Shown here piece after piece: positions 1-64,000 of a stretch of 64,000 nt of DNA. Numbering within the stretch: position 1 is the first letter of the stretch; each line of letters starts with the position of its first letter. Source of the stretch: a virus. Under the pieces are notes generated by a model that saw only the letters and a program-made list of their open reading frames with translations, did not search any database and was not told the origin of the DNA. Location: positions 181,437-245,436 of IMG/VR virus record IMGVR_UViG_3300043410_001471. The stretch is one strand, 5' to 3'. Both the position numbers and the translations under genes were made by a program.

Positions 1-2
1 TT

Positions 3-1727
3 ATTAAAGAAGTTGCTTATTTAAGAGCTGAGAAACTTCCGTATTGTGTATCAACAATGAACACATATTTTACAGCATATGTTATCAAATGGTCTGATTT
101 AAAGTTCTATCCTAAAAATTATAAAGGCGAACTTCAACCACATGATATTCAAAATTCTCAATCAAATAGAAATCCATCAATTAATGTTAATTCGAAAAAG
201 TTACCTAAGAAATTAGCATATGGAATTCGTATTATGGGAGGTAATTCATCTTTTAATTATTTACCATTGGGTATTTTAGATGATACAATTGCACTTCAAG
301 CTGAAGATAGAGGACATGAGGGTGGTGTATTATTCTTTAATTATGATACTAAATGGCCTATTAAAATTTGGAAAAGAGCTTTACAAATTTTAGAAACGGA
401 AGTTATGGAATCCGAACAAACTTCCAATACAAAATTAATTATAAAATCTTTGAAATCATTGATGAATGATAAGAAAGTAAAGGAATTATCATTTGCGGAA
501 ATTGTTCCATTAGATATAAAGAAAGAAAAAGATAACGCTTATATTCCAATAGAATTGAAAGTATATCCTAATAGAACATTTCATAGAAGAGAAATTTTAG
601 GAATTAATAATAATGAAGATACTTGGCAAACTCACCAAAAAGCAGTAGCTGAAGCTGAAATTGTTTTAGATGCAATTTATGGTGTGGGTAACGATTATTT
701 TGATAAAATATATACACCAGTTGAAGGTAAAGCACTTTTTCAAGGTGAATTAACTATGTTAGCAAAACATGCAGCAGCTGGTCACAAAATGGAAAGATAT
801 GAAGAAGAACCAATTATGCTATGGTTAAGTTCTAGACAATATAGAAAAGATTCTTTGGACATTTATAGAGGATTTGATTGTTCAACATTAAATACTCGCA
901 TTGCTCAATATAAAAAATTAGTTGAATCCATTTCTAAAGATAAAAAATTAGATGAATTAGTTAAAACGGAAGTAGATTTTTTAACTTACATATCAGAATG
1001 TGTTAATATAGACTCATTTGAAACAACGATTGATAATGTTGTTGCTAAATATAAAGGAAAATCTACAACCAACATCAATGACCTTTCTATGACAAAAATG
1101 GATTCGGCTCTTATGATGGCTCAAATTATTAGAGATTATTTAGATACACGAACTGCTAGATTAACAAAAGATGTTGTAATTACAGTTGGTAATAAAGTAT
1201 TGAAAATGGCTTCTGAATTATTGGAGAATGAAAATGTTCAATCCGAATTAATTTCATCATCTACCGGTGCTAATGGAAGATATAAGCAATTTTATATGAA
1301 CTTAGAGGAGGAATTAAATGAATTACCATATGAAGAGGTTAGTGATGTTAAAGAAACATTGATTTCAAAAGCTAAACAGCAAATGGATTCATCTTTAAAT
1401 CCAAATGGAGATATTCCAATGATTGATAGAGATGAAAATGCAAAATCGGTTTTTAAAATTGTTATTGTAAATATTAACAAAGGTATCGGATTTGAAAAAG
1501 GGCATAAGAATGCTGGAATAGATAGTAAAGATATCGATAACTTTTTCTTACAATTTACAGGAGATAATGGATTCTGGTCTAATAAAAGAGATTTTGAACC
1601 AAACACATATTCAGCTGAATATTTAAATTCAATAAAAGAATTTATGAAAACTAATGAGTTGAATGATAATGATGAGTGGCAAGATGCATATCAAAATACT
1701 CGTAAATTTGTAACATCTGTTTGGTAA
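3..1727 (+). CDS. Uncharacterised phage protein, 5' end outside window
   Basis: The reading frame is already open at the left edge and runs in coding style into an internal ATG at 57, so the gene probably starts upstream; at least 574 residues are visible. I recognise no family. The protein is hydrophilic and lacks membrane segments and cysteine clusters. Its middle (about residues 280-400) is predicted helical and rich in Lys/Asp/Glu. It ends 18 bp before a glycosyltransferase-like gene and lies just upstream of the DNA polymerase group, so a role in DNA metabolism is possible but is only inference from position. The frame is long and uninterrupted, so it is certainly a gene. Confidence 0.8.
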   Translation: MKEVAYLRAEKLPYCVSTMNTYFTAYVIKWSDLKFYPKNYKGELQPHDIQNSQSNRNPSINVNSKKLPKKLAYGIRIMGGNSSFNYLPLGILDDTIALQAEDRGHEGGVLFFNYDTKWPIKIWKRALQILETEVMESEQTSNTKLIIKSLKSLMNDKKVKELSFAEIVPLDIKKEKDNAYIPIELKVYPNRTFHRREILGINNNEDTWQTHQKAVAEAEIVLDAIYGVGNDYFDKIYTPVEGKALFQGELTMLAKHAAAGHKMERYEEEPIMLWLSSRQYRKDSLDIYRGFDCSTLNTRIAQYKKLVESISKDKKLDELVKTEVDFLTYISECVNIDSFETTIDNVVAKYKGKSTTNINDLSMTKMDSALMMAQIIRDYLDTRTARLTKDVVITVGNKVLKMASELLENENVQSELISSSTGANGRYKQFYMNLEEELNELPYEEVSDVKETLISKAKQQMDSSLNPNGDIPMIDRDENAKSVFKIVIVNINKGIGFEKGHKNAGIDSKDIDNFFLQFTGDNGFWSNKRDFEPNTYSAEYLNSIKEFMKTNELNDNDEWQDAYQNTRKFVTSVW

Positions 1728-1745
1728 TATAATAGTAAAATTAAT

Positions 1746-2849
1746 ATGAATAAATTTTGGGATTCCGAAATAGGTAATTTTGATAAGAAGGTATTAGTAG
1801 TACCCAATTATACTCACTTTGGTGAAGGTAAAAATATAAACGCAGATTCGTTTGTGTTAGTTATGAAATCATTTTTAGATAACACTAATTATGATAATTT
1901 ACAATTTATAATTCCATATCCAAATGGATATATGCCAACGGATTTTATGAAGTATAAAAATGTAAAACTTATTAATATGGGGAATGTTTCTACATTTCCC
2001 CCATTAATGAGAATTCAATTCCCCGATTCTGCATTTAAAAAGATATTTTCTGAAGAAGGAATTGATATCATTTGGTCACATTTGCCGGAATGGACTAATC
2101 AATTATTAATCGTTCGTAGATACAACACAGTAACTCAACCTGTTTTGGGTTATTGCCATTGGTGGGAGATTCCTGAAAATGGTGCATATAATCATAATTC
2201 CTTTTGGGCAAATGTGCAAGGTATGTTGAAAATGAGTGTATGTGGGGTAAACTCACAATGGGTTAAGAATTTAGTATTAAAAAGAGCAAGTGGGTTTTTG
2301 AATAAAGAACAATTAGAAAAATTAGATACAATCATTCAGCCTTGGTATTTAGGATGCGATGAGTGGCAAGAAGGAATTGTAAAACCAAAAACTATTTTAT
2401 TCAATCATAGAGCAGATGGGTATACCGGTGCTGATTGGTTTTTTGAAGAGATGGATAAGTTGTGGGAACAAAGACAAGATTTTAAAGTTCTTACATCCAT
2501 AGCTAGTGTTTCAAAACCATATACGGAATCAATCCGACATCCTAATAGAGAACATTATAAACAAAATGTAGGAAGCGCTGATATTGGTGTTGGATGTTTT
2601 ACAAAATATTCAGCATGGAGTATGAGTACAACTGATGGGTTGAGTATGAATGTACCATATATTTTACCAAAAGGATTGTGCTATGAAGAAATGGTTGGAG
2701 AAGATTATCCATTACTTTATAATGGTAAAAAGGAATTTGTAAAAATGTTAGTAGATTACTTAGATGGTAAAATAGAAAGACCTAACACAAAAAAAATGGC
2801 TGAGAAGTTATATTGGAAACATAGTTTAGAAAATTGGAAAATTATATAA
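1746..2849 (+). CDS. GT-B-type glycosyltransferase-like protein
   Basis: A 367-residue soluble protein that reads like a family 4/GT-B glycosyltransferase. An N-terminal half carries the pattern 'YCHWWEIPENGAYNH'. A C-terminal half has 'FNHRADGYTGADWFFEEM', a typical start of the nucleotide-sugar domain, and a late 'TTDGLSMNVPYILPKG' stretch where donor-binding residues usually lie. It would transfer a sugar from an activated donor to an unknown acceptor (surface glycan, virion protein or DNA base). It sits 2 bp before the next gene, in the replication block. It shares the short N-terminal motif 'KFWD' with the next gene. The fold call is fairly good; the substrate is unknown. Confidence 0.6.
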   Translation: MNKFWDSEIGNFDKKVLVVPNYTHFGEGKNINADSFVLVMKSFLDNTNYDNLQFIIPYPNGYMPTDFMKYKNVKLINMGNVSTFPPLMRIQFPDSAFKKIFSEEGIDIIWSHLPEWTNQLLIVRRYNTVTQPVLGYCHWWEIPENGAYNHNSFWANVQGMLKMSVCGVNSQWVKNLVLKRASGFLNKEQLEKLDTIIQPWYLGCDEWQEGIVKPKTILFNHRADGYTGADWFFEEMDKLWEQRQDFKVLTSIASVSKPYTESIRHPNREHYKQNVGSADIGVGCFTKYSAWSMSTTDGLSMNVPYILPKGLCYEEMVGEDYPLLYNGKKEFVKMLVDYLDGKIERPNTKKMAEKLYWKHSLENWKII

Positions 2850-2850
2850 T

Positions 2851-4077
2851 ATGAAATTTTGGGATACAGGTGAACAAACCAACACAGAAGTATTTGACTA
2901 CGATGAGATGAAAAAGAAGTTCATTGAGAACTTGGATTATCTTAAAGAAATGTCAGTAGAAGAGCAAACTCTATACAAAAAATGGATGGAGTGGAATGAA
3001 GATTTAATTGGTAATATGCGAAAATTACCTGCTTTACAACAACATTATGATTCGTTGTGGAAACCGACTGATATTATGGATAAGGAATTAACGATAAAAG
3101 AAATCGAAGGATTGCAACCATATATTGAAGTTGTAGAAGATAATCCAAAAGAATCTACTCGTTGGACTGAAATCCGTAGATTAATTCATACTATGGAGTT
3201 TCAGGCAAATCCAGGTCGTAATGTAAAGTGCTATGTTAAAGATAGAACAAGCGGAAAGATATTAGGACAAGTTTGTTTAGGTTCAGACATTACATCATTG
3301 GGTGTGAGAGATGCATACATTGGTTGGCAGAAAGAAGATAAGTTTCAAAATGGTAAATTGAATTGTACTACTATTGCAACTACAATCGTATCAACCCAAC
3401 CATTTGGATATAATTTCTTAGGTGGTAAGTTAATTGCAGCATTGGCAACTGCACCTGAAGTTAGAGATTACTGGCAAAAGAAATACAACAATCCATTGAT
3501 TGGAGTAGGTACAACATCATTGTATGGTATTCACTCACAATACAATGGTATTCCTCATTTCAAAACATTGGGAGAATCTAAAGGTAAGATTTCTACAAAG
3601 CCAGATGATAAGGTATACGACCCATGGCATCAATGGTTGAAAGAAAATCGTTCTGAATGGTATAAGCAACACATTATGGATGAGAGAGAACGAAATGGTG
3701 CTAATATGGGATACGATAGAAACGGACCTGTAAGTGGAATCAAACAAAAGATTATTCAGGCAATTTTTAAAGAGTTGGGAATCAAAGGAAACGCTTATGA
3801 CCACGGATTCCAAAGAGGTGTGTATTTCGCACAAATGTATGAGAATGGTAATGAGTTCCTTTGTTCTAAAATCGAAGAGAAGGATTTAGTTCTTAAAAAG
3901 AAATTCGCTGATGGTAATGATTATACTATCAAATGGTGGAAAGATAAAGCAATTAAGAGATATACTAAATTGCATGAAGAAGGTAAAATTAAACCCGAAG
4001 TTTTATTCTATATTGATGCAATTGGAATGACTTGGGAACAAATGAAAGAACATTACTTAAAAGAAGTGGGAAGATAA
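2851..4077 (+). CDS. DUF4338/DruA-like protein
   Basis: A 408-residue protein whose central part (about residues 140-250) matches, from memory, the DUF4338/DruA pattern: 'LGSDITSLGVRDAYIGW', then 'ATTIVSTQPFGYNFLGGK', then 'LIAALATAPEVRDYWQKKY' and 'GVGTTSLYG'. Proteins of this type occur in large phages and in the Druantia defence system, where DruA has this domain; the biochemical activity is not settled and an acyltransferase-like fold has been suggested. The gene is packed between a glycosyltransferase-like gene and DNA polymerase with 1-3 bp spacers, which suggests co-expression with replication. There is no signal peptide or membrane segment. Confidence is moderate in the family and low in the function. 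Confidence 0.55.
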   Translation: MKFWDTGEQTNTEVFDYDEMKKKFIENLDYLKEMSVEEQTLYKKWMEWNEDLIGNMRKLPALQQHYDSLWKPTDIMDKELTIKEIEGLQPYIEVVEDNPKESTRWTEIRRLIHTMEFQANPGRNVKCYVKDRTSGKILGQVCLGSDITSLGVRDAYIGWQKEDKFQNGKLNCTTIATTIVSTQPFGYNFLGGKLIAALATAPEVRDYWQKKYNNPLIGVGTTSLYGIHSQYNGIPHFKTLGESKGKISTKPDDKVYDPWHQWLKENRSEWYKQHIMDERERNGANMGYDRNGPVSGIKQKIIQAIFKELGIKGNAYDHGFQRGVYFAQMYENGNEFLCSKIEEKDLVLKKKFADGNDYTIKWWKDKAIKRYTKLHEEGKIKPEVLFYIDAIGMTWEQMKEHYLKEVGR

Positions 4078-4080
4078 AAT

Positions 4081-6642
4081 ATGTATCAAAATATATACTA
4101 CGAAAGAAGCAAGAATTTAATTCATCTATGGGATGATACCAATGGATACCAAACATTTCCATACCGAAAATATGCCTACAAAAAAGACCCATATGGACAG
4201 CATCGTTCAATGTATGGGGATAAGTTATCTCGTATTTCAAAGTGGGAAAAGGATGAGGCCGAAGATTTATTCGAATCGGATGTACCAGAAACAACGAGAG
4301 TATTGGTAGATATCTATGATAATGATTTACCATCAAAAGGACATACAGTATTAACATTTGACATTGAGGTAGAAATGATATCAGGTCTACCAAACACACG
4401 AGAAGCTCAAAACGAAATCACAGCAATCGCAGCACACGATTCTATTACAAAAGAATATGAAGTGTTCGTATTAGATAAAGAAAGAAAAGTTAAAAACAAT
4501 GCTACTAATTTTAGTAAAAACGGCAGAGAGGTTAAAGTACACATATTTGACAACGAAAGGAATTTATTATTTGCATTTCTTAATTATTACCAACAAGTTG
4601 ACCCGACTATTCTAACGGGTTGGAACATTGATTTTTTCGATATTCCATATCTTTACAATCGTATTAAGAATGTTTGTGGAGAGGGACATGCTAAGAGATT
4701 ATCTCGTATCGGAGAAGCATTCTGGTCACCATATAGAGAGAAGTTTAGTTTTGGTGGTGTGAGTGTATTGGATTACATCAATTTGTATAAAACATACACA
4801 TATACATTGGAAGCATCTTATACATTGAACTACATCGCTACCAAAGAATTGGGTAGAGGTAAGGTGGAGTATGAGGGAAGTTTGGATGATTTATTTGTAA
4901 ACGATTTGGAGAAATTCATTGAGTATAACATTGTCGATGTGGAGTTGGTTGTAGCAATGGATGCCAAATTACAATTCATTGAATTATGTAGAGCCGTTTG
5001 TCACGCTGGATTTGTTCCATATGAAGATTACATATTTTCATCAAAGTGGTTAGAAGGAGCTTGTTTAGGATATCTTAAAAAGAAAGGATTGGTAGCAACC
5101 AATAAACCAAAAGATAGAAAGGAAAGAATGCAAGCTCTTAGAGATAATAACGAAGAGAAATTCATTGGAGCATATGTAAAAGAACCTATCGTTGGTAAGT
5201 ATGATTGGATTTATGATTTGGACTTAACATCTCTATATCCATCAATCATTATGACTTTGAATATCAGTCCCGAAACAAAGATTGGTAAGATTCAGAATTG
5301 GGATGCTGAAGCAAATATCAGAGGGTTAGATACTACATACAAAGTAGTTGGTAAAGATGGTGATACTTATGAATATACGACTCAGGAACTAAAGGAAGTT
5401 ATTAAGGATAGTAATTTAGGTGTTGCGGCAAATGGAGTTCTCTATTCACAAGATTCACCGGGTTTGATTGCCGATATCTTAAATGATTGGTTTCAAAAGC
5501 GTGTTGAGTTCCGTAAATTAGAAAAGAAATATGGTACGGAAGGTGATACTGAAAAGTATGAATTCTATGCTAAAAGACAGCTAGTACAAAAGATTCTTTT
5601 GAACTCAATGTATGGTGTATTGGGTTTACCAGCATTTCGATTCTATGATGTGGATAACGCTGAAGCAGTAACCCTAACAGGTCAAACTGTTATTAAGAAA
5701 ACAGCAGAGATGGCAAACATCAAATATTGGAAAGAACTCGGAACTAAAGAGGATTATAATGTGTACATCGATACTGATTCCATTTATATGATGGCAGAAC
5801 CTTTGGTAAAACATAGATACCCTGAATATAAAACATTTGACCAAAATCGAATGGCTGAAGAGGTAAATACTATTGCCGAAGAAACTCAAACATTTTTGAA
5901 CACATTCTATGATATGTTGGCTGAAAAGTTCTTCTTTATTCCAAAAGAGAAACATAGATTTGAGATTAAGAAAGAATACATTAGTAAAGCAGGATTTTGG
6001 GTAGCAAAGAAGAGATATGCACAATGGATGATTCTAAAAAATGGTGTACCTTGTGATAAGTTGGATGTTAAAGGATTGGATGTGGTTCGTTCATCATTTC
6101 CTAAAGCATTTCAGGACTTTATGGCTAAAATGTTGAAAGATATTTTAATGGGTAAGGATAACGCATTTATGGATGAATCTTTATTGGATTTCAAAAAGAA
6201 TATGATTAATCTACCTGTAAACAAAATAGCAAAGGGTGGAGCAATTAAGGAGTTAAGTAAGTATGATAATGGTAGTTGGAGAAAAGATGGTGGAGAAGCT
6301 ATCGCATCATTTGAAAAGGGAACACCTGCACACGTTAAAGCTGGAATCACTTACAATCGATTATTAAAATTCTTCAATTGTCCATTTAAGCATGAACCAA
6401 TTAGAGATGGTGATAAAGTAAAGTGGGTATATCTTAAAACAAATCCATTGGGATTAGATACTGTTGCATTTAAGGATTATAATGACCCAAAAGAGATTAT
6501 GGATTTCGTAGAACAATATGTTGATAGAGATATGATTTATAAAGCAGAGTTGGAAAACAAAGTAGATGATTTCTATAACGCCTTAAAATGGAGTAAAGCA
6601 TCAACCGAAGCACAAACCGCTAAAAAGTTTTTTAGTTTTTAA
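4081..6642 (+). CDS. 43: Family B DNA polymerase (T4 gp43-like)
   Basis: Replicative DNA polymerase of 853 residues, close to T4 gp43 (898). The 3'-5' exonuclease motif 'FDIE' is at residues 93-96, and the exonuclease continues with 'GWNIDFFDIPYL'. Polymerase motif A 'DLTSLYPSI' is near 381-389, motif B 'KILLNSMYG' near 504-512, and motif C 'YIDTDSIY' near 562-569 supplies the metal-binding aspartates. The C terminus ends in 'KKFFSF', where T4-like polymerases carry a clamp-binding tail. Clamp and clamp-loader genes follow downstream. Start ATG lies 3 bp after the previous stop. All catalytic motifs are intact and no intein is seen. Confidence 0.97.
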   Translation: MYQNIYYERSKNLIHLWDDTNGYQTFPYRKYAYKKDPYGQHRSMYGDKLSRISKWEKDEAEDLFESDVPETTRVLVDIYDNDLPSKGHTVLTFDIEVEMISGLPNTREAQNEITAIAAHDSITKEYEVFVLDKERKVKNNATNFSKNGREVKVHIFDNERNLLFAFLNYYQQVDPTILTGWNIDFFDIPYLYNRIKNVCGEGHAKRLSRIGEAFWSPYREKFSFGGVSVLDYINLYKTYTYTLEASYTLNYIATKELGRGKVEYEGSLDDLFVNDLEKFIEYNIVDVELVVAMDAKLQFIELCRAVCHAGFVPYEDYIFSSKWLEGACLGYLKKKGLVATNKPKDRKERMQALRDNNEEKFIGAYVKEPIVGKYDWIYDLDLTSLYPSIIMTLNISPETKIGKIQNWDAEANIRGLDTTYKVVGKDGDTYEYTTQELKEVIKDSNLGVAANGVLYSQDSPGLIADILNDWFQKRVEFRKLEKKYGTEGDTEKYEFYAKRQLVQKILLNSMYGVLGLPAFRFYDVDNAEAVTLTGQTVIKKTAEMANIKYWKELGTKEDYNVYIDTDSIYMMAEPLVKHRYPEYKTFDQNRMAEEVNTIAEETQTFLNTFYDMLAEKFFFIPKEKHRFEIKKEYISKAGFWVAKKRYAQWMILKNGVPCDKLDVKGLDVVRSSFPKAFQDFMAKMLKDILMGKDNAFMDESLLDFKKNMINLPVNKIAKGGAIKELSKYDNGSWRKDGGEAIASFEKGTPAHVKAGITYNRLLKFFNCPFKHEPIRDGDKVKWVYLKTNPLGLDTVAFKDYNDPKEIMDFVEQYVDRDMIYKAELENKVDDFYNALKWSKASTEAQTAKKFFSF

Positions 6643-6643
6643 T

Positions 6644-7402
6644 ATGAAAGGATTAAAATTTTGGAAACCCATATCATTTGATGTTACATCATTTAGATGG
6701 AAATTGAATGAGAGAAAAGGAAGGAGATTTCAAGGTTCAGGTTCAGATAATTCAAATAAGAATGTATACACTTACAACGAACTTGGATTTAGAGGTGATT
6801 CATTTTTAAAAACTGGTTATAAAATTATGAGTGTGGGATGTTCTCACACCGAAGGTATAGGTGTAAATGATGATGAAACTTGGTCGCATTATTTATCAGA
6901 AATGATAGATAGTGGAGTAGATTTAAATTTCGGGCATAGTGGTAGAAGTAATGATTATATAGCAAGAACTATATTAACATTTACTGATAAAGTAAAACCG
7001 GATTTAGTATTGGCGATGTATAGTTATCCATCTCGACGAGAATATTATAAATCAGATGGTGGTATTGAACCATTTGCTTTAAATCCTTGGGGATATTATA
7101 AAGAACATCCGGATGGTATAGGTGAATTTCAAATGTTAGAAAAATTATCAAATGAAGAAGATGATTATATCAATTGGTACAAAAATCATTTGCTAATAAC
7201 ATATTATTTGAAATCAAAAAATATTCCATTTATTTGGAATGGGACATTTGTGAACACCGAATATACAGATGATAATCGATTTGATGGGGAATATAAACAA
7301 TATAGTGATACACATCAGCATGCTACATCGGAAGAAAATAAAAATTATGCAGAAAATTTATATAATCACATAAAAAGACTTGGTATTATCAAAAATTTAT
7401 AG
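6644..7402 (+). CDS. SGNH/GDSL-hydrolase-like protein
   Basis: 252 residues. The block I motif 'GCSHTEG' places a nucleophile serine at about residue 67. Block II/III-like residues follow in 'NFGHSGRSNDYIAR', and a C-terminal 'DTHQHATSEENKNYA' could supply the Asp/His pair. SGNH enzymes deacylate sugars or lipids, so this may trim acetyl groups from a surface or phage glycan. It is one of four such proteins in the window (also 24315, 26909, 39498), which are quite divergent from each other. The N terminus again shows 'KFW'. It starts 1 bp after the polymerase stop. The fold call is good; the substrate is unknown. Confidence 0.65.
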   Translation: MKGLKFWKPISFDVTSFRWKLNERKGRRFQGSGSDNSNKNVYTYNELGFRGDSFLKTGYKIMSVGCSHTEGIGVNDDETWSHYLSEMIDSGVDLNFGHSGRSNDYIARTILTFTDKVKPDLVLAMYSYPSRREYYKSDGGIEPFALNPWGYYKEHPDGIGEFQMLEKLSNEEDDYINWYKNHLLITYYLKSKNIPFIWNGTFVNTEYTDDNRFDGEYKQYSDTHQHATSEENKNYAENLYNHIKRLGIIKNL

Positions 7403-7410
7403 TATATTTG
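7380..7410 (+). promoter_or_regulatory. Bacteroidota-type promoter for clamp gene
   Basis: TTG at 7380-7382, 20 bp spacer, TATATTTG at 7403-7410. This fits the host primary-sigma consensus (TTTG, about 20 bp, TAnnTTTG). It lies 36 bp before the sliding-clamp ATG, in a gap left after the end of the polymerase operon. Confidence 0.75.
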
Positions 7411-7445
7411 TAAAACAAAATTAAAATTTAAATAAAACAACAATT

Positions 7446-8159
7446 ATGAACAAAAACAATCTATTACGATTTATCCAAAAGTATTCATTAGGTGGGGTAA
7501 TCGAATCGGTAGCATGGAACGCTGAAGGTAATAAGTTATCAGTTCGTTTCATTTCGGATGACAAGACTATGTTAGGTGAAGTGGATTTTGATGGTTTCAC
7601 ATCAACACCATTTAACATCGGTATTTACACAACTTCTTTATTAAAGAATTTAGTGGGAATTTTAGACAGTGATATCAATTTAAAAGTAGATTCAGTTGGA
7701 GATAAGGCGACTGTATTAAAGTTATCTTCAGATGAAACTGAAACATCTTATCAATTAGCAGATTTGGGAGTTATTCCATCTGTACCTGATTTGAAACAAA
7801 TGCCTGAATTTGGTATTGGTATTGAAATGGCATCTAATATGATTGATAAATTTATCAAAGCAAAAGGTGCATTATCCGATATCGATACATTCACTGTATT
7901 TACTGAAGGTGGTGATTTGAAAATGGCTATTGGTTATTCTTCAATCTCTACAAATAGAGTAACATTTACGGCAACTAAAGGGTTCGATGGTGAAGTAAAA
8001 CCAATTTCATTCTCAGCGAAGTATTTGAAAGAAATCTTAACAGCAAACAAAGAAGCAACTACTGCAAAGTTAAAAGTTTCAACTGATGGTTTAGCGCATG
8101 TTGAATTTAAGATTGATGAATTTACTTGTAAATATTATTTAGTTGAAATCTCAAATTAA
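7446..8159 (+). CDS. 45: Sliding clamp (T4 gp45-like)
   Basis: 237 residues, against 228 for T4 gp45. It is a two-domain beta-rich protein with the expected pattern: short helix plus 'RFIQKYSLGGVIESV' at the N terminus, a linker with 'LADLGVIPSVPDLKQMP', and a closing strand 'FTCKYYLVEISN' that resembles the C-terminal strand of phage clamps. It would trimerise around DNA and tether the polymerase encoded at 4081. It has its own promoter at 7380, which makes sense because clamps are needed in excess and, in T4, also activate late transcription. Start ATG follows an A-rich leader. Family call is firm from context plus pattern. Confidence 0.85.
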   Translation: MNKNNLLRFIQKYSLGGVIESVAWNAEGNKLSVRFISDDKTMLGEVDFDGFTSTPFNIGIYTTSLLKNLVGILDSDINLKVDSVGDKATVLKLSSDETETSYQLADLGVIPSVPDLKQMPEFGIGIEMASNMIDKFIKAKGALSDIDTFTVFTEGGDLKMAIGYSSISTNRVTFTATKGFDGEVKPISFSAKYLKEILTANKEATTAKLKVSTDGLAHVEFKIDEFTCKYYLVEISN

Positions 8160-8163
8160 TAGT

Positions 8164-8424
8164 ATGGAAGAGAAATTAGAACAACCTGTTGATATTGTAG
8201 ATGCGGAGTGGTGTTTTCAATTCTTTGATAACGAACCAGTTGTATTTGCATATTCTAACGAAGGGCAAGAAGAAGCTTCCCCATTAGTTCTACAAATTCA
8301 ATCGGTAGAGGGGCAGGGACTGCACTTCAAACACAATGGTATGGAATTTAAAATATTCCCAAGACCAGTTAGTGAAGAAACAAAATTAGAAAGAGTAAAA
8401 TCAAAAGAAAATGACATTCGATAA
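8164..8424 (+). CDS. Small acidic protein of unknown function
   Basis: 86 residues from the ATG at 8164; an upstream TTG at 8143 lies inside the clamp gene and is less likely. The protein is acidic, with a beta-type pattern ('WCFQFFDNEPVVFAY', 'GLHFKHNGMEFKIFP'). It overlaps the next gene by 14 bp and sits directly behind the clamp, so it is co-transcribed with replication genes. No family recognised. Confidence 0.65.
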   Translation: MEEKLEQPVDIVDAEWCFQFFDNEPVVFAYSNEGQEEASPLVLQIQSVEGQGLHFKHNGMEFKIFPRPVSEETKLERVKSKENDIR

Positions 8425-8710
8425 TTTAATAGAAAATGTATCTCAATGGGCATCTGATAAAGATATCCTAAAGAAAGAAAACGCACCTAAACAATTGTTA
8501 AAGGTGTTAGAAGAAGTTGGCGAAACCGCAGGTGCTTTATTGAAATCCAAAGATGAGGAAATTAAAGATGGTATTGGTGATTCATTTGTAACACTTATCA
8601 TTTTAGCTAAACAATTAGGTTTAGAGCCTGCAGATTGTTTAGAAGCAGCATGGAATGAAATTAAAGATAGAACGGGTAAGACTGTAAATGGCGTATTCGT
8701 AAAAAATTAG
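8411..8710 (+). CDS. MazG-like nucleotide pyrophosphohydrolase
   Basis: 99 residues, all-helical, with the MazG signature: 'EEVGE' (about residues 37-41) followed by 'DGIGD' (about 54-58), which together give the Mg-binding acidic cluster. Single-domain MazG-like proteins hydrolyse (d)NTPs or (p)ppGpp-like nucleotides and are common in phages, where they are thought to tune nucleotide pools or the starvation response. It overlaps the preceding gene by 14 bp and lies inside the replisome operon, consistent with nucleotide housekeeping during replication. Confidence 0.8.
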   Translation: MTFDNLIENVSQWASDKDILKKENAPKQLLKVLEEVGETAGALLKSKDEEIKDGIGDSFVTLIILAKQLGLEPADCLEAAWNEIKDRTGKTVNGVFVKN

Positions 8711-8712
8711 AA

Positions 8713-9663
8713 ATGAATATTTGGGTATCGGAATGGGCTTCAAATGAAATGAAAATGCTGGAATACATAAAGTTTCCAGCAACATTTCATTTAAATAGAA
8801 ACGGATTACCAATTTATAATTGTAATTATGGAGAGTATGATGCGTTTATCTGGTCTACAAAAGAATTTAAACCAGATGAGGTAACATTTTTATTAGAAAA
8901 TAATTGTAAAGTATTTCTTTTTTGTATTCATGGTGATGGGTTTCATTTAGAAAATCGTAAAGAGTTTTTAAAATACGATAATTTTAAAATTATTACCGGT
9001 GCAATAGATGGTGGACTGGCTGGACAAATATTGGAATATCCAAACACATATTTGGATGTTACATTAGTATTAGCTTATTATTATACTCTATTTGCGGTTG
9101 AACTCTATGAATTTCATAAAACAACTTCAAATAAATCATATAAAGTTGGGTTATGGCATAGAGAGGGATATAGACATGATAGAGATTTTTTAATAAAAAA
9201 TATTAGAAATTCCAAACACTCCGAATCATTTAAAATATTAACCCAAAAAGAATTGGATATATATGATGTCCTTATAGGGCGTGATATTGAAAGTAGTTAT
9301 AAACAATGGTCTGTGCAATATTTTAATTTTATGGATTGTGAATTATTTCTAAGTTTCGAATCAGCAAATACGGATTCAACACCATTCTTTTGTTCTGATA
9401 AAATATTGAAAGGATTTATTTTAGAAGCATTGGGTATACCAACTATTCATGTATTACAATCTACTCTTAAGTCTGAATTAGAAAAATATGGGTTTGATAT
9501 AATAGGATATACATCATATCAGGGTGAAATTGTTAATAAATTGATTGATATGAATGTAGATGAATTAAAAGAAAGAAACATCAAATCAAATAATTTGAAG
9601 ATACTTGAAGATATGATAAAGGGTGGACAAATTTTAAACGAATTAAAAAAAATAATGATATGA
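8713..9663 (+). CDS. Putative glycosyltransferase-like protein
   Basis: 316 residues, no signal peptide. The last third contains 'FFCSDKILKGFILEALGIPTI', which resembles the donor-site segment of family 10-like glycosyltransferases and is similar in layout to 'ITEKTWKAIYIGVPFVV' in the gene at 56965. The N-terminal half has a Rossmann-like alternation but no clear motif. It overlaps the clamp-loader gene by 4 bp. I infer a sugar-transfer role from this resemblance and from the many glycan genes nearby; it could equally be a phage-specific protein with a GT-B fold and another job. Confidence 0.45.
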   Translation: MNIWVSEWASNEMKMLEYIKFPATFHLNRNGLPIYNCNYGEYDAFIWSTKEFKPDEVTFLLENNCKVFLFCIHGDGFHLENRKEFLKYDNFKIITGAIDGGLAGQILEYPNTYLDVTLVLAYYYTLFAVELYEFHKTTSNKSYKVGLWHREGYRHDRDFLIKNIRNSKHSESFKILTQKELDIYDVLIGRDIESSYKQWSVQYFNFMDCELFLSFESANTDSTPFFCSDKILKGFILEALGIPTIHVLQSTLKSELEKYGFDIIGYTSYQGEIVNKLIDMNVDELKERNIKSNNLKILEDMIKGGQILNELKKIMI

Positions 9664-10607
9664 GTTTTTTCGCAAACGATATTAGTAAAAGAGAGCATAG
9701 TTTGTGGGTGGAAAAATATCGACCACAAACACTTGCCGATTATGTTGGTAATGAAACCATCAAAGAAACTATTCAACAATATTTGGATAATAATGATATC
9801 CCACATTTATTGTTGTATGGAAAAGCCGGTACTGGTAAAACTACATTAGCAAAGTTAATCGTAAACACAATTAAATGTGACCATATGATTATCAATGCAT
9901 CGGATGAGAACAATGTGGATACAGTCCGTAACAAAGTAAAGAACTTCGCATCATCGGTGGGTTTTGCAGGATTTAAGGTTGTAATTTTGGATGAGTTTGA
10001 TTATATGACTCCAAACGCACAGGCAATCCTAAGAAATTTAATGGAAACATTCTCTAAACATTGTAGATTCATTTTGACTTGTAACTACATTGAGAAGATT
10101 ATTGACCCGATTCAAAGTAGATGTCAATCATTTGCAATCACACCTCCAACTAAAAAGGATGTGGCAGTGCAAGTTAGTAAGATTTTGGATAAAGAAGGTA
10201 TTAAGTACGATTTAAAAAATGTAGCTGATATTATCAGTTCATATTACCCAGATATTCGTAGAATCTTAAATACTTGCCAATTACAATCAGCTAAAGGTGA
10301 ACTGAAAGTGGATAAAGCTATTATGGTTGAATCCGATTTCAAAAATAAATTAGTAGATGCATTGAAGGGTTCGGATGATAAGAGAAATCTTTATTTAAAA
10401 ATAAGACAAATGGTGTTGGATAATCAAATGAATGATTATACCGAAATGTATACATATCTTTATGATAAAGTAGATGATTACGCAGGTGGTAACACAGCAA
10501 ATATCATTTTAGCAATTGCAGATTCTCAAGCAAAAGATGCATTGGTTGTTGATAAAGAAATTGTATTCGCATCATTATTAATTCAAATTATAAACATTAT
10601 AAGATAA
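9660..10607 (+). CDS. 44: Clamp loader large subunit (T4 gp44-like AAA+ ATPase)
   Basis: 315 residues (T4 gp44 has 319). The N terminus 'LWVEKYRPQTLADYVG' is the classic RFC/gp44 opening. Walker A 'GKAGTGKT' is at residues 54-61, Walker B/DExx 'VVILDEFDY' lies near 106-114, sensor 1 is in 'FILTCNYIEKI', and the SRC box 'QSRCQSF' carries the trans arginine finger. It would form the ATPase ring that opens the clamp encoded at 7446. It overlaps both neighbours by 1-4 bp, and the small loader subunit is two genes downstream, as expected for an operon making one complex. Confidence 0.95.
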   Translation: MSFFANDISKREHSLWVEKYRPQTLADYVGNETIKETIQQYLDNNDIPHLLLYGKAGTGKTTLAKLIVNTIKCDHMIINASDENNVDTVRNKVKNFASSVGFAGFKVVILDEFDYMTPNAQAILRNLMETFSKHCRFILTCNYIEKIIDPIQSRCQSFAITPPTKKDVAVQVSKILDKEGIKYDLKNVADIISSYYPDIRRILNTCQLQSAKGELKVDKAIMVESDFKNKLVDALKGSDDKRNLYLKIRQMVLDNQMNDYTEMYTYLYDKVDDYAGGNTANIILAIADSQAKDALVVDKEIVFASLLIQIINIIR

Positions 10608-10846
10608 TGGAACAAGGATTACCAATGGGTATCAATTTAAATGATGCCAGAGATATGGATTGTGAATGTGGAAATAAAACATTTATGCCAGGTTATAGAT
10701 TTAAAAAATTAAGTAAAATAATGACTGGTCAGCCACAAGATACAATTATTCCAATAGAAATGTATTTATGTACACAATGTGGTAAACCATTACAGGAATT
10801 ACTACCAAAAGAATTACAAGATAAACAATCATCAATAGGATTATAA
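10607..10846 (+). CDS. Small zinc-ribbon protein
   Basis: 79 residues with two CxC/CxxC pairs, 'CECGNKTF' near residue 17 and 'CTQCGKPL' near 58, which look like one zinc ribbon. It lies between the two clamp-loader subunits with 1-bp overlaps on both sides. No family was recognised. A nucleic-acid or protein-binding role next to the replisome is inference only. Confidence 0.65.
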   Translation: MEQGLPMGINLNDARDMDCECGNKTFMPGYRFKKLSKIMTGQPQDTIIPIEMYLCTQCGKPLQELLPKELQDKQSSIGL

Positions 10847-11298
10847 TGGCAGGAAAATCATTATTTGACCATATTAAAGCAATTACAAACGAACAAGACC
10901 CGAAGTACTTTGAAAAATTATCCGATGAAGATAAGAAATCTTGGAGTAACTTTATGATTAATCGTTTTCTTTCAATGAATCCTGAATGGGTAGAATTGAT
11001 TGCAACAATACTACCTTTGACTCAAACACTTGAACCAAAGGATATGTATAAATTGTATATCAACGCTATTCCAAAAGGTAGATACTTTTTAAAATATATG
11101 AAAGGCAAATCTGCCGAAAAGTATGAAGATTTTATAATAGAATTGATTAAAAAGGAATACGATTGTTCAGAATCCCAAGCTATTGAATATTTGGATATAT
11201 TATATTCTAATAGAGAGGGTAGAGAAAATATAAAGTACATTTGTGAAAAATATGGTACTGATAAAAAGCAAATTACAAAATTAAAATTAAAAATATAA
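10846..11298 (+). CDS. 62: Clamp loader small subunit (T4 gp62-like)
   Basis: 150 helical residues. T4 gp62 is 187 residues and poorly conserved, but the layout agrees: a helical N terminus, a central 'PKDMYKLYINAIPKGRYFLKYM' that parallels the gp62 segment around 'LMAAVPRGKRYGKW', then an acidic helix and a C-terminal 'KKQITKLKLKI' tail. With gp44 it makes the 4:1 clamp loader. The assignment relies on this partial similarity together with its place one gene after gp44. Confidence 0.75.
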   Translation: MAGKSLFDHIKAITNEQDPKYFEKLSDEDKKSWSNFMINRFLSMNPEWVELIATILPLTQTLEPKDMYKLYINAIPKGRYFLKYMKGKSAEKYEDFIIELIKKEYDCSESQAIEYLDILYSNREGRENIKYICEKYGTDKKQITKLKLKI

Positions 11299-12533
11299 TG
11301 AATAAGAGTTTTTGTATATTACCCTTTATACATTTGAATGGTTATATGGATGGGACAGCAAAACCATGCTGCGATTCGCAAAAAGCATTTACTGATATCG
11401 ATTTAAAGGGAACATCAATCGAAGAAGCATTTAATTCAGAAGAATATAAAAAACTTCGATTGGATATGGTAAACGATGTACAAAACGAATATTGTAGTGC
11501 TTGTTATGATTTGGAAAAGCAAGATATAAAATCATCTAGAATTAGATGGAATGAACATCATGCATCGAGATTAAATGATATTGACAAGAAATATGTAAAT
11601 AACGATAAATTTGATGGTACAGTAGCTACGGAATTTGTATCATTGGATTTAAGACCTTCTAATATATGTAATTTTAAATGTAGAACTTGCAACGATTCAT
11701 ATTCAACTAAATGGCAAGAAGAGAAAGAAGATTTCTATAAAACAAATATGGGAGTTCTTGCATTCGGTGAAGAAAAAGTCGAATCATTAAATAAAGTGGA
11801 TTTCAAATTAAATGAGGAATCTATGAAAAATATAGAAGTATTGTATTTTGCAGGAGGTGAACCATTTGTATTGGAAGAGCATTTTAAATTATTAGATTCT
11901 TTGAAAAACAAAAAAGATATTTCTTTAATGTACAATACGAATTTTAGTATTTTAAAATATAAAGGAAAAACTATATTTGAATATTTGAAAGATTTCAGAA
12001 AAGTACACTTTTCAATATCAATCGATGGGTTGGGCGAAATTGGAGAATATGTAAGGACTGGGTTCGATACGAAAGTTTTTAAAAAGAATATGATGGTGTT
12101 GAAATGGGCTATGACTCAATATAAAAATATTACATATGACTTTCAATATACATGCTCATTATTAAATGCATATGATTTTTTTGATTTTATAGAGGAATTG
12201 GATGAATCACACGAATTGATTAATTTTCATTATGTTCGTTTTCCTTGGTGGTATAACCCTGTAAATTTTGATGAACATAGAACAAAATTGATAACATTAT
12301 ATACAGATAAATTAAATACAATTAAGTCTCAAAAATTAAAAGAGTATTTAGAAAAGTATATAAACTATCTGAAAAGTGCCAAAGTTACGAGTTGGGATAG
12401 AGTTAATTCTAAAAAATATTTGATAGCACATACTACACATGGTATGATATTTAATGATACATTTTTACCTGAAAAACTTTCATTTATAGATGATATTATT
12501 AACGAAGATACTCGAAAAAATCCAATCATTTAA
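11298..12533 (+). CDS. Radical SAM protein (twitch/SPASM-like type)
   Basis: 411 residues. The radical SAM cluster motif 'CNFKCRTC' (C-x3-C-x2-C) lies near residues 124-131 after 'SLDLRPSNI'; 'YFAGGEPFV' follows as the GGE SAM-binding motif. Additional cysteines at the N terminus ('CILPF', 'KPCCDS', 'YCSACYDL') could bind an auxiliary cluster, as in twitch-domain enzymes. Such enzymes modify peptides, sugars or tRNA. The gene is the last of the clamp-loader operon and is followed by a host-type promoter. The substrate is unknown. A ferredoxin at 36134 could supply electrons, which is inference. Confidence 0.8.
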   Translation: MNKSFCILPFIHLNGYMDGTAKPCCDSQKAFTDIDLKGTSIEEAFNSEEYKKLRLDMVNDVQNEYCSACYDLEKQDIKSSRIRWNEHHASRLNDIDKKYVNNDKFDGTVATEFVSLDLRPSNICNFKCRTCNDSYSTKWQEEKEDFYKTNMGVLAFGEEKVESLNKVDFKLNEESMKNIEVLYFAGGEPFVLEEHFKLLDSLKNKKDISLMYNTNFSILKYKGKTIFEYLKDFRKVHFSISIDGLGEIGEYVRTGFDTKVFKKNMMVLKWAMTQYKNITYDFQYTCSLLNAYDFFDFIEELDESHELINFHYVRFPWWYNPVNFDEHRTKLITLYTDKLNTIKSQKLKEYLEKYINYLKSAKVTSWDRVNSKKYLIAHTTHGMIFNDTFLPEKLSFIDDIINEDTRKNPII

Positions 12534-12565
12534 TTTGGAAAAATGAAATAAATTGTTTATATTTG
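12534..12565 (+). promoter_or_regulatory. Bacteroidota-type promoter for RecB-like nuclease
   Basis: TTTG at 12534-12537, 20 bp spacer, TATATTTG at 12558-12565, then the ATG at 12583. It stands in the short gap after the radical SAM gene. Confidence 0.75.
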
Positions 12566-12582
12566 TACTATAAACAAATAAT

Positions 12583-13446
12583 ATGGCAAGAGTTTCATTT
12601 TCCCAATATAGTATGTGGAGTAGTTGTCCACAACAATATAAATTAAGTTATATTGATAAGTTATCCGAATCAACTTCAAATATACATTCAGTATTTGGTT
12701 CGGCAATGCATGAAACACTACAAGAATACTTAGATAAATGCCTTCGTATTTCGAAATCGCAGGCCGATAAGATGATGAATCTTAAAGATATGTTGAAAGT
12801 AAAAATGAAAGACATTTATCTAAAGGAATTCGAAGAATATCAAAAACATATTTCAACAAAAGAAGAAATGGTAGAATTTTTGGAAGATGGTAATCTTATT
12901 TTGGATTACTTTCAAAAGCCAAAAAACTTCAACAATTTCTTTTCCCTAAAAGATGATGAGTTAGTTGCTATTGAACAACCAATCAATACTAAGATTGCAG
13001 AAAATGTAAACTTCTTAGGATTTATTGACTTTATCGTTAGAAACAAAAAAACAGGTAGATATCGTATTACCGATTTCAAAACATCTACTAAAGGTTGGAG
13101 TAAATATCAAAAATCAGACCCGGTTAAAAATTCACAAATACTTTTGTATAAGAAATTCTATGCTGAAATGTTAAACATATCACAAGATATGATTGAGGTA
13201 GAATTTATTATCTTAAAAAGAAAAGTAGCAGAGGTAGAAGATTATACAATCCCTCGTATCAGTAAGCATGTGCCAGCAAGTGGTAAACCATCCGTTAATA
13301 AAGCATGGAATGGATTCCTATCGTTTGTAGAATCCGTATTTGATGAAGCTGGTAATTATAGAATGGATATCGAATACCCAAAGAAGCCATCAAAATTATG
13401 TGATTGGTGTGAATTTAAACAAAGAGGAATTTGTGATGGAAAATAA
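12583..13446 (+). CDS. RecB/Cas4-like PD-(D/E)XK nuclease
   Basis: 287 residues of the PDDEXK_1 type. It opens with 'FSQYSMWSSCPQQYKLSYID', the usual first motif with its cysteine, and has 'FGSAMHETLQEYL' (motif I with His). 'FLGFIDFIVRNKK...YRITDFKT' supplies the catalytic Asp and the D-x-K pair, followed by 'NSQILLYKKFY' (QxxxY motif). The C terminus 'CDWCEFKQRGICDGK' provides three cysteines for an iron-sulphur cluster with the early one. It is probably a DNA exonuclease for recombination or DNA processing. It is expressed from its own promoter. Confidence 0.85.
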   Translation: MARVSFSQYSMWSSCPQQYKLSYIDKLSESTSNIHSVFGSAMHETLQEYLDKCLRISKSQADKMMNLKDMLKVKMKDIYLKEFEEYQKHISTKEEMVEFLEDGNLILDYFQKPKNFNNFFSLKDDELVAIEQPINTKIAENVNFLGFIDFIVRNKKTGRYRITDFKTSTKGWSKYQKSDPVKNSQILLYKKFYAEMLNISQDMIEVEFIILKRKVAEVEDYTIPRISKHVPASGKPSVNKAWNGFLSFVESVFDEAGNYRMDIEYPKKPSKLCDWCEFKQRGICDGK

Positions 13447-13487
13447 TTTTATCTATATATATGTATATATATAAATACAAATTAACT

Positions 13488-13685
13488 ATGGCAGATTTAA
13501 AATTAACAACTGTTAAGGTTATACAAAAGTTATACGATGAAGATTTTAAGATAGCCGCAATTCAAGGTGGTATCAATTTCCAAAAACTCGTTAATAGAAG
13601 TTTAGACCTTTACACTAAAAATGAACAATTTAGAAAACAATTAAACGAATACACTACACTACAAATGAGTGGTTCACAATTTTAA
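13488..13685 (+). CDS. Small ribbon-helix-helix-like protein
   Basis: 65 residues from the ATG at 13488; the upstream ATG at 13461 reads through an AT-only leader and is less likely. The sequence 'LKLTTVKVIQKLYDEDFK' then 'GGINFQKLVNRSLDLY' has the strand-helix-helix rhythm of small MetJ/Arc-type DNA-binding proteins. It may be a phage regulator. An AT-rich stretch with TATAAATA lies just upstream (about 13468-13476). The fold call is tentative. Confidence 0.55.
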   Translation: MADLKLTTVKVIQKLYDEDFKIAAIQGGINFQKLVNRSLDLYTKNEQFRKQLNEYTTLQMSGSQF

Positions 13686-13699
13686 GAAAGAAAAAAGTT

Positions 13700-15082
13700 A
13701 TGGCAAAGAAGAAGATTCTGTTACTATCGGATGACTTACGAATGGCTAGTGGTATAGCCAATGTTTCCAAACAATTAGTATTAGGTACAGTTGATAAATA
13801 TGATTGGGTACAATTGGGAGCAGCAATTAAACATCCTGAAGCTGGAAAAGTTTTGGATTTAAATGAAAGTGTTAGAGAACAAACCGGTGTAAAGGATGCT
13901 GAAGTAAAAATCTATCCATTTGATGGATATGGTAATGCTGATGTGATTAGACAATTGTTGATGGTTGAAAAGCCAGATGCAATCTTACACTTTACTGACC
14001 CGAGATATTGGATTTGGTTATATGAAATGGAGCACGAAGTTCGTCAATCAGTACCTTTATTCTTTTATCATATTTGGGATGATTTGCCAGACCCAAAATA
14101 TAATAGAGATTATTACGAAAGTTGCGATTGGATTGGAACTATTTCAAAACAAACTTATGGTATTACTAAAAGAGTTTGGGGATGGGATAGAGAAAAACAT
14201 TGGACTAAGCCGGAAGATTGGCAAGTAAGTTATGTACCACATGGTATTAATTCGGATTTGTATAAGCCGGTAGATGTACCTGCTGATTTTAAGAAAAGTA
14301 TATTTGGTGATAAAGAATACGAATTTGTTCTTTATTGGTCAAATCGTAACATCAGAAGAAAACAACCTTTAGATGTAATATTTGCATTTGATAAATTTGT
14401 TCAAGCTTTGCCAGAAGAAAAAAGAGATAAAGTTTGTTTACTAATGCATACTGAACCAGTACAAGAGCATGGAACGGATTTACCACGTAGTATTGAAGAA
14501 TGTTGCTCATCTGAAACAAATGTAATATTTGCACCAAACAAATATTCTGAAATAGAATTAAATTATTTTTACAATATTGCAGATGTAACAATTAACATAG
14601 CATCTAATGAAGGATTTGGATTAGCAACCGCAGAATCAGTAATGGCTGGAACACCGATTATTGTAAATGTAACAGGTGGGTTGCAAGACCAATGTGGATT
14701 CAGAGATAAAGGTACGGGTAAATTATTAACGGCTGAAGATTATGTTGAGATTGGTTCTTTGCATGATAGACATAAGAAAGCAGGTGTAGTTTGGGGAGAT
14801 TGGGTTAAACCAATTTGGCCAGTTCGTTCAACAACAGGTTCAGTTCCTACACCATATATCTTTGATGATAGAGTTGATTTTGAAGATGTAGCTCCTTTAA
14901 TTATGGATTGGTATATGACTCCAAAAGAAGATAGAAAATCCATTGGATTAAAAGGTAGAAAGCATTTCTTAGGTGAAGGTAAATTAAGTAAAGAGGCAAT
15001 GTGTGATGCATTAGTTGAGGGAATGGAAGGCGCATTCGCAAATTGGAAACCAAAACAAAAATTTAAGTTAATAGAGTTATAG
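13700..15082 (+). CDS. Glycosyltransferase family 4-like
   Basis: 460 residues, GT-B fold. The N-terminal domain starts 'KKILLLSDDLRMASGIANVSKQL', a typical GT4 opening with acceptor loop. The C-terminal domain has 'VLYWSNRNIRRKQPLDVIFAF' (start of the donor domain) and near residue 300 'NEGFGLATAESVMAGTPII', the E-x7-E donor-sugar motif. It would extend a glycan using a nucleotide sugar. It is the first of two adjacent GT4 genes and 14 bp downstream of the small regulator, opening the glycan island. The enzyme class is clear; donor and acceptor are not. Confidence 0.88.
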   Translation: MAKKKILLLSDDLRMASGIANVSKQLVLGTVDKYDWVQLGAAIKHPEAGKVLDLNESVREQTGVKDAEVKIYPFDGYGNADVIRQLLMVEKPDAILHFTDPRYWIWLYEMEHEVRQSVPLFFYHIWDDLPDPKYNRDYYESCDWIGTISKQTYGITKRVWGWDREKHWTKPEDWQVSYVPHGINSDLYKPVDVPADFKKSIFGDKEYEFVLYWSNRNIRRKQPLDVIFAFDKFVQALPEEKRDKVCLLMHTEPVQEHGTDLPRSIEECCSSETNVIFAPNKYSEIELNYFYNIADVTINIASNEGFGLATAESVMAGTPIIVNVTGGLQDQCGFRDKGTGKLLTAEDYVEIGSLHDRHKKAGVVWGDWVKPIWPVRSTTGSVPTPYIFDDRVDFEDVAPLIMDWYMTPKEDRKSIGLKGRKHFLGEGKLSKEAMCDALVEGMEGAFANWKPKQKFKLIEL

Positions 15083-15083
15083 T

Positions 15084-16349
15084 ATGAAACCAACATTAGT
15101 ATTTCAAGCACCAGTAGCAACAAGAAGTGGATATGGTGACCACGCGAGAGATTTGTTGCATTCACTTTATAAATTGGATAAGTTTAATATCAAAGTAATC
15201 AGTACTCGTTGGGGACAAACTCCAATGGATGCACTGAATTATGATAACGAATTTCATAAGTGGATTATAGAAAATATAACTCCACAAATTACAGAAAAGC
15301 CAGATATCTACATTCAAGTTACAGTTCCAAATGAATTTCAACCATTAGGATTTTATAATATTGGAATTACTGCCGCAATCGAAACCACACATTGTGCATT
15401 AGATTGGGTACATGGTTGTAATAGAATGGATTTAATCATAGTTCCATCCGAACATTCTAAAGATAGTTTAGTTAAAACTATTTACAATGAACAAGATAAA
15501 AGAACAGGTCAACTGATAGGACAGCATAAAATTACAAAACCAGTTGAAGTTTTATTTGAAGGATTTAATGAAAATTTTGGAAGTGATGAAGTTGCATATG
15601 TAGAACAATTAGACCAAATCAAAGAAGATTTTGCTTTCTTATTCGTAGGACATTGGTTGAGAGGAGATTTAGGAGAAGATAGAAAGAATGTAGGTATGAT
15701 GATTAAAACATTTGCAACTGCATTTAAAAAAGAAAATGTGAAGCCGGCATTGGTATTAAAAACATCTTCGGCCGGATTTAGTATAATTGATAGGGAAAAT
15801 ACAATTAAAAAAATTAGAGAGGTATTGGGTAAAGATTATAAATCAGTACCAATTTATCTTTTACATGGTGATTTAACGGAAGTTGAAATGAATGGATTAT
15901 ATGAACATCCAAAAGTGAAGGCTATGTTAAATTTCACAAAAGGTGAAGGATTTGGTAGACCCCTATTAGAATTCAGTTTGACGGGTAAACCTGTAATAGT
16001 ATCTAATTGGAGTGGGCATCTGGATTTCTTAAAAGAAGGCGCAGTATTGTTGGAAGGTGAATTGAAAAATGTACACGAATCAGCGGCTGACCAATTCTTA
16101 TTAAAAGAATCACAATGGTTTAATGTAAATGTTTCAAAAGCATTGCCTGTAATCAAAGATGTTTATAAAAATTATGATAAATACAAAGTAGCATCATCTA
16201 AATTGGGTAAGCAAAATAAACAAAATTTTAGTTTATCAAAAATGACCGAATTGTTTGATGGTATTTTAAATCAGTATGGTATTTATACTAAGATACAACC
16301 AAAGTTTCAACAACTTCAGTTACCTAAATTGAAAATGTTAAATAAATAA
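15084..16349 (+). CDS. Glycosyltransferase family 4-like
   Basis: 421 residues, GT-B fold. It begins 'KPTLVFQAPVATRSGYGDHARDL', carries 'DFAFLFVGHWLRGDLGEDRKN' at the start of the donor domain and 'GEGFGRPLLEFSLTGKPVI' near residue 287 as the donor motif (both glutamates present). It follows the previous GT4 by 1 bp, and the two are clearly diverged, so they probably add different sugars. No membrane anchor is visible. Confidence 0.88.
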   Translation: MKPTLVFQAPVATRSGYGDHARDLLHSLYKLDKFNIKVISTRWGQTPMDALNYDNEFHKWIIENITPQITEKPDIYIQVTVPNEFQPLGFYNIGITAAIETTHCALDWVHGCNRMDLIIVPSEHSKDSLVKTIYNEQDKRTGQLIGQHKITKPVEVLFEGFNENFGSDEVAYVEQLDQIKEDFAFLFVGHWLRGDLGEDRKNVGMMIKTFATAFKKENVKPALVLKTSSAGFSIIDRENTIKKIREVLGKDYKSVPIYLLHGDLTEVEMNGLYEHPKVKAMLNFTKGEGFGRPLLEFSLTGKPVIVSNWSGHLDFLKEGAVLLEGELKNVHESAADQFLLKESQWFNVNVSKALPVIKDVYKNYDKYKVASSKLGKQNKQNFSLSKMTELFDGILNQYGIYTKIQPKFQQLQLPKLKMLNK

Positions 16350-16822
16350 TGCCAGTATACAATCCAATATATCGTAGATTCATAGATGATAGGAATATAG
16401 TAATGCCAAATAGAATGGTACGAAATAGTTTTTATTTAATAAAAGAATACGAATATGTAGATGGCACTAAAGGTAAATATAGTGAAGCAAACGCTCCCAT
16501 TATATTTACCTTATTTGTATCTCAATCGAAAGATATAGTACATGCAATAAAAGTATCAAATGTTAGACCTGATTTAATTCAGAAATTTTTTGGTAAGTTT
16601 GCTAATACTGAAACTGAAGAATTAGAAATGAAAGGAGGAGCTAAAGCCTTTTATGAAAAGGTTGTTTCGAAAGTTCCTATAATTACAAACGATTCATATA
16701 GAACTTATAAATTGAGTGGATTTGGTAGAGTTTTTAATTTGGATATGGATGTGAATAAATTGACACCATCGAATAAAACGATAACTGGAATAAATTCAAA
16801 ATCTCAAATAAAGAATAGATAA
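16349..16822 (+). CDS. Uncharacterised phage protein
   Basis: 157 residues, basic, with a beta-rich pattern ('YVDGTKGKYSEANAPIIFTLF', 'DSYRTYKLSGFGRVFNLDM'). It overlaps the upstream stop by 1 bp and ends 2 bp before the next gene. The general pattern (basic N terminus, hydrophobic strand, closing Y-K-R strand) resembles small conserved proteins seen in T4-like phages, but I cannot name a family. It is a real gene by position and codon style. Confidence 0.65.
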   Translation: MPVYNPIYRRFIDDRNIVMPNRMVRNSFYLIKEYEYVDGTKGKYSEANAPIIFTLFVSQSKDIVHAIKVSNVRPDLIQKFFGKFANTETEELEMKGGAKAFYEKVVSKVPIITNDSYRTYKLSGFGRVFNLDMDVNKLTPSNKTITGINSKSQIKNR

Positions 16823-16824
16823 TT

Positions 16825-17235
16825 ATGACATCAAAAGAATATGTTATTTGGCTTAAAGGTTTTGTAGAAGCCTGTCACGAATACGCACCAACTCCAAAAC
16901 AATGGGATGCGTTAAAAGATAAATTAGAAGAAGTTAAAGATGATACAACATCATCGCCTTTTCCGTTTGGAGTTCCTAATACGGCACCGATTGTAACATT
17001 ACCATATATTACACCGGGTCCATCAACAGACCCATATAATCCATATAAAATAACTTGTAGTAGTGGTTCATTTGGAACAATTACAACAACACCTGGAACG
17101 GGATATATTACAACATATAATCCTGTACAATTTGGTAGTGGTTCAATATATAATGTATCAACATCAATGACACGATTTCCAATATCAGGTAGTAGTGTAA
17201 GTTACACAAATGGTGGAAACGATATAAAAGATTAA
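16825..17235 (+). CDS. Small protein with helical head and Ser/Thr/Pro-rich tail
   Basis: 136 residues. The first 40 form a helical domain ('SKEYVIWLKGFVEACHEYAP', then 'KQWDALKDKLEEV'). The rest is low-complexity Ser/Thr/Gly/Pro/Tyr. The helical head is reminiscent of short conserved phage proteins of unknown function. The tail would be an attractive glycosylation target given the glycosyltransferases on both sides, but that is speculation. Confidence 0.55.
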   Translation: MTSKEYVIWLKGFVEACHEYAPTPKQWDALKDKLEEVKDDTTSSPFPFGVPNTAPIVTLPYITPGPSTDPYNPYKITCSSGSFGTITTTPGTGYITTYNPVQFGSGSIYNVSTSMTRFPISGSSVSYTNGGNDIKD

Positions 17236-17236
17236 A

Positions 17237-18100
17237 ATGAAAAAAGTATTAGTTACGGGTGGCGCAGGTTTTGTTGGATATGCGCTTACATTAGAATTAC
17301 TTAAAAGAAAGTATGAAGTTCATGTGATAGATAATCTTTCTATCGGAAATGAAGCAAGAGTATCTCCATATGTAAAGTTTTTGGGTGGAGATATTAGAGC
17401 AATGGATAATATCAAAAATACACCATATGATTACATTTTTCATTTAGCAGCATTAAGTAGAATACAACCATCGTTTCAAAATCCAACACTAACATTTTCA
17501 GTAAATGTGGATGGCACTAAGCAAGTTGTAGAATATGCATATCATACTAAATCAAAATTAATATATGCAGGTTCATCATCTCGTCATCACAATCCAATGT
17601 TATCACCATATGCTATGAGTAAACATATGGGAGAAGAGTGGATAAAGATGTTTAAAGGGGTATATGGGTTGAATGCGGAGATAGTTAGGTTTTATAATGT
17701 GTATGGACCTGGAGAGTTAGTAGATTCTCATATGGCGGCTGTAATTGGGTTATGGAGAGCAGCTGTAAAAAATGGTACTCCTATTTTAATTCACGGAGAT
17801 GGTAAGCAAAGAAGAGACTTTACTCACATTGATGATATTGTAGATGGTTTAATTCGAATAGCTGAAAGTGATGAAAAGCATGAAGATGCTTGGGAATTGG
17901 GTACAGGCCATAATTACTCTTTAAATGAAGTAGCCAGTTGGTTTGCACCACATCCAATCAGATATGTGGATGATGTTAAAGGGAATTATAGGGAAACCAT
18001 TAGAATTAATGATGATGCCTTAAATAGATTGGGATGGCAACCAAAAGACCAATTAAAAGAATATTTAAATGAAATTAAGTTACGCAATAACGGCTTGTAA
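17237..18100 (+). CDS. NAD-dependent sugar epimerase/dehydratase (extended SDR)
   Basis: 287 residues. The Rossmann motif 'VTGGAGFVGYALTLELL' (GxxGxxG) is at residues 5-21, 'VIDNLS' follows as the NAD-binding acidic site, the catalytic pair lies in 'SPYAMSKHMGE' (YxxxK), and 'DGKQRRDFTHIDDIVDGL' is a typical sugar-nucleotide binding segment. It would convert a nucleotide sugar (for example a 4-epimerase) to feed the neighbouring glycosyltransferases. It overlaps the next gene by 32 bp, a sign of coupled translation. It is slightly short for the family (about 310 residues) but complete. Confidence 0.88.
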   Translation: MKKVLVTGGAGFVGYALTLELLKRKYEVHVIDNLSIGNEARVSPYVKFLGGDIRAMDNIKNTPYDYIFHLAALSRIQPSFQNPTLTFSVNVDGTKQVVEYAYHTKSKLIYAGSSSRHHNPMLSPYAMSKHMGEEWIKMFKGVYGLNAEIVRFYNVYGPGELVDSHMAAVIGLWRAAVKNGTPILIHGDGKQRRDFTHIDDIVDGLIRIAESDEKHEDAWELGTGHNYSLNEVASWFAPHPIRYVDDVKGNYRETIRINDDALNRLGWQPKDQLKEYLNEIKLRNNGL

Positions 18101-18692
18101 TGAAGTCGAAGAAACCATTAGATTGGTTAATCAGTTATTAAACTACAAAGAAGAAAATTCAGAAATCGTAGTTCTCTTAGATACTCCAAAAGCACCTACT
18201 GAATTAGTAGAGTATTTGGAATTACAAGCAAACGCAGACCATATTAATCTTATTGAATCTGAATTTGATAATGATTTCGCACAATGGAAAAACTTATTAA
18301 ACTCACAATGTAAAGGTGAGTGGATTTTTCAATTGGATGCGGATGAATATCTTACACCCGATTTGATTGTCAATATGGAAGCTCTATTGGAAGCAAATAC
18401 CGATAAAGACCTTATCTTAGTTCCACGCATCAATACTGTTGAAGGATTGACTGAAGCACATATTCAAAAATGGAGATGGAATGTAAACGAAAAGGGATGG
18501 GTAAACTTTCCCGATGTTCAAACTCGTATCTACAAAAACTCTGATAAAATTGGTTGGAGTGGTAATGTACATGAGAGAATTGTTGGGTTTGAATCATATA
18601 CAAATTTTCCTATGGATGAAATATATTGTATTAAACATCCAAAAACTATCGAAAGACAAGAACGCCAAAATAATTACTACGATACTTTATAA
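18069..18692 (+). CDS. Glycosyltransferase family 2-like
   Basis: 207 residues, GT-A fold. It begins 'KLSYAITACNEVEETIRLVNQLL' (nucleotide-binding first strand), has 'GEWIFQLDADEYLTPDL' with the DxD metal site, and ends with a 'VQTRIYKN...WSGNVHERI' segment seen in family 2 enzymes related to waaE/KdtX. That relationship would fit a heptose- or core-sugar role, and an HddA-like kinase is encoded at 28281. It overlaps the epimerase by 32 bp. Confidence 0.85.
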   Translation: MKLSYAITACNEVEETIRLVNQLLNYKEENSEIVVLLDTPKAPTELVEYLELQANADHINLIESEFDNDFAQWKNLLNSQCKGEWIFQLDADEYLTPDLIVNMEALLEANTDKDLILVPRINTVEGLTEAHIQKWRWNVNEKGWVNFPDVQTRIYKNSDKIGWSGNVHERIVGFESYTNFPMDEIYCIKHPKTIERQERQNNYYDTL

Positions 18693-19324
18693 TGATACAC
18701 ATATATTATCACATATATGCAATCGATGGCGTTGAAGCTATTATAGATGAGCAACTAAATCTAATTAAAAAGCATTTTGATTTCCCATATAAATTAAATA
18801 TTGGTATTTCAATAGCCGATGAAAATAAATCCATTACAAATATACTGAATAAAATTGATATAACATTGGTGAGAGATATTCGAGCTATGGGACATGAGTT
18901 TACTACATTGGATTTATTGGAAAAAGATAAAGAAAAATTTGGAGATTCCGATTATATTTTGTATCTTCACACTAAAGGAGCATCTAAACAAAATGATGAA
19001 AAATATCAGAATATAAAGACATGGCGACATGTTATGAATTATTTTAATATTGAAAAAGTAAATGATGTATTTAAATTATTTGAAAGAAGTTCGTTTAATA
19101 CATATGGAATACTTTTTTATGGATTTTTTTATTCTGGTAATTTTTGGTGGATGAAAGGTGATTATGCTAGAACTATTAATACAACTGGTATGAAGAAAAA
19201 TAGATTTAATGCAGAAATCAAATTTATCCAATCGGGAGAAAATTGGAAGCCATATTCTCCATATGATGTTGAACCGCAAGATAATTATTCTATAAATTTT
19301 AAAAGAGAAGATTATGCAAAATAA
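18692..19324 (+). CDS. Glycan-synthesis protein with 'LHTKG' motif
   Basis: 210 residues. It carries 'YILYLHTKGASKQNDEKY' followed by 'WR' and 'FFYSGNFWWMKGDYAR'. The pairing of an HTKG motif with an 'SGNFWW' segment is found in polysaccharide-modifying proteins related to rhamnan synthesis (RgpF-like) and in unassigned glycosyltransferases. It overlaps the next gene by 11 bp. The role in glycan assembly is likely; the reaction is unknown. Confidence 0.6.
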   Translation: MIHIYYHIYAIDGVEAIIDEQLNLIKKHFDFPYKLNIGISIADENKSITNILNKIDITLVRDIRAMGHEFTTLDLLEKDKEKFGDSDYILYLHTKGASKQNDEKYQNIKTWRHVMNYFNIEKVNDVFKLFERSSFNTYGILFYGFFYSGNFWWMKGDYARTINTTGMKKNRFNAEIKFIQSGENWKPYSPYDVEPQDNYSINFKREDYAK

Positions 19325-20183
19325 AATAACATTCATTTTTGATTACAAAGGAGAGGAATGGTGTATGCCATTGGCAATTCTTAATGAATTTAAAGAAAGA
19401 GGATGGGAAACCAATATAGTTTCTATTGCAAATGGTGATGGGTTATTGAAAGAATTTGTAGAAGGACCAGAAGAACCCAATATTGTTATGTTTTTAGATT
19501 GGGGTAGATTTGATTCACCATATTTGGATAAAAATTTAAAACCATCGGCTTGTTGGATACAAGAGAGTGGTGATGACCCACAAAACTTCGAAAGAAATTA
19601 TCCTAAAGCAAATAGATTTCACTACACAATTACTCCTGATAAAATATCAGCAGTAGAATATAGAGAAAGAGGTATAAACGCAGAATGGGTAAATCACTTT
19701 GCAGATACCAAAGTTCAATTTCCAATGAATTTAGAACCAAAATATGTTGCAGTAACGAGTAGAGGTAGGGGTGGTTCTCAATTTTTAGATTATCTTACAA
19801 ATTGGGCAGAAGGTGCGATTGGAAATCAAAATGGAATGGGACCAAAAGAACATACGGAATTTTTGAATAGTGGATTAATGGTTATTCAAAATAGTAGATG
19901 GGGGGAAATCACTCGTAGAATATTCGAAGGTATGGCTTGTGGTAAAATGGTATTAACTGATAGATTAGATGTAATTAGAGGATTGGAAGAGTTGTTCGTA
20001 GATGGTGAAGATATCGTATTATATAATGATATGTTTGATTGTATAGAGAAAATGAACTATTACAATGAAAATGAAGAGGAGAGGGAGAGAATTGCACATA
20101 ATGGTATGATGAAAGTATTGCACAATTATACACAAATACAAATAGTAGATAAATTAATATCAATGTATGAAGGAAGTAGGTAG
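19314..20183 (+). CDS. CgeB-like glycosyltransferase
   Basis: 289 residues. The second half shows 'RRIFEGMACGKMVLTD', then 'GLEELFVDGEDIVLYND' and a closing helical 'EEERERIAHNGMMKVLHNYT', the typical C-terminal pattern of CgeB/Glyco_trans_1_2 enzymes. The N-terminal half is a reduced Rossmann domain. No signal peptide. It overlaps genes on both sides (11 and 17 bp), inside the glycan operon. Confidence 0.75.
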   Translation: MQNKITFIFDYKGEEWCMPLAILNEFKERGWETNIVSIANGDGLLKEFVEGPEEPNIVMFLDWGRFDSPYLDKNLKPSACWIQESGDDPQNFERNYPKANRFHYTITPDKISAVEYRERGINAEWVNHFADTKVQFPMNLEPKYVAVTSRGRGGSQFLDYLTNWAEGAIGNQNGMGPKEHTEFLNSGLMVIQNSRWGEITRRIFEGMACGKMVLTDRLDVIRGLEELFVDGEDIVLYNDMFDCIEKMNYYNENEEERERIAHNGMMKVLHNYTQIQIVDKLISMYEGSR

Positions 20184-20706
20184 TAACACATACGGACATA
20201 ACGACATAAAAATAATACATGGAGGCGAAGGAAAAACACTTCGTATTGGTAAATTTTGCTCAATCGCCGAAGGAGTGGTTGTTTTCTTAGGAGCAAATCA
20301 TAGAATGGATTGGATTACAACATATCCTTTTGGGCATATAAGAGAAAGTGAATTTCCAAAAGTAAAAAAAGACCACGGACACCCATCTACAAAAGGAGAT
20401 GTAACCATTGGCAATGATGTGTGGATTGCAACAAATGCAGTTATTATGAGTGGTCTTAGAATTGGAGATGGAGCAGTAATCGGTGCATATAGTGTAGTTA
20501 CCAAAGATGTACCACCATATACAATCGTAGCTGGAAATCCTGCCAAACAAATTAGAAAAAGATTTAGTGATGAAGTTATTGATAAACTTTTAGAAATGAA
20601 ATGGTGGGATATGCCAGAAAAACAAATAAATGAAATTTCAGATATACTATGTTCAAATAATATAGATAAATTAATAGAAGCATATGAATCGTACAGACAT
20701 AATTAA
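20167..20706 (+). CDS. Hexapeptide-repeat acetyltransferase (CatB/Vat type)
   Basis: 179 residues with left-handed beta-helix repeats. 'GDVTIGNDVWIATNAVIMSG' and 'IGDGAVIGAYSVVTKDVPPY' are near-textbook for the xenobiotic/sugar O-acetyltransferase family, as are 'IVAGNPAKQIRKRF' and the C-terminal 'WWDMPEKQI'. The catalytic His lies in 'GANHRMDWI' (about residues 40-48). In this setting it most likely O-acetylates a sugar; SGNH hydrolases nearby could remove such groups. It overlaps both neighbours. Confidence 0.88.
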   Translation: MKEVGSNTYGHNDIKIIHGGEGKTLRIGKFCSIAEGVVVFLGANHRMDWITTYPFGHIRESEFPKVKKDHGHPSTKGDVTIGNDVWIATNAVIMSGLRIGDGAVIGAYSVVTKDVPPYTIVAGNPAKQIRKRFSDEVIDKLLEMKWWDMPEKQINEISDILCSNNIDKLIEAYESYRHN

Positions 20707-21277
20707 TATGTTAATTAAAAAATACGAATATAAATCGTATTTAGAAGTTGGAACTCAAGACCCTACATCGAATTTTGATAAAATAGAAGTAGAAAACAAA
20801 GTTTCAATTGACCCATTTCCGAGAGGACGGGTTACATTTGTTGGAACATCGGATGAATATTTTGAATCAATAACCGATGATGTAAAATATGATATCATAT
20901 TCATAGATGGATTACATCATTCAGACCAAGTTCTAAAAGATATCGAAAATTCATTAAACCATTTATCGGAAAACGGAACTATCGTTTGTCACGATTGTTT
21001 ACCTACCACCGAAAAGATGCAAGAACGAGATGACCATGGTGGCGAATGGACTGGAGATGTTTGGAAGGCAATCGCAGAATTGAGGGTTGAGAGTATTGAT
21101 TTAGATATCAGAGTAGTTAATACGGATTATGGATGTGGAATTATTCGTAGAGGTACAAATATACCATATGAAACAACGGATAATTATAAATCATATTATC
21201 ATTATTCTATGAATAAAGGAAGAATGTTAAATGTTATTTCACCAGAACAATTTATACAATGGATAAATATAGTGTAA
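20684..21277 (+). CDS. Class I SAM methyltransferase
   Basis: 197 residues. Motif I is 'YLEVGTQDP' (about 19-27), acidic loop 'VSIDPFPRG' follows, and 'YDIIFIDGLHHSDQVLKDI' is the pattern of the Methyltransf_24-type enzymes used in sugar methylation. 'GTIVCHDCLPTTEK' closes the core fold. It overlaps the acetyltransferase by 23 bp and the next GT by 19 bp, so sugar O-methylation is the natural guess. Confidence 0.8.
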   Translation: MNRTDIINMLIKKYEYKSYLEVGTQDPTSNFDKIEVENKVSIDPFPRGRVTFVGTSDEYFESITDDVKYDIIFIDGLHHSDQVLKDIENSLNHLSENGTIVCHDCLPTTEKMQERDDHGGEWTGDVWKAIAELRVESIDLDIRVVNTDYGCGIIRRGTNIPYETTDNYKSYYHYSMNKGRMLNVISPEQFIQWINIV

Positions 21278-21909
21278 TTATACCAACACTTTGGAAATCT
21301 AATAGAACTAAAAAATTACTTTCCGATTTAAGAGAATGCGAATATGTTGATGAAATAATTGTTATAGATAATGAATCACCAGCTGATATGAATTTATTTG
21401 TAGAACCAAAAATGCGAATGATTTCAAAAGGTAAAAACATTTATGTAAATCCTGCATGGAATTGGGGTATTGATTTAGCAAAAAATGAATCAATCGCATT
21501 ATTAAACGATGATATAAATTTTGACCCAAACATTTTTGGTTTAATTACAAATGATGTATTAAATCAATATGGTATTATAGGTATGGGGGAAGGAAATTAT
21601 AGAGGTGAAATTGATGAAGAAAGAGGACCTTATTTAGATGTATGGCAGCCTGGTGTGAATGATTGGGGATGGGGATGTTTCATTATGTTCAATAGAAAAT
21701 ATTGGGTAGATATTCCGAATGATATTAAAATTTGGTATGGTGATAATTTTATTAAAGATGTAAACACATCACCAAAAGCATGTTTAAGGAATTTCAAAGT
21801 AGAAACCGAAATGAGTACAACATCCGATGAAAAAGAATGGGATGAAATTAAGAAACAAGATTATGAGTATTTTATAAATTATTTGCGTTATGGAAAAACT
21901 ACCAATTAG
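21259..21909 (+). CDS. Glycosyltransferase family 2-like
   Basis: 216 residues, GT-A fold. It starts 'YSVIIPTLWKSNRTKKLLSDL' and has 'NPAWNWGIDLAKNESIALLNDD', where 'NDD' stands in for the DxD site. 'WGWGCFIMFNRKYWVDIP' is the usual acceptor-side segment, and a late 'IWYGDNFI' is a common GT2 motif. It overlaps neighbours by 19-20 bp. Confidence 0.78.
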   Translation: MDKYSVIIPTLWKSNRTKKLLSDLRECEYVDEIIVIDNESPADMNLFVEPKMRMISKGKNIYVNPAWNWGIDLAKNESIALLNDDINFDPNIFGLITNDVLNQYGIIGMGEGNYRGEIDEERGPYLDVWQPGVNDWGWGCFIMFNRKYWVDIPNDIKIWYGDNFIKDVNTSPKACLRNFKVETEMSTTSDEKEWDEIKKQDYEYFINYLRYGKTTN

Positions 21910-22633
21910 TGTAGGAATATTGGCTTGGCATAGTGGACAAGTATTAGTGGATACATTAACTACATATCACAACAACGGATTGTTTGATATGGTAAATGAT
22001 GTTACAATACTATTTCAGGAATTCAATGAACAAGATTATCAAATTGCAAAGCATTTTGGTTTGGATTTTATTGGATTGACACAAAATATTGGTATTGGGC
22101 AAGCATTTATTAAATTAACTGAAAATGCACAAACCGATAATGTTTTGGTATTGGAGCACGATTGGAATCTAATAGAAGATAGAGACACCGCATATGATAG
22201 ATTATCATCTGGTTTAGAATTATTGGATGGTAGCGTTGATGTGGTTAGATACAGACACAGAGTAAACCCTGGATTTCCACATTTTTCATTCAGACATCAA
22301 GGAAATGAATTAACTTATTATGATGATGAAATTGGAGCAACATCACCGCATCTTTTAGATTCGGTTCATTGGTGTGACCCACATAAATCATTTCCAGAAC
22401 AAATAGGCCAATTTGGAGAATACTTTTTGAGTAGTTCTAGATATGGTAATTGGACAAATAATCCTTGCTTATATAGAAAGCAATTCTATTTAGATGTTGT
22501 AAAACCTTTCGCCGGTGATGGAATTTCATTGGAAGGTAACATTGGAAAATGGTGGGTTCAACAAAATTACGGAGTAGCACATGGTGAGGGATTATTCATG
22601 CATAATGATTGGCAAAAATACGGAAGAAGATGA
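21890..22633 (+). CDS. Glycosyltransferase-like protein (GT-A)
   Basis: 247 residues. 'GILAWHSGQVLVDTLTTYHN' begins a GT-A-like fold, 'TQNIGIGQAFIKL' and 'VLVLEHDWNLIED' form the region where DxD usually sits (here E-H-D), and a C-terminal acceptor domain is rich in aromatic residues. It overlaps the following ATG by 4 bp. The class is inferred; the acceptor is unknown. Confidence 0.6.
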   Translation: MEKLPISVGILAWHSGQVLVDTLTTYHNNGLFDMVNDVTILFQEFNEQDYQIAKHFGLDFIGLTQNIGIGQAFIKLTENAQTDNVLVLEHDWNLIEDRDTAYDRLSSGLELLDGSVDVVRYRHRVNPGFPHFSFRHQGNELTYYDDEIGATSPHLLDSVHWCDPHKSFPEQIGQFGEYFLSSSRYGNWTNNPCLYRKQFYLDVVKPFAGDGISLEGNIGKWWVQQNYGVAHGEGLFMHNDWQKYGRR

Positions 22634-23421
22634 AATATACAATAGTAGGATGTATAACAAAATATGGAGTAGAGCAAATTAAACCATTCGTTGAATCAAT
22701 TGAACGAAGTGGATTTAGTGGTGAAAAATTAATGTTAGTATATGATGTTACACAAGATACACTGGATTATTTAAATGATAAAGGGTGGATATTGGTTCAA
22801 TCAGAACCTCAACAACATATCATCTTACAAAGATTTAGAGATATGTATCAGATATTACATCAATATGAAACAGATGTAATTATTTGGGTCGATGTTAAAG
22901 ATATTATTTTTCAAAAAGACCCAACTGAATGGTTGAATAAATGGATGAGAAGGGATATCCTTGCATTTAGTGAATCATTGAAATTTGGAGATGAGGAATG
23001 GGCAAGATTAAATGCCGGAACATCATTTCCAATGGAATGGGAATGGTTACAAAATGAACAAATATATTGCGCAGGAACTATTGTTGGTAAGAGAGATGCA
23101 ATTAGAGATTTGTTTATTGACATTTATAGATGGAGTTTAACAACATCTAATCCAGAACAATTGGCAGACCAGGCTGCATACAACATTCTTATTCATTTGA
23201 ATCAATTTAAAGATAAGGTTCAATTTGTAAAACAACAAGAGGGATTTGCAGCACAATTACATTTGAAGTTAAAAAAGGGAGATACTTTACCATATACGGA
23301 AGTACTACCAACCATTGATGGTGATGTAATTAAAAATGAAAAAGGTGAATTGTACACATTGATTCATCAATATGATAGAAACGAAGAACTTAAAAAAATC
23401 ATAGAAAATAAATACAAATGA
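22630..23421 (+). CDS. Glycosyltransferase-like protein
   Basis: 263 residues from the ATG at 22630, which overlaps the previous stop (ATGA) and is preferred over an in-frame TTG at 22609. 'YTIVGCITKYGVEQIKPFV' starts the fold, 'IIWVDVKDIIFQKDP' carries a D-x-K-D site comparable to the DxD of GT-A enzymes, and 'YCAGTIVGKRDAIRDL' resembles the G-x-x-x-G acceptor strand of family 8-like proteins. The role in the glycan pathway is inferred from fold and place. Confidence 0.6.
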   Translation: MKYTIVGCITKYGVEQIKPFVESIERSGFSGEKLMLVYDVTQDTLDYLNDKGWILVQSEPQQHIILQRFRDMYQILHQYETDVIIWVDVKDIIFQKDPTEWLNKWMRRDILAFSESLKFGDEEWARLNAGTSFPMEWEWLQNEQIYCAGTIVGKRDAIRDLFIDIYRWSLTTSNPEQLADQAAYNILIHLNQFKDKVQFVKQQEGFAAQLHLKLKKGDTLPYTEVLPTIDGDVIKNEKGELYTLIHQYDRNEELKKIIENKYK

Positions 23422-24314
23422 AAAAAATAGTTATAACATCCTTTGTGATGCCACATGAATTAGATGATTTGGAAAGAGTATTAGTTGATTTAAATAAAAC
23501 TATTAAATATGTAGATGGAAATAACTATGAGTTTTACATATCATTTTCAGTATCCGATTATCTATTTGATTGGGAAAATTCAAAAGTTGATAAGCAATTT
23601 TTTATAGATAGATTTAATTCATTGAAACCATTGACTGATTGGGCATCTAAATCAACATTTCAAATAAGAGATGAAATATATGGAGCATTTCAATGTAAAC
23701 GATATGCACATATGGAATGTAATGATGCAACCCATTTTATTTGGTTAGATACTGATATTTGTTTTGATGATAAAATTCTATTCTATATGGAAAAAGGAAT
23801 AGATGCAATTGAAGAAGGTAATTGGACTAAATATTTTATTACACCCGAAATTGTTAAATATTGGGATACAACTTGGGATTGTTTGGTTAATGAAAATTTT
23901 ATAGATAAACCATTAGATTATTGTAAAACGAATAACCCATTCGAAGATGCAGGGCAATATGGCGATGTGGGAATAGAAACTGTTTATAACAATGTACCCG
24001 GACAACCTATAACGAAATTTGGAGCAGGTTGGTTTACTTTATTATCGAAAGAATTATTGGATAGAATACCTTTGCCAGAATCTATGGGAGCATATGGCCC
24101 AGATGATACATTTTTAATGTGGGGAATCCAAAAATTAAATGAAACGGGTGAATCCATATACCAATTTAAATTAAAAAATCAGGTAGTTTGTGAGAACTAT
24201 ATTTATAGAAATAGAAAACACTATGATTCAATCTTAAAAAGAATCGATAGAAAGGAGGAATTTAAACAAATAGCACACTCCAATTTTCAACAAGAATTAA
24301 ATAAGATAAACTAA
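23418..24314 (+). CDS. Glycosyltransferase-like protein with DxD
   Basis: 298 residues. 'ATHFIWLDTDICFDDKILFYM' contains the D-x-D motif after a strand, as in GT-A enzymes. 'FGAGWFTLLSKELLDRIPLP' and 'GAYGPDDTFLMWGIQKL' are typical acceptor and catalytic-base segments. It overlaps the previous gene by 4 bp and touches the next without a gap. Donor unknown. Confidence 0.7.
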   Translation: MKKIVITSFVMPHELDDLERVLVDLNKTIKYVDGNNYEFYISFSVSDYLFDWENSKVDKQFFIDRFNSLKPLTDWASKSTFQIRDEIYGAFQCKRYAHMECNDATHFIWLDTDICFDDKILFYMEKGIDAIEEGNWTKYFITPEIVKYWDTTWDCLVNENFIDKPLDYCKTNNPFEDAGQYGDVGIETVYNNVPGQPITKFGAGWFTLLSKELLDRIPLPESMGAYGPDDTFLMWGIQKLNETGESIYQFKLKNQVVCENYIYRNRKHYDSILKRIDRKEEFKQIAHSNFQQELNKIN

Positions 24315-24995
24315 ATGAGTAATTTAATTATTTTTGGTGATTCATTTTCAACTCATTTTACAACAGATGATTCTGTTAAGATAGAAGAAAGTTGGCCACA
24401 ATTACTTTCCAATAAATTAAATATGAATGTAATAAATCATTCATTAGTAGGAGGATGTAATGGAGAAATATTAAATAAATTTTTTAAAGAATATCAATGT
24501 ATTAAAAATAATGATATTGTCATTTTAGAAATTGGATTTTTTAATAGATTGTTGGACCATTTTAAAAATACAACAATACATTTAGAATACGATGATAGGT
24601 TTGATGAATTGGATTTTGAATTTTTCAGTAGAAAAGTATTGGATATGGATGAATACATACGACAGGATATAATAAAATATGGATTCATTTGTGAATATTT
24701 GAAGCAAAAAGGTAATAAATTTTACATATGGTGTTTGGATAGAGAACTATCATCTAAGAATGAACCATATGCACATTCACAATTTCATATATCACTTATA
24801 AAACAATTTGAATCAAATTTAATAACATTTAATGGCAAATATAGTTTAATGGATGAGGTAATAGAAAAAACACCTAAATATTGGGTAAATAATTCTGATA
24901 AACATTTCAATAAAACTGGCCATCAATTTTTTTTTCAATATTTATATGATATAATAATGTCTAAAATAGAAAAAGAAAATAAAAAAATAATATGA
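24315..24995 (+). CDS. SGNH/GDSL-hydrolase-like protein
   Basis: 226 residues. Block I 'IIFGDSFSTHF' gives nucleophile Ser10, block II lies in 'INHSLVGGCNGEIL', block III in 'DIVILEIGFFNR' (the usual Asn is in this stretch), and block V 'NSDKHFNKTGHQFF' supplies Asp and His. Probably a sugar or lipid deacylase acting on the glycan made by neighbouring genes. No signal peptide, so it would act in the cytoplasm unless carried in the virion. Confidence 0.7.
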   Translation: MSNLIIFGDSFSTHFTTDDSVKIEESWPQLLSNKLNMNVINHSLVGGCNGEILNKFFKEYQCIKNNDIVILEIGFFNRLLDHFKNTTIHLEYDDRFDELDFEFFSRKVLDMDEYIRQDIIKYGFICEYLKQKGNKFYIWCLDRELSSKNEPYAHSQFHISLIKQFESNLITFNGKYSLMDEVIEKTPKYWVNNSDKHFNKTGHQFFFQYLYDIIMSKIEKENKKII

Positions 24996-25369
24996 AATTC
25001 GAAGTAACTAATCCAAAGGCGTGGAAAGCTGTAAATGAAAAAAACATTCCAATGTCTCATAAAATTAAAGTATATGAGAAATTAGGAGGAGCATATCGTT
25101 TAGGTGAAAATGGGGGTGAGCAGGTATTTAACAAAATGACAGAATTGTTAAAACATAAAATAAATGAAGGACCTGAAACACAAGACCACGAAGTATCCAT
25201 GGCAGGTGGTCAATTGGATGATATTATAAGAAACGCAACCGAACTAAAAGGTAAGGTTGGTGAACAAGAAATGAATTTACCTGGTTGGATTCAAGACCAC
25301 ATATCTCAAGCTCAAAATTTTATTAATCAAGCTAATACTGGCTTTCATAAATTAGATGGAGGTGAATAA
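24992..25369 (+). CDS. Small conserved-looking phage protein
   Basis: 125 residues, mostly helical and acidic. The segment 'HKINEGPETQDHEVSMAGGQ' followed by 'MNLPGWIQDHISQAQNFINQ' is of a kind I associate with small proteins of T4-like marine and freshwater phages, often near structural or internal-protein genes. Function unknown. It overlaps the SGNH gene by 4 bp. Confidence 0.55.
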   Translation: MKFEVTNPKAWKAVNEKNIPMSHKIKVYEKLGGAYRLGENGGEQVFNKMTELLKHKINEGPETQDHEVSMAGGQLDDIIRNATELKGKVGEQEMNLPGWIQDHISQAQNFINQANTGFHKLDGGE

Positions 25370-25370
25370 T

Positions 25371-25685
25371 ATGGATAATTTATATACAGTCTTAATATCA
25401 ATTGTGACAGTATTGGGTTCAGCAGGAGCTTTTAGATACTATGAAAAAAGACAGATTCATAAAGAAAGAGATGAAGATTTCATCCGTCACGATTGTAAAG
25501 ATAGAATCGCTAAATTAGAAGCTCTATTGGAATCATCTGCAAAAGAAAAAGATGACCTTCGTAATATGGTATTGGCACTTACAAAAGAAGTGGCAGCATT
25601 ATCAGTTAAGGTTGAATTCCTTACAAGAGAAAACGAAGAACTTCATAAAAAGACAAAAACAAAAAAGTCATTATTGAATGGTTAA
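25371..25685 (+). CDS. Membrane-anchored coiled-coil protein (spanin-like candidate)
   Basis: 104 residues from the ATG at 25371, which follows the previous stop directly; an in-frame ATG at 25356 would overlap. One N-terminal membrane segment (about residues 3-19) is followed by a charged helix with heptad pattern ('DRIAKLEALLESSAKEKDDL', then 'LTKEVAALSVKVEFLTRENEEL') and a basic tail. This is the layout of an inner-membrane spanin or another phage membrane tether. No partner lipoprotein overlaps it, so the spanin idea is tentative. Confidence 0.5.
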   Translation: MDNLYTVLISIVTVLGSAGAFRYYEKRQIHKERDEDFIRHDCKDRIAKLEALLESSAKEKDDLRNMVLALTKEVAALSVKVEFLTRENEELHKKTKTKKSLLNG

Positions 25686-26520
25686 TAACTTTACATCGGG
25701 TATGTGGAATGGTATGAAAGTGGAATTCGGAAAAGTTTATTCCGGATTAAATACTTTTGCATTTAGACCATTGCAAGAAGCGGGTGAAAAGAAATTGAGA
25801 ATATTTGATTTTGATGATACATTAGTTAAAACAAAATCACACATATACATCACACATAAAGATGGTAAAAAATCTAAACTAACACCTGGTGAATATGCAA
25901 TATACGAACCAAAAGATGGTGACCAATTTGATTTTTCCGATTTTGAAAAGGTAAAACAACCACAAGAAATCAAGGGTGTTACGAGATTACTTAAAAATAT
26001 AGTAAGAGTAGGTGGTTCAGAAATCGTAATATTAACAGCAAGGAGCGCTTATAAACCAATTAAGGATTACTTATCCGATATTGGATTAGATAAGTTATAT
26101 GTGGTGGCATTAGCCGATTCTGACCCACAAAAGAAAGCAGACTGGATAGAGAGTAAAATAAAGAGTGGAGTAACGGATGTATTCTTCATAGATGATTCAC
26201 ATAAGAATGTATCAGCAGTTCAAGCTTTATCTAAAAAATATCCAAACATATCATTAAAGGTAAGACATGTTCAGCACGATATACCAACACCACCAAAACA
26301 AAATGATGATATGAAAACTCAATCAAAACAAAAAGATGTAACTAAACCAACATCAACAAAAGGAAATGATATGAGTTTGAAATCATTATTACCAAAGGAT
26401 TTGGATAAGAAGATTAAGAATCCAGAAACGGGTAAAATGATTAAATTAAAAACAGCATTAGGATACGAAAAAGATACAAAAGCATATAAAGCAGCACAAT
26501 TTGCATTAAAACAAAAATAG
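25678..26520 (+). CDS. HAD-superfamily phosphatase with candidate packaging leader
   Basis: 280 residues. HAD motif I 'DFDDTLV' is at 44-50, motif II 'ILTARSAYKP' and motif III/IV 'FFIDDSHKNVSAV' follow, so the phosphatase core is intact. An N-terminal extension ends 'RPLQEAGEK': L32-Q33-E34/A35 fits the T4 prohead protease site (I/L-x-E). After an Asn/Lys/Thr-rich linker the last 50 residues ('MSLKSLLPK...NPETGKMIK') form a module repeated at the C terminus of the gene at 56258. I infer a phosphatase that may be packaged in the capsid; the substrate is unknown. Confidence 0.7.
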   Translation: MVNNFTSGMWNGMKVEFGKVYSGLNTFAFRPLQEAGEKKLRIFDFDDTLVKTKSHIYITHKDGKKSKLTPGEYAIYEPKDGDQFDFSDFEKVKQPQEIKGVTRLLKNIVRVGGSEIVILTARSAYKPIKDYLSDIGLDKLYVVALADSDPQKKADWIESKIKSGVTDVFFIDDSHKNVSAVQALSKKYPNISLKVRHVQHDIPTPPKQNDDMKTQSKQKDVTKPTSTKGNDMSLKSLLPKDLDKKIKNPETGKMIKLKTALGYEKDTKAYKAAQFALKQK

Positions 26521-26522
26521 TT

Positions 26523-26909
26523 ATGATTTACCTTTTAACGGGTCAACCTGGGAGTGGTAAAACTACTTTAGGAAAAAAGTTACAAATTTGGTTACAAACG
26601 GATAAAAAAAATTGGCGTAAATCCGTATTCCACATAGATGAACATCAAACAACACACCCTATTGAAGTTGCAAAATATTTGGATAAATGTGGTAATGATG
26701 TTGTAATAAGTTTTGTATTTCCCAATAGAAAAATAAGAGAAAAATTTAAATCCGAAAATAAAGTACAGGAAATCTATTGTCATACTAAAAAAATGAGAAC
26801 GGATTCAATTGTTACTGATTACGAACCACCAATACAATTTTTTGTAGATTTGGATACATCGGATACACCCGATAATACTTTTACAAAATTAATAAAATTG
26901 TTATTATAA
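26523..26909 (+). CDS. Small P-loop kinase
   Basis: 128 residues. Walker A 'TGQPGSGKTT' lies at residues 6-15. 'VFHIDEHQ' follows where adenylylsulphate-kinase-like enzymes bind substrate, then 'NDVVISFVFPNRKIREKF'. It is shorter than CysC (about 200 residues), so it is a minimal kinase. It overlaps the SGNH gene by 1 bp and is located among sugar genes; a nucleotide, sugar or polynucleotide-type substrate is possible. Confidence 0.7.
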   Translation: MIYLLTGQPGSGKTTLGKKLQIWLQTDKKNWRKSVFHIDEHQTTHPIEVAKYLDKCGNDVVISFVFPNRKIREKFKSENKVQEIYCHTKKMRTDSIVTDYEPPIQFFVDLDTSDTPDNTFTKLIKLLL

Positions 26910-27694
26910 TGAAATTCGATAGAATATATGTCAATGGGTGTAGTTTCAGTTGCGCAGGTGGATTACAATGGGATATACATAAAAAATTATACAAAGAAAA
27001 ATTATCAATTGATATAGATAATCATATGGATTTCGCATATCCAACTCTAATTGCAAATCACTTCAATGTACCCGTAATAAATGAATCAATTTCAGGTGGT
27101 TCAATTAATAGATTGATTAGAAAAACTTACGAATATATTTTTAAAAATATTCATAATTTAAAGGGAACTTTAATTATGTTAGAAATTCCACCAATGTGGC
27201 GAGATGAACTTTGGTCTAATAAATTAGATAGAACTTTAAATATTACAAGCGGATTGATAAGTGCACCTGATACCGATTTAACAGATATATCAAATGGATA
27301 TGGTAAGCATGAATTTAAAAAAATATACAATGAAGTTATGGTATATTTTGATTCATTTGTAAACCCCGATTTTGAAGATAAAAAATCGTATAATTCTCTA
27401 ATTGGATTATTATCTTTTATTAAAAGTTTAGAAATAGAATGTATTATTTTGGATAATTCGGAATTCCATCATTATCTTCTTAAAAATAATATGAGAGATA
27501 TTAAATTTAATTTTTGTTTTTTTGAAAACATACAAATGCATAGCTGGTTCAGAATCAAAAAGCTAACCATTGATGATGAATTAAATATGAAAAATATAGA
27601 TGGACATGCTGGAATTAAAGGAAATACGGAAATAAGTAAAACAATAATAAATTATATTAATAAAATTATTTTAGATAAGAAAATAATAATTTGA
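26909..27694 (+). CDS. SGNH/GDSL-hydrolase-like protein
   Basis: 261 residues. Block I 'VNGCSFSCAGG' has Ser12 as nucleophile candidate, 'VPVINESISGGSINRLIR' provides the glycine of block II, 'LIMLEIPPMWRDEL' is in the place of block III, and 'IDGHAGIKGNTEISK' gives Asp/His of block V. It is divergent from the other three SGNH proteins. A palindrome overlaps its stop codon and lies before the next gene. Confidence 0.6.
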   Translation: MKFDRIYVNGCSFSCAGGLQWDIHKKLYKEKLSIDIDNHMDFAYPTLIANHFNVPVINESISGGSINRLIRKTYEYIFKNIHNLKGTLIMLEIPPMWRDELWSNKLDRTLNITSGLISAPDTDLTDISNGYGKHEFKKIYNEVMVYFDSFVNPDFEDKKSYNSLIGLLSFIKSLEIECIILDNSEFHHYLLKNNMRDIKFNFCFFENIQMHSWFRIKKLTIDDELNMKNIDGHAGIKGNTEISKTIINYINKIILDKKIII

Positions 27695-27717
27695 TATACT
27701 TATTAGTATAATCAAAT
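27689..27717. promoter_or_regulatory. Large palindrome before HTH/HNH-like gene
   Basis: A 12-13 bp inverted repeat (27689-27700 and 27705-27717, one bulged A) around TATT. Its core ATACTTATTAGTAT (27696-27709) recurs exactly at 54855-54868 over the start codon of a putative packaged protein. No T-run follows, so an operator or promoter element fits better than a terminator. Confidence 0.45.
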
Positions 27718-27727
27718 AGTTATTAGT

Positions 27728-28303
27728 ATGGAAAACGAAGAAATGGAAGGATTCTTTCCAAATATCGAAGAAACAAGTAGAATCACAAAAAGAGGGTTAG
27801 GTGCTAAACCCATATTAGAATCACAAATAAAAGCAGCACAAGAAAAATCTCGTTCAGCATTCGAAGCAGCGAGAACATTGGGTATCTCATATAACACATA
27901 TAAGAAGTATGCCAAATTATATGGTATTTTTGAAGATTTAAAAAACCCATATGGCATTGGTATTGAGAGAGCCAAAAAAATCAAAAACAAAAAGTATCAT
28001 ATTGATGATTTAATTGCAGGGAAGCATTTAAAATATCCTCTATTCAAGTTCAAAAACAAATTGTTTGATAGTGGGTATTTACCAAAGGTATGTTCAAGTT
28101 GTGGATTCAGCGAAGAAAGAGTTACTGATGGAAAAATGCCATTATTGATTGATTTTTTAGATGGTAATCTAAATAATAGAAAGTTAGAAAACATTAGAGC
28201 ATTATGTTATAATTGTTTCTTCTTATTGGTAGGAGAACGAAATGTAAAGAATTGGTATGCAGAAAACGGAAATCCAGAAGATGAAGAAAATATACAGGAG
28301 TAA
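27728..28303 (+). CDS. HTH plus degenerate HNH zinc-finger protein
   Basis: 191 residues. Residues about 45-75 ('SAFEAARTLGISYNTYKKYA') read as a helix-turn-helix. The second half has a four-cysteine zinc site ('CSSCGFSEE' and 'ALCYNCFF') around 'LLIDFLDGNLNNRKLENIRA', the pattern of an HNH endonuclease. The catalytic His after the first Asp is replaced by Phe (D-F instead of D-H) and the final CxxCH is CxxCF, so nuclease activity is doubtful. It may be a DNA-binding regulator derived from a homing-type nuclease. A palindrome directly upstream could be its own operator. Confidence 0.65.
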   Translation: MENEEMEGFFPNIEETSRITKRGLGAKPILESQIKAAQEKSRSAFEAARTLGISYNTYKKYAKLYGIFEDLKNPYGIGIERAKKIKNKKYHIDDLIAGKHLKYPLFKFKNKLFDSGYLPKVCSSCGFSEERVTDGKMPLLIDFLDGNLNNRKLENIRALCYNCFFLLVGERNVKNWYAENGNPEDEENIQE

Positions 28304-29309
28304 AGTCCCATTCAGGATTAGTTTTGGAGGTGGGGGTACTGATATGCCCGAATATACCAAATCACATATTGGTGCGGTAATCAATACTACTATTCGTTTA
28401 TTTACACATACATCTCTACAATTGAGAGATGATACCAAAGTTACATTTAAATGGATAAATAAGGATGAATTTGAGGAGCATGAGTTCAGTAGTGAGTTAG
28501 ATTGTTCGTATGGATTAAAACTCTTTAAAGCAACTCATAATCACATTTGCAAACGATTTAAGATAGAACCAATTGGATATGATATAGTTACCAATCAAGA
28601 TGTGCCAACTGGTAGTGGATTAGGAACTTCATCTACTCTTATAGTTTCTCTCATTGGTGTTTATATGGAATTATTCAACTTACCACTGGGTGAATATGAT
28701 ATCGCTGAAATGGCTATTCAAATTGAAAGAGTTGAATTGAAAGAAAATGGCGGTAAGCAAGACCAATACGCAGCAGCATTTGGTGGATTCAACTATATGG
28801 AATTTAGAGGAAATGATGTTATTGTAAATCCAATTAGAATCAGAGATAAGGTACAAGATGAAATTGAAAATAATATAGTTTTGTATTTTACAAATTTCAC
28901 TCGAAAGAGTTCCGATGTATTAGAAGAGCAAGTTAAAAAAATGGCTGATAATAACACAACATCGTTACTTTCATTACACGCATTGGTTGAACAAGCAAAA
29001 ATGATTAAAGATTGTCTTATTAAGGGAAACATTGATGAATTGGGTGAAATATTGGATTACGGATTTCAGCAAAAGAAATTATTAGCAAAAGGAATCAGTA
29101 CAACTGAAATAGAGCTATTATACAAAACTGCATTGGAGGCAGGGGCAACCGGTGGTAAGATAAGTGGAGCCGGTGGTGGGGGATTTATGTTCTTCTATTG
29201 TCCAAATAATACCAAATATAATGTTATTAAAGCATTGGATTCATTGAAGATGGGATATCATCAGCCATTTACTTGGAATAAATTTGGTATGAGGACTTGG
29301 CAAATATAA
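28281..29309 (+). CDS. GHMP kinase, D-glycero-D-manno-heptose-7-phosphate kinase-like
   Basis: 342 residues from the ATG at 28281 (a longer start at 28257 is inside the previous gene). 'SKVPFRISFGGGGTDMPEY' is the typical start of HddA-type kinases, 'DVPTGSGLGTSSTLIVSLIG' is the GHMP ATP-binding motif, and 'GGKISGAGGGGFMFFYCP' is the third GHMP motif. It would phosphorylate heptose 7-phosphate at C1 (or a related sugar such as fucose) on the way to a GDP-heptose. A cytidylyltransferase-like gene and a cupin at 35.3-36.1 kb may belong to the same pathway. Confidence 0.85.
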   Translation: MKKIYRSKVPFRISFGGGGTDMPEYTKSHIGAVINTTIRLFTHTSLQLRDDTKVTFKWINKDEFEEHEFSSELDCSYGLKLFKATHNHICKRFKIEPIGYDIVTNQDVPTGSGLGTSSTLIVSLIGVYMELFNLPLGEYDIAEMAIQIERVELKENGGKQDQYAAAFGGFNYMEFRGNDVIVNPIRIRDKVQDEIENNIVLYFTNFTRKSSDVLEEQVKKMADNNTTSLLSLHALVEQAKMIKDCLIKGNIDELGEILDYGFQQKKLLAKGISTTEIELLYKTALEAGATGGKISGAGGGGFMFFYCPNNTKYNVIKALDSLKMGYHQPFTWNKFGMRTWQI

Positions 29310-29327
29310 AAATTATTCGTATATTTG
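29297..29327 (+). promoter_or_regulatory. Bacteroidota-type promoter
   Basis: TTG at 29297-29299 inside the end of the kinase gene, 20 bp spacer, TATATTTG at 29320-29327, 17 bp before the next ATG. Confidence 0.7.
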
Positions 29328-29344
29328 AATATTAAGAAATTATT

Positions 29345-29545
29345 ATGTCTCTAAAAGTAACTAAAGAAAACAATAGTAAAACGGAAAAACCAACAAAATT
29401 TGAATACATATTCGAAGATGAGGAATGTAAATCCATATGGAAGTATGACCTTAAAAAATCAACCGCTGGACCGATATCAGTTGAATATCATTGGAAGGCT
29501 CACTATTTAAAGGAGCTAGAACTTAGAAGAAAAAGAGGAAGATAA
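29345..29545 (+). CDS. Small basic protein of unknown function
   Basis: 66 residues, rich in Lys/Glu, ending 'LKELELRRKRGR'. It has its own promoter and lies between two promoters, so it is an independently expressed small gene of early type. No family recognised. Confidence 0.6.
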   Translation: MSLKVTKENNSKTEKPTKFEYIFEDEECKSIWKYDLKKSTAGPISVEYHWKAHYLKELELRRKRGR

Positions 29546-29546
29546 A

Positions 29547-29578
29547 TTTGGTAATTCAAAAAAATCTCCTTATATTTG
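29547..29578 (+). promoter_or_regulatory. Bacteroidota-type promoter for Hc1-like gene
   Basis: TTTG at 29547-29550, 20 bp spacer, TATATTTG at 29571-29578, 19 bp before the ATG at 29598. Confidence 0.75.
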
Positions 29579-29597
29579 TATAACTAAAACCAAAAGT

Positions 29598-29768
29598 ATG
29601 AGTAAAAAGCAAGAATTATTCGAACAAATGAACAAATTGTGGAACACCTTTGTGGAAGAGCACAATAAAACAACAAAAGTATCTCAAAAGAATGCCCGAA
29701 CGGCGATTGGTGACTTGAAAAAGTTAGTAACTGATTATAGACAGGCTTCGGTTGAGGAATCAAAGTAG
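29598..29768 (+). CDS. Hc1-like (histone H1-like) small protein
   Basis: 56 residues. The C-terminal half 'KNARTAIGDLKKLVTDYRQA' follows the pattern of the Bacteroidota Hc1 family ('TRxRKxxxDLKKLAQEIR'), short helical proteins related in name to histone H1. The N-terminal half 'KKQELFEQMNKLWNTFVEEH' also fits its first helix. It is a single-gene unit: own promoter at 29547 and a strong terminator at 29779. In the host such proteins are nucleoid-associated; the phage copy might coat DNA or compete with the host version. Confidence 0.6.
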   Translation: MSKKQELFEQMNKLWNTFVEEHNKTTKVSQKNARTAIGDLKKLVTDYRQASVEESK

Positions 29769-29778
29769 TAAACCCAAT

Positions 29779-29805
29779 GGGGTACATGAAAGTGTACCCC
29801 TTTTT
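29779..29805 (+). terminator. Intrinsic terminator
   Basis: Perfect 8-bp stem GGGGTACA / TGTACCCC with a 6-nt loop, followed by five T. It ends the Hc1-like unit. Confidence 0.9.
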
Positions 29806-29848
29806 ATTTTAACAATTAAACAATTTTTTTAACAAAAACAAAACAAGT

Positions 29849-32800
29849 ATGAAAAAAGTGATTTTATCGCTTCTCCTTTCAGTATCAGCTTTTGTAGGAT
29901 TTGGACAAGTAACCACTTCCTCAATTTCAGGTGTTGTGAAGAATGAGAAAAACGAAGTGTTGGTTGGAGCAACAATCCAAGCAGTACACACTCCAACTGG
30001 TACGAAGTATTCTACATCTACCAATAAGTTGGGTAGTTATGTGTTACCGGCGGTTAGAGTAGGAGGACCTTACACAATTCAAGCAACATTTGTTGGTACG
30101 AAGAAAGACGAGGTTACAGATGTTAATACCCAATTAGGTACTACATCAAATGTGAATTTTTTATTAGTTGATGAGAACAAAACCTTAAAAGAGGTTGTTG
30201 TAGTTTCTACTCGAAATAACATTATATCGAGAGAAAGAACAGGTGCATCTCAACAATTCACTCGTAGAGATTTACAAAACATCCCAATTACGGGAGCAAG
30301 AACAATCGATGGTATTACAAAGTACAATCCAAACGGAAACGGAAACTCATTCGGAGCACAAGATTCTCGTTTGAATAACTTTACAATTGATGGTTCTCAA
30401 TTCAATAATGGATTCGGTTTAGGTTCATCAGCACAAGCGGGTGGTAGAACCGGAGCATCGGCAATTTCTTTAGATGCTATTGAGCAACTTCAGGTTAATA
30501 TTGCACCTTTTGATATTCGTCAGAGTGGGTTTACTGGCGCAGGTATCAATGCAGTAACAAGAAGTGGTACAAACGAAATTGAAGGTAGTGTTTATCAAAC
30601 ACAAAGAGATAATAGTTCTACATATGTAGGTGATAACGCAAGAGGAACAAAAGTAACTGCATCTAAATTTGATGAGAAAGTACAAGGTTTCCGTTTAGGT
30701 GCACCAATCATTAAGAACAAATTGTTCATCTTTGGTAACTACGAACAAATTGAGAAAACTGAACCAGGTACAACTTGGATTTCAACAGGTTCTCCATTGA
30801 CAGGTTCACAAATTAGTAGACCAACTTATACACAATTATCAGACTTATCTAAATTTATGCAAGATAAGTTTAATTACACAACAGGTCCATTCGAAGGATA
30901 TTCTAACACAAACGCATCTAAGAAATTCTTAGTTCGTATGGATTGGAACATCAACGACAAACATAAATTAACGGCTCGTTATGTGCATCACGATTCTGAA
31001 GCAGAGATTAATATTTCAAACTCTACATCAGCAGGATTCGGTAATAGAACAACTTCAGCATTAGCAATGAGTTTCCAAAATAGTGGTTATATCATTATGG
31101 ATAACACTCGTTCTTATGTATTGGAATTAAACTCTAAATTATCAAATACTTTACATAATAACTTAATCGTTGGTTATGATAAGCAAATTGAGGATAGAGC
31201 ATATCGTTCTCAAATGTTCCCAACAATCGATATTAAGGATGGTGCAACAACTCTTACATCAGTAGGTTTTGACCCATTCACTCCAGGAAATAAGTTAGAT
31301 TACAATACTTTCCACATTACAAACAACTTAACAAAGTACGCTGATAAGCACACTTTGACATTAGGTTTTAATTATGAGAAATACCAATCTAATAACTTAT
31401 TCTTCCCAGCATCTAATGGTGTTTATATTTTCAATAGTTTAAGTGATTTCTACACTGCAGCTAATCAATCATTAGCAAATGGTGGAGCACCTTCAACATT
31501 AGTTCCAGCTCGTTTCCAATTCCGTTATTCGGCATTACCGGGAGCAGTTGAACCAATGCAAACTTTGAAAACTGATAGATTAGATGTTTACGGACAAGAT
31601 GAGTTCCAAGCAACTGAAAACTTAAAGTTCACTTTTGGTTTAAGAGCAGCAATCATCTCATTCGAACAAACTGCATTGGAAAATCCAGCAGTAACCGCAA
31701 TGACATTTGCAGGTGGATTGAAGTTTAACACAGGTGTATTACCAAAAACACAAACACTTTTCGAACCTCGTTTCGGATTTAACCATGATGTATTTGGTGA
31801 TAGAAAAACACAAGTTAGAGGTGGTACGGGTATCTTCACTGGTCGTCCTCCATATGTGTTTATCTCAAACCAAGTGGGTAACAATGGTGTATTGACAGGG
31901 TATATTGATGTGAGTGGTTCTGCGGCAGCTAAATATGGTTTCACTGCAGACCCTAATAAATACTTTATCCCATCAACTCCAACTTTACCATCTACATTTG
32001 ATTTAGCATTTACGGAAGAGAACTATAAGTTCCCACAAGTTTGGAAATCAAACATCGCAGTTGACCAAAAGTTACCATTCGGTTTCATAGGTACTGCTGA
32101 ATATATCCAAAATGTAAACTTAAACGCAGTTCATTATTACAACGCAAACTTTGGTGTTCCAACTGGCGTATTCGCAGGTGTTGATAAGAGAGCAAAGTAT
32201 GCAGGAACTGATGCAGGTGTTAGAGTAAATGGTAATGTTTCAAACGCAATCGTATTAGCTAATTCAGATAATACTCGTTTCAGTTCATTAACATTGAAAT
32301 TAGAATATCCTTACCAAAAAGGTATCTTCGGTTCATTTGCATGGACAGTATCGGATGCTAAAGACTTTATGAGCGCGGGTTCAATCGCTTCAGGTAGTTG
32401 GACAGGTGCTAGAAGTATCAATGGTAACAACGAATTAAACTTAGCTAATTCTGATAACTTATCTCCAAATCGTTTAGTTGGTTTGTTAGGATATAGATTA
32501 GAATATGGTAAAGGTTTAGGTGGAGCAACTTCATTCACATTAGGTTATGTAGGAAATCAGGGTAATCCATTCTCTTACACAATTGGTGGTGATATGAATG
32601 GTGATAGAATTGCAGGTAACGAATTAATCTTCGTTCCATCACAAATGAGTGATATCAAATTCGCACCATTGACAGTTGGTACAAGAACTTATACTGAAGC
32701 TGAACAACAAGCAGCATTTTGGTCTTACATCGAGCAAGACGAATACTTATCTACTCGTAGAGGTCAATATGCTGAAAGAAATGGTTCATTCTTACCAATG

Positions 32801-33121
32801 TTACATAGATTCGACTTATCAGTTGTACAAGATATCTATGTAAAGGTTAAAGGTAAAAAGAATACAATTCAAATCAGAGCAGATATCTTAAACTTTGGTA
32901 ACTTATTGAACAATGAGTGGGGTGTTTCTCAAAGAGCAACTATCCCAACTATCTTAAACTATTCAACTACTAATTCGGCAGGTGAACCAGTTTATAAGTT
33001 AGCAACTCAAAAATTAGCAGATGGTTCTACTATCTTAGCTAGAGATACTTATCAATATAATTCATCAGTATTTGATGTATGGTCAGCACAATTAGGAATT
33101 CGTTATATTTTTGGAAAATAA
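29849..33121 (+). CDS. Oar-like TonB-dependent outer-membrane receptor
   Basis: 1090 residues. A signal peptide ('MKKVILSLLLSVSAFVGFGQ') is followed by a carboxypeptidase-regulatory-like beta domain (about 22-115, 'SISGVVKNEKNEVLVGATIQ'), a plug ('FTRRDLQNIPITGARTIDGI', 'NNFTIDGSQFNNGFG', 'AISLDAIEQLQVNIAPFDIR') and a long beta-barrel that ends 'LGIRYIFGK'. This is the architecture of Oar-type receptors of Bacteroidota. It is flanked by phage genes on both sides, in the same direction and with similar base composition, so it belongs to the phage. It could replace or block a host receptor, or alter the cell surface. No canonical promoter lies directly upstream. Confidence 0.92.
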   Translation: MKKVILSLLLSVSAFVGFGQVTTSSISGVVKNEKNEVLVGATIQAVHTPTGTKYSTSTNKLGSYVLPAVRVGGPYTIQATFVGTKKDEVTDVNTQLGTTSNVNFLLVDENKTLKEVVVVSTRNNIISRERTGASQQFTRRDLQNIPITGARTIDGITKYNPNGNGNSFGAQDSRLNNFTIDGSQFNNGFGLGSSAQAGGRTGASAISLDAIEQLQVNIAPFDIRQSGFTGAGINAVTRSGTNEIEGSVYQTQRDNSSTYVGDNARGTKVTASKFDEKVQGFRLGAPIIKNKLFIFGNYEQIEKTEPGTTWISTGSPLTGSQISRPTYTQLSDLSKFMQDKFNYTTGPFEGYSNTNASKKFLVRMDWNINDKHKLTARYVHHDSEAEINISNSTSAGFGNRTTSALAMSFQNSGYIIMDNTRSYVLELNSKLSNTLHNNLIVGYDKQIEDRAYRSQMFPTIDIKDGATTLTSVGFDPFTPGNKLDYNTFHITNNLTKYADKHTLTLGFNYEKYQSNNLFFPASNGVYIFNSLSDFYTAANQSLANGGAPSTLVPARFQFRYSALPGAVEPMQTLKTDRLDVYGQDEFQATENLKFTFGLRAAIISFEQTALENPAVTAMTFAGGLKFNTGVLPKTQTLFEPRFGFNHDVFGDRKTQVRGGTGIFTGRPPYVFISNQVGNNGVLTGYIDVSGSAAAKYGFTADPNKYFIPSTPTLPSTFDLAFTEENYKFPQVWKSNIAVDQKLPFGFIGTAEYIQNVNLNAVHYYNANFGVPTGVFAGVDKRAKYAGTDAGVRVNGNVSNAIVLANSDNTRFSSLTLKLEYPYQKGIFGSFAWTVSDAKDFMSAGSIASGSWTGARSINGNNELNLANSDNLSPNRLVGLLGYRLEYGKGLGGATSFTLGYVGNQGNPFSYTIGGDMNGDRIAGNELIFVPSQMSDIKFAPLTVGTRTYTEAEQQAAFWSYIEQDEYLSTRRGQYAERNGSFLPMLHRFDLSVVQDIYVKVKGKKNTIQIRADILNFGNLLNNEWGVSQRATIPTILNYSTTNSAGEPVYKLATQKLADGSTILARDTYQYNSSVFDVWSAQLGIRYIFGK

Positions 33122-33143
33122 TTTCAAATATAAACTAAATTTT

Positions 33144-33173
33144 AATGGGGGGAAGAAATTCTCCCCATTTTTA

Positions 33174-33175
<2 letters not shown>
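33144..33175 (+). terminator. Intrinsic terminator after receptor gene
   Basis: Stem AATGGGG (33144-33150) / CCCCATT (33163-33169), extended by two further pairs, then a T-rich tract. It separates the receptor from groL. Confidence 0.85.
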
Positions 33176-34854
<1,679 letters not shown>

Positions 34855-34888
34855 AATTTAAATTAATATAAACAAAAAACAAACAATT

Positions 34889-35095
34889 ATGGCAAAGTTT
34901 TATTCAGTACAAGTAGCAATCGAAGTTGAAGATGCTAAAGGTAAAATCAAAAAACAAAAGGAAAATTATTTAGTAGATGCAATGTCTGTAACAGAAGCAG
35001 AAGCTAAGTTAGTTAAGAAGTTCGTATCGGAAGGTGTAAACTTAGAATACGAAGTAGTAAAAGTTTCCGAAACAAATATTATTGAAGTATTCTAA
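34889..35095 (+). CDS. DUF4494-like small protein
   Basis: 68 residues. The pattern 'FYSVQVAIEVEDAKGKIKKQ' then 'ENYLVDAMSVTEAEAKLVKK' matches my memory of DUF4494, a small alpha/beta family of Bacteroidota and their phages with unknown function. It lies 34 bp after groL and may be cotranscribed with it. Confidence 0.6.
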   Translation: MAKFYSVQVAIEVEDAKGKIKKQKENYLVDAMSVTEAEAKLVKKFVSEGVNLEYEVVKVSETNIIEVF

Positions 35096-35096
35096 T

Positions 35097-35345
35097 ATGG
35101 AAAAAGAACTCAAAGAAGAGAAGGTATTAGTTCTCAAACGAGTTCCACCAGGGGATAGATGGGTATTTGCCGATGGTAGTCAAAAAGGTATTTACCCATC
35201 TCTTACCGATGCTTTAGAAGGTTGGTTTCAAATCAATGGAGATACCAACTTTTATATTGAAGCAAGAAAGGGAACGGTGGAAATCATAAAGCAGGAAGAG
35301 GTAGAAAAGATAGTACGAAAATTCTCATTATATGGCGAAGACTAA
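35097..35345 (+). CDS. Small protein of unknown function
   Basis: 82 residues from the ATG at 35097. A beta-rich middle ('RWVFADGSQKGIYPSLTDAL') and acidic ends. It overlaps the next gene by 14 bp, which ties it to the nucleotidyltransferase. No family recognised. Confidence 0.6.
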   Translation: MEKELKEEKVLVLKRVPPGDRWVFADGSQKGIYPSLTDALEGWFQINGDTNFYIEARKGTVEIIKQEEVEKIVRKFSLYGED

Positions 35346-35769
35346 AACATTGGTAATAGCAAGTGGTTATTTCAATCCCGTTCATAAAGGACATATAGAA
35401 TATTTGATTAGAAGCAAGGAGCTGGGAGACCAACTCTTTGTTATTGTCAATTCTGATTTACAAAGAGAGCAGAAAGGTTCAAAAGAATTTATGGAAGAAT
35501 ATGAAAGGAAATTTGTCATTGAATCATTAAAGCCCGTAGATAAATCATTTATTGCTATTGATAGAGATAGATTGTGTAATAAAACTATCGAAATGATATA
35601 CAATATGTATAAGGATAAATTTGATAAATTCATATTTACTAATGGAGGTGACCAAACAGCTGAAACTATTGGTGAGGGTGATGTGTGTAATAGATTAGGA
35701 ATAGAAATGATTTTTGGATTAGGTGATAAAATCCAATCATCATCTTGGTTATTAAATGATAAAAAATGA
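35332..35769 (+). CDS. Cytidylyltransferase-like nucleotidyltransferase
   Basis: 145 residues. 'ASGYFNPVHKGHIEYL' is the HxGH motif of the cytidylyltransferase family (TagD/HldE-C type), 'VIVNSDLQREQKGSKEFM' follows as in sugar- or glycerol-phosphate enzymes, and 'FIFTNGGDQTAETIGE' replaces the usual ISSTxL-type segment. It would activate a sugar phosphate or polyol phosphate with a nucleotide. It probably serves the glycan island with the kinase at 28281. Confidence 0.8.
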   Translation: MAKTKTLVIASGYFNPVHKGHIEYLIRSKELGDQLFVIVNSDLQREQKGSKEFMEEYERKFVIESLKPVDKSFIAIDRDRLCNKTIEMIYNMYKDKFDKFIFTNGGDQTAETIGEGDVCNRLGIEMIFGLGDKIQSSSWLLNDKK

Positions 35770-36137
35770 TAAGAACGCCAATAAAAGTAGAAAAAGCCTG
35801 GGGGCACGAAATATGGATTCACAATGATGAAGAATATTGTGGAAAATTATTAGTATTTGAGAAAGTAAAAAATAAATTTTCAATGCATTACCATTTAAAA
35901 AAGAAAGAAACATGGTATGTACAAAAGGGGGGATTTATTTTTGATTGGATTGATACTGAAAATGGTAAATTAAATACTAAAATCTTAGCAATAGGAGATA
36001 GTGTTGTGATAGAAAGAGGATTACCACATCAATTGGAAGCTATGATGGATGGTTCTACTATTTTTGAAGTATCTACTCAGCATTTTGATGATGATTCGTA
36101 TCGAATTTATAAAGATTCACCAAATGATTTAAAATGA
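35766..36137 (+). CDS. Cupin protein, mannose-6-phosphate isomerase type
   Basis: 123 residues, a single cupin. 'KAWGHEIWIHNDEEYCGKLL' is a typical opening of type II phosphomannose isomerase/GMP cupin domains, 'FSMHYHLKKKETWYVQKGG' gives the metal-binding HxH-E cluster, and 'VVIERGLPHQLEA' the last His. It may isomerise or bind a sugar phosphate. It overlaps genes on both sides by 4 bp. Confidence 0.78.
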   Translation: MIRTPIKVEKAWGHEIWIHNDEEYCGKLLVFEKVKNKFSMHYHLKKKETWYVQKGGFIFDWIDTENGKLNTKILAIGDSVVIERGLPHQLEAMMDGSTIFEVSTQHFDDDSYRIYKDSPNDLK

Positions 36138-36451
36138 GTTTTATAATTGGAAAAAGTTGTGTTGGATGTGTTGATACATCGTGTGTTGATGCTTGTCCTG
36201 TTGATTGTATAAACGGACCTATTCATATTGATAGAATGGGAGCCGAAGTAAAATCAATGTCAAAGGAAGAACTAATTGATAAGCAACTTTACATAGACCC
36301 AACAATGTGTATATTATGTGGCGCTTGTATTCCGGAATGTCCTGTTGATGCCATTTACAGAGATGAGAAGGAAGCAATCGATTTAGATGATGAAGAATCT
36401 ATACATAAAAATTACGAATTTTACGGACAAGTATTTTCCAAAAAAAATTAA
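36134..36451 (+). CDS. Ferredoxin with two iron-sulphur clusters
   Basis: 105 residues with 'CVGCVDTSCVDACPVDC' near the start and 'CILCGACIPECPVDAI' in the middle, the pattern of bacterial 7Fe/8Fe ferredoxins. It carries electrons to oxidoreductases. In this phage the radical SAM enzyme at 11298 is one possible user; ribonucleotide reductase or host enzymes are others. It overlaps the cupin by 4 bp. Confidence 0.92.
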   Translation: MSFIIGKSCVGCVDTSCVDACPVDCINGPIHIDRMGAEVKSMSKEELIDKQLYIDPTMCILCGACIPECPVDAIYRDEKEAIDLDDEESIHKNYEFYGQVFSKKN

Positions 36452-36493
36452 TATTTATATTTAAAATAAATCGTTCACTAAAACAAACAAACA

Positions 36494-36724
36494 ATGGGAT
36501 TATTTTCATTTCTAAAAAACCTTTTCAAAAAAGCAGATGCTATTGAGAAACAGGTAGAAACTTTTGTAGAAGAAGTAGCAGAAAAAGCTCCTGAAGTAAT
36601 TAAGGAAGTTAAAAAAGTAACTACAAAAGCTAAGAAAGCAAAAGCAGAAGCAGAGGCTGCCGTTGCACAAGTTGAAGCATCAGTTGCTAAAGTAAGAGCT
36701 AAGAAAGCTAAAGCAACTAAGTAA
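36494..36724 (+). CDS. Lys/Ala-rich helical protein
   Basis: 76 residues. An amphipathic start ('MGLFSFLKNLFKKADAIEK') is followed by an acidic then strongly Lys/Ala/Glu-rich helix ending 'VRAKKAKATK'. The composition recalls histone-like or membrane-surface proteins. Function unknown; a DNA- or membrane-binding role is possible. Confidence 0.6.
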   Translation: MGLFSFLKNLFKKADAIEKQVETFVEEVAEKAPEVIKEVKKVTTKAKKAKAEAEAAVAQVEASVAKVRAKKAKATK

Positions 36725-36756
36725 TAAAGTAAAGTAAAAAATCAGAGAATAACAAA

Positions 36757-36897
36757 ATGGCAAAAGCAAAATCATCTGCTGCATCGCAGAAAGTTTCATT
36801 TGGTAAGAGAAGAACAGGCCCAGGTTCCGGTACAAAGAGTTATGGTCCAAAAGCACAGAAACCAAAGAAATACAGAGGACAAGGTAAGATAAACTAA
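36757..36897 (+). CDS. Small basic protein
   Basis: 46 residues, Lys/Arg/Gly-rich ('FGKRRTGPGSGTKSYGPK' and 'KPKKYRGQGK'), almost no acidic residues. The ATG at 36757 follows an A-rich leader and the stop is 1 bp before the next gene. The composition suggests nucleic-acid binding, and its place next to a candidate packaged protein suggests it could be a small internal DNA-associated protein; both are inference. Confidence 0.55.
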   Translation: MAKAKSSAASQKVSFGKRRTGPGSGTKSYGPKAQKPKKYRGQGKIN

Positions 36898-36898
36898 T

Positions 36899-37864
36899 AT
36901 GATTAGATTAAAATCCTTATTAAAGGAAGAAGAAGTTGTAAAAAACAAAAAAACAGGTAATGTTTATGTGGTTCAAACTTTTGACCCATCTAAACACGAT
37001 AAACCAAGCTCCGTTGAAATTGAAAAAGCTAAAGCAGCTAATAATGGGCAACTTCCTAAAGGAGAACCTCAACCTATTCAAACTCCAAAAAATACTGCAC
37101 CTACAAAATCAGGTCAAAAATTGGGTGGTAGTGATTTCAAATCATCAGCCGAAACTCCAAAAGGAAATGGCATCCCTAAGTTAAAGGATTTGATGCCGGG
37201 TGCAGATTTTTCTAACAAACCACTATCTCAAGTAACTCCCGTAGAAAGACAACAAATTTCTACTATTATTGATAAGTTAGCAGAATTAGGAAATCAGGCA
37301 AAACAAAGTGGTGAAAAAGCACCAAATTTTAATTTATGTAAGGTTTCAATTCCAGGTACTAACTTATATTGCGATGGTAACAAAGGTATTCCTCGTGAGG
37401 ATATGCCACAATTCAAAGGAACACCTGAACCAGGTTCTCCAGCCGATAAGTTACCAAAAGATAAAAATGGAGAAGCTGATACTGAAGAATTCTTTAAACA
37501 AATGTTAGAGAAAGAAGGTATAAATGTATCTAATCCTGCAGCAGTTCCACCTGATAGATTAAAAGCAACTCAATCTGAATTGGTTGGTGTTAAAGTAGCA
37601 GGTATGAGTAAAGCATTGGAAGAAAACCCACAACATCCAGCAATCACCGCACCTATATATGTTTCAAATGATGGATATGTGTTAGATGGACATCATAGAT
37701 GGGCAGCAGTTGTAGCATACAATGCGGCACATCCTAAAGAACAAATTCCAATGAATGTTAGAGTGATTGATGAACCGATTGTACCATTAGTACATCGTTC
37801 AAATAAATTTGCGGAAGCAATTGGTATTAAAGCAAAAGCCGCTGATACCGGCGCAAGAGGATAA
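36899..37864 (+). CDS. Candidate packaged protein with ParB/Srx-like domain
   Basis: 321 residues. The N terminus 'MIRLKSLLKEEE' resembles a T4 capsid-targeting sequence with a protease site L-K-E/E at 8-11. A Pro/Lys/Gln-rich spacer contains an internal 'PKLKDLMPG'. The C-terminal third has 'ITAPIYVSNDGYVLDGHHRWAAVVA', a ParB/sulphiredoxin-type nucleotide-binding motif (DGHHRWAA) seen in phage virion and effector proteins. I infer a protein carried in the capsid and injected. The biochemical activity is unknown. Confidence 0.65.
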   Translation: MIRLKSLLKEEEVVKNKKTGNVYVVQTFDPSKHDKPSSVEIEKAKAANNGQLPKGEPQPIQTPKNTAPTKSGQKLGGSDFKSSAETPKGNGIPKLKDLMPGADFSNKPLSQVTPVERQQISTIIDKLAELGNQAKQSGEKAPNFNLCKVSIPGTNLYCDGNKGIPREDMPQFKGTPEPGSPADKLPKDKNGEADTEEFFKQMLEKEGINVSNPAAVPPDRLKATQSELVGVKVAGMSKALEENPQHPAITAPIYVSNDGYVLDGHHRWAAVVAYNAAHPKEQIPMNVRVIDEPIVPLVHRSNKFAEAIGIKAKAADTGARG

Positions 37865-37866
37865 TT

Positions 37867-38637
37867 ATGTACCCAGTTAGAGGATATTACAAACCGGAAG
37901 CACTATTTCATACTATCTCCCAATGGGAAGAGATAGCTAACGAGTTTTTGGCATTAGAAAAGCAAGGGTATGATACAAGAGGTGGTGTTATTGATAATAA
38001 CGCTACATTAGTAGGATTAATCAATAAGTACTTTGGTTATCAGCTATATGTTGAAACTGAATTGTACGATGAATATACAAAAAAGCAAGTATTGGATTTC
38101 ATTGAAGATTTCGTAAATCATAGAGCATGGGGATTGAAAGATGAATTTGGAAAATACATTGCAAATATTGATAATGATAAAATAGCATTCTTCTATTCAA
38201 GAGGAGCATTAGAACCTTATGTATTATTGGATAAGGAATTTACACAAGAAACATATGGTAGTACTGATATCGAAGTAGAAACTCTACATTGGGCATCAGA
38301 GCAAGGATTAAAGAATATTATAGATGGAATTGAACAAGGATTTCAATATTCCATTTCAACATTTACTACACAAGCTAAAGAGTTTTTCAGACCTGAAAGT
38401 AATGTGTTAGTTAAAGTAAAAGGTAAGTTAGTAGCAGCTTTTCAATCTGATGCTAAGACTTTGGTTACAGACCGTGGCAATAGAGCCGCTAATCTATTTC
38501 GTTTTTCCTACCCAGATAATGAAAACAATCTTTGTAGGAATTGGGAACAATGTAAGAATGATAAAACATATCTTTGGAACGAAATAGTTGTTAAACCAAT
38601 ATCTATATTAGATTATAAAAAAGTAGAAAAATACTAA
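37867..38637 (+). CDS. Uncharacterised protein, possible ADP-ribosyltransferase fold
   Basis: 256 residues, 2 bp after the ParB/Srx-like gene. An arginine near the N terminus ('YPVRGYYKP'), an 'YSISTFTTQA' strand in the middle and a late 'YLWNEIVVKPISIL' strand have the order of the Arg / Ser-Thr-Ser / Glu triad of arginine ADP-ribosyltransferases such as T4 Alt. The second Glu of the usual ExE is absent. The call is speculative, but a pair of effector-like genes next to lysis genes makes it worth testing. Confidence 0.4.
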   Translation: MYPVRGYYKPEALFHTISQWEEIANEFLALEKQGYDTRGGVIDNNATLVGLINKYFGYQLYVETELYDEYTKKQVLDFIEDFVNHRAWGLKDEFGKYIANIDNDKIAFFYSRGALEPYVLLDKEFTQETYGSTDIEVETLHWASEQGLKNIIDGIEQGFQYSISTFTTQAKEFFRPESNVLVKVKGKLVAAFQSDAKTLVTDRGNRAANLFRFSYPDNENNLCRNWEQCKNDKTYLWNEIVVKPISILDYKKVEKY

Positions 38638-38649
38638 ACTTAAATTACT

Positions 38650-39498
38650 ATGTTGTTAAGAAAAGGTGATAATAACGAAGATGTAAAAAAATTACAAGCT
38701 AAATTGGGTGTAGAACCTATGGGTAATTTCGGACCAAAAACCGAAGAAGCCGTTAAAGCTTGGCAACTGAAGAATGGTTTAACTCCGGATGGTATTGTAG
38801 GACCGGCAACTTGGGCAAAGATAATGGGAGAATCCATAACTGCACAAGTTTCAAATACACAATCAGTAGCATCAACTCCAGCACCACAAGTTGCAGGATT
38901 AAAATTAGATAAACTTAAAGGACATGTTCCTCAAGTTGTAATAGATTCAATTCCAGAAGTTGCTTCTAAATTTGGTATCAACACTCCATTGAGAGTTGCA
39001 CACTTTTTAGCACAATGTGGACACGAAAGTGGTGGATTCAGAGTAACGCAAGAAAACTTAAACTATTCAGCAAAAGGTTTGAATGGTATATTCAAAAAGT
39101 ATTTCCCAACTGAAGCTGCAGCAGCGGCTTATGCTAGAAATCCACAAAAGATTGCTAACAAAGTTTACTCTAATAGAATGGGTAACGGAACTGAAGCAAG
39201 TGGAGATGGATACAAATTCAGAGGACGTGGTTATATTCAATTGACAGGTAAAGATAACTACACTGCATTTGGTAAATCAATCGGAGTGGATATTCCAAAC
39301 AATCCCGATTTAGTAGCATCTAAATATGCATTAGCATCAGCAGCTTGGTTCTTCTCTAAGAACGGATTACATAAGATGGCAGATGAGGGGGCAAGTGATG
39401 TAGTTGTAACAAAGATTACAAAAAGAGTAAATGGTGGGACAATTGGATTGCCAGATAGAATCAAACACTTCAAAGAATATTATCATTTATTAGCATAA
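38650..39498 (+). CDS. Endolysin: peptidoglycan-binding domain plus GH19 lytic enzyme
   Basis: 282 residues. Residues 1-60 form a PG_binding_1 domain ('GDNNEDVKKLQAKLGV', 'FGPKTEEAVKAWQ', 'GIVGPATWAKI'). After a Thr/Ala/Pro linker comes a GH19 chitinase-like domain: 'FLAQCGHESGGFRVTQENLN' carries the first catalytic Glu, 'GDGYKFRGRGYIQLTGKDNY' is the GH19 signature. It cleaves the peptidoglycan glycan strand at lysis. There is no signal peptide, so a holin or packaging is needed for export. It overlaps the following SGNH gene by 1 bp. Confidence 0.93.
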   Translation: MLLRKGDNNEDVKKLQAKLGVEPMGNFGPKTEEAVKAWQLKNGLTPDGIVGPATWAKIMGESITAQVSNTQSVASTPAPQVAGLKLDKLKGHVPQVVIDSIPEVASKFGINTPLRVAHFLAQCGHESGGFRVTQENLNYSAKGLNGIFKKYFPTEAAAAAYARNPQKIANKVYSNRMGNGTEASGDGYKFRGRGYIQLTGKDNYTAFGKSIGVDIPNNPDLVASKYALASAAWFFSKNGLHKMADEGASDVVVTKITKRVNGGTIGLPDRIKHFKEYYHLLA

Positions 39499-40328
39499 TG
39501 AGTAATAAAAAAAGGTTATATTGGAATAGTTGTTCTTTTTTAGATAATGATTGTATTGTTGATGAATTTGCGGATTTATCAACAATATTTAGTACATCTT
39601 ATCCCGATATTACCAAAATAAAACAAAGTTATAAAGCATCTATTGGTGGTAGTAGTAATGAATCTATATTCAGACGAACACTTATAGAATGCTCTAAAAA
39701 TCATTTCGACTTTGCTTTAGTAGCTTGGTCGCATCCCGAAAGATATTTTATAACCGATTGGAAGCATGAACTTGATTATAATAAATTAAGAGCTGATGCC
39801 GATTCTCTTTATTTCCCAACTAGATGGGATGAAACTCATATGTATGGGTATCAATCTCAAATTCCACATGAATTAAACGATATTGTTAAACATACAAATA
39901 TTCTAAAATTAGAACCAAAGGGTACTGATGATACTATATTTTATACTATAAGTTTACACAATTTTTTTAAACAAAAGGGGATACCACATTTATTTCTTAA
40001 TATGGGTAAATTGGATTCTGATGTATTATGGGCTAGAGAGAGTTGGTTGAATGAAATAGACCCTAAAAATTATTTATCGATAAATGATAATGATACTATT
40101 TTACAAAAAATGCAATTTTCATTTGTAGAATATTTTTTAAAATTGGATAATGGTATCTTAATGAAAGATGTAGAAATAAATCGATTACAACATTTAGGAA
40201 ACTTAGATAACTCCAAAAAAGATAAAATATATACAAGTGATGAATCTGGTCATTTAACCGATATGGGCTACAAACTGATATCTAAATATATTTGTGATTA
40301 TATTATGAAACATAATTTGGTTTTGTAA
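39498..40328 (+). CDS. SGNH/GDSL-hydrolase-like protein
   Basis: 276 residues. 'LYWNSCSFLDND' holds the nucleophile candidate Ser13, 'KASIGGSSNESIFRR' the second block, and 'SGHLTDMGYKLI' the C-terminal His block. It is directly downstream of the endolysin and overlaps it by 1 bp, so peptidoglycan or surface-glycan de-O-acetylation to help lysis is one possibility. Confidence 0.6.
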   Translation: MSNKKRLYWNSCSFLDNDCIVDEFADLSTIFSTSYPDITKIKQSYKASIGGSSNESIFRRTLIECSKNHFDFALVAWSHPERYFITDWKHELDYNKLRADADSLYFPTRWDETHMYGYQSQIPHELNDIVKHTNILKLEPKGTDDTIFYTISLHNFFKQKGIPHLFLNMGKLDSDVLWARESWLNEIDPKNYLSINDNDTILQKMQFSFVEYFLKLDNGILMKDVEINRLQHLGNLDNSKKDKIYTSDESGHLTDMGYKLISKYICDYIMKHNLVL

Positions 40329-40347
40329 CATTTTTTTCGTATATTTG
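40316..40347 (+). promoter_or_regulatory. Bacteroidota-type promoter
   Basis: TTTG at 40316-40319 inside the end of the SGNH gene, 20 bp spacer, TATATTTG at 40340-40347; serves the small membrane gene and thyA. Confidence 0.78.
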
Positions 40348-40369
40348 TTACAACAATAATAATAAAAAT

Positions 40370-40573
40370 ATGTTAGGACTTAAAATTAGAATAGTATTAA
40401 ATGTATTATTCATCACATCTATCATAGGATTAGCAATATCCTATATCACAATCTTATTACCACAAATACCTGATTTAAACTTTTTAGAATCAGTTGGTTT
40501 ATATTGTATGTTATTACCTGTAAATGAGTTTTTAAAATCTATAATGGAGGGAGATGATGAACAACATAGATAA
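40370..40573 (+). CDS. Small membrane protein
   Basis: 67 residues with two hydrophobic segments (about 8-30 and 38-56) and a charged tail. Being near the endolysin it could be a holin-type protein, but it has its own promoter and overlaps thyA by 20 bp, which points to early expression. Function unknown. Confidence 0.6.
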   Translation: MLGLKIRIVLNVLFITSIIGLAISYITILLPQIPDLNFLESVGLYCMLLPVNEFLKSIMEGDDEQHR

Positions 40574-41624
40574 AAAATATCAGCAATTACTTTCAGATAT
40601 TATTGAATTTGGAGTAGAGAAAGAAGATAGAACCGGAACGGGTACTATTTCATTATTTGGAGAACAAATTCGCCATAAAATGAGTGAAGGGTTTCCCTTA
40701 CTTACTACAAAGAAAATGGCGTGGAAAACAATAGTAACTGAATTGAAGTGGTTTTTACAAGGTGATACCAATATCAAATACCTTGTTGATAACGATTGTC
40801 ACATTTGGGATGGTGATGCATATAAAAACTATTCCGAAACTTGGAATGCAGAAAATCCACCATTCGCCGGTCCTTATACCGATGTTGAACCATTTCTTAC
40901 TAAAGAGGAATTCATTAAAAGAATCAAAGAAGATTCAGATTTTGCAAATACATATGGTGAGTTAGGACCAATCTATGGCGCACAATGGAGAAGATGGACT
41001 TGGGATTTAAACCCAGACCCAATTGACCAAATCCAAAATTTAATCAATGAATTAAAAACAAATCCAGATAGTAGAAGATTGATGGTAAGTGCTTGGAATG
41101 TCGGTGCGTTAGAATCAATGGTACTTCCACCTTGTCATTATGGATTTCAAGTTTATACAAGAGAGTTGAGTTTGAATGAAAGAGGTGAATTGTTTAGAAA
41201 AACATATCCAAACAAATCTGTTGATGACTTCAAACCAAATGGAATGGAAATCCAATCAATGACACACCAATTAGACACAAGATACACTAACGCAAATATC
41301 CCAACCAGAGCAATCTCTTTAATGTGGAATCAACGAAGTGTAGATACATTCTTAGGATTACCATTCAATATCGCATCATATGGATTATTATTGTTAATGA
41401 TTGCAGATGAAGTAAATATGGTTCCTGATGAATTGATTGGTAATTTAGGTGATGTTCATTTGTATAAGAATCACATTGAACAGGCTAAAGAACAAATCAG
41501 TAGAAAACCAATGGAATTACCATCGGTTCATATTATGGATGGCATATATTCATTTATGCCAGGCGATGTCATATTAGAAAATTATAATTCACATCCAACA
41601 ATTAAAGCACCTTTAAGTAATTAA
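40554..41624 (+). CDS. thyA: Thymidylate synthase ThyA
   Basis: 356 residues (host-type ThyA is about 264; phage forms are often longer). 'EDRTGTGTISLFGEQIRHKM', 'PLLTTKKMAWKTIVTEL' and 'YGAQWRRW' are intact, the nucleophile is in 'LPPCHYGFQVY', and 'QRSVDTFLGLPFNIASYG' holds the Asn that marks a true dUMP methylase rather than a dCMP hydroxymethylase. It makes dTMP with methylene-tetrahydrofolate. Extra length comes from inserts near residues 90-125 and 205-225. Two ATG codons are adjacent at the start. Confidence 0.95.
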   Translation: MMNNIDKKYQQLLSDIIEFGVEKEDRTGTGTISLFGEQIRHKMSEGFPLLTTKKMAWKTIVTELKWFLQGDTNIKYLVDNDCHIWDGDAYKNYSETWNAENPPFAGPYTDVEPFLTKEEFIKRIKEDSDFANTYGELGPIYGAQWRRWTWDLNPDPIDQIQNLINELKTNPDSRRLMVSAWNVGALESMVLPPCHYGFQVYTRELSLNERGELFRKTYPNKSVDDFKPNGMEIQSMTHQLDTRYTNANIPTRAISLMWNQRSVDTFLGLPFNIASYGLLLLMIADEVNMVPDELIGNLGDVHLYKNHIEQAKEQISRKPMELPSVHIMDGIYSFMPGDVILENYNSHPTIKAPLSN

Positions 41625-41682
41625 CAAATAAATAATTTCGATTTGAATTATTTCCTATATTTATAGATGATAATAATCATTT

Positions 41683-42333
41683 ATGAAACAGGCGGTATTA
41701 CATTTGAGAAATAATATTTTAGATTACTTAGTACAAGGATTCGCATACTTTGTATGTGTATGGATTGTATTTGCACTATGTTTTCAACTATTCTTTGTTT
41801 ACTTACATTTTTCAGGTAAAGATGTTTTGGCAGGCCAGATATCAAATGAAATAATGTGGAGAATTGATGGTACATTCAAAAATAATCCAAACAACATTAT
41901 GTATAACGCCGAAGACCATATATGGGTTGAATCGGTAACCAATCAGGTTAAAATCGGTAAGTTAGCCGGTAATAGAAATTTAGAATTCGGTTTAAAAAAT
42001 ATATTAGAAGAATTTTTACAAGAGAAGGGATTGGATTTAGCTCCATCTGCAACTCAAAGATTAAAAGTGGACATCATTTATTTAGATGTTCTGACTACAA
42101 AAAAGAATATATCAGTATTCCACTCTAATGAGGAGGAAGTTGTTATCCGTTTAAGAGGTACACTCTATAAGGATGGTAAAAAAGACAAAGAGGTTATGGT
42201 TGAAGAAAGTTCATCTGAAATCTCAATGTCAACTCTCATAGTAGATGAAGGTGGTAAGTTCAACCAAACATCATTGTCAAATGCATTGAAAAAAGGTTGC
42301 GATAAACTTATCACTAAACTACTAGGAAAGTAA
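41683..42333 (+). CDS. Membrane-anchored envelope protein
   Basis: 216 residues. One membrane segment (about 15-43, 'LVQGFAYFVCVWIVFALCFQ') anchors an alpha/beta outer domain with 'VESVTNQVKIGKL', 'RLKVDIIYLDVLTT' and 'TSLSNALKKGCDKLITKLL', a pattern like LpoB/YajG-type periplasmic modules. It opens the envelope block that runs to 51.8 kb. Its exact family is not recognised. Confidence 0.55.
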   Translation: MKQAVLHLRNNILDYLVQGFAYFVCVWIVFALCFQLFFVYLHFSGKDVLAGQISNEIMWRIDGTFKNNPNNIMYNAEDHIWVESVTNQVKIGKLAGNRNLEFGLKNILEEFLQEKGLDLAPSATQRLKVDIIYLDVLTTKKNISVFHSNEEEVVIRLRGTLYKDGKKDKEVMVEESSSEISMSTLIVDEGGKFNQTSLSNALKKGCDKLITKLLGK

Positions 42334-42334
42334 A

Positions 42335-43987
42335 ATGAAAAAATTAATTATGTTTTTAGGGATACTATTGATATCCTTAACTTCTTATGGACAATTGACA
42401 ATCAGTCAATCTCTATCACCTAACTCAAATTTAAAAGTGGGTGATACTATTACAGTATCTTACAATTTAACCAAAGGACAGGTAATCAAAAATCCTCGTT
42501 ATCTTTGGTTTAGATATCAGTACAATAACAAAGCATTGGCTTATGTATCTACTGCATTTAATCAAGGAACATCTGCACAAACTTTCTACACTGGTTGGAG
42601 TAACTACAAATTTACTTTCAATGGTGGTGCGAGTGATAATGATTTAGATGTTCAGTACGGATTGACCCCTTGGAATTATGCAGTAAACGCAGATTGGAAT
42701 GTTGGACAATTGACAGTTCAAAGAGCAGATGCATCTATTAGTGGTTTAATTGCTACTCAAAAGTATATCTTAAAAGACCAAAACACTTACAACAACATTT
42801 TCAAAATAGATTTAGCAACTGGTACTGATACAACAGGTGCAGCGGTTGGAACAATCTATGGTGGTGGTTGGTCATCATTGGTAGGTGTAAAAGGTAATAC
42901 ATCTCAATTCAAAGTAAAAGTTCTTTATCCACAAGGATACACTATTACTGACCATAGTGTTCAATTAATGAGATTGAAATCGGATGGTAGTGGTATGATT
43001 GATTGGTCACAACAACCTATTGCACAATTACCATTGGATGCAAGTGGTGAAGCACTTTTCACAACACAAGTTAAAGTTGGTGATTCAGTTGGTGTATTTG
43101 TTGGACCTGCATTTCAAAAAAGTTGGATGAATAACATTGTGACCGTATCCGATGCATATAAGGCATTTTTAGGACATGCACAAACTGATATTAGTGGAAC
43201 TGCAAACTTCTTTACATATCCTACATTGGAAAAAAGAGTTGGTAAAATAACCACTAATTCAAATCCATTTGGTGAAGGTGATTCATATGCATTATTTGCA
43301 CATGTAATGGGACAAGATATGACATCAGTATCAATGATTCCAACATCAACATCATCATCTATTAGATGGCAAAGTGGTTTGTTGAATCAAAGTTGGTTAG
43401 ATGGCACACCTACAAGTAGAGTGTTAATTGATTCTCCTATAAAAGAAGTATACGCAGTATATGCTTGGGGTGGTGATTTAAACTGGTCACACTCATCAGA
43501 ACCATCTGCGATTGTAGCTAAAATAAGTGCAGGACAATATACAAATGCAGTAAGTGATAAATCGGTAAATACAATCAAATCTATGAGTACTGCTCCAATG
43601 GCATACCAAACTTTGGCAGTAGAAACGGCTAAATTAAGTGTAACATCTACATTGGAAGGTGGTAAAGTAGTATTAACTACAAATTTAACAAAAGAAGGTT
43701 TAGCAGGTTTACAAGTGATTATGAACTACGATGAATCTAAATTAACATTGGATAATGTGATATTTGATGCAGGAAGTACAATCACAAACTTCTCAACACA
43801 TAAAGATGGTAGATTAACATTTGGTTCTATTGACCAATTGAAAACTGCGAGAATCAAAGTTGGTACTCCATACAAATTAATATTCACACCAAAAACACCA
43901 TTAACAAATACAGCAGGATTATTCTATTTTGTATTATCGGATGCAGTAGATGCTAGTGGTAATAAAATCGACTTAATAGTTGAATAA
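42335..43987 (+). CDS. Secreted protein with dockerin-like and cohesin-like modules
   Basis: 550 residues with a signal peptide ('MKKLIMFLGILLISLTSYGQ'). The N-terminal part is beta-rich. A central segment (about 269-330, 'VTVSDAYKAFLGHA' and 'GEGDSYALFAHVMGQDM') resembles a degenerate dockerin. The last 120 residues ('LTTNLTKEGLAGLQVIMNYD', 'SKLTLDNVIFDAGS', 'FVLSDAVDASGNKI') have the beta-sandwich rhythm of cohesins. It is paired with a longer relative immediately downstream. It should be exported to periplasm, outer membrane or medium. The role is unknown; adhesion or assembly on the cell or virion surface is a guess. Confidence 0.7.
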   Translation: MKKLIMFLGILLISLTSYGQLTISQSLSPNSNLKVGDTITVSYNLTKGQVIKNPRYLWFRYQYNNKALAYVSTAFNQGTSAQTFYTGWSNYKFTFNGGASDNDLDVQYGLTPWNYAVNADWNVGQLTVQRADASISGLIATQKYILKDQNTYNNIFKIDLATGTDTTGAAVGTIYGGGWSSLVGVKGNTSQFKVKVLYPQGYTITDHSVQLMRLKSDGSGMIDWSQQPIAQLPLDASGEALFTTQVKVGDSVGVFVGPAFQKSWMNNIVTVSDAYKAFLGHAQTDISGTANFFTYPTLEKRVGKITTNSNPFGEGDSYALFAHVMGQDMTSVSMIPTSTSSSIRWQSGLLNQSWLDGTPTSRVLIDSPIKEVYAVYAWGGDLNWSHSSEPSAIVAKISAGQYTNAVSDKSVNTIKSMSTAPMAYQTLAVETAKLSVTSTLEGGKVVLTTNLTKEGLAGLQVIMNYDESKLTLDNVIFDAGSTITNFSTHKDGRLTFGSIDQLKTARIKVGTPYKLIFTPKTPLTNTAGLFYFVLSDAVDASGNKIDLIVE

Positions 43988-43988
43988 T

Positions 43989-46283
43989 ATGAAACACTTA
44001 TTAGTTACATTATTCTTATTCATATCATTTTTAGGGTTCGGACAGAGTGTATCTGCTCCGGACTCTAAATCGTTTATACCATCCACAACTGCACAAGATG
44101 CAAGTGGATTTGTATTGAGTGGATTCAATTCTACATCAACTCTATTAGCATCAATCAGTTTAGTAGAATACCCATCAGGTACTACATTCTATCTAACTAC
44201 CACAACAGGTTTAACTGCGGCAAGTGGATTTACATTGTCGGGAAATAAAACTCGATTAGTTGTAACGGGAACGATGGCTAATATCAATACGGCATTGGCA
44301 TCCCTAAAAGTAAATACTGGTTCGGTAGTAGGAAATGTTAAATTATCAGTAGCAGCAACAGTCAATCCAATCGGTTACTATTATAATGGTGTAAACGGAC
44401 ACTTTTACAAACCTGTATATCCTGGAACAACTTATACTAATGCAAGAGCAATATCTTTAACAACAACATTCAAAGGACAACAGGGATATTTGGTAACAAT
44501 TACATCAGCTTCGGAAGATGCTTTTATTCAAGCCAATGTTCCTCAAACCAATATATGGTTCGCCGCAACGGATGAAGTAATAGATGGAACTTGGGTAATA
44601 GATGCTGGTCCTGAAAAGGGAACTGTAATGAAAACAAGGAATGGTAATCTTAATGGAAACATTCCAGGTGTATATAACAACTGGGCAAGTGGTGAACCAA
44701 ATGGTAGTAATCATACTGAGGATTATGCGGTAACAAAATGGAATGGTAATTTATGGAACGATTTAAATAACAATTGGAATAATGCGTATGTAATTGAATA
44801 TGGAACTTGGAGTAATCCAGATGACCAAACATTTACCGAATTTTATACCAATTCAGTAAATCACTCAAATGGCTCAGTATTAAGAACTCAATTTAATTTT
44901 GATTTTGGTGGGAATGTAGATGAAACTAAATTCTCAGCAAAAGCAAACACTTATGTAAATAATGTATGGGGAACAACAAATTCAACTGCAAGAGCATTAA
45001 GTGGGTTAGGTAAAGTTGATATTACAAGTGATTTGGATACTGTTAAAATAAGTGGTAATGGTGTAAAAGCATCAACAACTGCTGGATATGCTGAATGGTG
45101 TGTAATATACGAATATGAAGTAACAAACCAAAGATATAGAGTTGGAATCGATAGTAGAGAGGTTACAGGTATTTTATCTGACCCATCAACAATCAGTAGT
45201 TTACAATTATTTGATTTATGGAATGGACCAGTTACCTATGGTAGTTATGACTCGAATGGTTGGACAGAGGTTTATATCTATACCACAACACCATTGAATT
45301 TCGCTGGTTCATCTTATACATCTAATATTAGAAATGGTGGTTCATATTATGCATTAACTGCAGAATTTACATTTTCACCAATTCAAAGTTACAAACAACA
45401 TGGAATTGAAATTGTTGCGAATTCACAAACTGAATTAAACACTTTATATACGAATATTGTAACAGTATCAGATGTTTATTTAGCATTTAAAGAATTATCG
45501 AATGGTGGTATATTGGGAAACCAAAGTGGATTGGAATTTGGAAATGGTATCCAATATATGAATGCGGATGTGGATGGTAATGGTTCATTTAATGAAGCAG
45601 ATACTTACAAACTATTACAACATTTGAGTGGGATTGCACCACTAACACAATATTCAGCATTAACTTATTTGATGAAATTATATAACAAATCAGATTATGA
45701 TGTAATAACAAAATCAAATTGGAATACACAATTAAATTCAACAAGAAGTTTGATTCCATTTAATTTGAACACTGGTGCATTGAATAACACTTACAATATA
45801 AATGTAACATGGGTAGGTGATGTAAACCTTTCACATTCAGCACAACAAACCCAAAGTAGTGTTGCAACTAATTCAATTAGAACTATGAGTTTGACAACTA
45901 ATTCGGTTTCAAATATCATAAACGCAGAATTGATGGGCGAAAATGTGGGTGGTAAGTTAGTTGTAACAATTACATTAGACCCGTTACAACAAGAAGTGGT
46001 TGGAACTCAATTTAATTTGAATTATGATAATACTGCTCTTAAATTTGAAAAAGTAGATTTTGTAACAAAGGGTAATCCTACCAATTTTGGAACTGATAAG
46101 GGAACATCTATAATATTTGGTTCTTTAATTACGGATGGTTCAACTACATTGGATAAAACGACTCAATACAAAATAACATTTGCACCACTAATGATGCTAG
46201 GTGATAATTTGGGATTAACATCTATATCACTAACTGATGCGGTTAATAAGAATGGTACACAATTAAAAGTAAAGTTAAACTAA
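43989..46283 (+). CDS. Secreted C-type lectin protein with dockerin/cohesin-like modules
   Basis: 764 residues from the ATG at 43989 (a TTG 9 bp earlier is possible). A signal peptide is followed by a cadherin-like stretch, then a C-type lectin domain (about 130-272): 'GYLVTITSASEDAFI', 'WASGEPNGSN' with the EPN sugar-binding motif, and 'WNGNLWNDLNNNW' with WND. Near 525-548 'NADVDGNGSFNEADTYKLLQ' is a dockerin/EF-hand-like calcium loop, and the C terminus is a cohesin-like sandwich like that of the previous gene. It should bind glycans in a calcium-dependent way outside the cell. Confidence 0.8.
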   Translation: MKHLLVTLFLFISFLGFGQSVSAPDSKSFIPSTTAQDASGFVLSGFNSTSTLLASISLVEYPSGTTFYLTTTTGLTAASGFTLSGNKTRLVVTGTMANINTALASLKVNTGSVVGNVKLSVAATVNPIGYYYNGVNGHFYKPVYPGTTYTNARAISLTTTFKGQQGYLVTITSASEDAFIQANVPQTNIWFAATDEVIDGTWVIDAGPEKGTVMKTRNGNLNGNIPGVYNNWASGEPNGSNHTEDYAVTKWNGNLWNDLNNNWNNAYVIEYGTWSNPDDQTFTEFYTNSVNHSNGSVLRTQFNFDFGGNVDETKFSAKANTYVNNVWGTTNSTARALSGLGKVDITSDLDTVKISGNGVKASTTAGYAEWCVIYEYEVTNQRYRVGIDSREVTGILSDPSTISSLQLFDLWNGPVTYGSYDSNGWTEVYIYTTTPLNFAGSSYTSNIRNGGSYYALTAEFTFSPIQSYKQHGIEIVANSQTELNTLYTNIVTVSDVYLAFKELSNGGILGNQSGLEFGNGIQYMNADVDGNGSFNEADTYKLLQHLSGIAPLTQYSALTYLMKLYNKSDYDVITKSNWNTQLNSTRSLIPFNLNTGALNNTYNINVTWVGDVNLSHSAQQTQSSVATNSIRTMSLTTNSVSNIINAELMGENVGGKLVVTITLDPLQQEVVGTQFNLNYDNTALKFEKVDFVTKGNPTNFGTDKGTSIIFGSLITDGSTTLDKTTQYKITFAPLMMLGDNLGLTSISLTDAVNKNGTQLKVKLN

Positions 46284-46624
46284 TGAAGAAGATAATATTA
46301 ATATCGTTAATTTTGTTAGTAGGATGTACTAAACCAGAATTACCAACACCAGTATTGCCTGTTGAAAAAATATTTAATGCAACTGAAAGTTCAGTAACAA
46401 ATGGACAATCTATACACTTTGATTTACCATCGGTAGGAGTGTATACATTAACTTTAATAGATAAAGAAAGTGGGCAAGTTGTAAGTAGAGAAAGATTTAA
46501 TGGTATAAGTGGTGAAAATGTAAAAAAGATTTATACGAAATCATTACAAAGTAGATATTTATATTTGTTATTGGAAGATGTTACTAAAAAAGAATTAGGT
46601 AAAACAACAATAATAATAAACTAA
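46283..46624 (+). CDS. Lipoprotein with T9SS-tail-like domain
   Basis: 113 residues. The lipobox is 'ILLVGC' (Cys15). The mature part is a single beta-sandwich: 'GVYTLTLIDKESGQVVSRER', 'ISGENVKKIYTKSLQSRYLY' and a closing 'TIIIN' strand, the rhythm of the Por/T9SS C-terminal sorting domain. Because a lipoprotein made only of such a domain is unusual, it may act as a decoy, plug or small surface protein. It overlaps the lectin stop by 1 bp. Confidence 0.65.
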   Translation: MKKIILISLILLVGCTKPELPTPVLPVEKIFNATESSVTNGQSIHFDLPSVGVYTLTLIDKESGQVVSRERFNGISGENVKKIYTKSLQSRYLYLLLEDVTKKELGKTTIIIN

Positions 46625-46993
46625 ATGAAAAAATTAATTTTAACATTTGCGATAGCAGCTTTATTGGTAGGATGTAGTAAAGAAGATATCATCCCAACAC
46701 CTCAATCGGTATCGGAAGATTTGAAGATTGCAAGTTCGGTGGGTATCAAAGTACAATCACACTTTGTAACATCGGAAGTTGCAATGAATGTAAAAACTGA
46801 AACTGCTCAATCAGTAACGATTAAAATATTCGATATTGGAAATAGAGTAGTATCAAAAGAAACAATGAATGTAGTAGCAGGTGATAATGTACTTAAAGTA
46901 TATACATCAGCATTACCATCATCTGCATATAGAATAGGATTATTCGATGCAAGTGGTAGACAATTAGGAATAACAGATTTTAACAAATTATAA
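46625..46993 (+). CDS. Lipoprotein with T9SS-tail-like domain (paralogue)
   Basis: 122 residues, lipobox 'LLVGC' (Cys17). The mature part repeats the design of the previous gene: 'VTIKIFDIGNRVVSKETMNV', 'GDNVLKVYTSALPSSAYRIG', 'GRQLGITDFNKL'. The pair looks like a tandem duplication with strong divergence. Confidence 0.65.
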   Translation: MKKLILTFAIAALLVGCSKEDIIPTPQSVSEDLKIASSVGIKVQSHFVTSEVAMNVKTETAQSVTIKIFDIGNRVVSKETMNVVAGDNVLKVYTSALPSSAYRIGLFDASGRQLGITDFNKL

Positions 46994-47006
46994 AAAACAA
47001 TTTACA

Positions 47007-47327
47007 ATGGCAGAAGAACAAGAAGAAAAAGGTGGTACTTCAATTAAAAGTATCTTAATCGGTTTAGTGAGTACTATCACATTAGGAGTTGGTGGTTTCA
47101 TTACAAACAAATTAACAGGTGGTGAAGAAGAAAAACCTGCAGTACAACAAGCTGCACCTGTTATCAATATTCAAAACACTCAAAATCAATCTCAATCGGC
47201 AGGTGGTAAGACTGTAATCATTAAAGAGAAAGCAGTTGGTGGTGGAAATGCTCAACCAGCACAACCTCAACCAAAGCCTAAGAAGAAAGAAGGCGATGAG
47301 TTCAAAGAAGAAGCACCAAAGTGGTAA
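47007..47327 (+). CDS. Small single-pass membrane protein with Pro/Gln-rich tail
   Basis: 106 residues. A membrane segment (about 14-32, 'IKSILIGLVSTITLGVGGFI') is followed by a low-complexity tail rich in Gln, Pro, Lys and Glu. The layout suggests a linker or tether crossing the periplasm, perhaps part of the lysis or envelope machinery. No family recognised. Confidence 0.55.
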   Translation: MAEEQEEKGGTSIKSILIGLVSTITLGVGGFITNKLTGGEEEKPAVQQAAPVINIQNTQNQSQSAGGKTVIIKEKAVGGGNAQPAQPQPKPKKKEGDEFKEEAPKW

Positions 47328-47416
47328 TTTATAAATTAGGCGTAGTTGTAGTTATGTTAATGTTATTAGCAAGTGCAATCTATGTAGGATTAAAACAACA
47401 AAAAGAAAATGAGTAA
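47321..47416 (+). CDS. Putative 31-residue membrane peptide
   Basis: A GTG-started frame overlapping the preceding stop by 7 bp and the following start by 8 bp fills the only gap in this operon. It encodes one hydrophobic helix ('VVVVMLMLLASAIYVGL') and a short charged tail. Such tiny overlapping frames fit a phage membrane peptide, but a non-coding gap remains possible. Confidence 0.4.
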   Translation: MVIYKLGVVVVMLMLLASAIYVGLKQQKENE

Positions 47417-48014
47417 TCAACAACCGCCAAGCGGATTTAAGGATTTATTAAATTCAATGATGTCCAGAAGATGGTACATCACTGCGTTAGTATTGGGTTC
47501 ATTCATATTAATCATCGGAGGTATTTTCGGTGCAATTACATCGAATACGGCAGCATCGGCAGAATGGAAAGAACTTCTATTATTAATGTTGGGTGCTTTC
47601 ATTGGTTCTTATGGTAAAATCATTGACTATTGGTTTAGTGATACCGATAAGGATAAAATGTTAGTTCAGAAAATGGATGAAGAAGATGGTACATCGTTAA
47701 GTAATACGGCGGATATGCCAGATACTCCAATCGTTCCTATGAGTGTAGCACCATTAGTATTACCAAATACCGAAGAATCAGTAGTATCACTACCAAAAAC
47801 TGAAGAAAAACAAACCGAAAAGAAAGGTGTTGAAATTGATGAAGATGGCGATGGCGTAATGGATGGTTTAGATTTCGATGGTGATGGTAAGATTGATGAA
47901 TACTTCGCACATAGACAATGTGAGCATGTATGGGGAGATTTGGATGGCGATGGTGAAGAAGAATGTTTAAAATGTGGTAAAATCAGAGATGATGATGCCG
48001 AAATGGTAGGATAA
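47409..48014 (+). CDS. Membrane protein with calcium-binding DxDGDG repeats and zinc site
   Basis: 201 residues. Two membrane segments (about 22-44 and 56-72, 'LLLLMLGAFIGSYGKIIDYW') recall holins. A linker is followed by 'DEDGDGVMDGLDFDGDGKID' and 'DLDGDGEEE', thrombospondin-type-3 or EF-hand-like calcium loops, and a His/Cys cluster 'CEHVW...CLKCG' that could bind zinc. The combination of a holin-like head with a metal-sensing tail is unusual. It may be a holin whose action is tied to divalent metals in the periplasm; this is a hypothesis. Confidence 0.6.
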   Translation: MSNQQPPSGFKDLLNSMMSRRWYITALVLGSFILIIGGIFGAITSNTAASAEWKELLLLMLGAFIGSYGKIIDYWFSDTDKDKMLVQKMDEEDGTSLSNTADMPDTPIVPMSVAPLVLPNTEESVVSLPKTEEKQTEKKGVEIDEDGDGVMDGLDFDGDGKIDEYFAHRQCEHVWGDLDGDGEEECLKCGKIRDDDAEMVG

Positions 48015-48051
48015 ATAGGTTACATAGTATTAACAATTTAAATGTAAAACT

Positions 48052-48309
48052 ATGACTTTTAAAGAATGGGTAATTGATTTATTCAAAGATGAAAGAGGAG
48101 CAATATCAGTAAAACCTGTAATTGCATTCGTTGGAGCATTATTCTTATGTGGAACAATGTTAGTGAACTCTTTCTCACATGGTGATATCAAACCAGCAGC
48201 AGAATTGGTAAACGCAGTAATGGTAATCACAGCAATCGGAATGGGAGCTGATACATTAGATAAGTTTACACATAAAAAGAGTGAACCTAAAGAAGAAGAA
48301 TTAGGATAA
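48052..48309 (+). CDS. Small two-helix membrane protein (holin candidate)
   Basis: 85 residues. Two membrane segments (about 20-40 and 50-66) separated by a short turn, with a charged C terminus 'HKKSEPKEEELG', match small class II holins. It closes an operon ended by a strong terminator. The endolysin is 9 kb upstream, so linkage is loose. Confidence 0.6.
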   Translation: MTFKEWVIDLFKDERGAISVKPVIAFVGALFLCGTMLVNSFSHGDIKPAAELVNAVMVITAIGMGADTLDKFTHKKSEPKEEELG

Positions 48310-48315
48310 TAATTG

Positions 48316-48347
48316 AAAAGGGAGAACATAGTTTCTCCCTTTTTTTA
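48316..48347 (+). terminator. Intrinsic terminator
   Basis: Stem AAAAGGGAGAA / TTCTCCCTTTT with a short loop, then a T-run, just after the holin-like gene. Confidence 0.85.
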
Positions 48348-48380
48348 TACTTATACATAAACGAACAAACTCATTTATGT

Positions 48381-49103
48381 ATGAAAAATTTATTAGTATT
48401 ATTAAGTTTCTTTTTGTTAAGCAGTGTTGCGGGTGTTGCTCAAACAATAGGAAGCACTAAAACAGAGCAGTACAAAGCATCCTTCGAAACAAAATCGGAC
48501 ATTAGTCAATTTTTAAATTATGAAGGAAAGCAAATTCCGATTCAAATCCTTAAATGTGGTATTGGTGATGAAGTTTATGACCAATATCCGGAGCTCAAGG
48601 AAAAGAGAGTTGGTTTGGGTGTGGCTAATATCACGCTTGAATATTTGGATAATCTTAACCGATTTACATTTACGGAAGATAAAACTGAAATTAAAAACAG
48701 AATGGTTAAGCAGTTTCAGGCATCTCAAGCAGGCATTTCGGAAGATAAATTGGATGGTAGAGGAAAAATCCGTTTAGCACATTACTTTGTTGAAATAGAA
48801 GTATATGACTATTCCGTTTCCGAAGATGAAACAATCAATTTAAAAGATGGTATCAAAGATAATATGGTAACTCGTTTAGGTTTACAGGTTAGATTCACAA
48901 ACGCAGAGAATGGTACTATTATCGCAGCATCTGGTTTAGGTGAAGCAACTACAAAAAGAGAATTAACTCTATTATCAGATGCAACTATTGACCCTATAAA
49001 ATTCAACCAATCAACTATTAGTATTGCAACAAAGAAAGCATTGGATATCGCTTGTGCAAATATATTAGGTAAAATGGTTAAAAAGGGAGTATTTGAAAAA
49101 TAA
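48381..49103 (+). CDS. CsgG-like curli-type secretion channel homologue
   Basis: 240 residues with a signal peptide ending 'AGVAQ'. The mature part has the CsgG/HfaB rhythm: 'KRVGLGVANITLEYLDNL', 'ENRMVKQF'-type helix, 'AHYFVEIEVYDYSVSEDE', 'RLGLQVRFTNAENGTIIAAS' and 'GLGEATTKRE'. CsgG forms the outer-membrane pore of curli secretion; CsgG-like pores occur in some phages. Unlike CsgG it lacks an obvious lipobox. With the next two genes it may make a phage-encoded envelope-spanning structure. Family call moderate. Confidence 0.55.
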   Translation: MKNLLVLLSFFLLSSVAGVAQTIGSTKTEQYKASFETKSDISQFLNYEGKQIPIQILKCGIGDEVYDQYPELKEKRVGLGVANITLEYLDNLNRFTFTEDKTEIKNRMVKQFQASQAGISEDKLDGRGKIRLAHYFVEIEVYDYSVSEDETINLKDGIKDNMVTRLGLQVRFTNAENGTIIAASGLGEATTKRELTLLSDATIDPIKFNQSTISIATKKALDIACANILGKMVKKGVFEK

Positions 49104-49108
49104 TTATT

Positions 49109-49327
49109 ATGAAATATATTACATTCCTTATATTCTTATTTTTAGTTAGTTGTACGCCTGTTAGAAAAGTAAATGTTTATAGCAAACACAATTATTATCA
49201 AAGACATAGAACCAACACATATACATCTCCAACTTGGATTCCAGGTAGAGGTATCATATTGGAAACACATATACATAAGTTACCCAAAAGAAGTTACGCC
49301 CCTAAAGTTAGAAGAGGAAGGCATTAA
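49109..49327 (+). CDS. Small lipoprotein
   Basis: 72 residues. Lipobox 'FLVSC' (Cys15) followed by a very basic, Tyr/His/Arg-rich mature part ending 'KVRRGRH'. It overlaps the next ATG by 1 bp and lies between the CsgG-like protein and the Ser/Ala-rich barrel, so it may be an accessory of that system (or an outer-membrane spanin-like lipoprotein). Confidence 0.6.
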   Translation: MKYITFLIFLFLVSCTPVRKVNVYSKHNYYQRHRTNTYTSPTWIPGRGIILETHIHKLPKRSYAPKVRRGRH

Positions 49328-50868
49328 TGAAAAAATGGTTAGTAAGTTTATCAATAATGGTTATGTTCATATTTGCTCAAGAAGCGAAAGGGCAAACCTA
49401 TACCCAAACATTCGTAGATAAATGTAGTGGACAAATCAAAACGGCAACAACTACTATGGTTAATGGTAACGCCGTTGTTTCCTTTTATGACCAAGTTAAA
49501 GTATTTACTCCATTGGAAGTACAAAGTGGAGCAGTTAAACTTTGGTTAAACGCAACATATTTAGCATATTCAACAATGGGTTGTCCTACTAACATAGTAG
49601 TTCAGCAAACAGTCCAACAAACTGTAAATAACGCAGTATCACAGGCAGCATCATCTGCGGCAACTCAAGCGGCTAGTGCGGCAGCAAGTTCAGCAGCTTC
49701 ATCAGCTGCGAGTTCAGCCGCATCAACTGCAGCAAGTTCAGCCGCAAGTTCGGCGGCATCTTCATCGGCATCTACGGCAGCAAGTAATAGTGCAAGTTCA
49801 GCGGCATCATCATCCGCTAGTTCTGCATCATCAACTGCGGCAAGTAGTGGTGCAACGGCATCTACATCATCAACTGCTTCAACTCCACCACCAGCAAGTA
49901 GTAGTTCATCATCTACGAATTCATCGAGTAGCAGTTCATCGAATAATAGTAATTCATCATCATCTTCATCCGAAACTAAATCGGAAAGTAGTAGTTCATC
50001 ATCATCTTCATCTGAATCAAAATCAGAGACTAAATCGGAAACAAAGAGTGAATCTAAATCCGAATCAAAATCTGAAAGTAAGAGTGAGGAAAAGAAAGAG
50101 GAATCTAAATCAGAATCTAAAAAGGAAGAGAAAAAAGAAGAATCTAAAAAAGAAGAAAAGAAAGAGGAGAAGAAGGAAGAGAAAAAAGAGGAAAAGAAAC
50201 AAAAGGCTCAAAATATGAATCCGTTGTTAATAGCATCGGATTTAACAACCGCTGAAGACCAGGATGGTACATACAATGCAATCGCATCGGTAGGTATTAG
50301 TAGAAGTTCAATGGCTGGAGATGTAACCTATTCCCTAAACTCTATGATATGGAGTTCATTAGACCAATTCGCATTAAGTAGTGGTATAACTAAAATGAAC
50401 TTTGAAGGTGGTAAGTTATCATCTATCAATTCATACTCATTGACATCGGCATATCTTAAAGGTAGTTGGATGGGATTGATGGGGTATACCTATATCAAAC
50501 CACATCCTAAATTGGGAGTATATGGATACAATGTGGGAGCAGTGATGTTAATGATGCCAGGTAGTAAACAAAAATGGGATGTATCCCTATCTACATCGGC
50601 AGTAGCATTTTGGACCAAACCATTTCAGTATAGTAAGAAATTAACACTTTCACCGCAAGTATTCGCAATGTATTCTCCAATTGGATATAATACATTTACC
50701 GGAAATACTGCAGTAGGTAGACACTTTGGATTTTTGGTAGGTTCTTCGGTTGATTATAAAATCAGTAGAAGATTTGGATTCTCATTTAACTATAAGTTGA
50801 ATATGAATACACAACCTGGTCAGAAATTTACAAGTAACTTTTTGATTGGAACAAGAATGATGCTTTAA
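49327..50868 (+). CDS. Secreted protein with Ala/Ser and Lys/Glu repeats and a C-terminal barrel
   Basis: 513 residues. Signal peptide ('MKKWLVSLSIMVMFIFAQEA'), a short beta domain (25-95), then about 190 residues of low complexity in three blocks: Ala-Ala-Ser-Ser repeats, Ser-only runs, and Lys/Glu/Ser repeats ('KKEEKKEESKKEEKKEEKK'). The last 200 residues are predicted beta-strands ('GVYGYNVGAVMLMMPG', 'FGFLVGSSVDYKISRRFGFS') ending 'LIGTRMML', like an outer-membrane barrel. The long charged linker could span the periplasm. The gene follows the CsgG-like gene and ends its block. Confidence 0.7.
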   Translation: MKKWLVSLSIMVMFIFAQEAKGQTYTQTFVDKCSGQIKTATTTMVNGNAVVSFYDQVKVFTPLEVQSGAVKLWLNATYLAYSTMGCPTNIVVQQTVQQTVNNAVSQAASSAATQAASAAASSAASSAASSAASTAASSAASSAASSSASTAASNSASSAASSSASSASSTAASSGATASTSSTASTPPPASSSSSSTNSSSSSSSNNSNSSSSSSETKSESSSSSSSSSESKSETKSETKSESKSESKSESKSEEKKEESKSESKKEEKKEESKKEEKKEEKKEEKKEEKKQKAQNMNPLLIASDLTTAEDQDGTYNAIASVGISRSSMAGDVTYSLNSMIWSSLDQFALSSGITKMNFEGGKLSSINSYSLTSAYLKGSWMGLMGYTYIKPHPKLGVYGYNVGAVMLMMPGSKQKWDVSLSTSAVAFWTKPFQYSKKLTLSPQVFAMYSPIGYNTFTGNTAVGRHFGFLVGSSVDYKISRRFGFSFNYKLNMNTQPGQKFTSNFLIGTRMML

Positions 50869-50990
50869 TCCAATTTTAAAGGTTCAGTATGTTCTCTTTG
50901 TTTTCTGAATCCATACTCTTTTGTTGTTTTTGAAATCATCGCTCCGAATGAGCTACACATTAATGTAAGGGCTATAAGTAAGTTTATCAT
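50865..50990 (-). CDS. Possible 41-residue minus-strand membrane peptide
   Basis: Between two plus-strand operons, the minus strand holds an ATG frame encoding a hydrophobic N-terminal segment ('INLLIALTLMCSSFGAMI') and a basic tail ('KEYGFRKQREH'). It ends overlapping the stop of the plus-strand gene. It would be the only minus-strand gene in the window. Sequence style is plausible, but no clear promoter is seen. Confidence 0.3.
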   Translation of the reverse strand: MINLLIALTLMCSSFGAMISKTTKEYGFRKQREHTEPLKLD

Positions 50991-51122
50991 ATATTATATT
51001 ATTTTAATATATATATCGACCTAAATTGTAAAAAAGTAAGAAAAATAGGATTTTCCAAATAAGTTGATGAAAGTTCCTTAAATTGTACAATTATATATTT
51101 ATTCAAAATTAAACACAAATAA

Positions 51123-51758
51123 ATGAAGAGAATTTTATCCATTGTTATGCTATTGGTTATAGCAACAACATTAAACGCACAAGATGTAGTACAATTGAAA
51201 CATCTTAATTACACATCACATTTCAGTAAATCAAAAAAATACCCTGTAATGGTAGAATGGTGGGAAACTAAAATCAAAGTTGGATGCGCAACTCCACTTC
51301 CTCGTAAGGATAACTTTAAGCCAGACCCATTATTACCAAAAGAAACTAACATCGGACAAGATTATGTAAATAGTGGATACGATAGAGGTCATTTAATGCC
51401 AGCAAAATCAAACCAATGTCAAACAACATTTGTACAAGATGAGTGTTTCTATTATTCTAATATGGCTGCACAAACACATAGATTAAATGCAGGAGATTGG
51501 AAATCATTGGAAACTCTAACAAGAGAATGGGCAGTAGTACAAGATTCGGTGCATGTGTGGGCTGGAAATGTTGGTGAGATTAAAAAAATAGGTACAACAT
51601 CAGTTCCAAAACAATGTTGGAAAGTAGTACATATTAAGAAAACAAATGAGTGGTTCTTTTACTTATTTGAGAATGATTTATCAGCACCAGATGGTATCAA
51701 TAACAATAAGGTGTTAAGAGAAGATATAGAGAAATTGACAGGTTTTAAATTCCAATAG
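51123..51758 (+). CDS. Secreted DNA/RNA non-specific endonuclease
   Basis: 211 residues. A signal peptide ends 'TTLNAQ' (about 20). 'GYDRGHLMPAKSNQC' carries the DRGH motif with catalytic His90, 'FYYSNMAAQTHRLNAGDWKS' gives the metal-binding Asn and the N-x-G-x-W segment of the Serratia/NucA family. It should be exported, and could destroy DNA in the periplasm (superinfecting phage or released host DNA) or supply nucleotides. It begins a new unit after a 250-bp gap. Confidence 0.9.
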   Translation: MKRILSIVMLLVIATTLNAQDVVQLKHLNYTSHFSKSKKYPVMVEWWETKIKVGCATPLPRKDNFKPDPLLPKETNIGQDYVNSGYDRGHLMPAKSNQCQTTFVQDECFYYSNMAAQTHRLNAGDWKSLETLTREWAVVQDSVHVWAGNVGEIKKIGTTSVPKQCWKVVHIKKTNEWFFYLFENDLSAPDGINNNKVLREDIEKLTGFKFQ

Positions 51759-51806
51759 GGGGAGGGGCTGGGGTAACGCAGTCGTAAACCCAAAATTTTT
51801 GATAGT

Positions 51807-51896
51807 ATGCAACAAAACGATATTTGCCCTAAATGCTCTTCGGTAATCGGTTCGGAGGGGATTTGTTGGGGGTGTATGATTAAAAGAAATAATTAG
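51807..51896 (+). CDS. Tiny zinc-ribbon protein
   Basis: 29 residues with 'CPKC' and 'CWGC' separated by 12 residues, enough for one zinc knuckle. It stops 2 bp before the next ATG. Short zinc peptides like this occur in phages; coding status is plausible but unproven. Confidence 0.45.
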   Translation: MQQNDICPKCSSVIGSEGICWGCMIKRNN

Positions 51897-51898
51897 GT

Positions 51899-52411
51899 AT
51901 GAGAACCACTAAATTCGTAACACAAACGGAAGAAACGGAACTAATCCATAAGTTGGGGGATAGACTTTTGGAATCGGGCTATAACGCTTCGAATTCGGTA
52001 ATAGTGATAGTGAGTACGGATTATTCATCCATAGTAGGTCAAATCCTACGACATTATCTTTCCCATAACGGAGAGGTGTGTGAGGGGTTTGGAATCGATG
52101 TTCCATATCCGGATGAAACTTGGAATAGAAGGTATGTTGATGAAATGTATGAAACCTTTCGAATACACTCCAATTCTTTTAGAGGAAAGGCTCTGATATT
52201 TGTGGAGGCTGGTGTAATTAGAGGTGGAAATTATACATATATTATGGATTGGATTAAAAAGCGTTTAGAAACTGGGAAACGACTTGTAACTCTAACTCTT
52301 TTTGAAAATGTGGGTTCGAAGTTCAAATCAGATTTTGTAGGCGAATACTATGATGATTCTAAAGAAGATTTAACTTTTTGGTGGGAAAGGTATAATAATC
52401 ATTGGAAATGA
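51899..52411 (+). CDS. Uncharacterised alpha/beta protein
   Basis: 170 residues. 'SVIVIVSTDYSSIVGQIL' and 'GKALIFVEAGVIRGGNYTYI' alternate strands and loops like a phosphoribosyltransferase fold, with the second in the place of the PRPP loop, but the required acidic pair is not clear. The aromatic C terminus is 'FWWERYNNHWK'. Function unknown. Confidence 0.6.
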   Translation: MRTTKFVTQTEETELIHKLGDRLLESGYNASNSVIVIVSTDYSSIVGQILRHYLSHNGEVCEGFGIDVPYPDETWNRRYVDEMYETFRIHSNSFRGKALIFVEAGVIRGGNYTYIMDWIKKRLETGKRLVTLTLFENVGSKFKSDFVGEYYDDSKEDLTFWWERYNNHWK

Positions 52412-52453
52412 AAAAAATTATATATTTATTATAGAAACTAAAATAACAAAACT

Positions 52454-52648
52454 ATGGAAGAAAAAGAATTAGATAAAGGGCCATTTAAAATATGTTTGGC
52501 TTGTACATCTACTCCAGTTGAAGGATGTGAATCTATGACAATGGATGAAGCATTAGAATGGTTAAATGCGAACAATGAAACTTTAGAAGAACCGGCTGAA
52601 TGTGGTGATTTAAAGAAGTACATTGTATTGGATGCGAATCATAACTAA
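52454..52648 (+). CDS. Small acidic protein of unknown function
   Basis: 64 residues with four cysteines ('ICLACTSTPVEGCES', 'PAECGDLKKY'). It is acidic and followed by a large terminator. No family recognised. Confidence 0.55.
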   Translation: MEEKELDKGPFKICLACTSTPVEGCESMTMDEALEWLNANNETLEEPAECGDLKKYIVLDANHN

Positions 52649-52696
52649 TATAGTAAAAACATATATTGTGTAACTGATTGATAACCAATTAGTTAG

Positions 52697-52755
52697 ATAA
52701 CCCATTGATTTTTAACGACTTATAACTCGTTGATTTTCAATGGGTTATATTTTTT
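52697..52755 (+). terminator. Large nested terminator hairpin
   Basis: Outer stem ATAACCCATTG (52697-52707) / CAATGGGTTAT (52738-52748), inner stem AACGA / TCGTT, followed by seven T. Confidence 0.85.
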
Positions 52756-52777
52756 TGTAAAAAAAGTACCTCAAAAA

Positions 52778-52809
52778 TTTGGCAGTATCGACATTTATTC
52801 GTATATTTA
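52778..52809 (+). promoter_or_regulatory. Bacteroidota-type promoter
   Basis: TTTG at 52778-52781, 20 bp spacer, TATATTTA at 52802-52809 (last base deviates from G). ATG follows at 52832. Confidence 0.65.
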
Positions 52810-52831
52810 CTATGTAATAAATGATAAAGAT

Positions 52832-53059
52832 ATGAATATTAAGCAATTTTATTTGGAAAGTTACCCAACTGATGAATTGGGTGTTGAAATTAATTCACAA
52901 GCTACATTCGGTGGTTTATGGGCCGCAATTCGTGGTGGTATTGTTTACGAATATATTGGTGTTTTTGATTCCGTAATTAGAGAGAGGGTTTTTGAGAAAT
53001 TCTCCGAAATTACAGGTCATGATTATGATTACATTTATCAAGAATGGATAAATTCTTAA
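52832..53059 (+). CDS. Small protein of unknown function
   Basis: 75 residues from the ATG at 52832; the longer frame from 52730 reads through terminator and promoter. Strand and helix alternate ('FYLESYPTDELGVEINSQ', 'VFEKFSEITGHDYDYIYQEW'). It has its own promoter, early type. No family recognised. Confidence 0.65.
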   Translation: MNIKQFYLESYPTDELGVEINSQATFGGLWAAIRGGIVYEYIGVFDSVIRERVFEKFSEITGHDYDYIYQEWINS

Positions 53060-53078
53060 AAAATAATTGAGAAAAAGC

Positions 53079-53109
53079 TTGACTTGTGTTCAATTTTTTT
53101 GTATATTGT
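53079..53109 (+). promoter_or_regulatory. Bacteroidota-type promoter overlapping a terminator-like hairpin
   Basis: TTG at 53079-53081, 20 bp spacer, TATATTGT at 53102-53109. The stretch AATTGA (53065-53070) ... TCAATT (53090-53095) followed by a T-run forms a weak terminator for the upstream gene that encloses the -33 box. Confidence 0.5.
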
Positions 53110-53160
53110 AAGGTAATTGAGAGTGAGAGTTAAAATCGTTAAAATCTAAAATTTAAAAAT

Positions 53161-53739
53161 ATGAAATCTAAAATGAAATTTACTTGGTTGGGTGTTAATT
53201 TTGAATTACCATCAGAGTGTTTAAGAACTACTTCTTATTGGGGTGAGAAATTAGAAACTCCTTATATTTCTATCGGACGTAAAGAAGTTCCCCTTTTGTT
53301 CAAACAATATGTTAAAGCTAAATATCCTGATTTTTTAGTGTGGGGTAAATCATCCACTTTCGCTAATGGTTCTTCTTCTGATTTGTATGTGTGTAAAGCC
53401 AATGGTGATGAACTTGATTATAGTTCTAAAGAATACAATGATTTAAGTTCATTCGCTAATATGATGCAAGGCGGTCGTTACAATGGTATGGAAGATATCT
53501 ACGAATACGGGGAGTCTGGTCAAACTGATAACGGAACTAGATTGGAATTTAATTCCAAATATGTTCATTTCCAACCTAAAGCTCCTTTCGCTTCTTGGCC
53601 AGATGTAAAGAGAATGTTAATCGATATGCAAGAAGGTAAGTATGTTTGGGGCCCGATTTCATTGGAGAAAGCAATTGAGAAAGTTAAGGGTTACAAAGCT
53701 AAAGATTCTGATATTCAGAAAGCATTACAATACATTTAA
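53161..53739 (+). CDS. Phage accessory protein, possibly LPD29-like
   Basis: 192 residues. 'VPLLFKQYVKAKYPDFLVWG' then 'SSTFANGSSSDLYVC' recalls the LPD29 domain of large polyvalent proteins, found in many phages and mobile elements. The rest, including 'NGTRLEFNSKYVHFQPK', is unassigned. Own promoter; likely early. Family call is tentative. Confidence 0.5.
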   Translation: MKSKMKFTWLGVNFELPSECLRTTSYWGEKLETPYISIGRKEVPLLFKQYVKAKYPDFLVWGKSSTFANGSSSDLYVCKANGDELDYSSKEYNDLSSFANMMQGGRYNGMEDIYEYGESGQTDNGTRLEFNSKYVHFQPKAPFASWPDVKRMLIDMQEGKYVWGPISLEKAIEKVKGYKAKDSDIQKALQYI

Positions 53740-53765
53740 TTCCTTAAACTTTAAAATCTAAAATT

Positions 53766-53975
53766 ATGAATAAGATAGAAGAATTAATATCGGTAATTGG
53801 AAAAGAGGTTTCACAAAACCAATCACCAACATTGAGAGGTAAGTTAATAAAAGTAAATAAAAAGACTTGTACTTTTGAGGTAGTAAAATCACCATATCGT
53901 TCAGGCGATGAAAGTAGAATCGGTGAAAGATATTTAGTACCAATTAGTTGGGCTTGGAACGCATTTTTCTTCTAA
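53766..53975 (+). CDS. Small beta-rich protein of unknown function
   Basis: 69 residues. 'LRGKLIKVNKKTCTFEVVKS' and 'GERYLVPISWAWNAFFF' look like a small SH3-type barrel. It follows the previous gene by 26 bp and is ended by a terminator at 53997. Confidence 0.6.
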   Translation: MNKIEELISVIGKEVSQNQSPTLRGKLIKVNKKTCTFEVVKSPYRSGDESRIGERYLVPISWAWNAFFF

Positions 53976-53996
53976 AATAATTTAAAAATAAATGAC

Positions 53997-54024
53997 AAAA
54001 AGCTTGGCATTATCAAGCTTTTTT
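53997..54024 (+). terminator. Intrinsic terminator overlapping a promoter
   Basis: 10-bp stem AAAAAGCTTG / CAAGCTTTTT with a 7-nt loop and T-run. The -33 box of the next promoter lies inside the stem. Confidence 0.85.
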
Positions 54025-54034
54025 CGTACATTTA
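54004..54034 (+). promoter_or_regulatory. Bacteroidota-type promoter
   Basis: TTG at 54004-54006 within the terminator stem, 20 bp spacer, TACATTTA at 54027-54034, then the HAD gene at 54058. Confidence 0.6.
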
Positions 54035-54057
54035 CTAAGTAATAAGAGATAAACATT

Positions 54058-54438
54058 ATGAAAAAAGAACAAGGATACAAAACAATTTTTAGTGATATCG
54101 ATGGGACTCTAATTGAGCAAGTTAGTTTCGAAGAGTTAGACCCAAATGTGGTAAATGTTTTACCAGGTGTTAAAGAGAAAATGAATGAATGGTACAATGC
54201 CGGACATTACATCGTTTTAACTACTGCAAGACCAGAACATTTGAGAGAGATTACTGAAATTCAAATGAACAAAGCAGGTATCAGATTTGACCAATTGGTT
54301 ATGGGTATCGGTAGAGAGGAACGAATTTTAATCAATAACAACTCTTCAAAAGACCCACAACGAAACCGAGCATTTGGAGTGCCAGTTGCTAGAGACGGTG
54401 GGTTTAATCAAATTGATTTTGAATCTGTTGGTTTATAA
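54058..54438 (+). CDS. Small HAD-superfamily phosphatase
   Basis: 126 residues. Motif I 'FSDIDGTLIEQ' (D-x-D-x-T) and motif II 'IVLTTARPEHLREIT' are clear; the motif III/IV region is 'RILINNNSSKDPQRNRAFGV', where Asn residues replace the usual acidic pair. It is a capless HAD of a type found in phages and sugar-nucleotide pathways. The altered motif IV may lower activity. Confidence 0.75.
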   Translation: MKKEQGYKTIFSDIDGTLIEQVSFEELDPNVVNVLPGVKEKMNEWYNAGHYIVLTTARPEHLREITEIQMNKAGIRFDQLVMGIGREERILINNNSSKDPQRNRAFGVPVARDGGFNQIDFESVGL

Positions 54439-54465
54439 TTAAAATATAATATATATAACAACAAT

Positions 54466-54839
54466 GGGGATGCCCGGTATTGACAGGTATGAAGTGTTAG
54501 TACAATTGATGCAAGCAGGATTAGATGGAAATCCTTAAACACCTATCGAACAATAAACGCAGTAGAATTATCTACAATGACCTTCGAAGATGCTATGGCA
54601 TTCGTTGGTGCTGATTTAGCAGTAGCTGCCTAATCTCTCCCGCACACATCGTGGGACTTGAAATAGAATGTGAACCCAGGTGGATACCAATTGAACCCGA
54701 AATCGAATTGGAAACATTAATGATAACGAATGTATAAATCTTTATCTATTTTGTCAGTTAAGAAAAACTGACTAAGCTTGTGAATGAGGTTTATTAAACC
54801 ATATTTTGGACGAGGGTTCGACTCCCTCCATCTCCACCA
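54466..54839 (+). ncRNA. ssrA: tmRNA
   Basis: The 5' end GGGGATG pairs with CATCTCC at 54829-54835, followed by a genome-encoded ACCA. The T-arm is GAGGG-TTCGACT-CCCTC just before. The 5' domain 'GGTATTGACAGG' is typical of tmRNA. After 'AATAAAC' a resume codon GCA opens a 24-codon tag frame that ends ...GADLAVAA and TAA, close to the usual ALAA ending. Length 374 nt is normal. It would rescue stalled ribosomes and mark proteins for degradation. It stands between a HAD gene and the block of putative packaged proteins. Confidence 0.93.
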
Positions 54840-54854
54840 TTTTGAAAAAAATTT

Positions 54855-54868
54855 ATACTTATTAGTAT
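54855..54868. promoter_or_regulatory. Copy of palindrome ATACTTATTAGTAT at a start codon
   Basis: Same 14 bp as the core of the palindrome at 27696-27709 (ATACT-TATT-AGTAT). The last AT is the start of the ATG at 54867. Could be an operator or part of a late promoter. Confidence 0.4.
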
Positions 54869-55121
54869 GATAAAACTAACGGATTTAATAAGTGAAGCAA
54901 CTACATCTTGGTCAAGAATGATGCAAGGTGTTAGAGCTGGTGGTTCAGGCCCTTGGTCTTTAGTTGCAATTGAGTACAACAAAGTAGTTGCTCAAAAGAA
55001 TAACATTAAAGATAAGAATCTTTTACCTGCTCACTTCGAAGCAATGAGAAGAGAAAATCCAAAAGCTAAAATCCATATCGAAGATGCGGGTGGACAAGTA
55101 GTTTGGAATGAAAAAAAATAA
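54867..55121 (+). CDS. Putative packaged internal protein
   Basis: 84 residues. The N terminus 'MIKLTDLISEATTSW' fits a T4 capsid-targeting sequence with a prohead protease site I-S-E/A at 8-11. The rest ('GPWSLVAIEYNKVVAQKNN') is a small alpha/beta domain I do not recognise. It is the first of four adjacent genes with such leaders. It overlaps the palindromic element at its start. Confidence 0.6.
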   Translation: MIKLTDLISEATTSWSRMMQGVRAGGSGPWSLVAIEYNKVVAQKNNIKDKNLLPAHFEAMRRENPKAKIHIEDAGGQVVWNEKK

Positions 55122-55125
55122 TACA

Positions 55126-55509
55126 ATGAAACTAAAAGACTTATTAAACGAAAGTGTAGTTGCCAAAGATGGTAAAGTAACATCAAGTGGTAATCTTATC
55201 GGTTATTATGAATTCGATAGAGATTCAGATTCTTTTTGGGTAGATGATGTAAAGAAAGGCAAAGGTCAATTATCATTTGAAACCAAAAAGGAAGTTGAAG
55301 ATTACTTTAAGAAGAATGAAAAAGATGCTATCAAACATTTAGGAAAATTGAGAGAATCCATTCCAGAAGCAACAATGCATGATATGACAAGAGAAAAGGC
55401 ATTGGATAATCTTAAAGATGTAATTCATAATATCAGACCTTATAGTAAGGAAGTAGTTAAACATTGTGAAGCAGCTATTGCAATCATAGAGAAATTTGAA
55501 AAACGATAA
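55126..55509 (+). CDS. Putative packaged internal protein
   Basis: 127 residues from the ATG at 55126; the ATG at 55108 would spoil the leader. N terminus 'MKLKDLLNESVVAKDG' has the site L-N-E/S at 7-10. The body is charged, with 'FDRDSDSFWVDDVKKGKGQL' and helical C-terminal half. No known domain. It overlaps the next ATG by 1 bp. Confidence 0.6.
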   Translation: MKLKDLLNESVVAKDGKVTSSGNLIGYYEFDRDSDSFWVDDVKKGKGQLSFETKKEVEDYFKKNEKDAIKHLGKLRESIPEATMHDMTREKALDNLKDVIHNIRPYSKEVVKHCEAAIAIIEKFEKR

Positions 55510-56261
55510 TGATTAAGTTAAAAGATTTATTAAATTCAAACATATTAAATGAGGGTGTAGATGACCCGGGTATTCTTAAATGTGTATTTTTAGCAGGAGG
55601 ACCTGGTAGTGGTAAATCGAAGGTAGCTGCAGATTTGTTTGGTGTACAAGGTATAGCAACATTTTCGGCAAGTGGATTGAAGATGGTGAATTCTGATATC
55701 GCATTTGAAGCTCAATTAAAAAAGAGTGGTATTGACCCAAAAGATTTAGGTAAAATTGAAAAGGAAGACCCTGCATTATGGGATTTCATTACTAAATCAA
55801 AAGAAGGTCCGAGAGAAACGGGAAAAGGAATTACTCAAAAAACCAAAGCATTTTATGAAGAGGGTAGATTGGGTATGATTATAGATGGTACGGGTGATGA
55901 TGTGGCTAAAATCAGAAAGCAAAAAGCAAGAGCAGAAGAGTTAGGATACGATACATATATGGTATTTGTGAATACATCATTGGAAATAGCTCAGGCTCGT
56001 AACGCTAAAAGAAGTAGAAGTTTGCCAGAATCATTGGTTAATGATATATGGAAAGAATGTCAGCACAATTTAGGAGCATTTCAAACCCTATTTAGTGGTA
56101 ATTTCCGTATCATAGATAACACAAAGGATGGTAACAATATAACATCAAGCATTCAAAAAGCAGTTGATGGATTCATAAGAGAACCATTGAGAAATGCAGT
56201 TGGTAAGAAATGGGTAACGAATGCAAGAATTTTAAAAAACGCAAATATAATTAAGAAATGA
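55509..56261 (+). CDS. Zeta-toxin-like P-loop kinase with packaging-type leader
   Basis: 250 residues. Leader 'MIKLKDLLNSNILNEGVDD' with site L-N-E/G at 13-16, then 'CVFLAGGPGSGKSKVAADLF' with Walker A at 30-37. 'MIIDGTGDDVAKIRKQKARA' and 'TYMVFVNTSLEIAQARNAKR' match zeta-toxin/polynucleotide-kinase-like enzymes. Such kinases phosphorylate nucleotides, UDP-sugars or RNA ends. If packaged, it would act at once after DNA entry. A role in RNA repair or cell-wall arrest is conceivable. Confidence 0.75.
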   Translation: MIKLKDLLNSNILNEGVDDPGILKCVFLAGGPGSGKSKVAADLFGVQGIATFSASGLKMVNSDIAFEAQLKKSGIDPKDLGKIEKEDPALWDFITKSKEGPRETGKGITQKTKAFYEEGRLGMIIDGTGDDVAKIRKQKARAEELGYDTYMVFVNTSLEIAQARNAKRSRSLPESLVNDIWKECQHNLGAFQTLFSGNFRIIDNTKDGNNITSSIQKAVDGFIREPLRNAVGKKWVTNARILKNANIIKK

Positions 56262-56959
56262 TAAAGGCAGGTAGATACGATTTAAACGAAGCATCATTAG
56301 GTAGAATATATCAACATGTGGTTTCAAATCCTAAAATGAAAAATTGGGGAGTAGTAACTGCAAGTAGAGGTGAATTGACACCTGCTGAAAACAAACAAAG
56401 AAACAAAGAGTTAGAAAACGATTTGCGTAAATTGGGATACGGGTTTGTTCATGTAGATGGTATGTGGCAGGAATGTAGACAACCAAATACGGAATATAAG
56501 GATTGTCCAGAAGATATGAAAGTACCAACTGAAGAGAAATCTTTATTTGTACCTAACATATCACAACAACATATTCAGGCATTAGGTAAGAAGTATCAAC
56601 AAGATAGTGTATTATTTGCGGATGAAGCAACTAAAGCCAAAGGTGAAGCAACATTTATTGATTCAAAATCAGGTGAAGCATTCAACATTGGTAAGTTTGC
56701 ACCTGGCAAAATAGCACAAGGTTATTCTAAAATGAAAGGTGGTAAAGTATTCACATTTGAACCACAAGAAGAGCCTAAAGAAGAACCAAAGGATGATATG
56801 AAGTTGAAATCTTTATTACCTAAAGGAATATTGGATAAAACTGTTATGAATCCTGATACAGGTAAAATGATTAAGGTTAAATCGGCGTTGAAATACGATG
56901 ATGACCATAAGGTTAAGCAGGCTGCAAAATCAATGATTAAAACTGCTTTACATAAATAA
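56258..56959 (+). CDS. DUF3293-like protein with packaging-type leader
   Basis: 233 residues. Leader 'MIKAGRYDLNEASLG' with site L-N-E/A at 9-12. 'WGVVTASRGELTPAENKQRN' then 'DLRKLGYGFVHVDGMWQECR' and 'KSLFVPNISQ...YQQDSVLF' follow the DUF3293-type pattern of unknown function. The last 50 residues ('MKLKSLLPKGILDK', 'NPDTGKMIKVKSALKY') repeat the C-terminal module of the HAD protein at 25678. It overlaps the kinase gene by 4 bp. Confidence 0.65.
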   Translation: MIKAGRYDLNEASLGRIYQHVVSNPKMKNWGVVTASRGELTPAENKQRNKELENDLRKLGYGFVHVDGMWQECRQPNTEYKDCPEDMKVPTEEKSLFVPNISQQHIQALGKKYQQDSVLFADEATKAKGEATFIDSKSGEAFNIGKFAPGKIAQGYSKMKGGKVFTFEPQEEPKEEPKDDMKLKSLLPKGILDKTVMNPDTGKMIKVKSALKYDDDHKVKQAAKSMIKTALHK

Positions 56960-56964
56960 ATTTT

Positions 56965-58197
56965 GTGAAAATTGGTTATTTGAATAAATGTGTATTTTAC
57001 ACATTCCAAGGTAGTAATGTATTATCCGATTTGGAAAAATTGGAATACGATATTACGCAATATCAAATCGATGAATCATTTGATTATGATTCCATCGATA
57101 CAGAGAAAACCAATTTCTTAATTTTTAATTGGAGTAGGTATTTTACCGAGTATTACGATGACCCTATTGATAAAGAGGAATATCGTAAACAAGGTTTTGT
57201 ATTTACTAAAAAGTTTTTTGAAATAGTTGAAATATTATCTGAAAAGGGATTTAATTTTTTGATAGATAATGTAATGGAAGCTGATGTGTATATAACTCCG
57301 GAATTAGTTTTCTTCTTGGAAAAATTCCATCAGATGAAAATTAATTCGAATAGATTAGCTATGATTTATAACAATAGTATAAACATGGGTAGTTCTATTG
57401 TTAGAATTAGAAATTTTGAATTAAATACCTTTCATTTTCCTCATTTTTTCATATCCACATTATTTGAATTACCAGATATAGTAGATTGTAAATTTGAAAA
57501 GGAAACGGATTTTTTAATTCTAAATAGAAGATTGGGATTAAATAAATTTAAATTATTAAAAACCATATCTGATAGGGGATTATTGGATAAATGTTTATAT
57601 ACGATTCTATCGATTTTGCCAGATACTACTTATAATTTAAATAAGTATGCTGAATTGAATGAAGTGGCAAAACATATAGGATTGGATAGATTACCAATAA
57701 CATTATCCGATGATATTGCTGATGTAAACGATGTATTAAAAGATGATACATATTTGTATAGATTAAATACAAATGTATTTTTTAAGACAAAAGTTAATAT
57801 CATACCTGAAACATTTTTAGATTATAGAATTGATGATAGATTTACAAATACAATTCATATTACTGAAAAAACATGGAAAGCAATATATATAGGAGTCCCA
57901 TTTGTAGTAAGCGCTACAAACGGACATATTGAAACTTTACATAAGTTTGGATTCAAAACTTTTAACAATGTAATTGATGAAAGTTATGATTTGGAAGAAG
58001 ATGTTGATATTAAATTAGATAAGATAGTAACATCAGCAATTCAATTACTTGATAAGTACAATACAAATGAAGTATTGGATATTATTGAGTACAATAAAGC
58101 CCTTTTTAAGAATATTGAGCATAAAAAAAGTATTATTGAAGAATACTTTATAAAAGATTTTCAAAATATTTTTAAAAAAAATAAAAAATATATATAG
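56965..58197 (+). CDS. Glycosyltransferase-like protein (family 10-like C terminus)
   Basis: 410 residues from a GTG at 56965; no in-frame ATG lies nearby. The C-terminal third has 'FTNTIHITEKTWKAIYIGVP' and 'LHKFGFKTFNNVIDE', the pattern of fucosyltransferase-like (GT10) donor domains also seen in phage glycosyltransferases. The N-terminal part includes 'FLILNRRLGLNKFKLLKTIS', a frequent companion segment. It is the last protein gene before the RNA cluster. Confidence 0.6.
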   Translation: MKIGYLNKCVFYTFQGSNVLSDLEKLEYDITQYQIDESFDYDSIDTEKTNFLIFNWSRYFTEYYDDPIDKEEYRKQGFVFTKKFFEIVEILSEKGFNFLIDNVMEADVYITPELVFFLEKFHQMKINSNRLAMIYNNSINMGSSIVRIRNFELNTFHFPHFFISTLFELPDIVDCKFEKETDFLILNRRLGLNKFKLLKTISDRGLLDKCLYTILSILPDTTYNLNKYAELNEVAKHIGLDRLPITLSDDIADVNDVLKDDTYLYRLNTNVFFKTKVNIIPETFLDYRIDDRFTNTIHITEKTWKAIYIGVPFVVSATNGHIETLHKFGFKTFNNVIDESYDLEEDVDIKLDKIVTSAIQLLDKYNTNEVLDIIEYNKALFKNIEHKKSIIEEYFIKDFQNIFKKNKKYI

Positions 58198-58202
58198 ATA
58201 TA

Positions 58203-58234
58203 TTTGGAAGTTAAAAAAAACTTTCGTATATTTG
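58203..58234 (+). promoter_or_regulatory. Bacteroidota-type promoter for initiator tRNA
   Basis: TTTG at 58203-58206, 20 bp spacer, TATATTTG at 58227-58234, followed by a boxA-like element and the tRNA at 58271. Confidence 0.8.
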
Positions 58235-58252
58235 TATCAACAAAAGAGAAAA

Positions 58253-58264
58253 AGTTCTTTAACA
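58253..58264 (+). promoter_or_regulatory. boxA-like antitermination element
   Basis: AGTTCTTTAACA matches the boxA consensus of rRNA leaders (TGYTCTTTRAnA). It lies between a promoter and a tRNA. Confidence 0.6.
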
Positions 58265-58270
58265 TTATAT

Positions 58271-58341
58271 CGTGGGGTAGTGTAACGGTAGCATATTGGG
58301 CTCATAACCCTAAGACGGAGGTTCGAATCCTCCCCCCGCAA
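58271..58341 (+). tRNA. tRNA-fMet (CAT), initiator type
   Basis: Anticodon loop CTCATAA. Two initiator hallmarks are present: the first acceptor pair is a C-A mismatch, and the anticodon stem has three consecutive G-C pairs (GGG/CCC). T-arm GGAGG-TTCGAAT-CCTCC. It heads the RNA cluster under its own promoter. Confidence 0.9.
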
Positions 58342-58367
58342 CTAAAGTAAAAAAATTTACAAATAAA

Positions 58368-58399
58368 TTAGGAAATGTGAAAATGTTTTCGTATATTTG
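58368..58399 (+). promoter_or_regulatory. Bacteroidota-type promoter for RNA unit A
   Basis: TTAG at 58368-58371, 20 bp spacer, TATATTTG at 58392-58399. No protein gene follows; a structured RNA unit does. Confidence 0.7.
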
Positions 58400-58404
58400 T
58401 AAAA

Positions 58405-58513
58405 CAAAATGAGATAGTGGTTGAAGCCAACATCTAATAAAACCGAATGTGTGAACATCTTTCCAACATATTAGCGGAGGGGTTAAAAAGCCGGATATCA
58501 CTAATTCATTTTG
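58405..58513 (+). ncRNA. Structured RNA unit A
   Basis: Closing stem CAAAATGA (58405-58412) / TCATTTTG (58506-58513), continued by TAGTG / CACTA. Inside are GTTG-AAGC-CAAC, an ATGT-GTGA-ACAT hairpin with a GNRA loop, and CTAATA / TATTAG. Own promoter; no frame of use. Confidence 0.6.
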
Positions 58514-58521
58514 AAAAATAT

Positions 58522-58588
58522 AATAATTGTGGGAGAGTAGACTAATTGTAAATAAGACGCCCGTAAAATGTACAACATTTCAATTATT
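58522..58588 (+). ncRNA. Structured RNA unit B
   Basis: Closing stem AATAATTG / CAATTATT (58522-58529, 58581-58588) with an inner hairpin AAATGT-ACA-ACATTT. It follows unit A without its own promoter. Confidence 0.45.
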
Positions 58589-58599
58589 ATTACAAATAA

Positions 58600-58631
58600 T
58601 TTGGAAGTTTGAAAAAACTTTCGTATATTTG
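58600..58631 (+). promoter_or_regulatory. Bacteroidota-type promoter for RNA unit C
   Basis: TTTG at 58600-58603, 20 bp spacer, TATATTTG at 58624-58631. Confidence 0.78.
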
Positions 58632-58635
58632 TAAA

Positions 58636-58693
58636 GTTGTTCAGAAGTAGGAAGTATATATGGTGTAAGTAAACATAGCTGAAAATGTTCAAC
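58636..58693 (+). ncRNA. Structured RNA unit C
   Basis: Short transcript downstream of its own promoter, with terminal pairing GTTG / CAAC and TCAG / CTGA. No coding frame. Pairing is weaker than in other units. Confidence 0.4.
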
Positions 58694-58723
58694 AAAAAAA
58701 ATTAAAATAAATTTGAAAGTTTA

Positions 58724-58755
58724 TTTGGAATTGTGAAAAAAAAGTATTATCTTTA
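58724..58755 (+). promoter_or_regulatory. Bacteroidota-type promoter for RNA unit D
   Basis: TTTG at 58724-58727, 20 bp spacer, TATCTTTA at 58748-58755. Confidence 0.65.
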
Positions 58756-58760
58756 CATAG

Positions 58761-58808
58761 TAAATGAGAAACTTATAGGCGATGAAAGATACTCGGTATT
58801 CAAATTTA
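58761..58808 (+). ncRNA. Possible small RNA unit D
   Basis: Behind its own promoter; only a 5-bp TAAAT / ATTTA closing stem is seen and the sole frames are shorter than 12 codons. Weak evidence beyond the promoter. Confidence 0.3.
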
Positions 58809-58830
58809 TAAAAAAATAATTGTAAAAATA

Positions 58831-58862
58831 TTAGGAAGTTTGGAAAAGTTTTCGTATCTTTA
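58831..58862 (+). promoter_or_regulatory. Bacteroidota-type promoter for unit E and the large RNA
   Basis: TTAG at 58831-58834, 20 bp spacer, TATCTTTA at 58855-58862. Confidence 0.65.
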
Positions 58863-58866
58863 CAAA

Positions 58867-58943
58867 GTAATCAGAAATCGTAAAAACATACCTGAAGTAA
58901 GAGTAACAAAGTTTACTATACCAAATGGTTGAAATCTGATTAC
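58867..58943 (+). ncRNA. Structured RNA unit E
   Basis: Perfect 9-bp closing stem GTAATCAGA / TCTGATTAC (58867-58875, 58935-58943). Inner AGTAA / TTACT and ACC-AAAT-GGT. It sits between promoter and boxA, so it may be the 5' leader of the large RNA or a separate small RNA. Confidence 0.55.
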
Positions 58944-58949
58944 AAAAAA

Positions 58950-58962
58950 TGTTCTTTAAAAT
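58950..58962 (+). promoter_or_regulatory. boxA-like antitermination element
   Basis: TGTTCTTTAAAAT, matching boxA, placed at the start of the hairpin-rich 0.9-kb region. Confidence 0.6.
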
Positions 58963-59844
58963 ACTGAAAAGATTATACATAGTAGATTCGTTCTACATAG
59001 TATAACAACGGCCGCCTATGGTCGTGAAATAAACTACGAAAGTAGGATAAAGTGGGTACATTGGTTAATGTAACTGCGGCTACTCCCCCGTAAGGGAGCA
59101 AGCTTGAGTAGGCAAGTGAGATATCATTCTGACTTTGTAGGTGGGGGTAACACTATCATCGAAGAGCCGGAATGACTGGGCAAATGTAGATTGTTCAGTT
59201 GAGATGGGAACATCAATAAGAATAACTCATAGAATTATTGTGAAAAGTAAGGACTTAATCTCTCCTTATTATTGCGTGATTCAATACAAAAGTGGTCTTG
59301 AGAATCAAGCTATCCGAAAGGACGTGAGATAAGATAATGTACGAGTGGTGTCGTTATTATCCTTTAGACTGGGACACCAATCCCTTCTATTGAAGATGAC
59401 TTGAAGTATGGTGATAGGGATATCACATTGAGTAGTATAGTATTCTGTTGTTCAAAAGATAACGGAGCTGGTGGCAAACCACTACTCGAATCCATCTACA
59501 AACCAAAACTCATTTGCATTTTGACGCAAAATCATAAATCAAGTAAGCAAAAGTGTTTGCCAGTTTCAGATGAAAGGTGTGTACATAGTAGGGAGTTGTT
59601 CCTTGCCACGATACCTCCGCAAGAGGTCTGTGATTCTTTTGAAAGGTTTCTAGCATCGCAAGTGTGAATCAGCTCGGCAGGGTTGAAGAAAATAAGTAGG
59701 AAGAGAGTAATCTGAAACTCTAAGAGTGGTTGGCTATACTAACCCACATTGAATTGGTACATCTCAAAAGGGTGTGGAAAAGAAAGGAAACAATAATCTT
59801 TCGAAAGCTGGTTCACAAAAAGGAGTATTCTCATCCTTATATAA
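58963..59844 (+). ncRNA. Candidate giant structured RNA (GOLLD/ROOL-like in setting)
   Basis: About 0.88 kb with no convincing gene but many hairpins: a long one at 58973-59005 (TTATAC / GTATAA outside, GTAGA / TCTAC inside), CTAC-GAAA-GTAG at 59034, TACATT-GGTT-AATGTA at 59057, GATG-GGAA-CATC at 59203, TAAGGA / TCCTTA at 59248, TCC-GAAA-GGA at 59313, GGTGTC / GACACC at 59347, GTGATA-GGGA-TATCAC at 59411, GTGG-CAAA-CCAC at 59471, ATTTTG-ACG-CAAAAT at 59518, GCAAA-AGTG-TTTGC at 59547, ACCTC-CGCAA-GAGGT at 59613. Several have GNRA loops. Size, phage origin and place in a tRNA cluster resemble GOLLD and ROOL RNAs. The class is not proven. Short frames in it look non-coding. Confidence 0.6.
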
Positions 59845-59915
59845 GCGAGATTAGTGTAACGGTAGCACAGCAGCCGTCCAGGTTGCAAGATGGGGTTCAA
59901 TTCCTTGGTTTCGCT
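59845..59915 (+). tRNA. Odd tRNA, anticodon TCC position (Gly-like), G at 33
   Basis: Cloverleaf with acceptor GCGAGAT / GTTTCGC and anticodon stem GCAGC / GTTGC, loop CGTCCAG. Position 33 is G instead of the universal T, and the T-stem is weak (several G-T pairs). It directly follows the large RNA and may be a decayed tRNA-Gly or a tRNA-like domain of it. Confidence 0.5.
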
Positions 59916-59921
59916 CTTCGT

Positions 59922-59975
59922 AGTGGTTTACGGCAGATAGGTTGGGTGTATCTCTCCAATAACTGGAAATCCACT
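59922..59975 (+). ncRNA. Structured spacer unit
   Basis: Closing stem AGTGG-TTT (59922-59929) / AAA-T-CCACT (59967-59975) with inner TTGG / CCAA. Non-coding spacer after the odd tRNA. Confidence 0.4.
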
Positions 59976-59999
59976 TTAAAAAAAATGACAAATAGTGTG

Positions 60000-60114
60000 A
60001 AGATATGGTTTTCGTAGGGGATTTTCGCCTTAAACAATCTCAACCAATACGAATTAGTGTTGATGGTAAAAGCGGCTGTAGCTAGGCCTTTGAAAGTACC
60101 ACCCTACAAATCTT
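60000..60114 (+). ncRNA. Structured RNA unit between the two odd tRNAs
   Basis: Nested stems AAGAT / ATCTT (60000-60004, 60110-60114) and GTAGGG / CCCTAC (60014-60019, 60102-60107) close a 115-nt element with further pairing in the middle (GGC..GCC). No frame of use. Confidence 0.5.
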
Positions 60115-60131
60115 TCTTTTATAGCTTATAA

Positions 60132-60202
60132 GCGGTGGAAGTGTAATGTTTGCACACCTAGCGTCCAGCTAGGGGGAGGTGGTTCGAATCCACACCACCG
60201 CT
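60132..60202 (+). tRNA. Odd tRNA, anticodon TCC position (Gly-like), G at 33
   Basis: Well-formed: acceptor GCGGTGG / CCACCGC (7 of 7), anticodon stem CCTAG / CTAGG, loop CGTCCAG, T-loop TTCGAAT. The loop is identical to that of the odd tRNA at 59845 although the stems differ. G33 is the abnormal base; C32 and G38 can pair, leaving a 5-nt loop. Confidence 0.65.
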
Positions 60203-60207
60203 CAATT

Positions 60208-60277
60208 AACTAATTTATTGAGGATGATAATAACCGGTGCATGACACGACGTGGCGTATTTTGAAGATGAATTAGTT
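60208..60277 (+). ncRNA. Structured RNA unit F
   Basis: Closing stem AACTAATT / AATTAGTT (60208-60215, 60270-60277) after the odd tRNA. Inner part has CACGACGTG-type pairing. Non-coding. Confidence 0.45.
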
Positions 60278-60326
60278 TATTTTATAAAAAAATAACTTTT
60301 AATAAATTTTTACATATATATTAACA

Positions 60327-60485
60327 ATGAAAACTCTTAACATACATACAAATTGTTCATTAGCGGCTCAAAGAAATGAGTGGCAAGGGCTTGGTATGTT
60401 TAGTACGATAGCAAATCCGGCAGTCTTGAATTTAGGCAAGGTGGATTATATTGGAAAAAAGTTAAGGGACACTGATGTAGGATAG
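60327..60485 (+). CDS. Possible 52-residue protein
   Basis: ATG frame with balanced composition ('LNIHTNCSLAAQRNEWQG', 'ANPAVLNLGKVDYIGKKL') between two RNA blocks, followed by a strong terminator at 60518. No family. It could instead be part of a non-coding transcript. Confidence 0.4.
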   Translation: MKTLNIHTNCSLAAQRNEWQGLGMFSTIANPAVLNLGKVDYIGKKLRDTDVG

Positions 60486-60517
60486 TAGTGTAAGATTTAG
60501 ATAAAAGATATTTAAAG

Positions 60518-60556
60518 AACCCCTTAACTAATTAAAAAAAGTTAAGGGGTTTTTTG
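60518..60556 (+). terminator. Strong intrinsic terminator
   Basis: 11-bp perfect stem AACCCCTTAAC / GTTAAGGGGTT with T-run. It separates the first RNA block from the main tRNA series. Confidence 0.9.
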
Positions 60557-60560
60557 TTTT

Positions 60561-60632
60561 GGGATGGTAGCTCAGAGGCAGAGCAGATGACTGTTAATCA
60601 TCAGGTCGAGATTTCGAAATTCTCCCTTCCCT
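60561..60632 (+). tRNA. tRNA-Asn (GTT)
   Basis: Loop CTGTTAA, acceptor GGGATGG / CCTTCCC with one mismatch. It starts 5 nt after the terminator T-run, so it needs another promoter or read-through. Confidence 0.88.
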
Positions 60633-60638
60633 CAAAAT

Positions 60639-60713
60639 AGAAGATTAGCTCAGTCGGTTCAGAGCAATTCGTTTACACCGAATAGGTCATAGGTTCGAAT
60701 CCTATATCTTCTA
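60639..60713 (+). tRNA. tRNA-Val (TAC)
   Basis: Loop TTTACAC, acceptor AGAAGAT / ATCTTCT perfect, and an encoded CCA follows at 60714-60716, unlike most tRNAs here. Confidence 0.92.
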
Positions 60714-60722
60714 CCATTTAAC

Positions 60723-60804
60723 GCCGACGTCGCATAGTGGCAATTGCAAGGGACTGTAAATCCCTCCTCTTCGGAGTTCGTAGGTTCGAGTCCTACCGGC
60801 GGCA
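60723..60804 (+). tRNA. tRNA-Tyr (GTA)
   Basis: Loop CTGTAAA, long variable arm (CTCTTCGGAG type), T-arm GTAGG-TTCGAGT-CCTAC. Confidence 0.92.
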
Positions 60805-60810
60805 CAAAAT

Positions 60811-60883
60811 GGAGCTTTGGTATAGCTGGTGCGTACGCTAGTCTGAAGAACTAGAGGATAAGGTTCGATTCCTTGAGGCTCCA
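60811..60883 (+). tRNA. tRNA-Phe (GAA)
   Basis: Anticodon stem CTAGT / ACTAG with loop CTGAAGA; acceptor GGAGCTT / AGGCTCC. Confidence 0.9.
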
Positions 60884-60886
60884 CAA

Positions 60887-60974
60887 TGAATTGGCTAAGA
60901 CATCGTAAAATCGATGGGTGGTGATTCCGAATTTATTTGTGAGCCACTTAAACACTGATAGCAATGTCAATTCA
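60887..60974 (+). ncRNA. Structured RNA unit G
   Basis: Closing stem TGAATTG / CAATTCA (60887-60893, 60968-60974) prolonged by GACAT / ATGTC. Inner CATCG-TAAAAT-CGATG and GTGG / CCAC. Lies between tRNA-Phe and tRNA-Lys. Confidence 0.6.
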
Positions 60975-60978
60975 ATTT

Positions 60979-61052
60979 GAACTCGTAGCTCAGTCGGTTA
61001 GAGCACCTCACTTTTAATGAGGGAGTCAATGGTTCGAGTCCATTCGGGTTCA
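60979..61052 (+). tRNA. tRNA-Lys (TTT)
   Basis: Loop CTTTTAA, acceptor GAACTCG / CGGGTTC with one G-T pair. Confidence 0.93.
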
Positions 61053-61055
61053 CAT

Positions 61056-61083
61056 AGTAGTTTTGAGGTTGGCGAATTCTACT
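61056..61083 (+). ncRNA. Small hairpin spacer
   Basis: AGTAG / CTACT closing a 28-nt element between tRNA-Lys and tRNA-Pro. Confidence 0.3.
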
Positions 61084-61106
61084 TTAAAAAAATAATCCAT
61101 CCACCA

Positions 61107-61181
61107 TAGGGTAGTTGACTAATGGTTAAGTCACTTGCTTTGGGAGCAAGACGATGGAGGTTCGAGTCCTCTCTACCCTAC
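61107..61181 (+). tRNA. tRNA-Pro (TGG)
   Basis: Loop TTTGGGA, acceptor TAGGGTA / TACCCTA perfect. Confidence 0.92.
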
Positions 61182-61186
61182 AACAC

Positions 61187-61260
61187 TGGTAGTTAGCTCA
61201 TTTGGTTAGAGCATCTCGCTGATACCGAGAAGGTGGCAGGTTCGAATCCCGCACTACCAA
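61187..61260 (+). tRNA. tRNA-Ile (GAT)
   Basis: Loop CTGATAC, acceptor TGGTAGT / ACTACCA perfect. Confidence 0.93.
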
Positions 61261-61261
61261 C

Positions 61262-61334
61262 AATACGAATCAACCGGGTGGCTGAAACCTGACTAGTAGT
61301 GGAGAATACCCACAACCCGGTCAATGTTCGTATT
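61262..61334 (+). ncRNA. Structured RNA unit H
   Basis: Closing stem AATACGAA / TTCGTATT (61262-61269, 61327-61334) and a second stem ACCGGGT / ACCCGGT (61273-61279, 61315-61321): 15 bp in all. It starts 1 nt after tRNA-Ile and ends 4 nt before tRNA-Trp. Confidence 0.65.
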
Positions 61335-61338
61335 AACT

Positions 61339-61409
61339 ATGGGTATGGTGCAATGGTAGCATACCGGTCTCCAAAACCGATGATGTGGGTTCGAATCCTA
61401 CTACCCGTG
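61339..61409 (+). tRNA. tRNA-Trp (CCA)
   Basis: Loop CTCCAAA with T33, anticodon stem CCGGT / ACCGA, acceptor ATGGGTA / TACCCGT. Confidence 0.92.
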
Positions 61410-61445
61410 CTAAATGATAAAACTATGAAACAATTATTTGACAAG

Positions 61446-61467
61446 CATTAGGTAACAAAACCTAATG
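61446..61467 (+). repeat. Perfect hairpin before a small gene
   Basis: CATTAGGT-AACAAA-ACCTAATG just upstream of the ATG at 61472; could be an RNA processing site or translation control element. Confidence 0.5.
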
Positions 61468-61471
61468 TATT

Positions 61472-61675
61472 ATGACAAACAAAGAGTATCGAGTAAAACG
61501 AATGAAGCAATCGTATGATTATTGCTACATTTGTCAGAAAAGAAACGGGAGTTGGTATTATGATTGTTCGCCCACATTTGTATATGGTAGACATGGAAGT
61601 GGGAAACCAATTGAATCATTCAAAGTAAGAAGATTCAGAAGTTGGAAATACAATCGTAAAACTCAATGGAAGTAA
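61472..61675 (+). CDS. Small basic Cys-containing protein inside the tRNA cluster
   Basis: 67 residues, basic and aromatic ('SYDYCYICQKRNGSWYYDC', 'KVRRFRSWKYNRKTQWK'). The CxxC and late Cys could bind zinc. It fills the gap between tRNA-Trp and tRNA-Arg exactly and begins after a hairpin. An RNA-binding role would suit composition and place, but is inferred. Confidence 0.6.
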   Translation: MTNKEYRVKRMKQSYDYCYICQKRNGSWYYDCSPTFVYGRHGSGKPIESFKVRRFRSWKYNRKTQWK

Positions 61676-61680
61676 AGTTG

Positions 61681-61750
61681 GTTCTATGGTGTAATGGATA
61701 GCACTCTTCACTACGGATGAAGCAGTTTGGGTTCGAATCCTAATAGAACT
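61681..61750 (+). tRNA. tRNA-Arg (ACG)
   Basis: Anticodon stem CTTCA / TGAAG, loop CTACGGA, acceptor GTTCTAT / ATAGAAC perfect. A34 needs deamination to inosine to read all CGN codons. Confidence 0.9.
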
Positions 61751-61759
61751 ACATTAAAT

Positions 61760-61831
61760 GTCAGGTTGGCCGAGTTGGTTAGGCGGAGGACTGCAAATCC
61801 TTTTACATTGGTTCGAATCCAATACGTGACT
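61760..61831 (+). tRNA. tRNA-Cys (GCA)
   Basis: Loop CTGCAAA, acceptor GTCAGGT / ACGTGAC with one mismatch, T-loop TTCGAAT. Confidence 0.88.
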
Positions 61832-61834
61832 CGA

Positions 61835-61888
61835 TAAAGGATACTGGTTGTATCGCCTGACGAGGAGAGTGTGGTTCGATTCCACAAA
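61835..61888 (+). pseudogene. tRNA fragment with intact T-arm
   Basis: A T-arm GTGTGG-TTCGATT-CCACA follows a short CCT-GACG-AGG hairpin, but no acceptor or anticodon arm can be built. It abuts tRNA-Met at 61891. Probably a tRNA remnant. Confidence 0.45.
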
Positions 61889-61890
61889 AC

Positions 61891-61960
61891 TGCATGGCTT
61901 AGTGGAAAAGAGTTATCTCTCATAAGGATGACCAAATGAGTTCGAACCTCATACATGCAA
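61891..61960 (+). tRNA. tRNA with CAT anticodon (Met elongator or Ile2)
   Basis: Loop CTCATAA, acceptor TGCATGG / ACATGCA with one mismatch; lacks the initiator C-A start. A second such gene lies at 63730, so one may be the lysidine-modified Ile tRNA. Confidence 0.85.
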
Positions 61961-61965
61961 CATAT

Positions 61966-62040
61966 GGTGTTTATAGTGTCAGCGGTTAGCACTTCAGTTT
62001 GTGGTACTGATAGCATGGGTTCGAATCCCATTAAACACCC
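61966..62040 (+). tRNA. tRNA-His (GTG)
   Basis: Anticodon stem TCAGT / ACTGA, loop TTGTGGT, acceptor GGTGTTT / AAACACC. The base before the acceptor is T, so the special G-1 is not encoded. Confidence 0.88.
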
Positions 62041-62044
62041 CAAT

Positions 62045-62130
62045 AGAGAGTTACCCAAGTTGGTGAAGGGGCTTGTTTGCTAAACAAGTAGGATGTAAAA
62101 GTCGCAAGGGTTCGAACCCCTTACTCTCTA
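62045..62130 (+). tRNA. tRNA-Ser (GCT)
   Basis: Loop TTGCTAA, long variable arm, acceptor AGAGAGT / ACTCTCT perfect. Confidence 0.92.
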
Positions 62131-62139
62131 CGGAAACAC

Positions 62140-62214
62140 ACCCGTATGGCGGAATTGGAATACGCAGTGGCTTTAGACACCACACAATTGAAGGTTCGAG
62201 TCCTTCTATGGGTA
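62140..62214 (+). tRNA. tRNA-Leu (TAG) without long variable arm
   Basis: Loop TTTAGAC, Leu-type D-arm (GGCGGAATTGG), acceptor ACCCGTA / TATGGGT. The variable region is only about six nt, whereas bacterial Leu tRNAs have a long arm. Confidence 0.75.
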
Positions 62215-62231
62215 CAATAAATAACAATGAT

Positions 62232-62687
62232 ATGGTTTATAGAAAACTACATGATGGAACAAAAGTTGAATTAGAAACATATATCGCTGAATATATGAAT
62301 GAACATGAAGGAGTTGAAATACTAATTGGATGTGATTCACAAAACTTCAGAGATAAAACTATCTATGCGATTGTTGTAGCATTATATACGCCAGGTAGAG
62401 GAGCGCATGTATTGTATAATCGGTGGAATGCACCGAGAGAGTACACTCGTTCAGTAAGATTATTAAATGAAGTTTGGTTTGCAGTTGAAGTAGCAGAAGA
62501 ATTACGAAATGCCGGAGTTCAAAAAGCAACTTGGATTGATGTGGATTTAAATCCAGACCCTAAATACAAATCTAATGAAGTGTTCAGACAAGCAGTAGGT
62601 ATGGTTGAAGGTATGGGTTATAATGTACGATACAAAACTTTAGGTCCAATCGCAACATATTGTGCGGACCATTTAGTAAAAATGTAG
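62232..62687 (+). CDS. RNase H-like protein of the YkuK/DUF458 type
   Basis: 151 residues from the ATG at 62232; the longer open frame upstream runs through tRNA genes and is not coding. 'EILIGCDSQNFRDKTIYAIV' is the first acidic strand, 'LLNEVWFAVEVAEELRNAGV' the helix with the second acid, 'IDVDLNPDPKYKSNEVF' the third, and 'KTLGPIATYCADHLVK' the closing Asp-containing motif, as in YkuK. The fold implies an RNA or RNA-DNA nuclease. Its place in the tRNA cluster makes RNA processing an attractive idea. Confidence 0.75.
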   Translation: MVYRKLHDGTKVELETYIAEYMNEHEGVEILIGCDSQNFRDKTIYAIVVALYTPGRGAHVLYNRWNAPREYTRSVRLLNEVWFAVEVAEELRNAGVQKATWIDVDLNPDPKYKSNEVFRQAVGMVEGMGYNVRYKTLGPIATYCADHLVKM

Positions 62688-62708
62688 AAAATAAATATAT
62701 AGAATTAG

Positions 62709-62739
62709 TTGACATTATAAAAAACTTTTCGTATATTTG
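62709..62739 (+). promoter_or_regulatory. Bacteroidota-type promoter for second tRNA series
   Basis: TTG at 62709-62711, 20 bp spacer, TATATTTG at 62732-62739. Confidence 0.78.
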
Positions 62740-62742
62740 TAA

Positions 62743-62755
62743 TGTTCTTTGAAAT
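62743..62755 (+). promoter_or_regulatory. boxA-like antitermination element
   Basis: TGTTCTTTGAAAT directly after the promoter and before tRNA-Glu; closest of the three to the Bacteroidota rRNA-leader boxA. Confidence 0.65.
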
Positions 62756-62773
62756 AATGGTTTAGTAAGTAAC

Positions 62774-62847
62774 GCTCCGTTGGACAAATCGGTTAAGTCG
62801 CATCCCTTTCACGGATGAGATTAGGGGTTCGAGCCCCCTACGGAGTA
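62774..62847 (+). tRNA. tRNA-Glu (TTC)
   Basis: Loop CTTTCAC, acceptor GCTCCGT / ACGGAGT with one G-T pair. Confidence 0.92.
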
Positions 62848-62851
62848 CAAC

Positions 62852-62905
62852 TCACATATCAAACACTTTAATTCGGTCAAGCCACATTGAGCCGTTAGTA
62901 TGTGA
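62852..62905 (+). ncRNA. Structured RNA unit I
   Basis: Closing stem TCACATA / TATGTGA (62852-62858, 62899-62905); inner CGGTCAAGCC...GAGCCG pairing. Between tRNA-Glu and tRNA-Thr. Confidence 0.5.
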
Positions 62906-62909
62906 ATAG

Positions 62910-62945
62910 GTAAGAGAGAGGTGGTGGCTGGTACATCTCTCTTAC
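62910..62945 (+). ncRNA. Structured RNA unit J
   Basis: Perfect 10-bp stem GTAAGAGAGA / TCTCTCTTAC with a 16-nt loop; no T-run, so not a plain terminator. Confidence 0.55.
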
Positions 62946-62955
62946 TACAACTTTT

Positions 62956-63028
62956 GCCTCCGTAGCTCATTTGGTAGAGCAGCTGATTTGTAATCAGCAG
63001 GTGGTTGGTTCGAGCCCGACCGGAGGCT
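62956..63028 (+). tRNA. tRNA-Thr (TGT)
   Basis: Loop TTTGTAA, acceptor GCCTCCG / CGGAGGC perfect. Confidence 0.94.
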
Positions 63029-63030
63029 CA

Positions 63031-63092
63031 ATGATTACTGAAATTGAATGATACGAGCCCCGAAAGTTCGAAATGAGTCAATTGGTAATCAT
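63031..63092 (+). ncRNA. Structured RNA unit K
   Basis: Closing stem ATGATTAC / GTAATCAT (63031-63038, 63085-63092). Starts 3 nt after tRNA-Thr. Confidence 0.55.
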
Positions 63093-63094
63093 AG

Positions 63095-63139
63095 AGTGGA
63101 TTCATCAGTTGATGAAAACCAATCGGGGGTTGTCCCACT
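63095..63139 (+). ncRNA. Structured RNA unit L
   Basis: AGTGG / CCACT closing pair around TTCATCA-GT-TGATGAA. Further CGGGG / CCCC pairing with downstream bases could make a pseudoknot before tRNA-Asp. Confidence 0.45.
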
Positions 63140-63163
63140 AGAATGGAAACATCCCCTGCAATC

Positions 63164-63237
63164 GGTACTTTGGTGTAGAGGCCTAACATGCTTCCCTGTC
63201 ACGGAAGAGACCACGGGTTCGAATCCCGTAAGTACCG
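63164..63237 (+). tRNA. tRNA-Asp (GTC)
   Basis: Loop CTGTCAC, acceptor GGTACTT / AAGTACC perfect. Confidence 0.92.
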
Positions 63238-63249
63238 CGAAACCTGTTT

Positions 63250-63326
63250 TGATGGTAAATCCCAACATAATCCATCATCGTATAAGGGGTTGGGCAGATT
63301 GAGAAGCTGTCTTCGCTACGAAAGCG
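63250..63326 (+). ncRNA. Hairpin-rich spacer after tRNA-Asp
   Basis: TGATGG / CCATCA (63250-63255, 63272-63277) and CGCT-ACGAA-AGCG (63314-63326). Confidence 0.4.
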
Positions 63327-63339
63327 GAAAATATCTACA

Positions 63340-63422
63340 AATAAGATGAATAGAACACACTTTTGAGTTAGTGGCATGCTAAAGGTTCTCATCTGGTACA
63401 CAAGACCAGAGTTCATCTTATT
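63340..63422 (+). ncRNA. Structured RNA unit M
   Basis: The longest closing stem of the set: 11 bp AATAAGATGAA / TTCATCTTATT (63340-63350, 63412-63422). Inner hairpin CTGGT-ACACAAG-ACCAG. Ends 4 nt before tRNA-Arg. Confidence 0.65.
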
Positions 63423-63426
63423 ATTT

Positions 63427-63500
<74 letters not shown>

Positions 63501-63512
63501 CATTAGAGTAAT

Positions 63513-63597
63513 GCTCGGGTGGTGTAATGGTAGCCACGAGGGACTTAAAATCCCTTGAACCGAAAGGTTCGTGCCGGTTCGAGTCCGGCCCCGAGTA
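63513..63597 (+). tRNA. tRNA-Leu (TAA)
   Basis: Loop CTTAAAA, long variable arm, acceptor GCTCGGG / CCCGAGT. Confidence 0.93.
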
Positions 63598-63604
63598 CTG
63601 AAAC

Positions 63605-63677
63605 GGGGGTATGGTATAGTTGGCTAACACACTTGCCTTGCACGCAGGAATCCAGAGTTCGAATCTCTGTACCTCCA
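63605..63677 (+). tRNA. tRNA-Ala (TGC)
   Basis: Loop CTTGCAC, acceptor GGGGGTA / TACCTCC with one G-T pair. Confidence 0.9.
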
Positions 63678-63678
63678 C

Positions 63679-63726
63679 TATCGTTGAAATATACGATAAA
63701 AACTATTATCGTTCATAATAACGATA
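63679..63726 (+). ncRNA. Twin hairpins between tRNA-Ala and tRNA with CAT
   Basis: TATCGT / ACGATA (63679-63684, 63693-63698) and TATCGTT / AACGATA (63707-63713, 63720-63726); the two share arms and could switch partners. Confidence 0.5.
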
Positions 63727-63729
63727 TTC

Positions 63730-63803
63730 GGACTTGTAGCTCAGTCGGTTAGAGCACCGCACTCATAATGCGTAGGTCGTTGGTTCGAGCCCAGCCTGGT
63801 CCA
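63730..63803 (+). tRNA. tRNA with CAT anticodon (Met elongator or Ile2)
   Basis: Loop CTCATAA, acceptor GGACTTG / CTGGTCC with one T-T mismatch. Counterpart of 61891. Confidence 0.88.
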
Positions 63804-63808
63804 CATAA

Positions 63809-63880
63809 GCAGATATCGTATAATGGTTATTACTCTAGCCTTCCAAGCCTGAGATGTCAGTTCGATTCTGACTATCTGCT
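63809..63880 (+). tRNA. tRNA-Gly (TCC), normal
   Basis: Loop CTTCCAA with T33, acceptor GCAGATA / TATCTGC perfect. It shows what an ordinary Gly tRNA of this phage looks like, in contrast to the G33 forms at 59845 and 60132. Confidence 0.93.
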
Positions 63881-63883
63881 CAA

Positions 63884-63956
63884 CTCAAGTACCCATACCG
63901 CTAACGATGGGCTAAGTAAGATACAATTCCGTACTGCGGGGAGTAGAATGCTTGAG
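63884..63956 (+). ncRNA. Structured RNA unit N
   Basis: Closing CTCAAG / CTTGAG (63884-63889, 63951-63956), inner CCCAT / ATGGG. Between tRNA-Gly and tRNA-Gln. Confidence 0.5.
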
Positions 63957-63961
63957 ATTAT

Positions 63962-64000
63962 TGCCCGATGGTGTAGCGGTAGCACAAATGTTTTTGGTGC
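63962..64000 (+). tRNA. tRNA-Gln (TTG), cut by window end
   Basis: 5' part only: acceptor TGCCCGA, D-arm GTGT-AGCGGTA-GCAC, then loop TTTTGGT with anticodon TTG. The 3' half is outside the window. Confidence 0.75.

What the first reader, a model, noticed from the sequence alone, without database searches (positions are those of the whole stretch)
58963..59844. Giant structured RNA candidate in a phage tRNA cluster
Seen: about 880 nt with no believable gene but more than ten perfect short hairpins, at least three with GNRA loops, preceded by a host-type promoter and a boxA element and followed by a tRNA-like element. Known: GOLLD and ROOL are very large (about 0.5-0.9 kb) ornate RNAs of unknown function found mainly in phages, often next to tRNAs. 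Inference: this is a member or a new relative. It could equally be a new class. Coding explanations look poor because the short frames have odd composition and the hairpins ignore frames.
Basis: partly seen in the sequence, partly recalled or inferred. Interest (0 to 1): 0.88.

Follow-up and report, generated by a model that had tools for sequence, protein, structure and literature searches.

The report
GOLLD giant RNA in a phage
The 880-base stretch is a GOLLD RNA, one of the largest known noncoding RNA families and one that can build hollow RNA cages, found here in a large phage; comparison with relatives adds a conserved rRNA-style start signal and a tRNA-like end signal that suggest how such phages make it.

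Summary
The 5' half (59009-59426), which the Rfam model does not cover, is conserved too: in 25 full-length relatives 95% of cells pair over 109 pairs, with 546 two-sided changes (shuffles 159±14). No reading frame is conserved. So this is a new member of a known family, in a 245-kb virus record.

What is new lies around it. (1) A boxA antitermination signal of Bacteroidota rRNA type lies once, just upstream, in 81 of 84 distinct GOLLD loci (control 2.5%), usually behind a Bacteroidota-type promoter. (2) GOLLD is followed by a tRNA, decayed tRNA or acceptor/T-arm minihelix in 40 of 85 loci and by a terminator in 31, so RNase P probably trims one group. (3) A 45-nt hairpin absent from Rfam ("X", window 58761-58808) has GOLLD downstream in 64 of 98 occurrences and elsewhere precedes a second, Rfam-negative ~540-nt structured RNA candidate. 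The cage itself, and what the RNA is for, could not be tested here.

The parts
58831..58862 (+). Bacteroidota-type promoter of the GOLLD transcript (-33-like TTAG, 20-nt spacer, -7-like TATCTTTA)
   Evidence: Read from sequence; close copies precede four other RNA genes upstream; a TAnnTTTG box lies within 120 nt upstream of boxA in 66 of 81 GOLLD loci, control 10%. This copy has one mismatch in each box.
58867..58943 (+). leader hairpin before boxA (perfect 9-bp closing stem 58867-58875 / 58935-58943)
   Evidence: Direct reading; relatives have a different small hairpin or element X in the same place
58951..58961 (+). boxA (GTTCTTTAAAA), rRNA-type antitermination signal
   Evidence: One copy upstream of 81 of 84 GOLLD loci; same motif in Bacteroidota 16S leaders and spacers
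58973..59005 (+). variable first helix (P1-like) of the GOLLD 5' domain
   Evidence: Pairing of TTATACATAGTAGA with TCTACATAGTATAA around an internal loop; position conserved, sequence variable
59009..59426 (+). GOLLD 5' domain (cap half)
   Evidence: 109 consensus pairs, 95.0% of cells paired, 546 two-sided changes versus 158.7 +/- 13.5 shuffled; nhmmer E 3.8e-90
59428..59837 (+). GOLLD 3' domain (Rfam RF02032, model 1-416 complete)
   Evidence: cmscan 301.7 bits, gathering 150, E 2.3e-85
59490..59550 (+). variable A-rich linker inside the 3' domain
   Evidence: Unpaired region of the model after the first 3'-domain hairpin, variable in length in A2; corresponds by position to the disordered linker in the published cage
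59845..59916 (+). tRNA-Gly(TCC)-like element directly after GOLLD; anticodon loop CGTCCAG has G instead of U at position 33
   Evidence: ARAGORN and Rfam (34.1 bits, weak); a tRNA-like element follows GOLLD in 40 of 85 distinct loci versus 4.8% control
58761..58808 (+). element X, small hairpin with own promoter, one transcription unit upstream of GOLLD
   Evidence: 64 of 98 distinct occurrences have GOLLD within 600 nt downstream; closing helix covaries; not in Rfam
58403..58513 (+). element W, ~110-nt structured RNA candidate with own promoter
   Evidence: 16 viral contigs; closing stem changes on both sides between relatives by eye; not in Rfam
58519..58592 (+). element Y, ~74-nt structured candidate; in two relatives it lies inside the GOLLD leader
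58636..58695 (+). element V, ~60-nt structured candidate with own promoter

Best explanation
This is a GOLLD RNA of a large phage that probably infects Bacteroidota. SHOWN HERE: it has both GOLLD domains, the structure is under selection, and no protein is encoded. INFERRED: host RNA polymerase starts at the promoter at 58831-58862; a leader hairpin and boxA load the host Nus antitermination factors, as in rRNA operons, so that the long untranslated RNA is not cut short by Rho and can fold while it is made; RNase P cuts at the tRNA-Gly-like element at 59845 and frees the GOLLD 3' end. INFERRED BY HOMOLOGY with the solved relative: the roughly 870-nt product assembles with copies of itself into a hollow 14-mer RNA cage late in infection. 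My best guess for the purpose, held weakly (about 0.25), is that the cage encloses its own linker or other molecules (phage tRNAs, ribosomal particles) during lysis. The confidence given is for identity plus structure plus the leader/tail mechanism taken together; identity as GOLLD alone is about 0.98.
For: Identity: full-length RF02032 match; relatives L002-L004 also score as GOLLD; 5' and 3' domains found together by profile in dozens of loci. Structure; no coding. Leader: 81 of 84 loci with exactly one boxA, control 2.5%, none inside the RNA; Bacteroidota 16S leaders carry GTTCTTTGA. Tail: 40 of 85 tRNA-like versus 4.8% control, 31 terminators; at least 12 are minihelices with acceptor and T-arm only (L011, L117, L063, L099, L105, L129, L136, L153, L114, L038, L045, L051), and the tRNA-Gly forms have lost a normal anticodon loop in several lineages, as expected if processing and not decoding is selected. 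Cage: the loop at alignment columns 881-885 carries a self-complementary GC or CG centre in nearly all of 79 sequences, matching the GC/CG switch reported for a self-kissing loop of the cage. GOLLD rises during lysis in the literature.
Against: No expression, processing or assembly data exist for this phage. Non-Bacteroidota GOLLDs (Acinetobacter phage L004, Mycobacterium L178, L058) sit behind tRNAs without boxA, so antitermination is not universal to GOLLD. L002 and L120 lack the boxA motif. One GOLLD was reported dispensable for phage production. Matching the 881-885 loop to the published loop is my inference, not by coordinates.
Confidence: 0.75

Rival explanations
1. GOLLD by identity, but the boxA-like sequence is a leftover or chance motif, and the RNA is expressed by read-through from upstream tRNA and small-RNA promoters, as in GOLLDs of other phyla.
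For: L004, L178 and L058 lie directly behind tRNAs with no boxA; several promoters lie upstream in the window.
Against: 81 of 84 loci keep exactly one boxA at -13 to -125 although the flanking leader is otherwise hardly alignable; 0 of 84 inside the 5' domain.
Confidence: 0.15
2. The tRNA-like tail is simply the first gene of the neighbouring tRNA island, with no role in maturing GOLLD.
For: GOLLD genes are known to lie near tRNA islands; many tails are normal tRNA-Met.
Against: Tails include minihelices that cannot decode; of 85 loci 71 have either a tRNA-like tail or a terminator.
Confidence: 0.3
3. A new class of giant RNA merely resembling GOLLD.
For: The 5' half has no Rfam model.
Against: Complete 3' model match; the 5' domain also aligns to the 5' region of the Acinetobacter phage GOLLD (E 5e-6).
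Confidence: 0.01
4. A protein-coding or decayed coding region.
For: Open frames of 63-95 aa exist.
Against: Stops in all 24 homologues, lengths often not multiples of three, strong compensatory change.
Confidence: 0.005

Closest known systems
GOLLD RNA (Rfam RF02032; cryo-EM 14-mer, PMC12286853)
   Same: Complete 3' domain, structured divergent 5' domain, about 0.85 kb, phage genome, tRNA island, A-rich linker in the right place, palindromic loop
   Different: 5' domain not covered by the Rfam model; boxA leader; no tRNA inside the linker; tRNA-like element outside, at the 3' end
ROOL RNA
   Same: Large ornate phage RNA near tRNAs that forms a cage
   Different: Unrelated sequence and structure; no ROOL match in the window
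rRNA leader with hairpin and boxA (Nus antitermination)
   Same: Promoter, hairpin, boxA, long structured untranslated RNA; same boxA letters as Bacteroidota 16S leaders
   Different: Product is a phage RNA; Nus binding untested

Membership tests
GOLLD RNA (RF02032) | Covariance-model score over the gathering threshold, model complete | tested here: met
   301.7 bits versus 150, positions 1-416 of 416
GOLLD RNA (RF02032) | Less conserved, structured 5' region of about 420 nt before the 3' region | tested here: met
   59009-59426; covariation of 109 pairs
GOLLD RNA (RF02032) | Overall size about 0.8 kb or more, no coding | tested here: met
   about 865 nt from 58973 to 59837; no conserved frame
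GOLLD RNA (RF02032) | In phage or prophage, near tRNA island | tested here: met
   245,436-base virus record, 23 tRNAs in the window
GOLLD RNA (RF02032) | Self-kissing loop with GC/CG covariation (bridge B8) | tested here: inconclusive
   Loop at alignment columns 881-885 shows a GC or CG centre in nearly all of 79, but its identity with L21a is inferred
GOLLD RNA (RF02032) | Assembles into a 14-mer RNA cage | not testable with these tools
   Needs RNA synthesis and microscopy
GOLLD RNA (RF02032) | Expression rises in lysis | not testable with these tools
   No transcriptome for this phage
ROOL RNA | Match to the ROOL covariance model | tested here: not met
   Full Rfam library scan of the window, no ROOL
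boxA/Nus antitermination leader | boxA consensus in the leader upstream of the RNA | tested here: met
   GTTCTTTAAAA at 58951; 81 of 84 loci
boxA/Nus antitermination leader | NusB/NusE binding and resistance to Rho | not testable with these tools
   Needs an experiment

The most novel reading that the evidence does not exclude
Bacteroidota phages use one expression cassette for giant noncoding RNAs: promoter, a conserved hairpin (element X or a substitute), an rRNA-type boxA, then a large structured RNA ended by a terminator or by a tRNA-derived minihelix. GOLLD is only one of the RNAs expressed this way; a second, ~540-nt structured RNA with no Rfam match (class A: L062, L101, L143, L147, L197, L199) and perhaps a third (class B) use the same leader. 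X may be an RNA antitermination or packaging signal specific to these RNAs.
Probability: 0.45. Interest if true: 0.7.

Novelty: new member of a known kind. Interest (0 to 1): 0.45.

Why it matters
GOLLD forms one of the few known natural RNA-only cages, and its role is unknown. A conserved start signal (boxA) and end signal (tRNA-like tail) give direct handles on when and how the RNA is made, and predict its exact ends. The shared leader also offers a way to find further giant phage RNAs without knowing their sequence: used as a probe it already led to one new candidate family.

Tried and rejected
Protein-coding reading: rejected. New class or ROOL: rejected. Thermodynamic folding alone as proof: too weak. 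RNAalifold pairing of boxA with the 3' domain: dropped as a likely artefact of invariant columns. GOLLD in cellular genomes: the genome-contig scan gave 9 hits, one of them a GOLLD over threshold (L178, Mycobacterium), the rest without a GOLLD match; two larger phylum searches failed technically. Rfam identity of elements X, W, Y and V: nothing credible at E up to 10. boxA as a general GOLLD feature: not so outside the Bacteroidota-type phages. 16S leaders: the motif is clear in 3 of 6 genomes, a fourth has a one-letter variant, and the other two, with short upstream sequence, showed none.

Full report
WHAT WAS CHECKED. The stretch 58963-59844 lies in the last 64 kb of a 245,436-base virus record, among 23 tRNA genes and about 4 kb downstream of a phage-encoded tmRNA. 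A scan against all of Rfam gives GOLLD (RF02032) at 59428-59837, complete from model position 1 to 416, 301.7 bits against a gathering score of 150.

THE 5' HALF. The Rfam model covers only the 3' domain. A blastn search found two 634-642 kb uncultured phages that match the window, one in the 5' half and one in the 3' half; both, and an Acinetobacter phage, carry GOLLD. A pattern from the 3' domain found 55 viral stretches, nearly all of those with enough upstream sequence having the same 5' motif about 700-760 nt earlier. Alignment of 25 distinct full-length members and a consensus fold give 109 pairs in the 5' domain: 95.0% of cells pair, 77 pairs show two-sided change, 546 such cells against 158.7 +/- 13.5 in shuffles and at most 83 in slid controls. 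Related sequences inflate shuffle tests, but the slid controls keep relatedness and fall to 38-44% paired; because the structure was derived from the same alignment, some of that gap is expected. The longest open frames have stops in all 24 relatives. The element is therefore one RNA of roughly 865 nt with both GOLLD domains.

FIT TO THE KNOWN CAGE. The solved GOLLD is a 14-mer whose 5' region (1-420) forms the caps and 3' region (421-833) the rings, with an unresolved linker at 497-538. The window RNA has the same layout: 5' about 430-450 nt, 3' 410 nt, and an unpaired, A-rich, variable stretch at about 59490-59550. The paper reports a self-kissing loop whose central dinucleotide switches between GC and CG; one loop in my alignment (columns 881-885) is CGCAA in 68 of 79 and has a CG centre (GTCGA) in 6. 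That this is the same loop is inference. Oligomerisation was not tested.

HOW IT IS STARTED. Upstream are a Bacteroidota-type promoter, a perfect 9-bp leader hairpin and GTTCTTTAAAA, which matches the published boxA consensus GYTCTTTAANA exactly (PMC5725501). In 84 distinct GOLLD loci, 81 have exactly one GTTCTT[TA][GA] within 160 nt upstream and none has it inside the 5' domain; random 160-nt pieces of the same loci have it in 2.5%. The rest of the leader is hardly alignable. A TAnnTTTG box precedes boxA in 66 of 81 (control 10%). Among six genomes of one Bacteroidia order with a 16S gene in reach, the 16S leader carries GTTCTTTGA or GTTCTTTGG in three and a one-letter variant in a fourth, and two 16S-23S spacers carry GTTCTTTGAC. 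GOLLDs of an Acinetobacter phage, a Mycobacterium and one further virus lack it and follow tRNAs directly. The simplest reading is that phages of Bacteroidota express GOLLD with the host's rRNA antitermination machinery. I found no paper in the held library that links GOLLD and boxA (one search returned only unrelated plant papers). The Bacteroidota host is itself an inference from the promoter type and boxA letters.

HOW IT IS ENDED. The tRNA-Gly(TCC)-like element starts 7 nt after the Rfam match. Its anticodon loop is CGTCCAG, with G where tRNAs have U33, and Rfam scores it only 34.1 bits. Over 85 distinct 3' ends, 40 have an acceptor stem plus T-arm starting within 60 nt (control 96 of 2000), 31 an intrinsic terminator and 14 neither; seven of the 14 are by eye further tRNA-Gly-like relics or tRNAs (L008, L024, L128, L069, L160, L049, L095). 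At least 12 tails are minihelices without D or anticodon arms. Acceptor plus T-arm is the minimal RNase P substrate (general knowledge), so a processing role is more likely than decoding. Cleavage was not tested.

NEIGHBOURS. Five similar promoters at 58200-58862 head tRNA-Met and small RNA candidates W, V, X and then GOLLD; none of W, Y, V, X is in Rfam. Its closing helix covaries: 84.7% paired, 121 two-sided cells against 35.8 +/- 7.0. In 23 of the 64, X lies in the GOLLD leader itself; in 41, including the window, another promoter-like box intervenes.

WHAT ELSE FOLLOWS X. Where no GOLLD follows, two other conserved, gene-poor regions often do. Class A, about 540 nt (12 contigs, ten full length), has X at a fixed distance in 7 and boxA in 8 of 12, ends in a terminator, has no Rfam match and shows moderate covariation in nine distinct sequences (46 two-sided cells against 20.3 +/- 3.4, slid at most 14). 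Class B begins with a tRNA-like element and ends in a terminator; it was not tested further. These are candidates only.

VERDICT. The finding itself is a correct recognition of a known family, hence 'new member of a known kind'. Its surroundings make the expression and maturation of giant phage RNAs testable and suggest a shared cassette; that part I could not find described, and it is unproven.

Noticed in passing
window 58761-58808; 98 distinct occurrences in viral contigs: Element X, a 45-nt hairpin absent from Rfam, marks GOLLD and tRNA transcripts of Bacteroidota-type phages.
   Followed up: yes
L062:6532-7077(-), L101:7524-8070(-), L143:790-1333, L147:7537-8075, L197:3506-4043: Class A: a ~540-nt noncoding, terminator-ended RNA candidate behind X and boxA, no Rfam match, moderate covariation; possible new large phage RNA.
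   Followed up: partly
L119:10079-10398(-), L076:1396-1717(-), L121:4891-5212: Class B: conserved ~300-nt noncoding region with own promoter and terminator behind X, boxA and a tRNA-like element.
   Followed up: partly
window 54466-54839: Phage-encoded tmRNA (tag AVELSTMTFEDAMAFVGADLAVAA); relatives of this phage carry similar tmRNAs near GOLLD (L008, L024, L009, L038).
   Followed up: no
window 58403-58513: Element W, ~110-nt structured RNA candidate with its own promoter, 16 viral contigs, not in Rfam.
   Followed up: partly
window 58519-58592: Element Y stands alone here but sits between boxA and P1 of GOLLD in L024 and L041, so these small RNA elements are modular.
   Followed up: partly
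window 60132-60202: Second tRNA-Gly(TCC)-like element with the same non-canonical CGTCCAG anticodon loop; found by Rfam, not by ARAGORN.
   Followed up: no
window 59920-60130, 60206-60282, 60887-60975, 61265-61335: Further short stretches between tRNAs with terminal inverted repeats, possibly small structured RNAs.
   Followed up: no
L178:254-683(-): GOLLD in a Mycobacterium sp. contig with a tRNA inside its linker and tRNAs on both sides.
   Followed up: no
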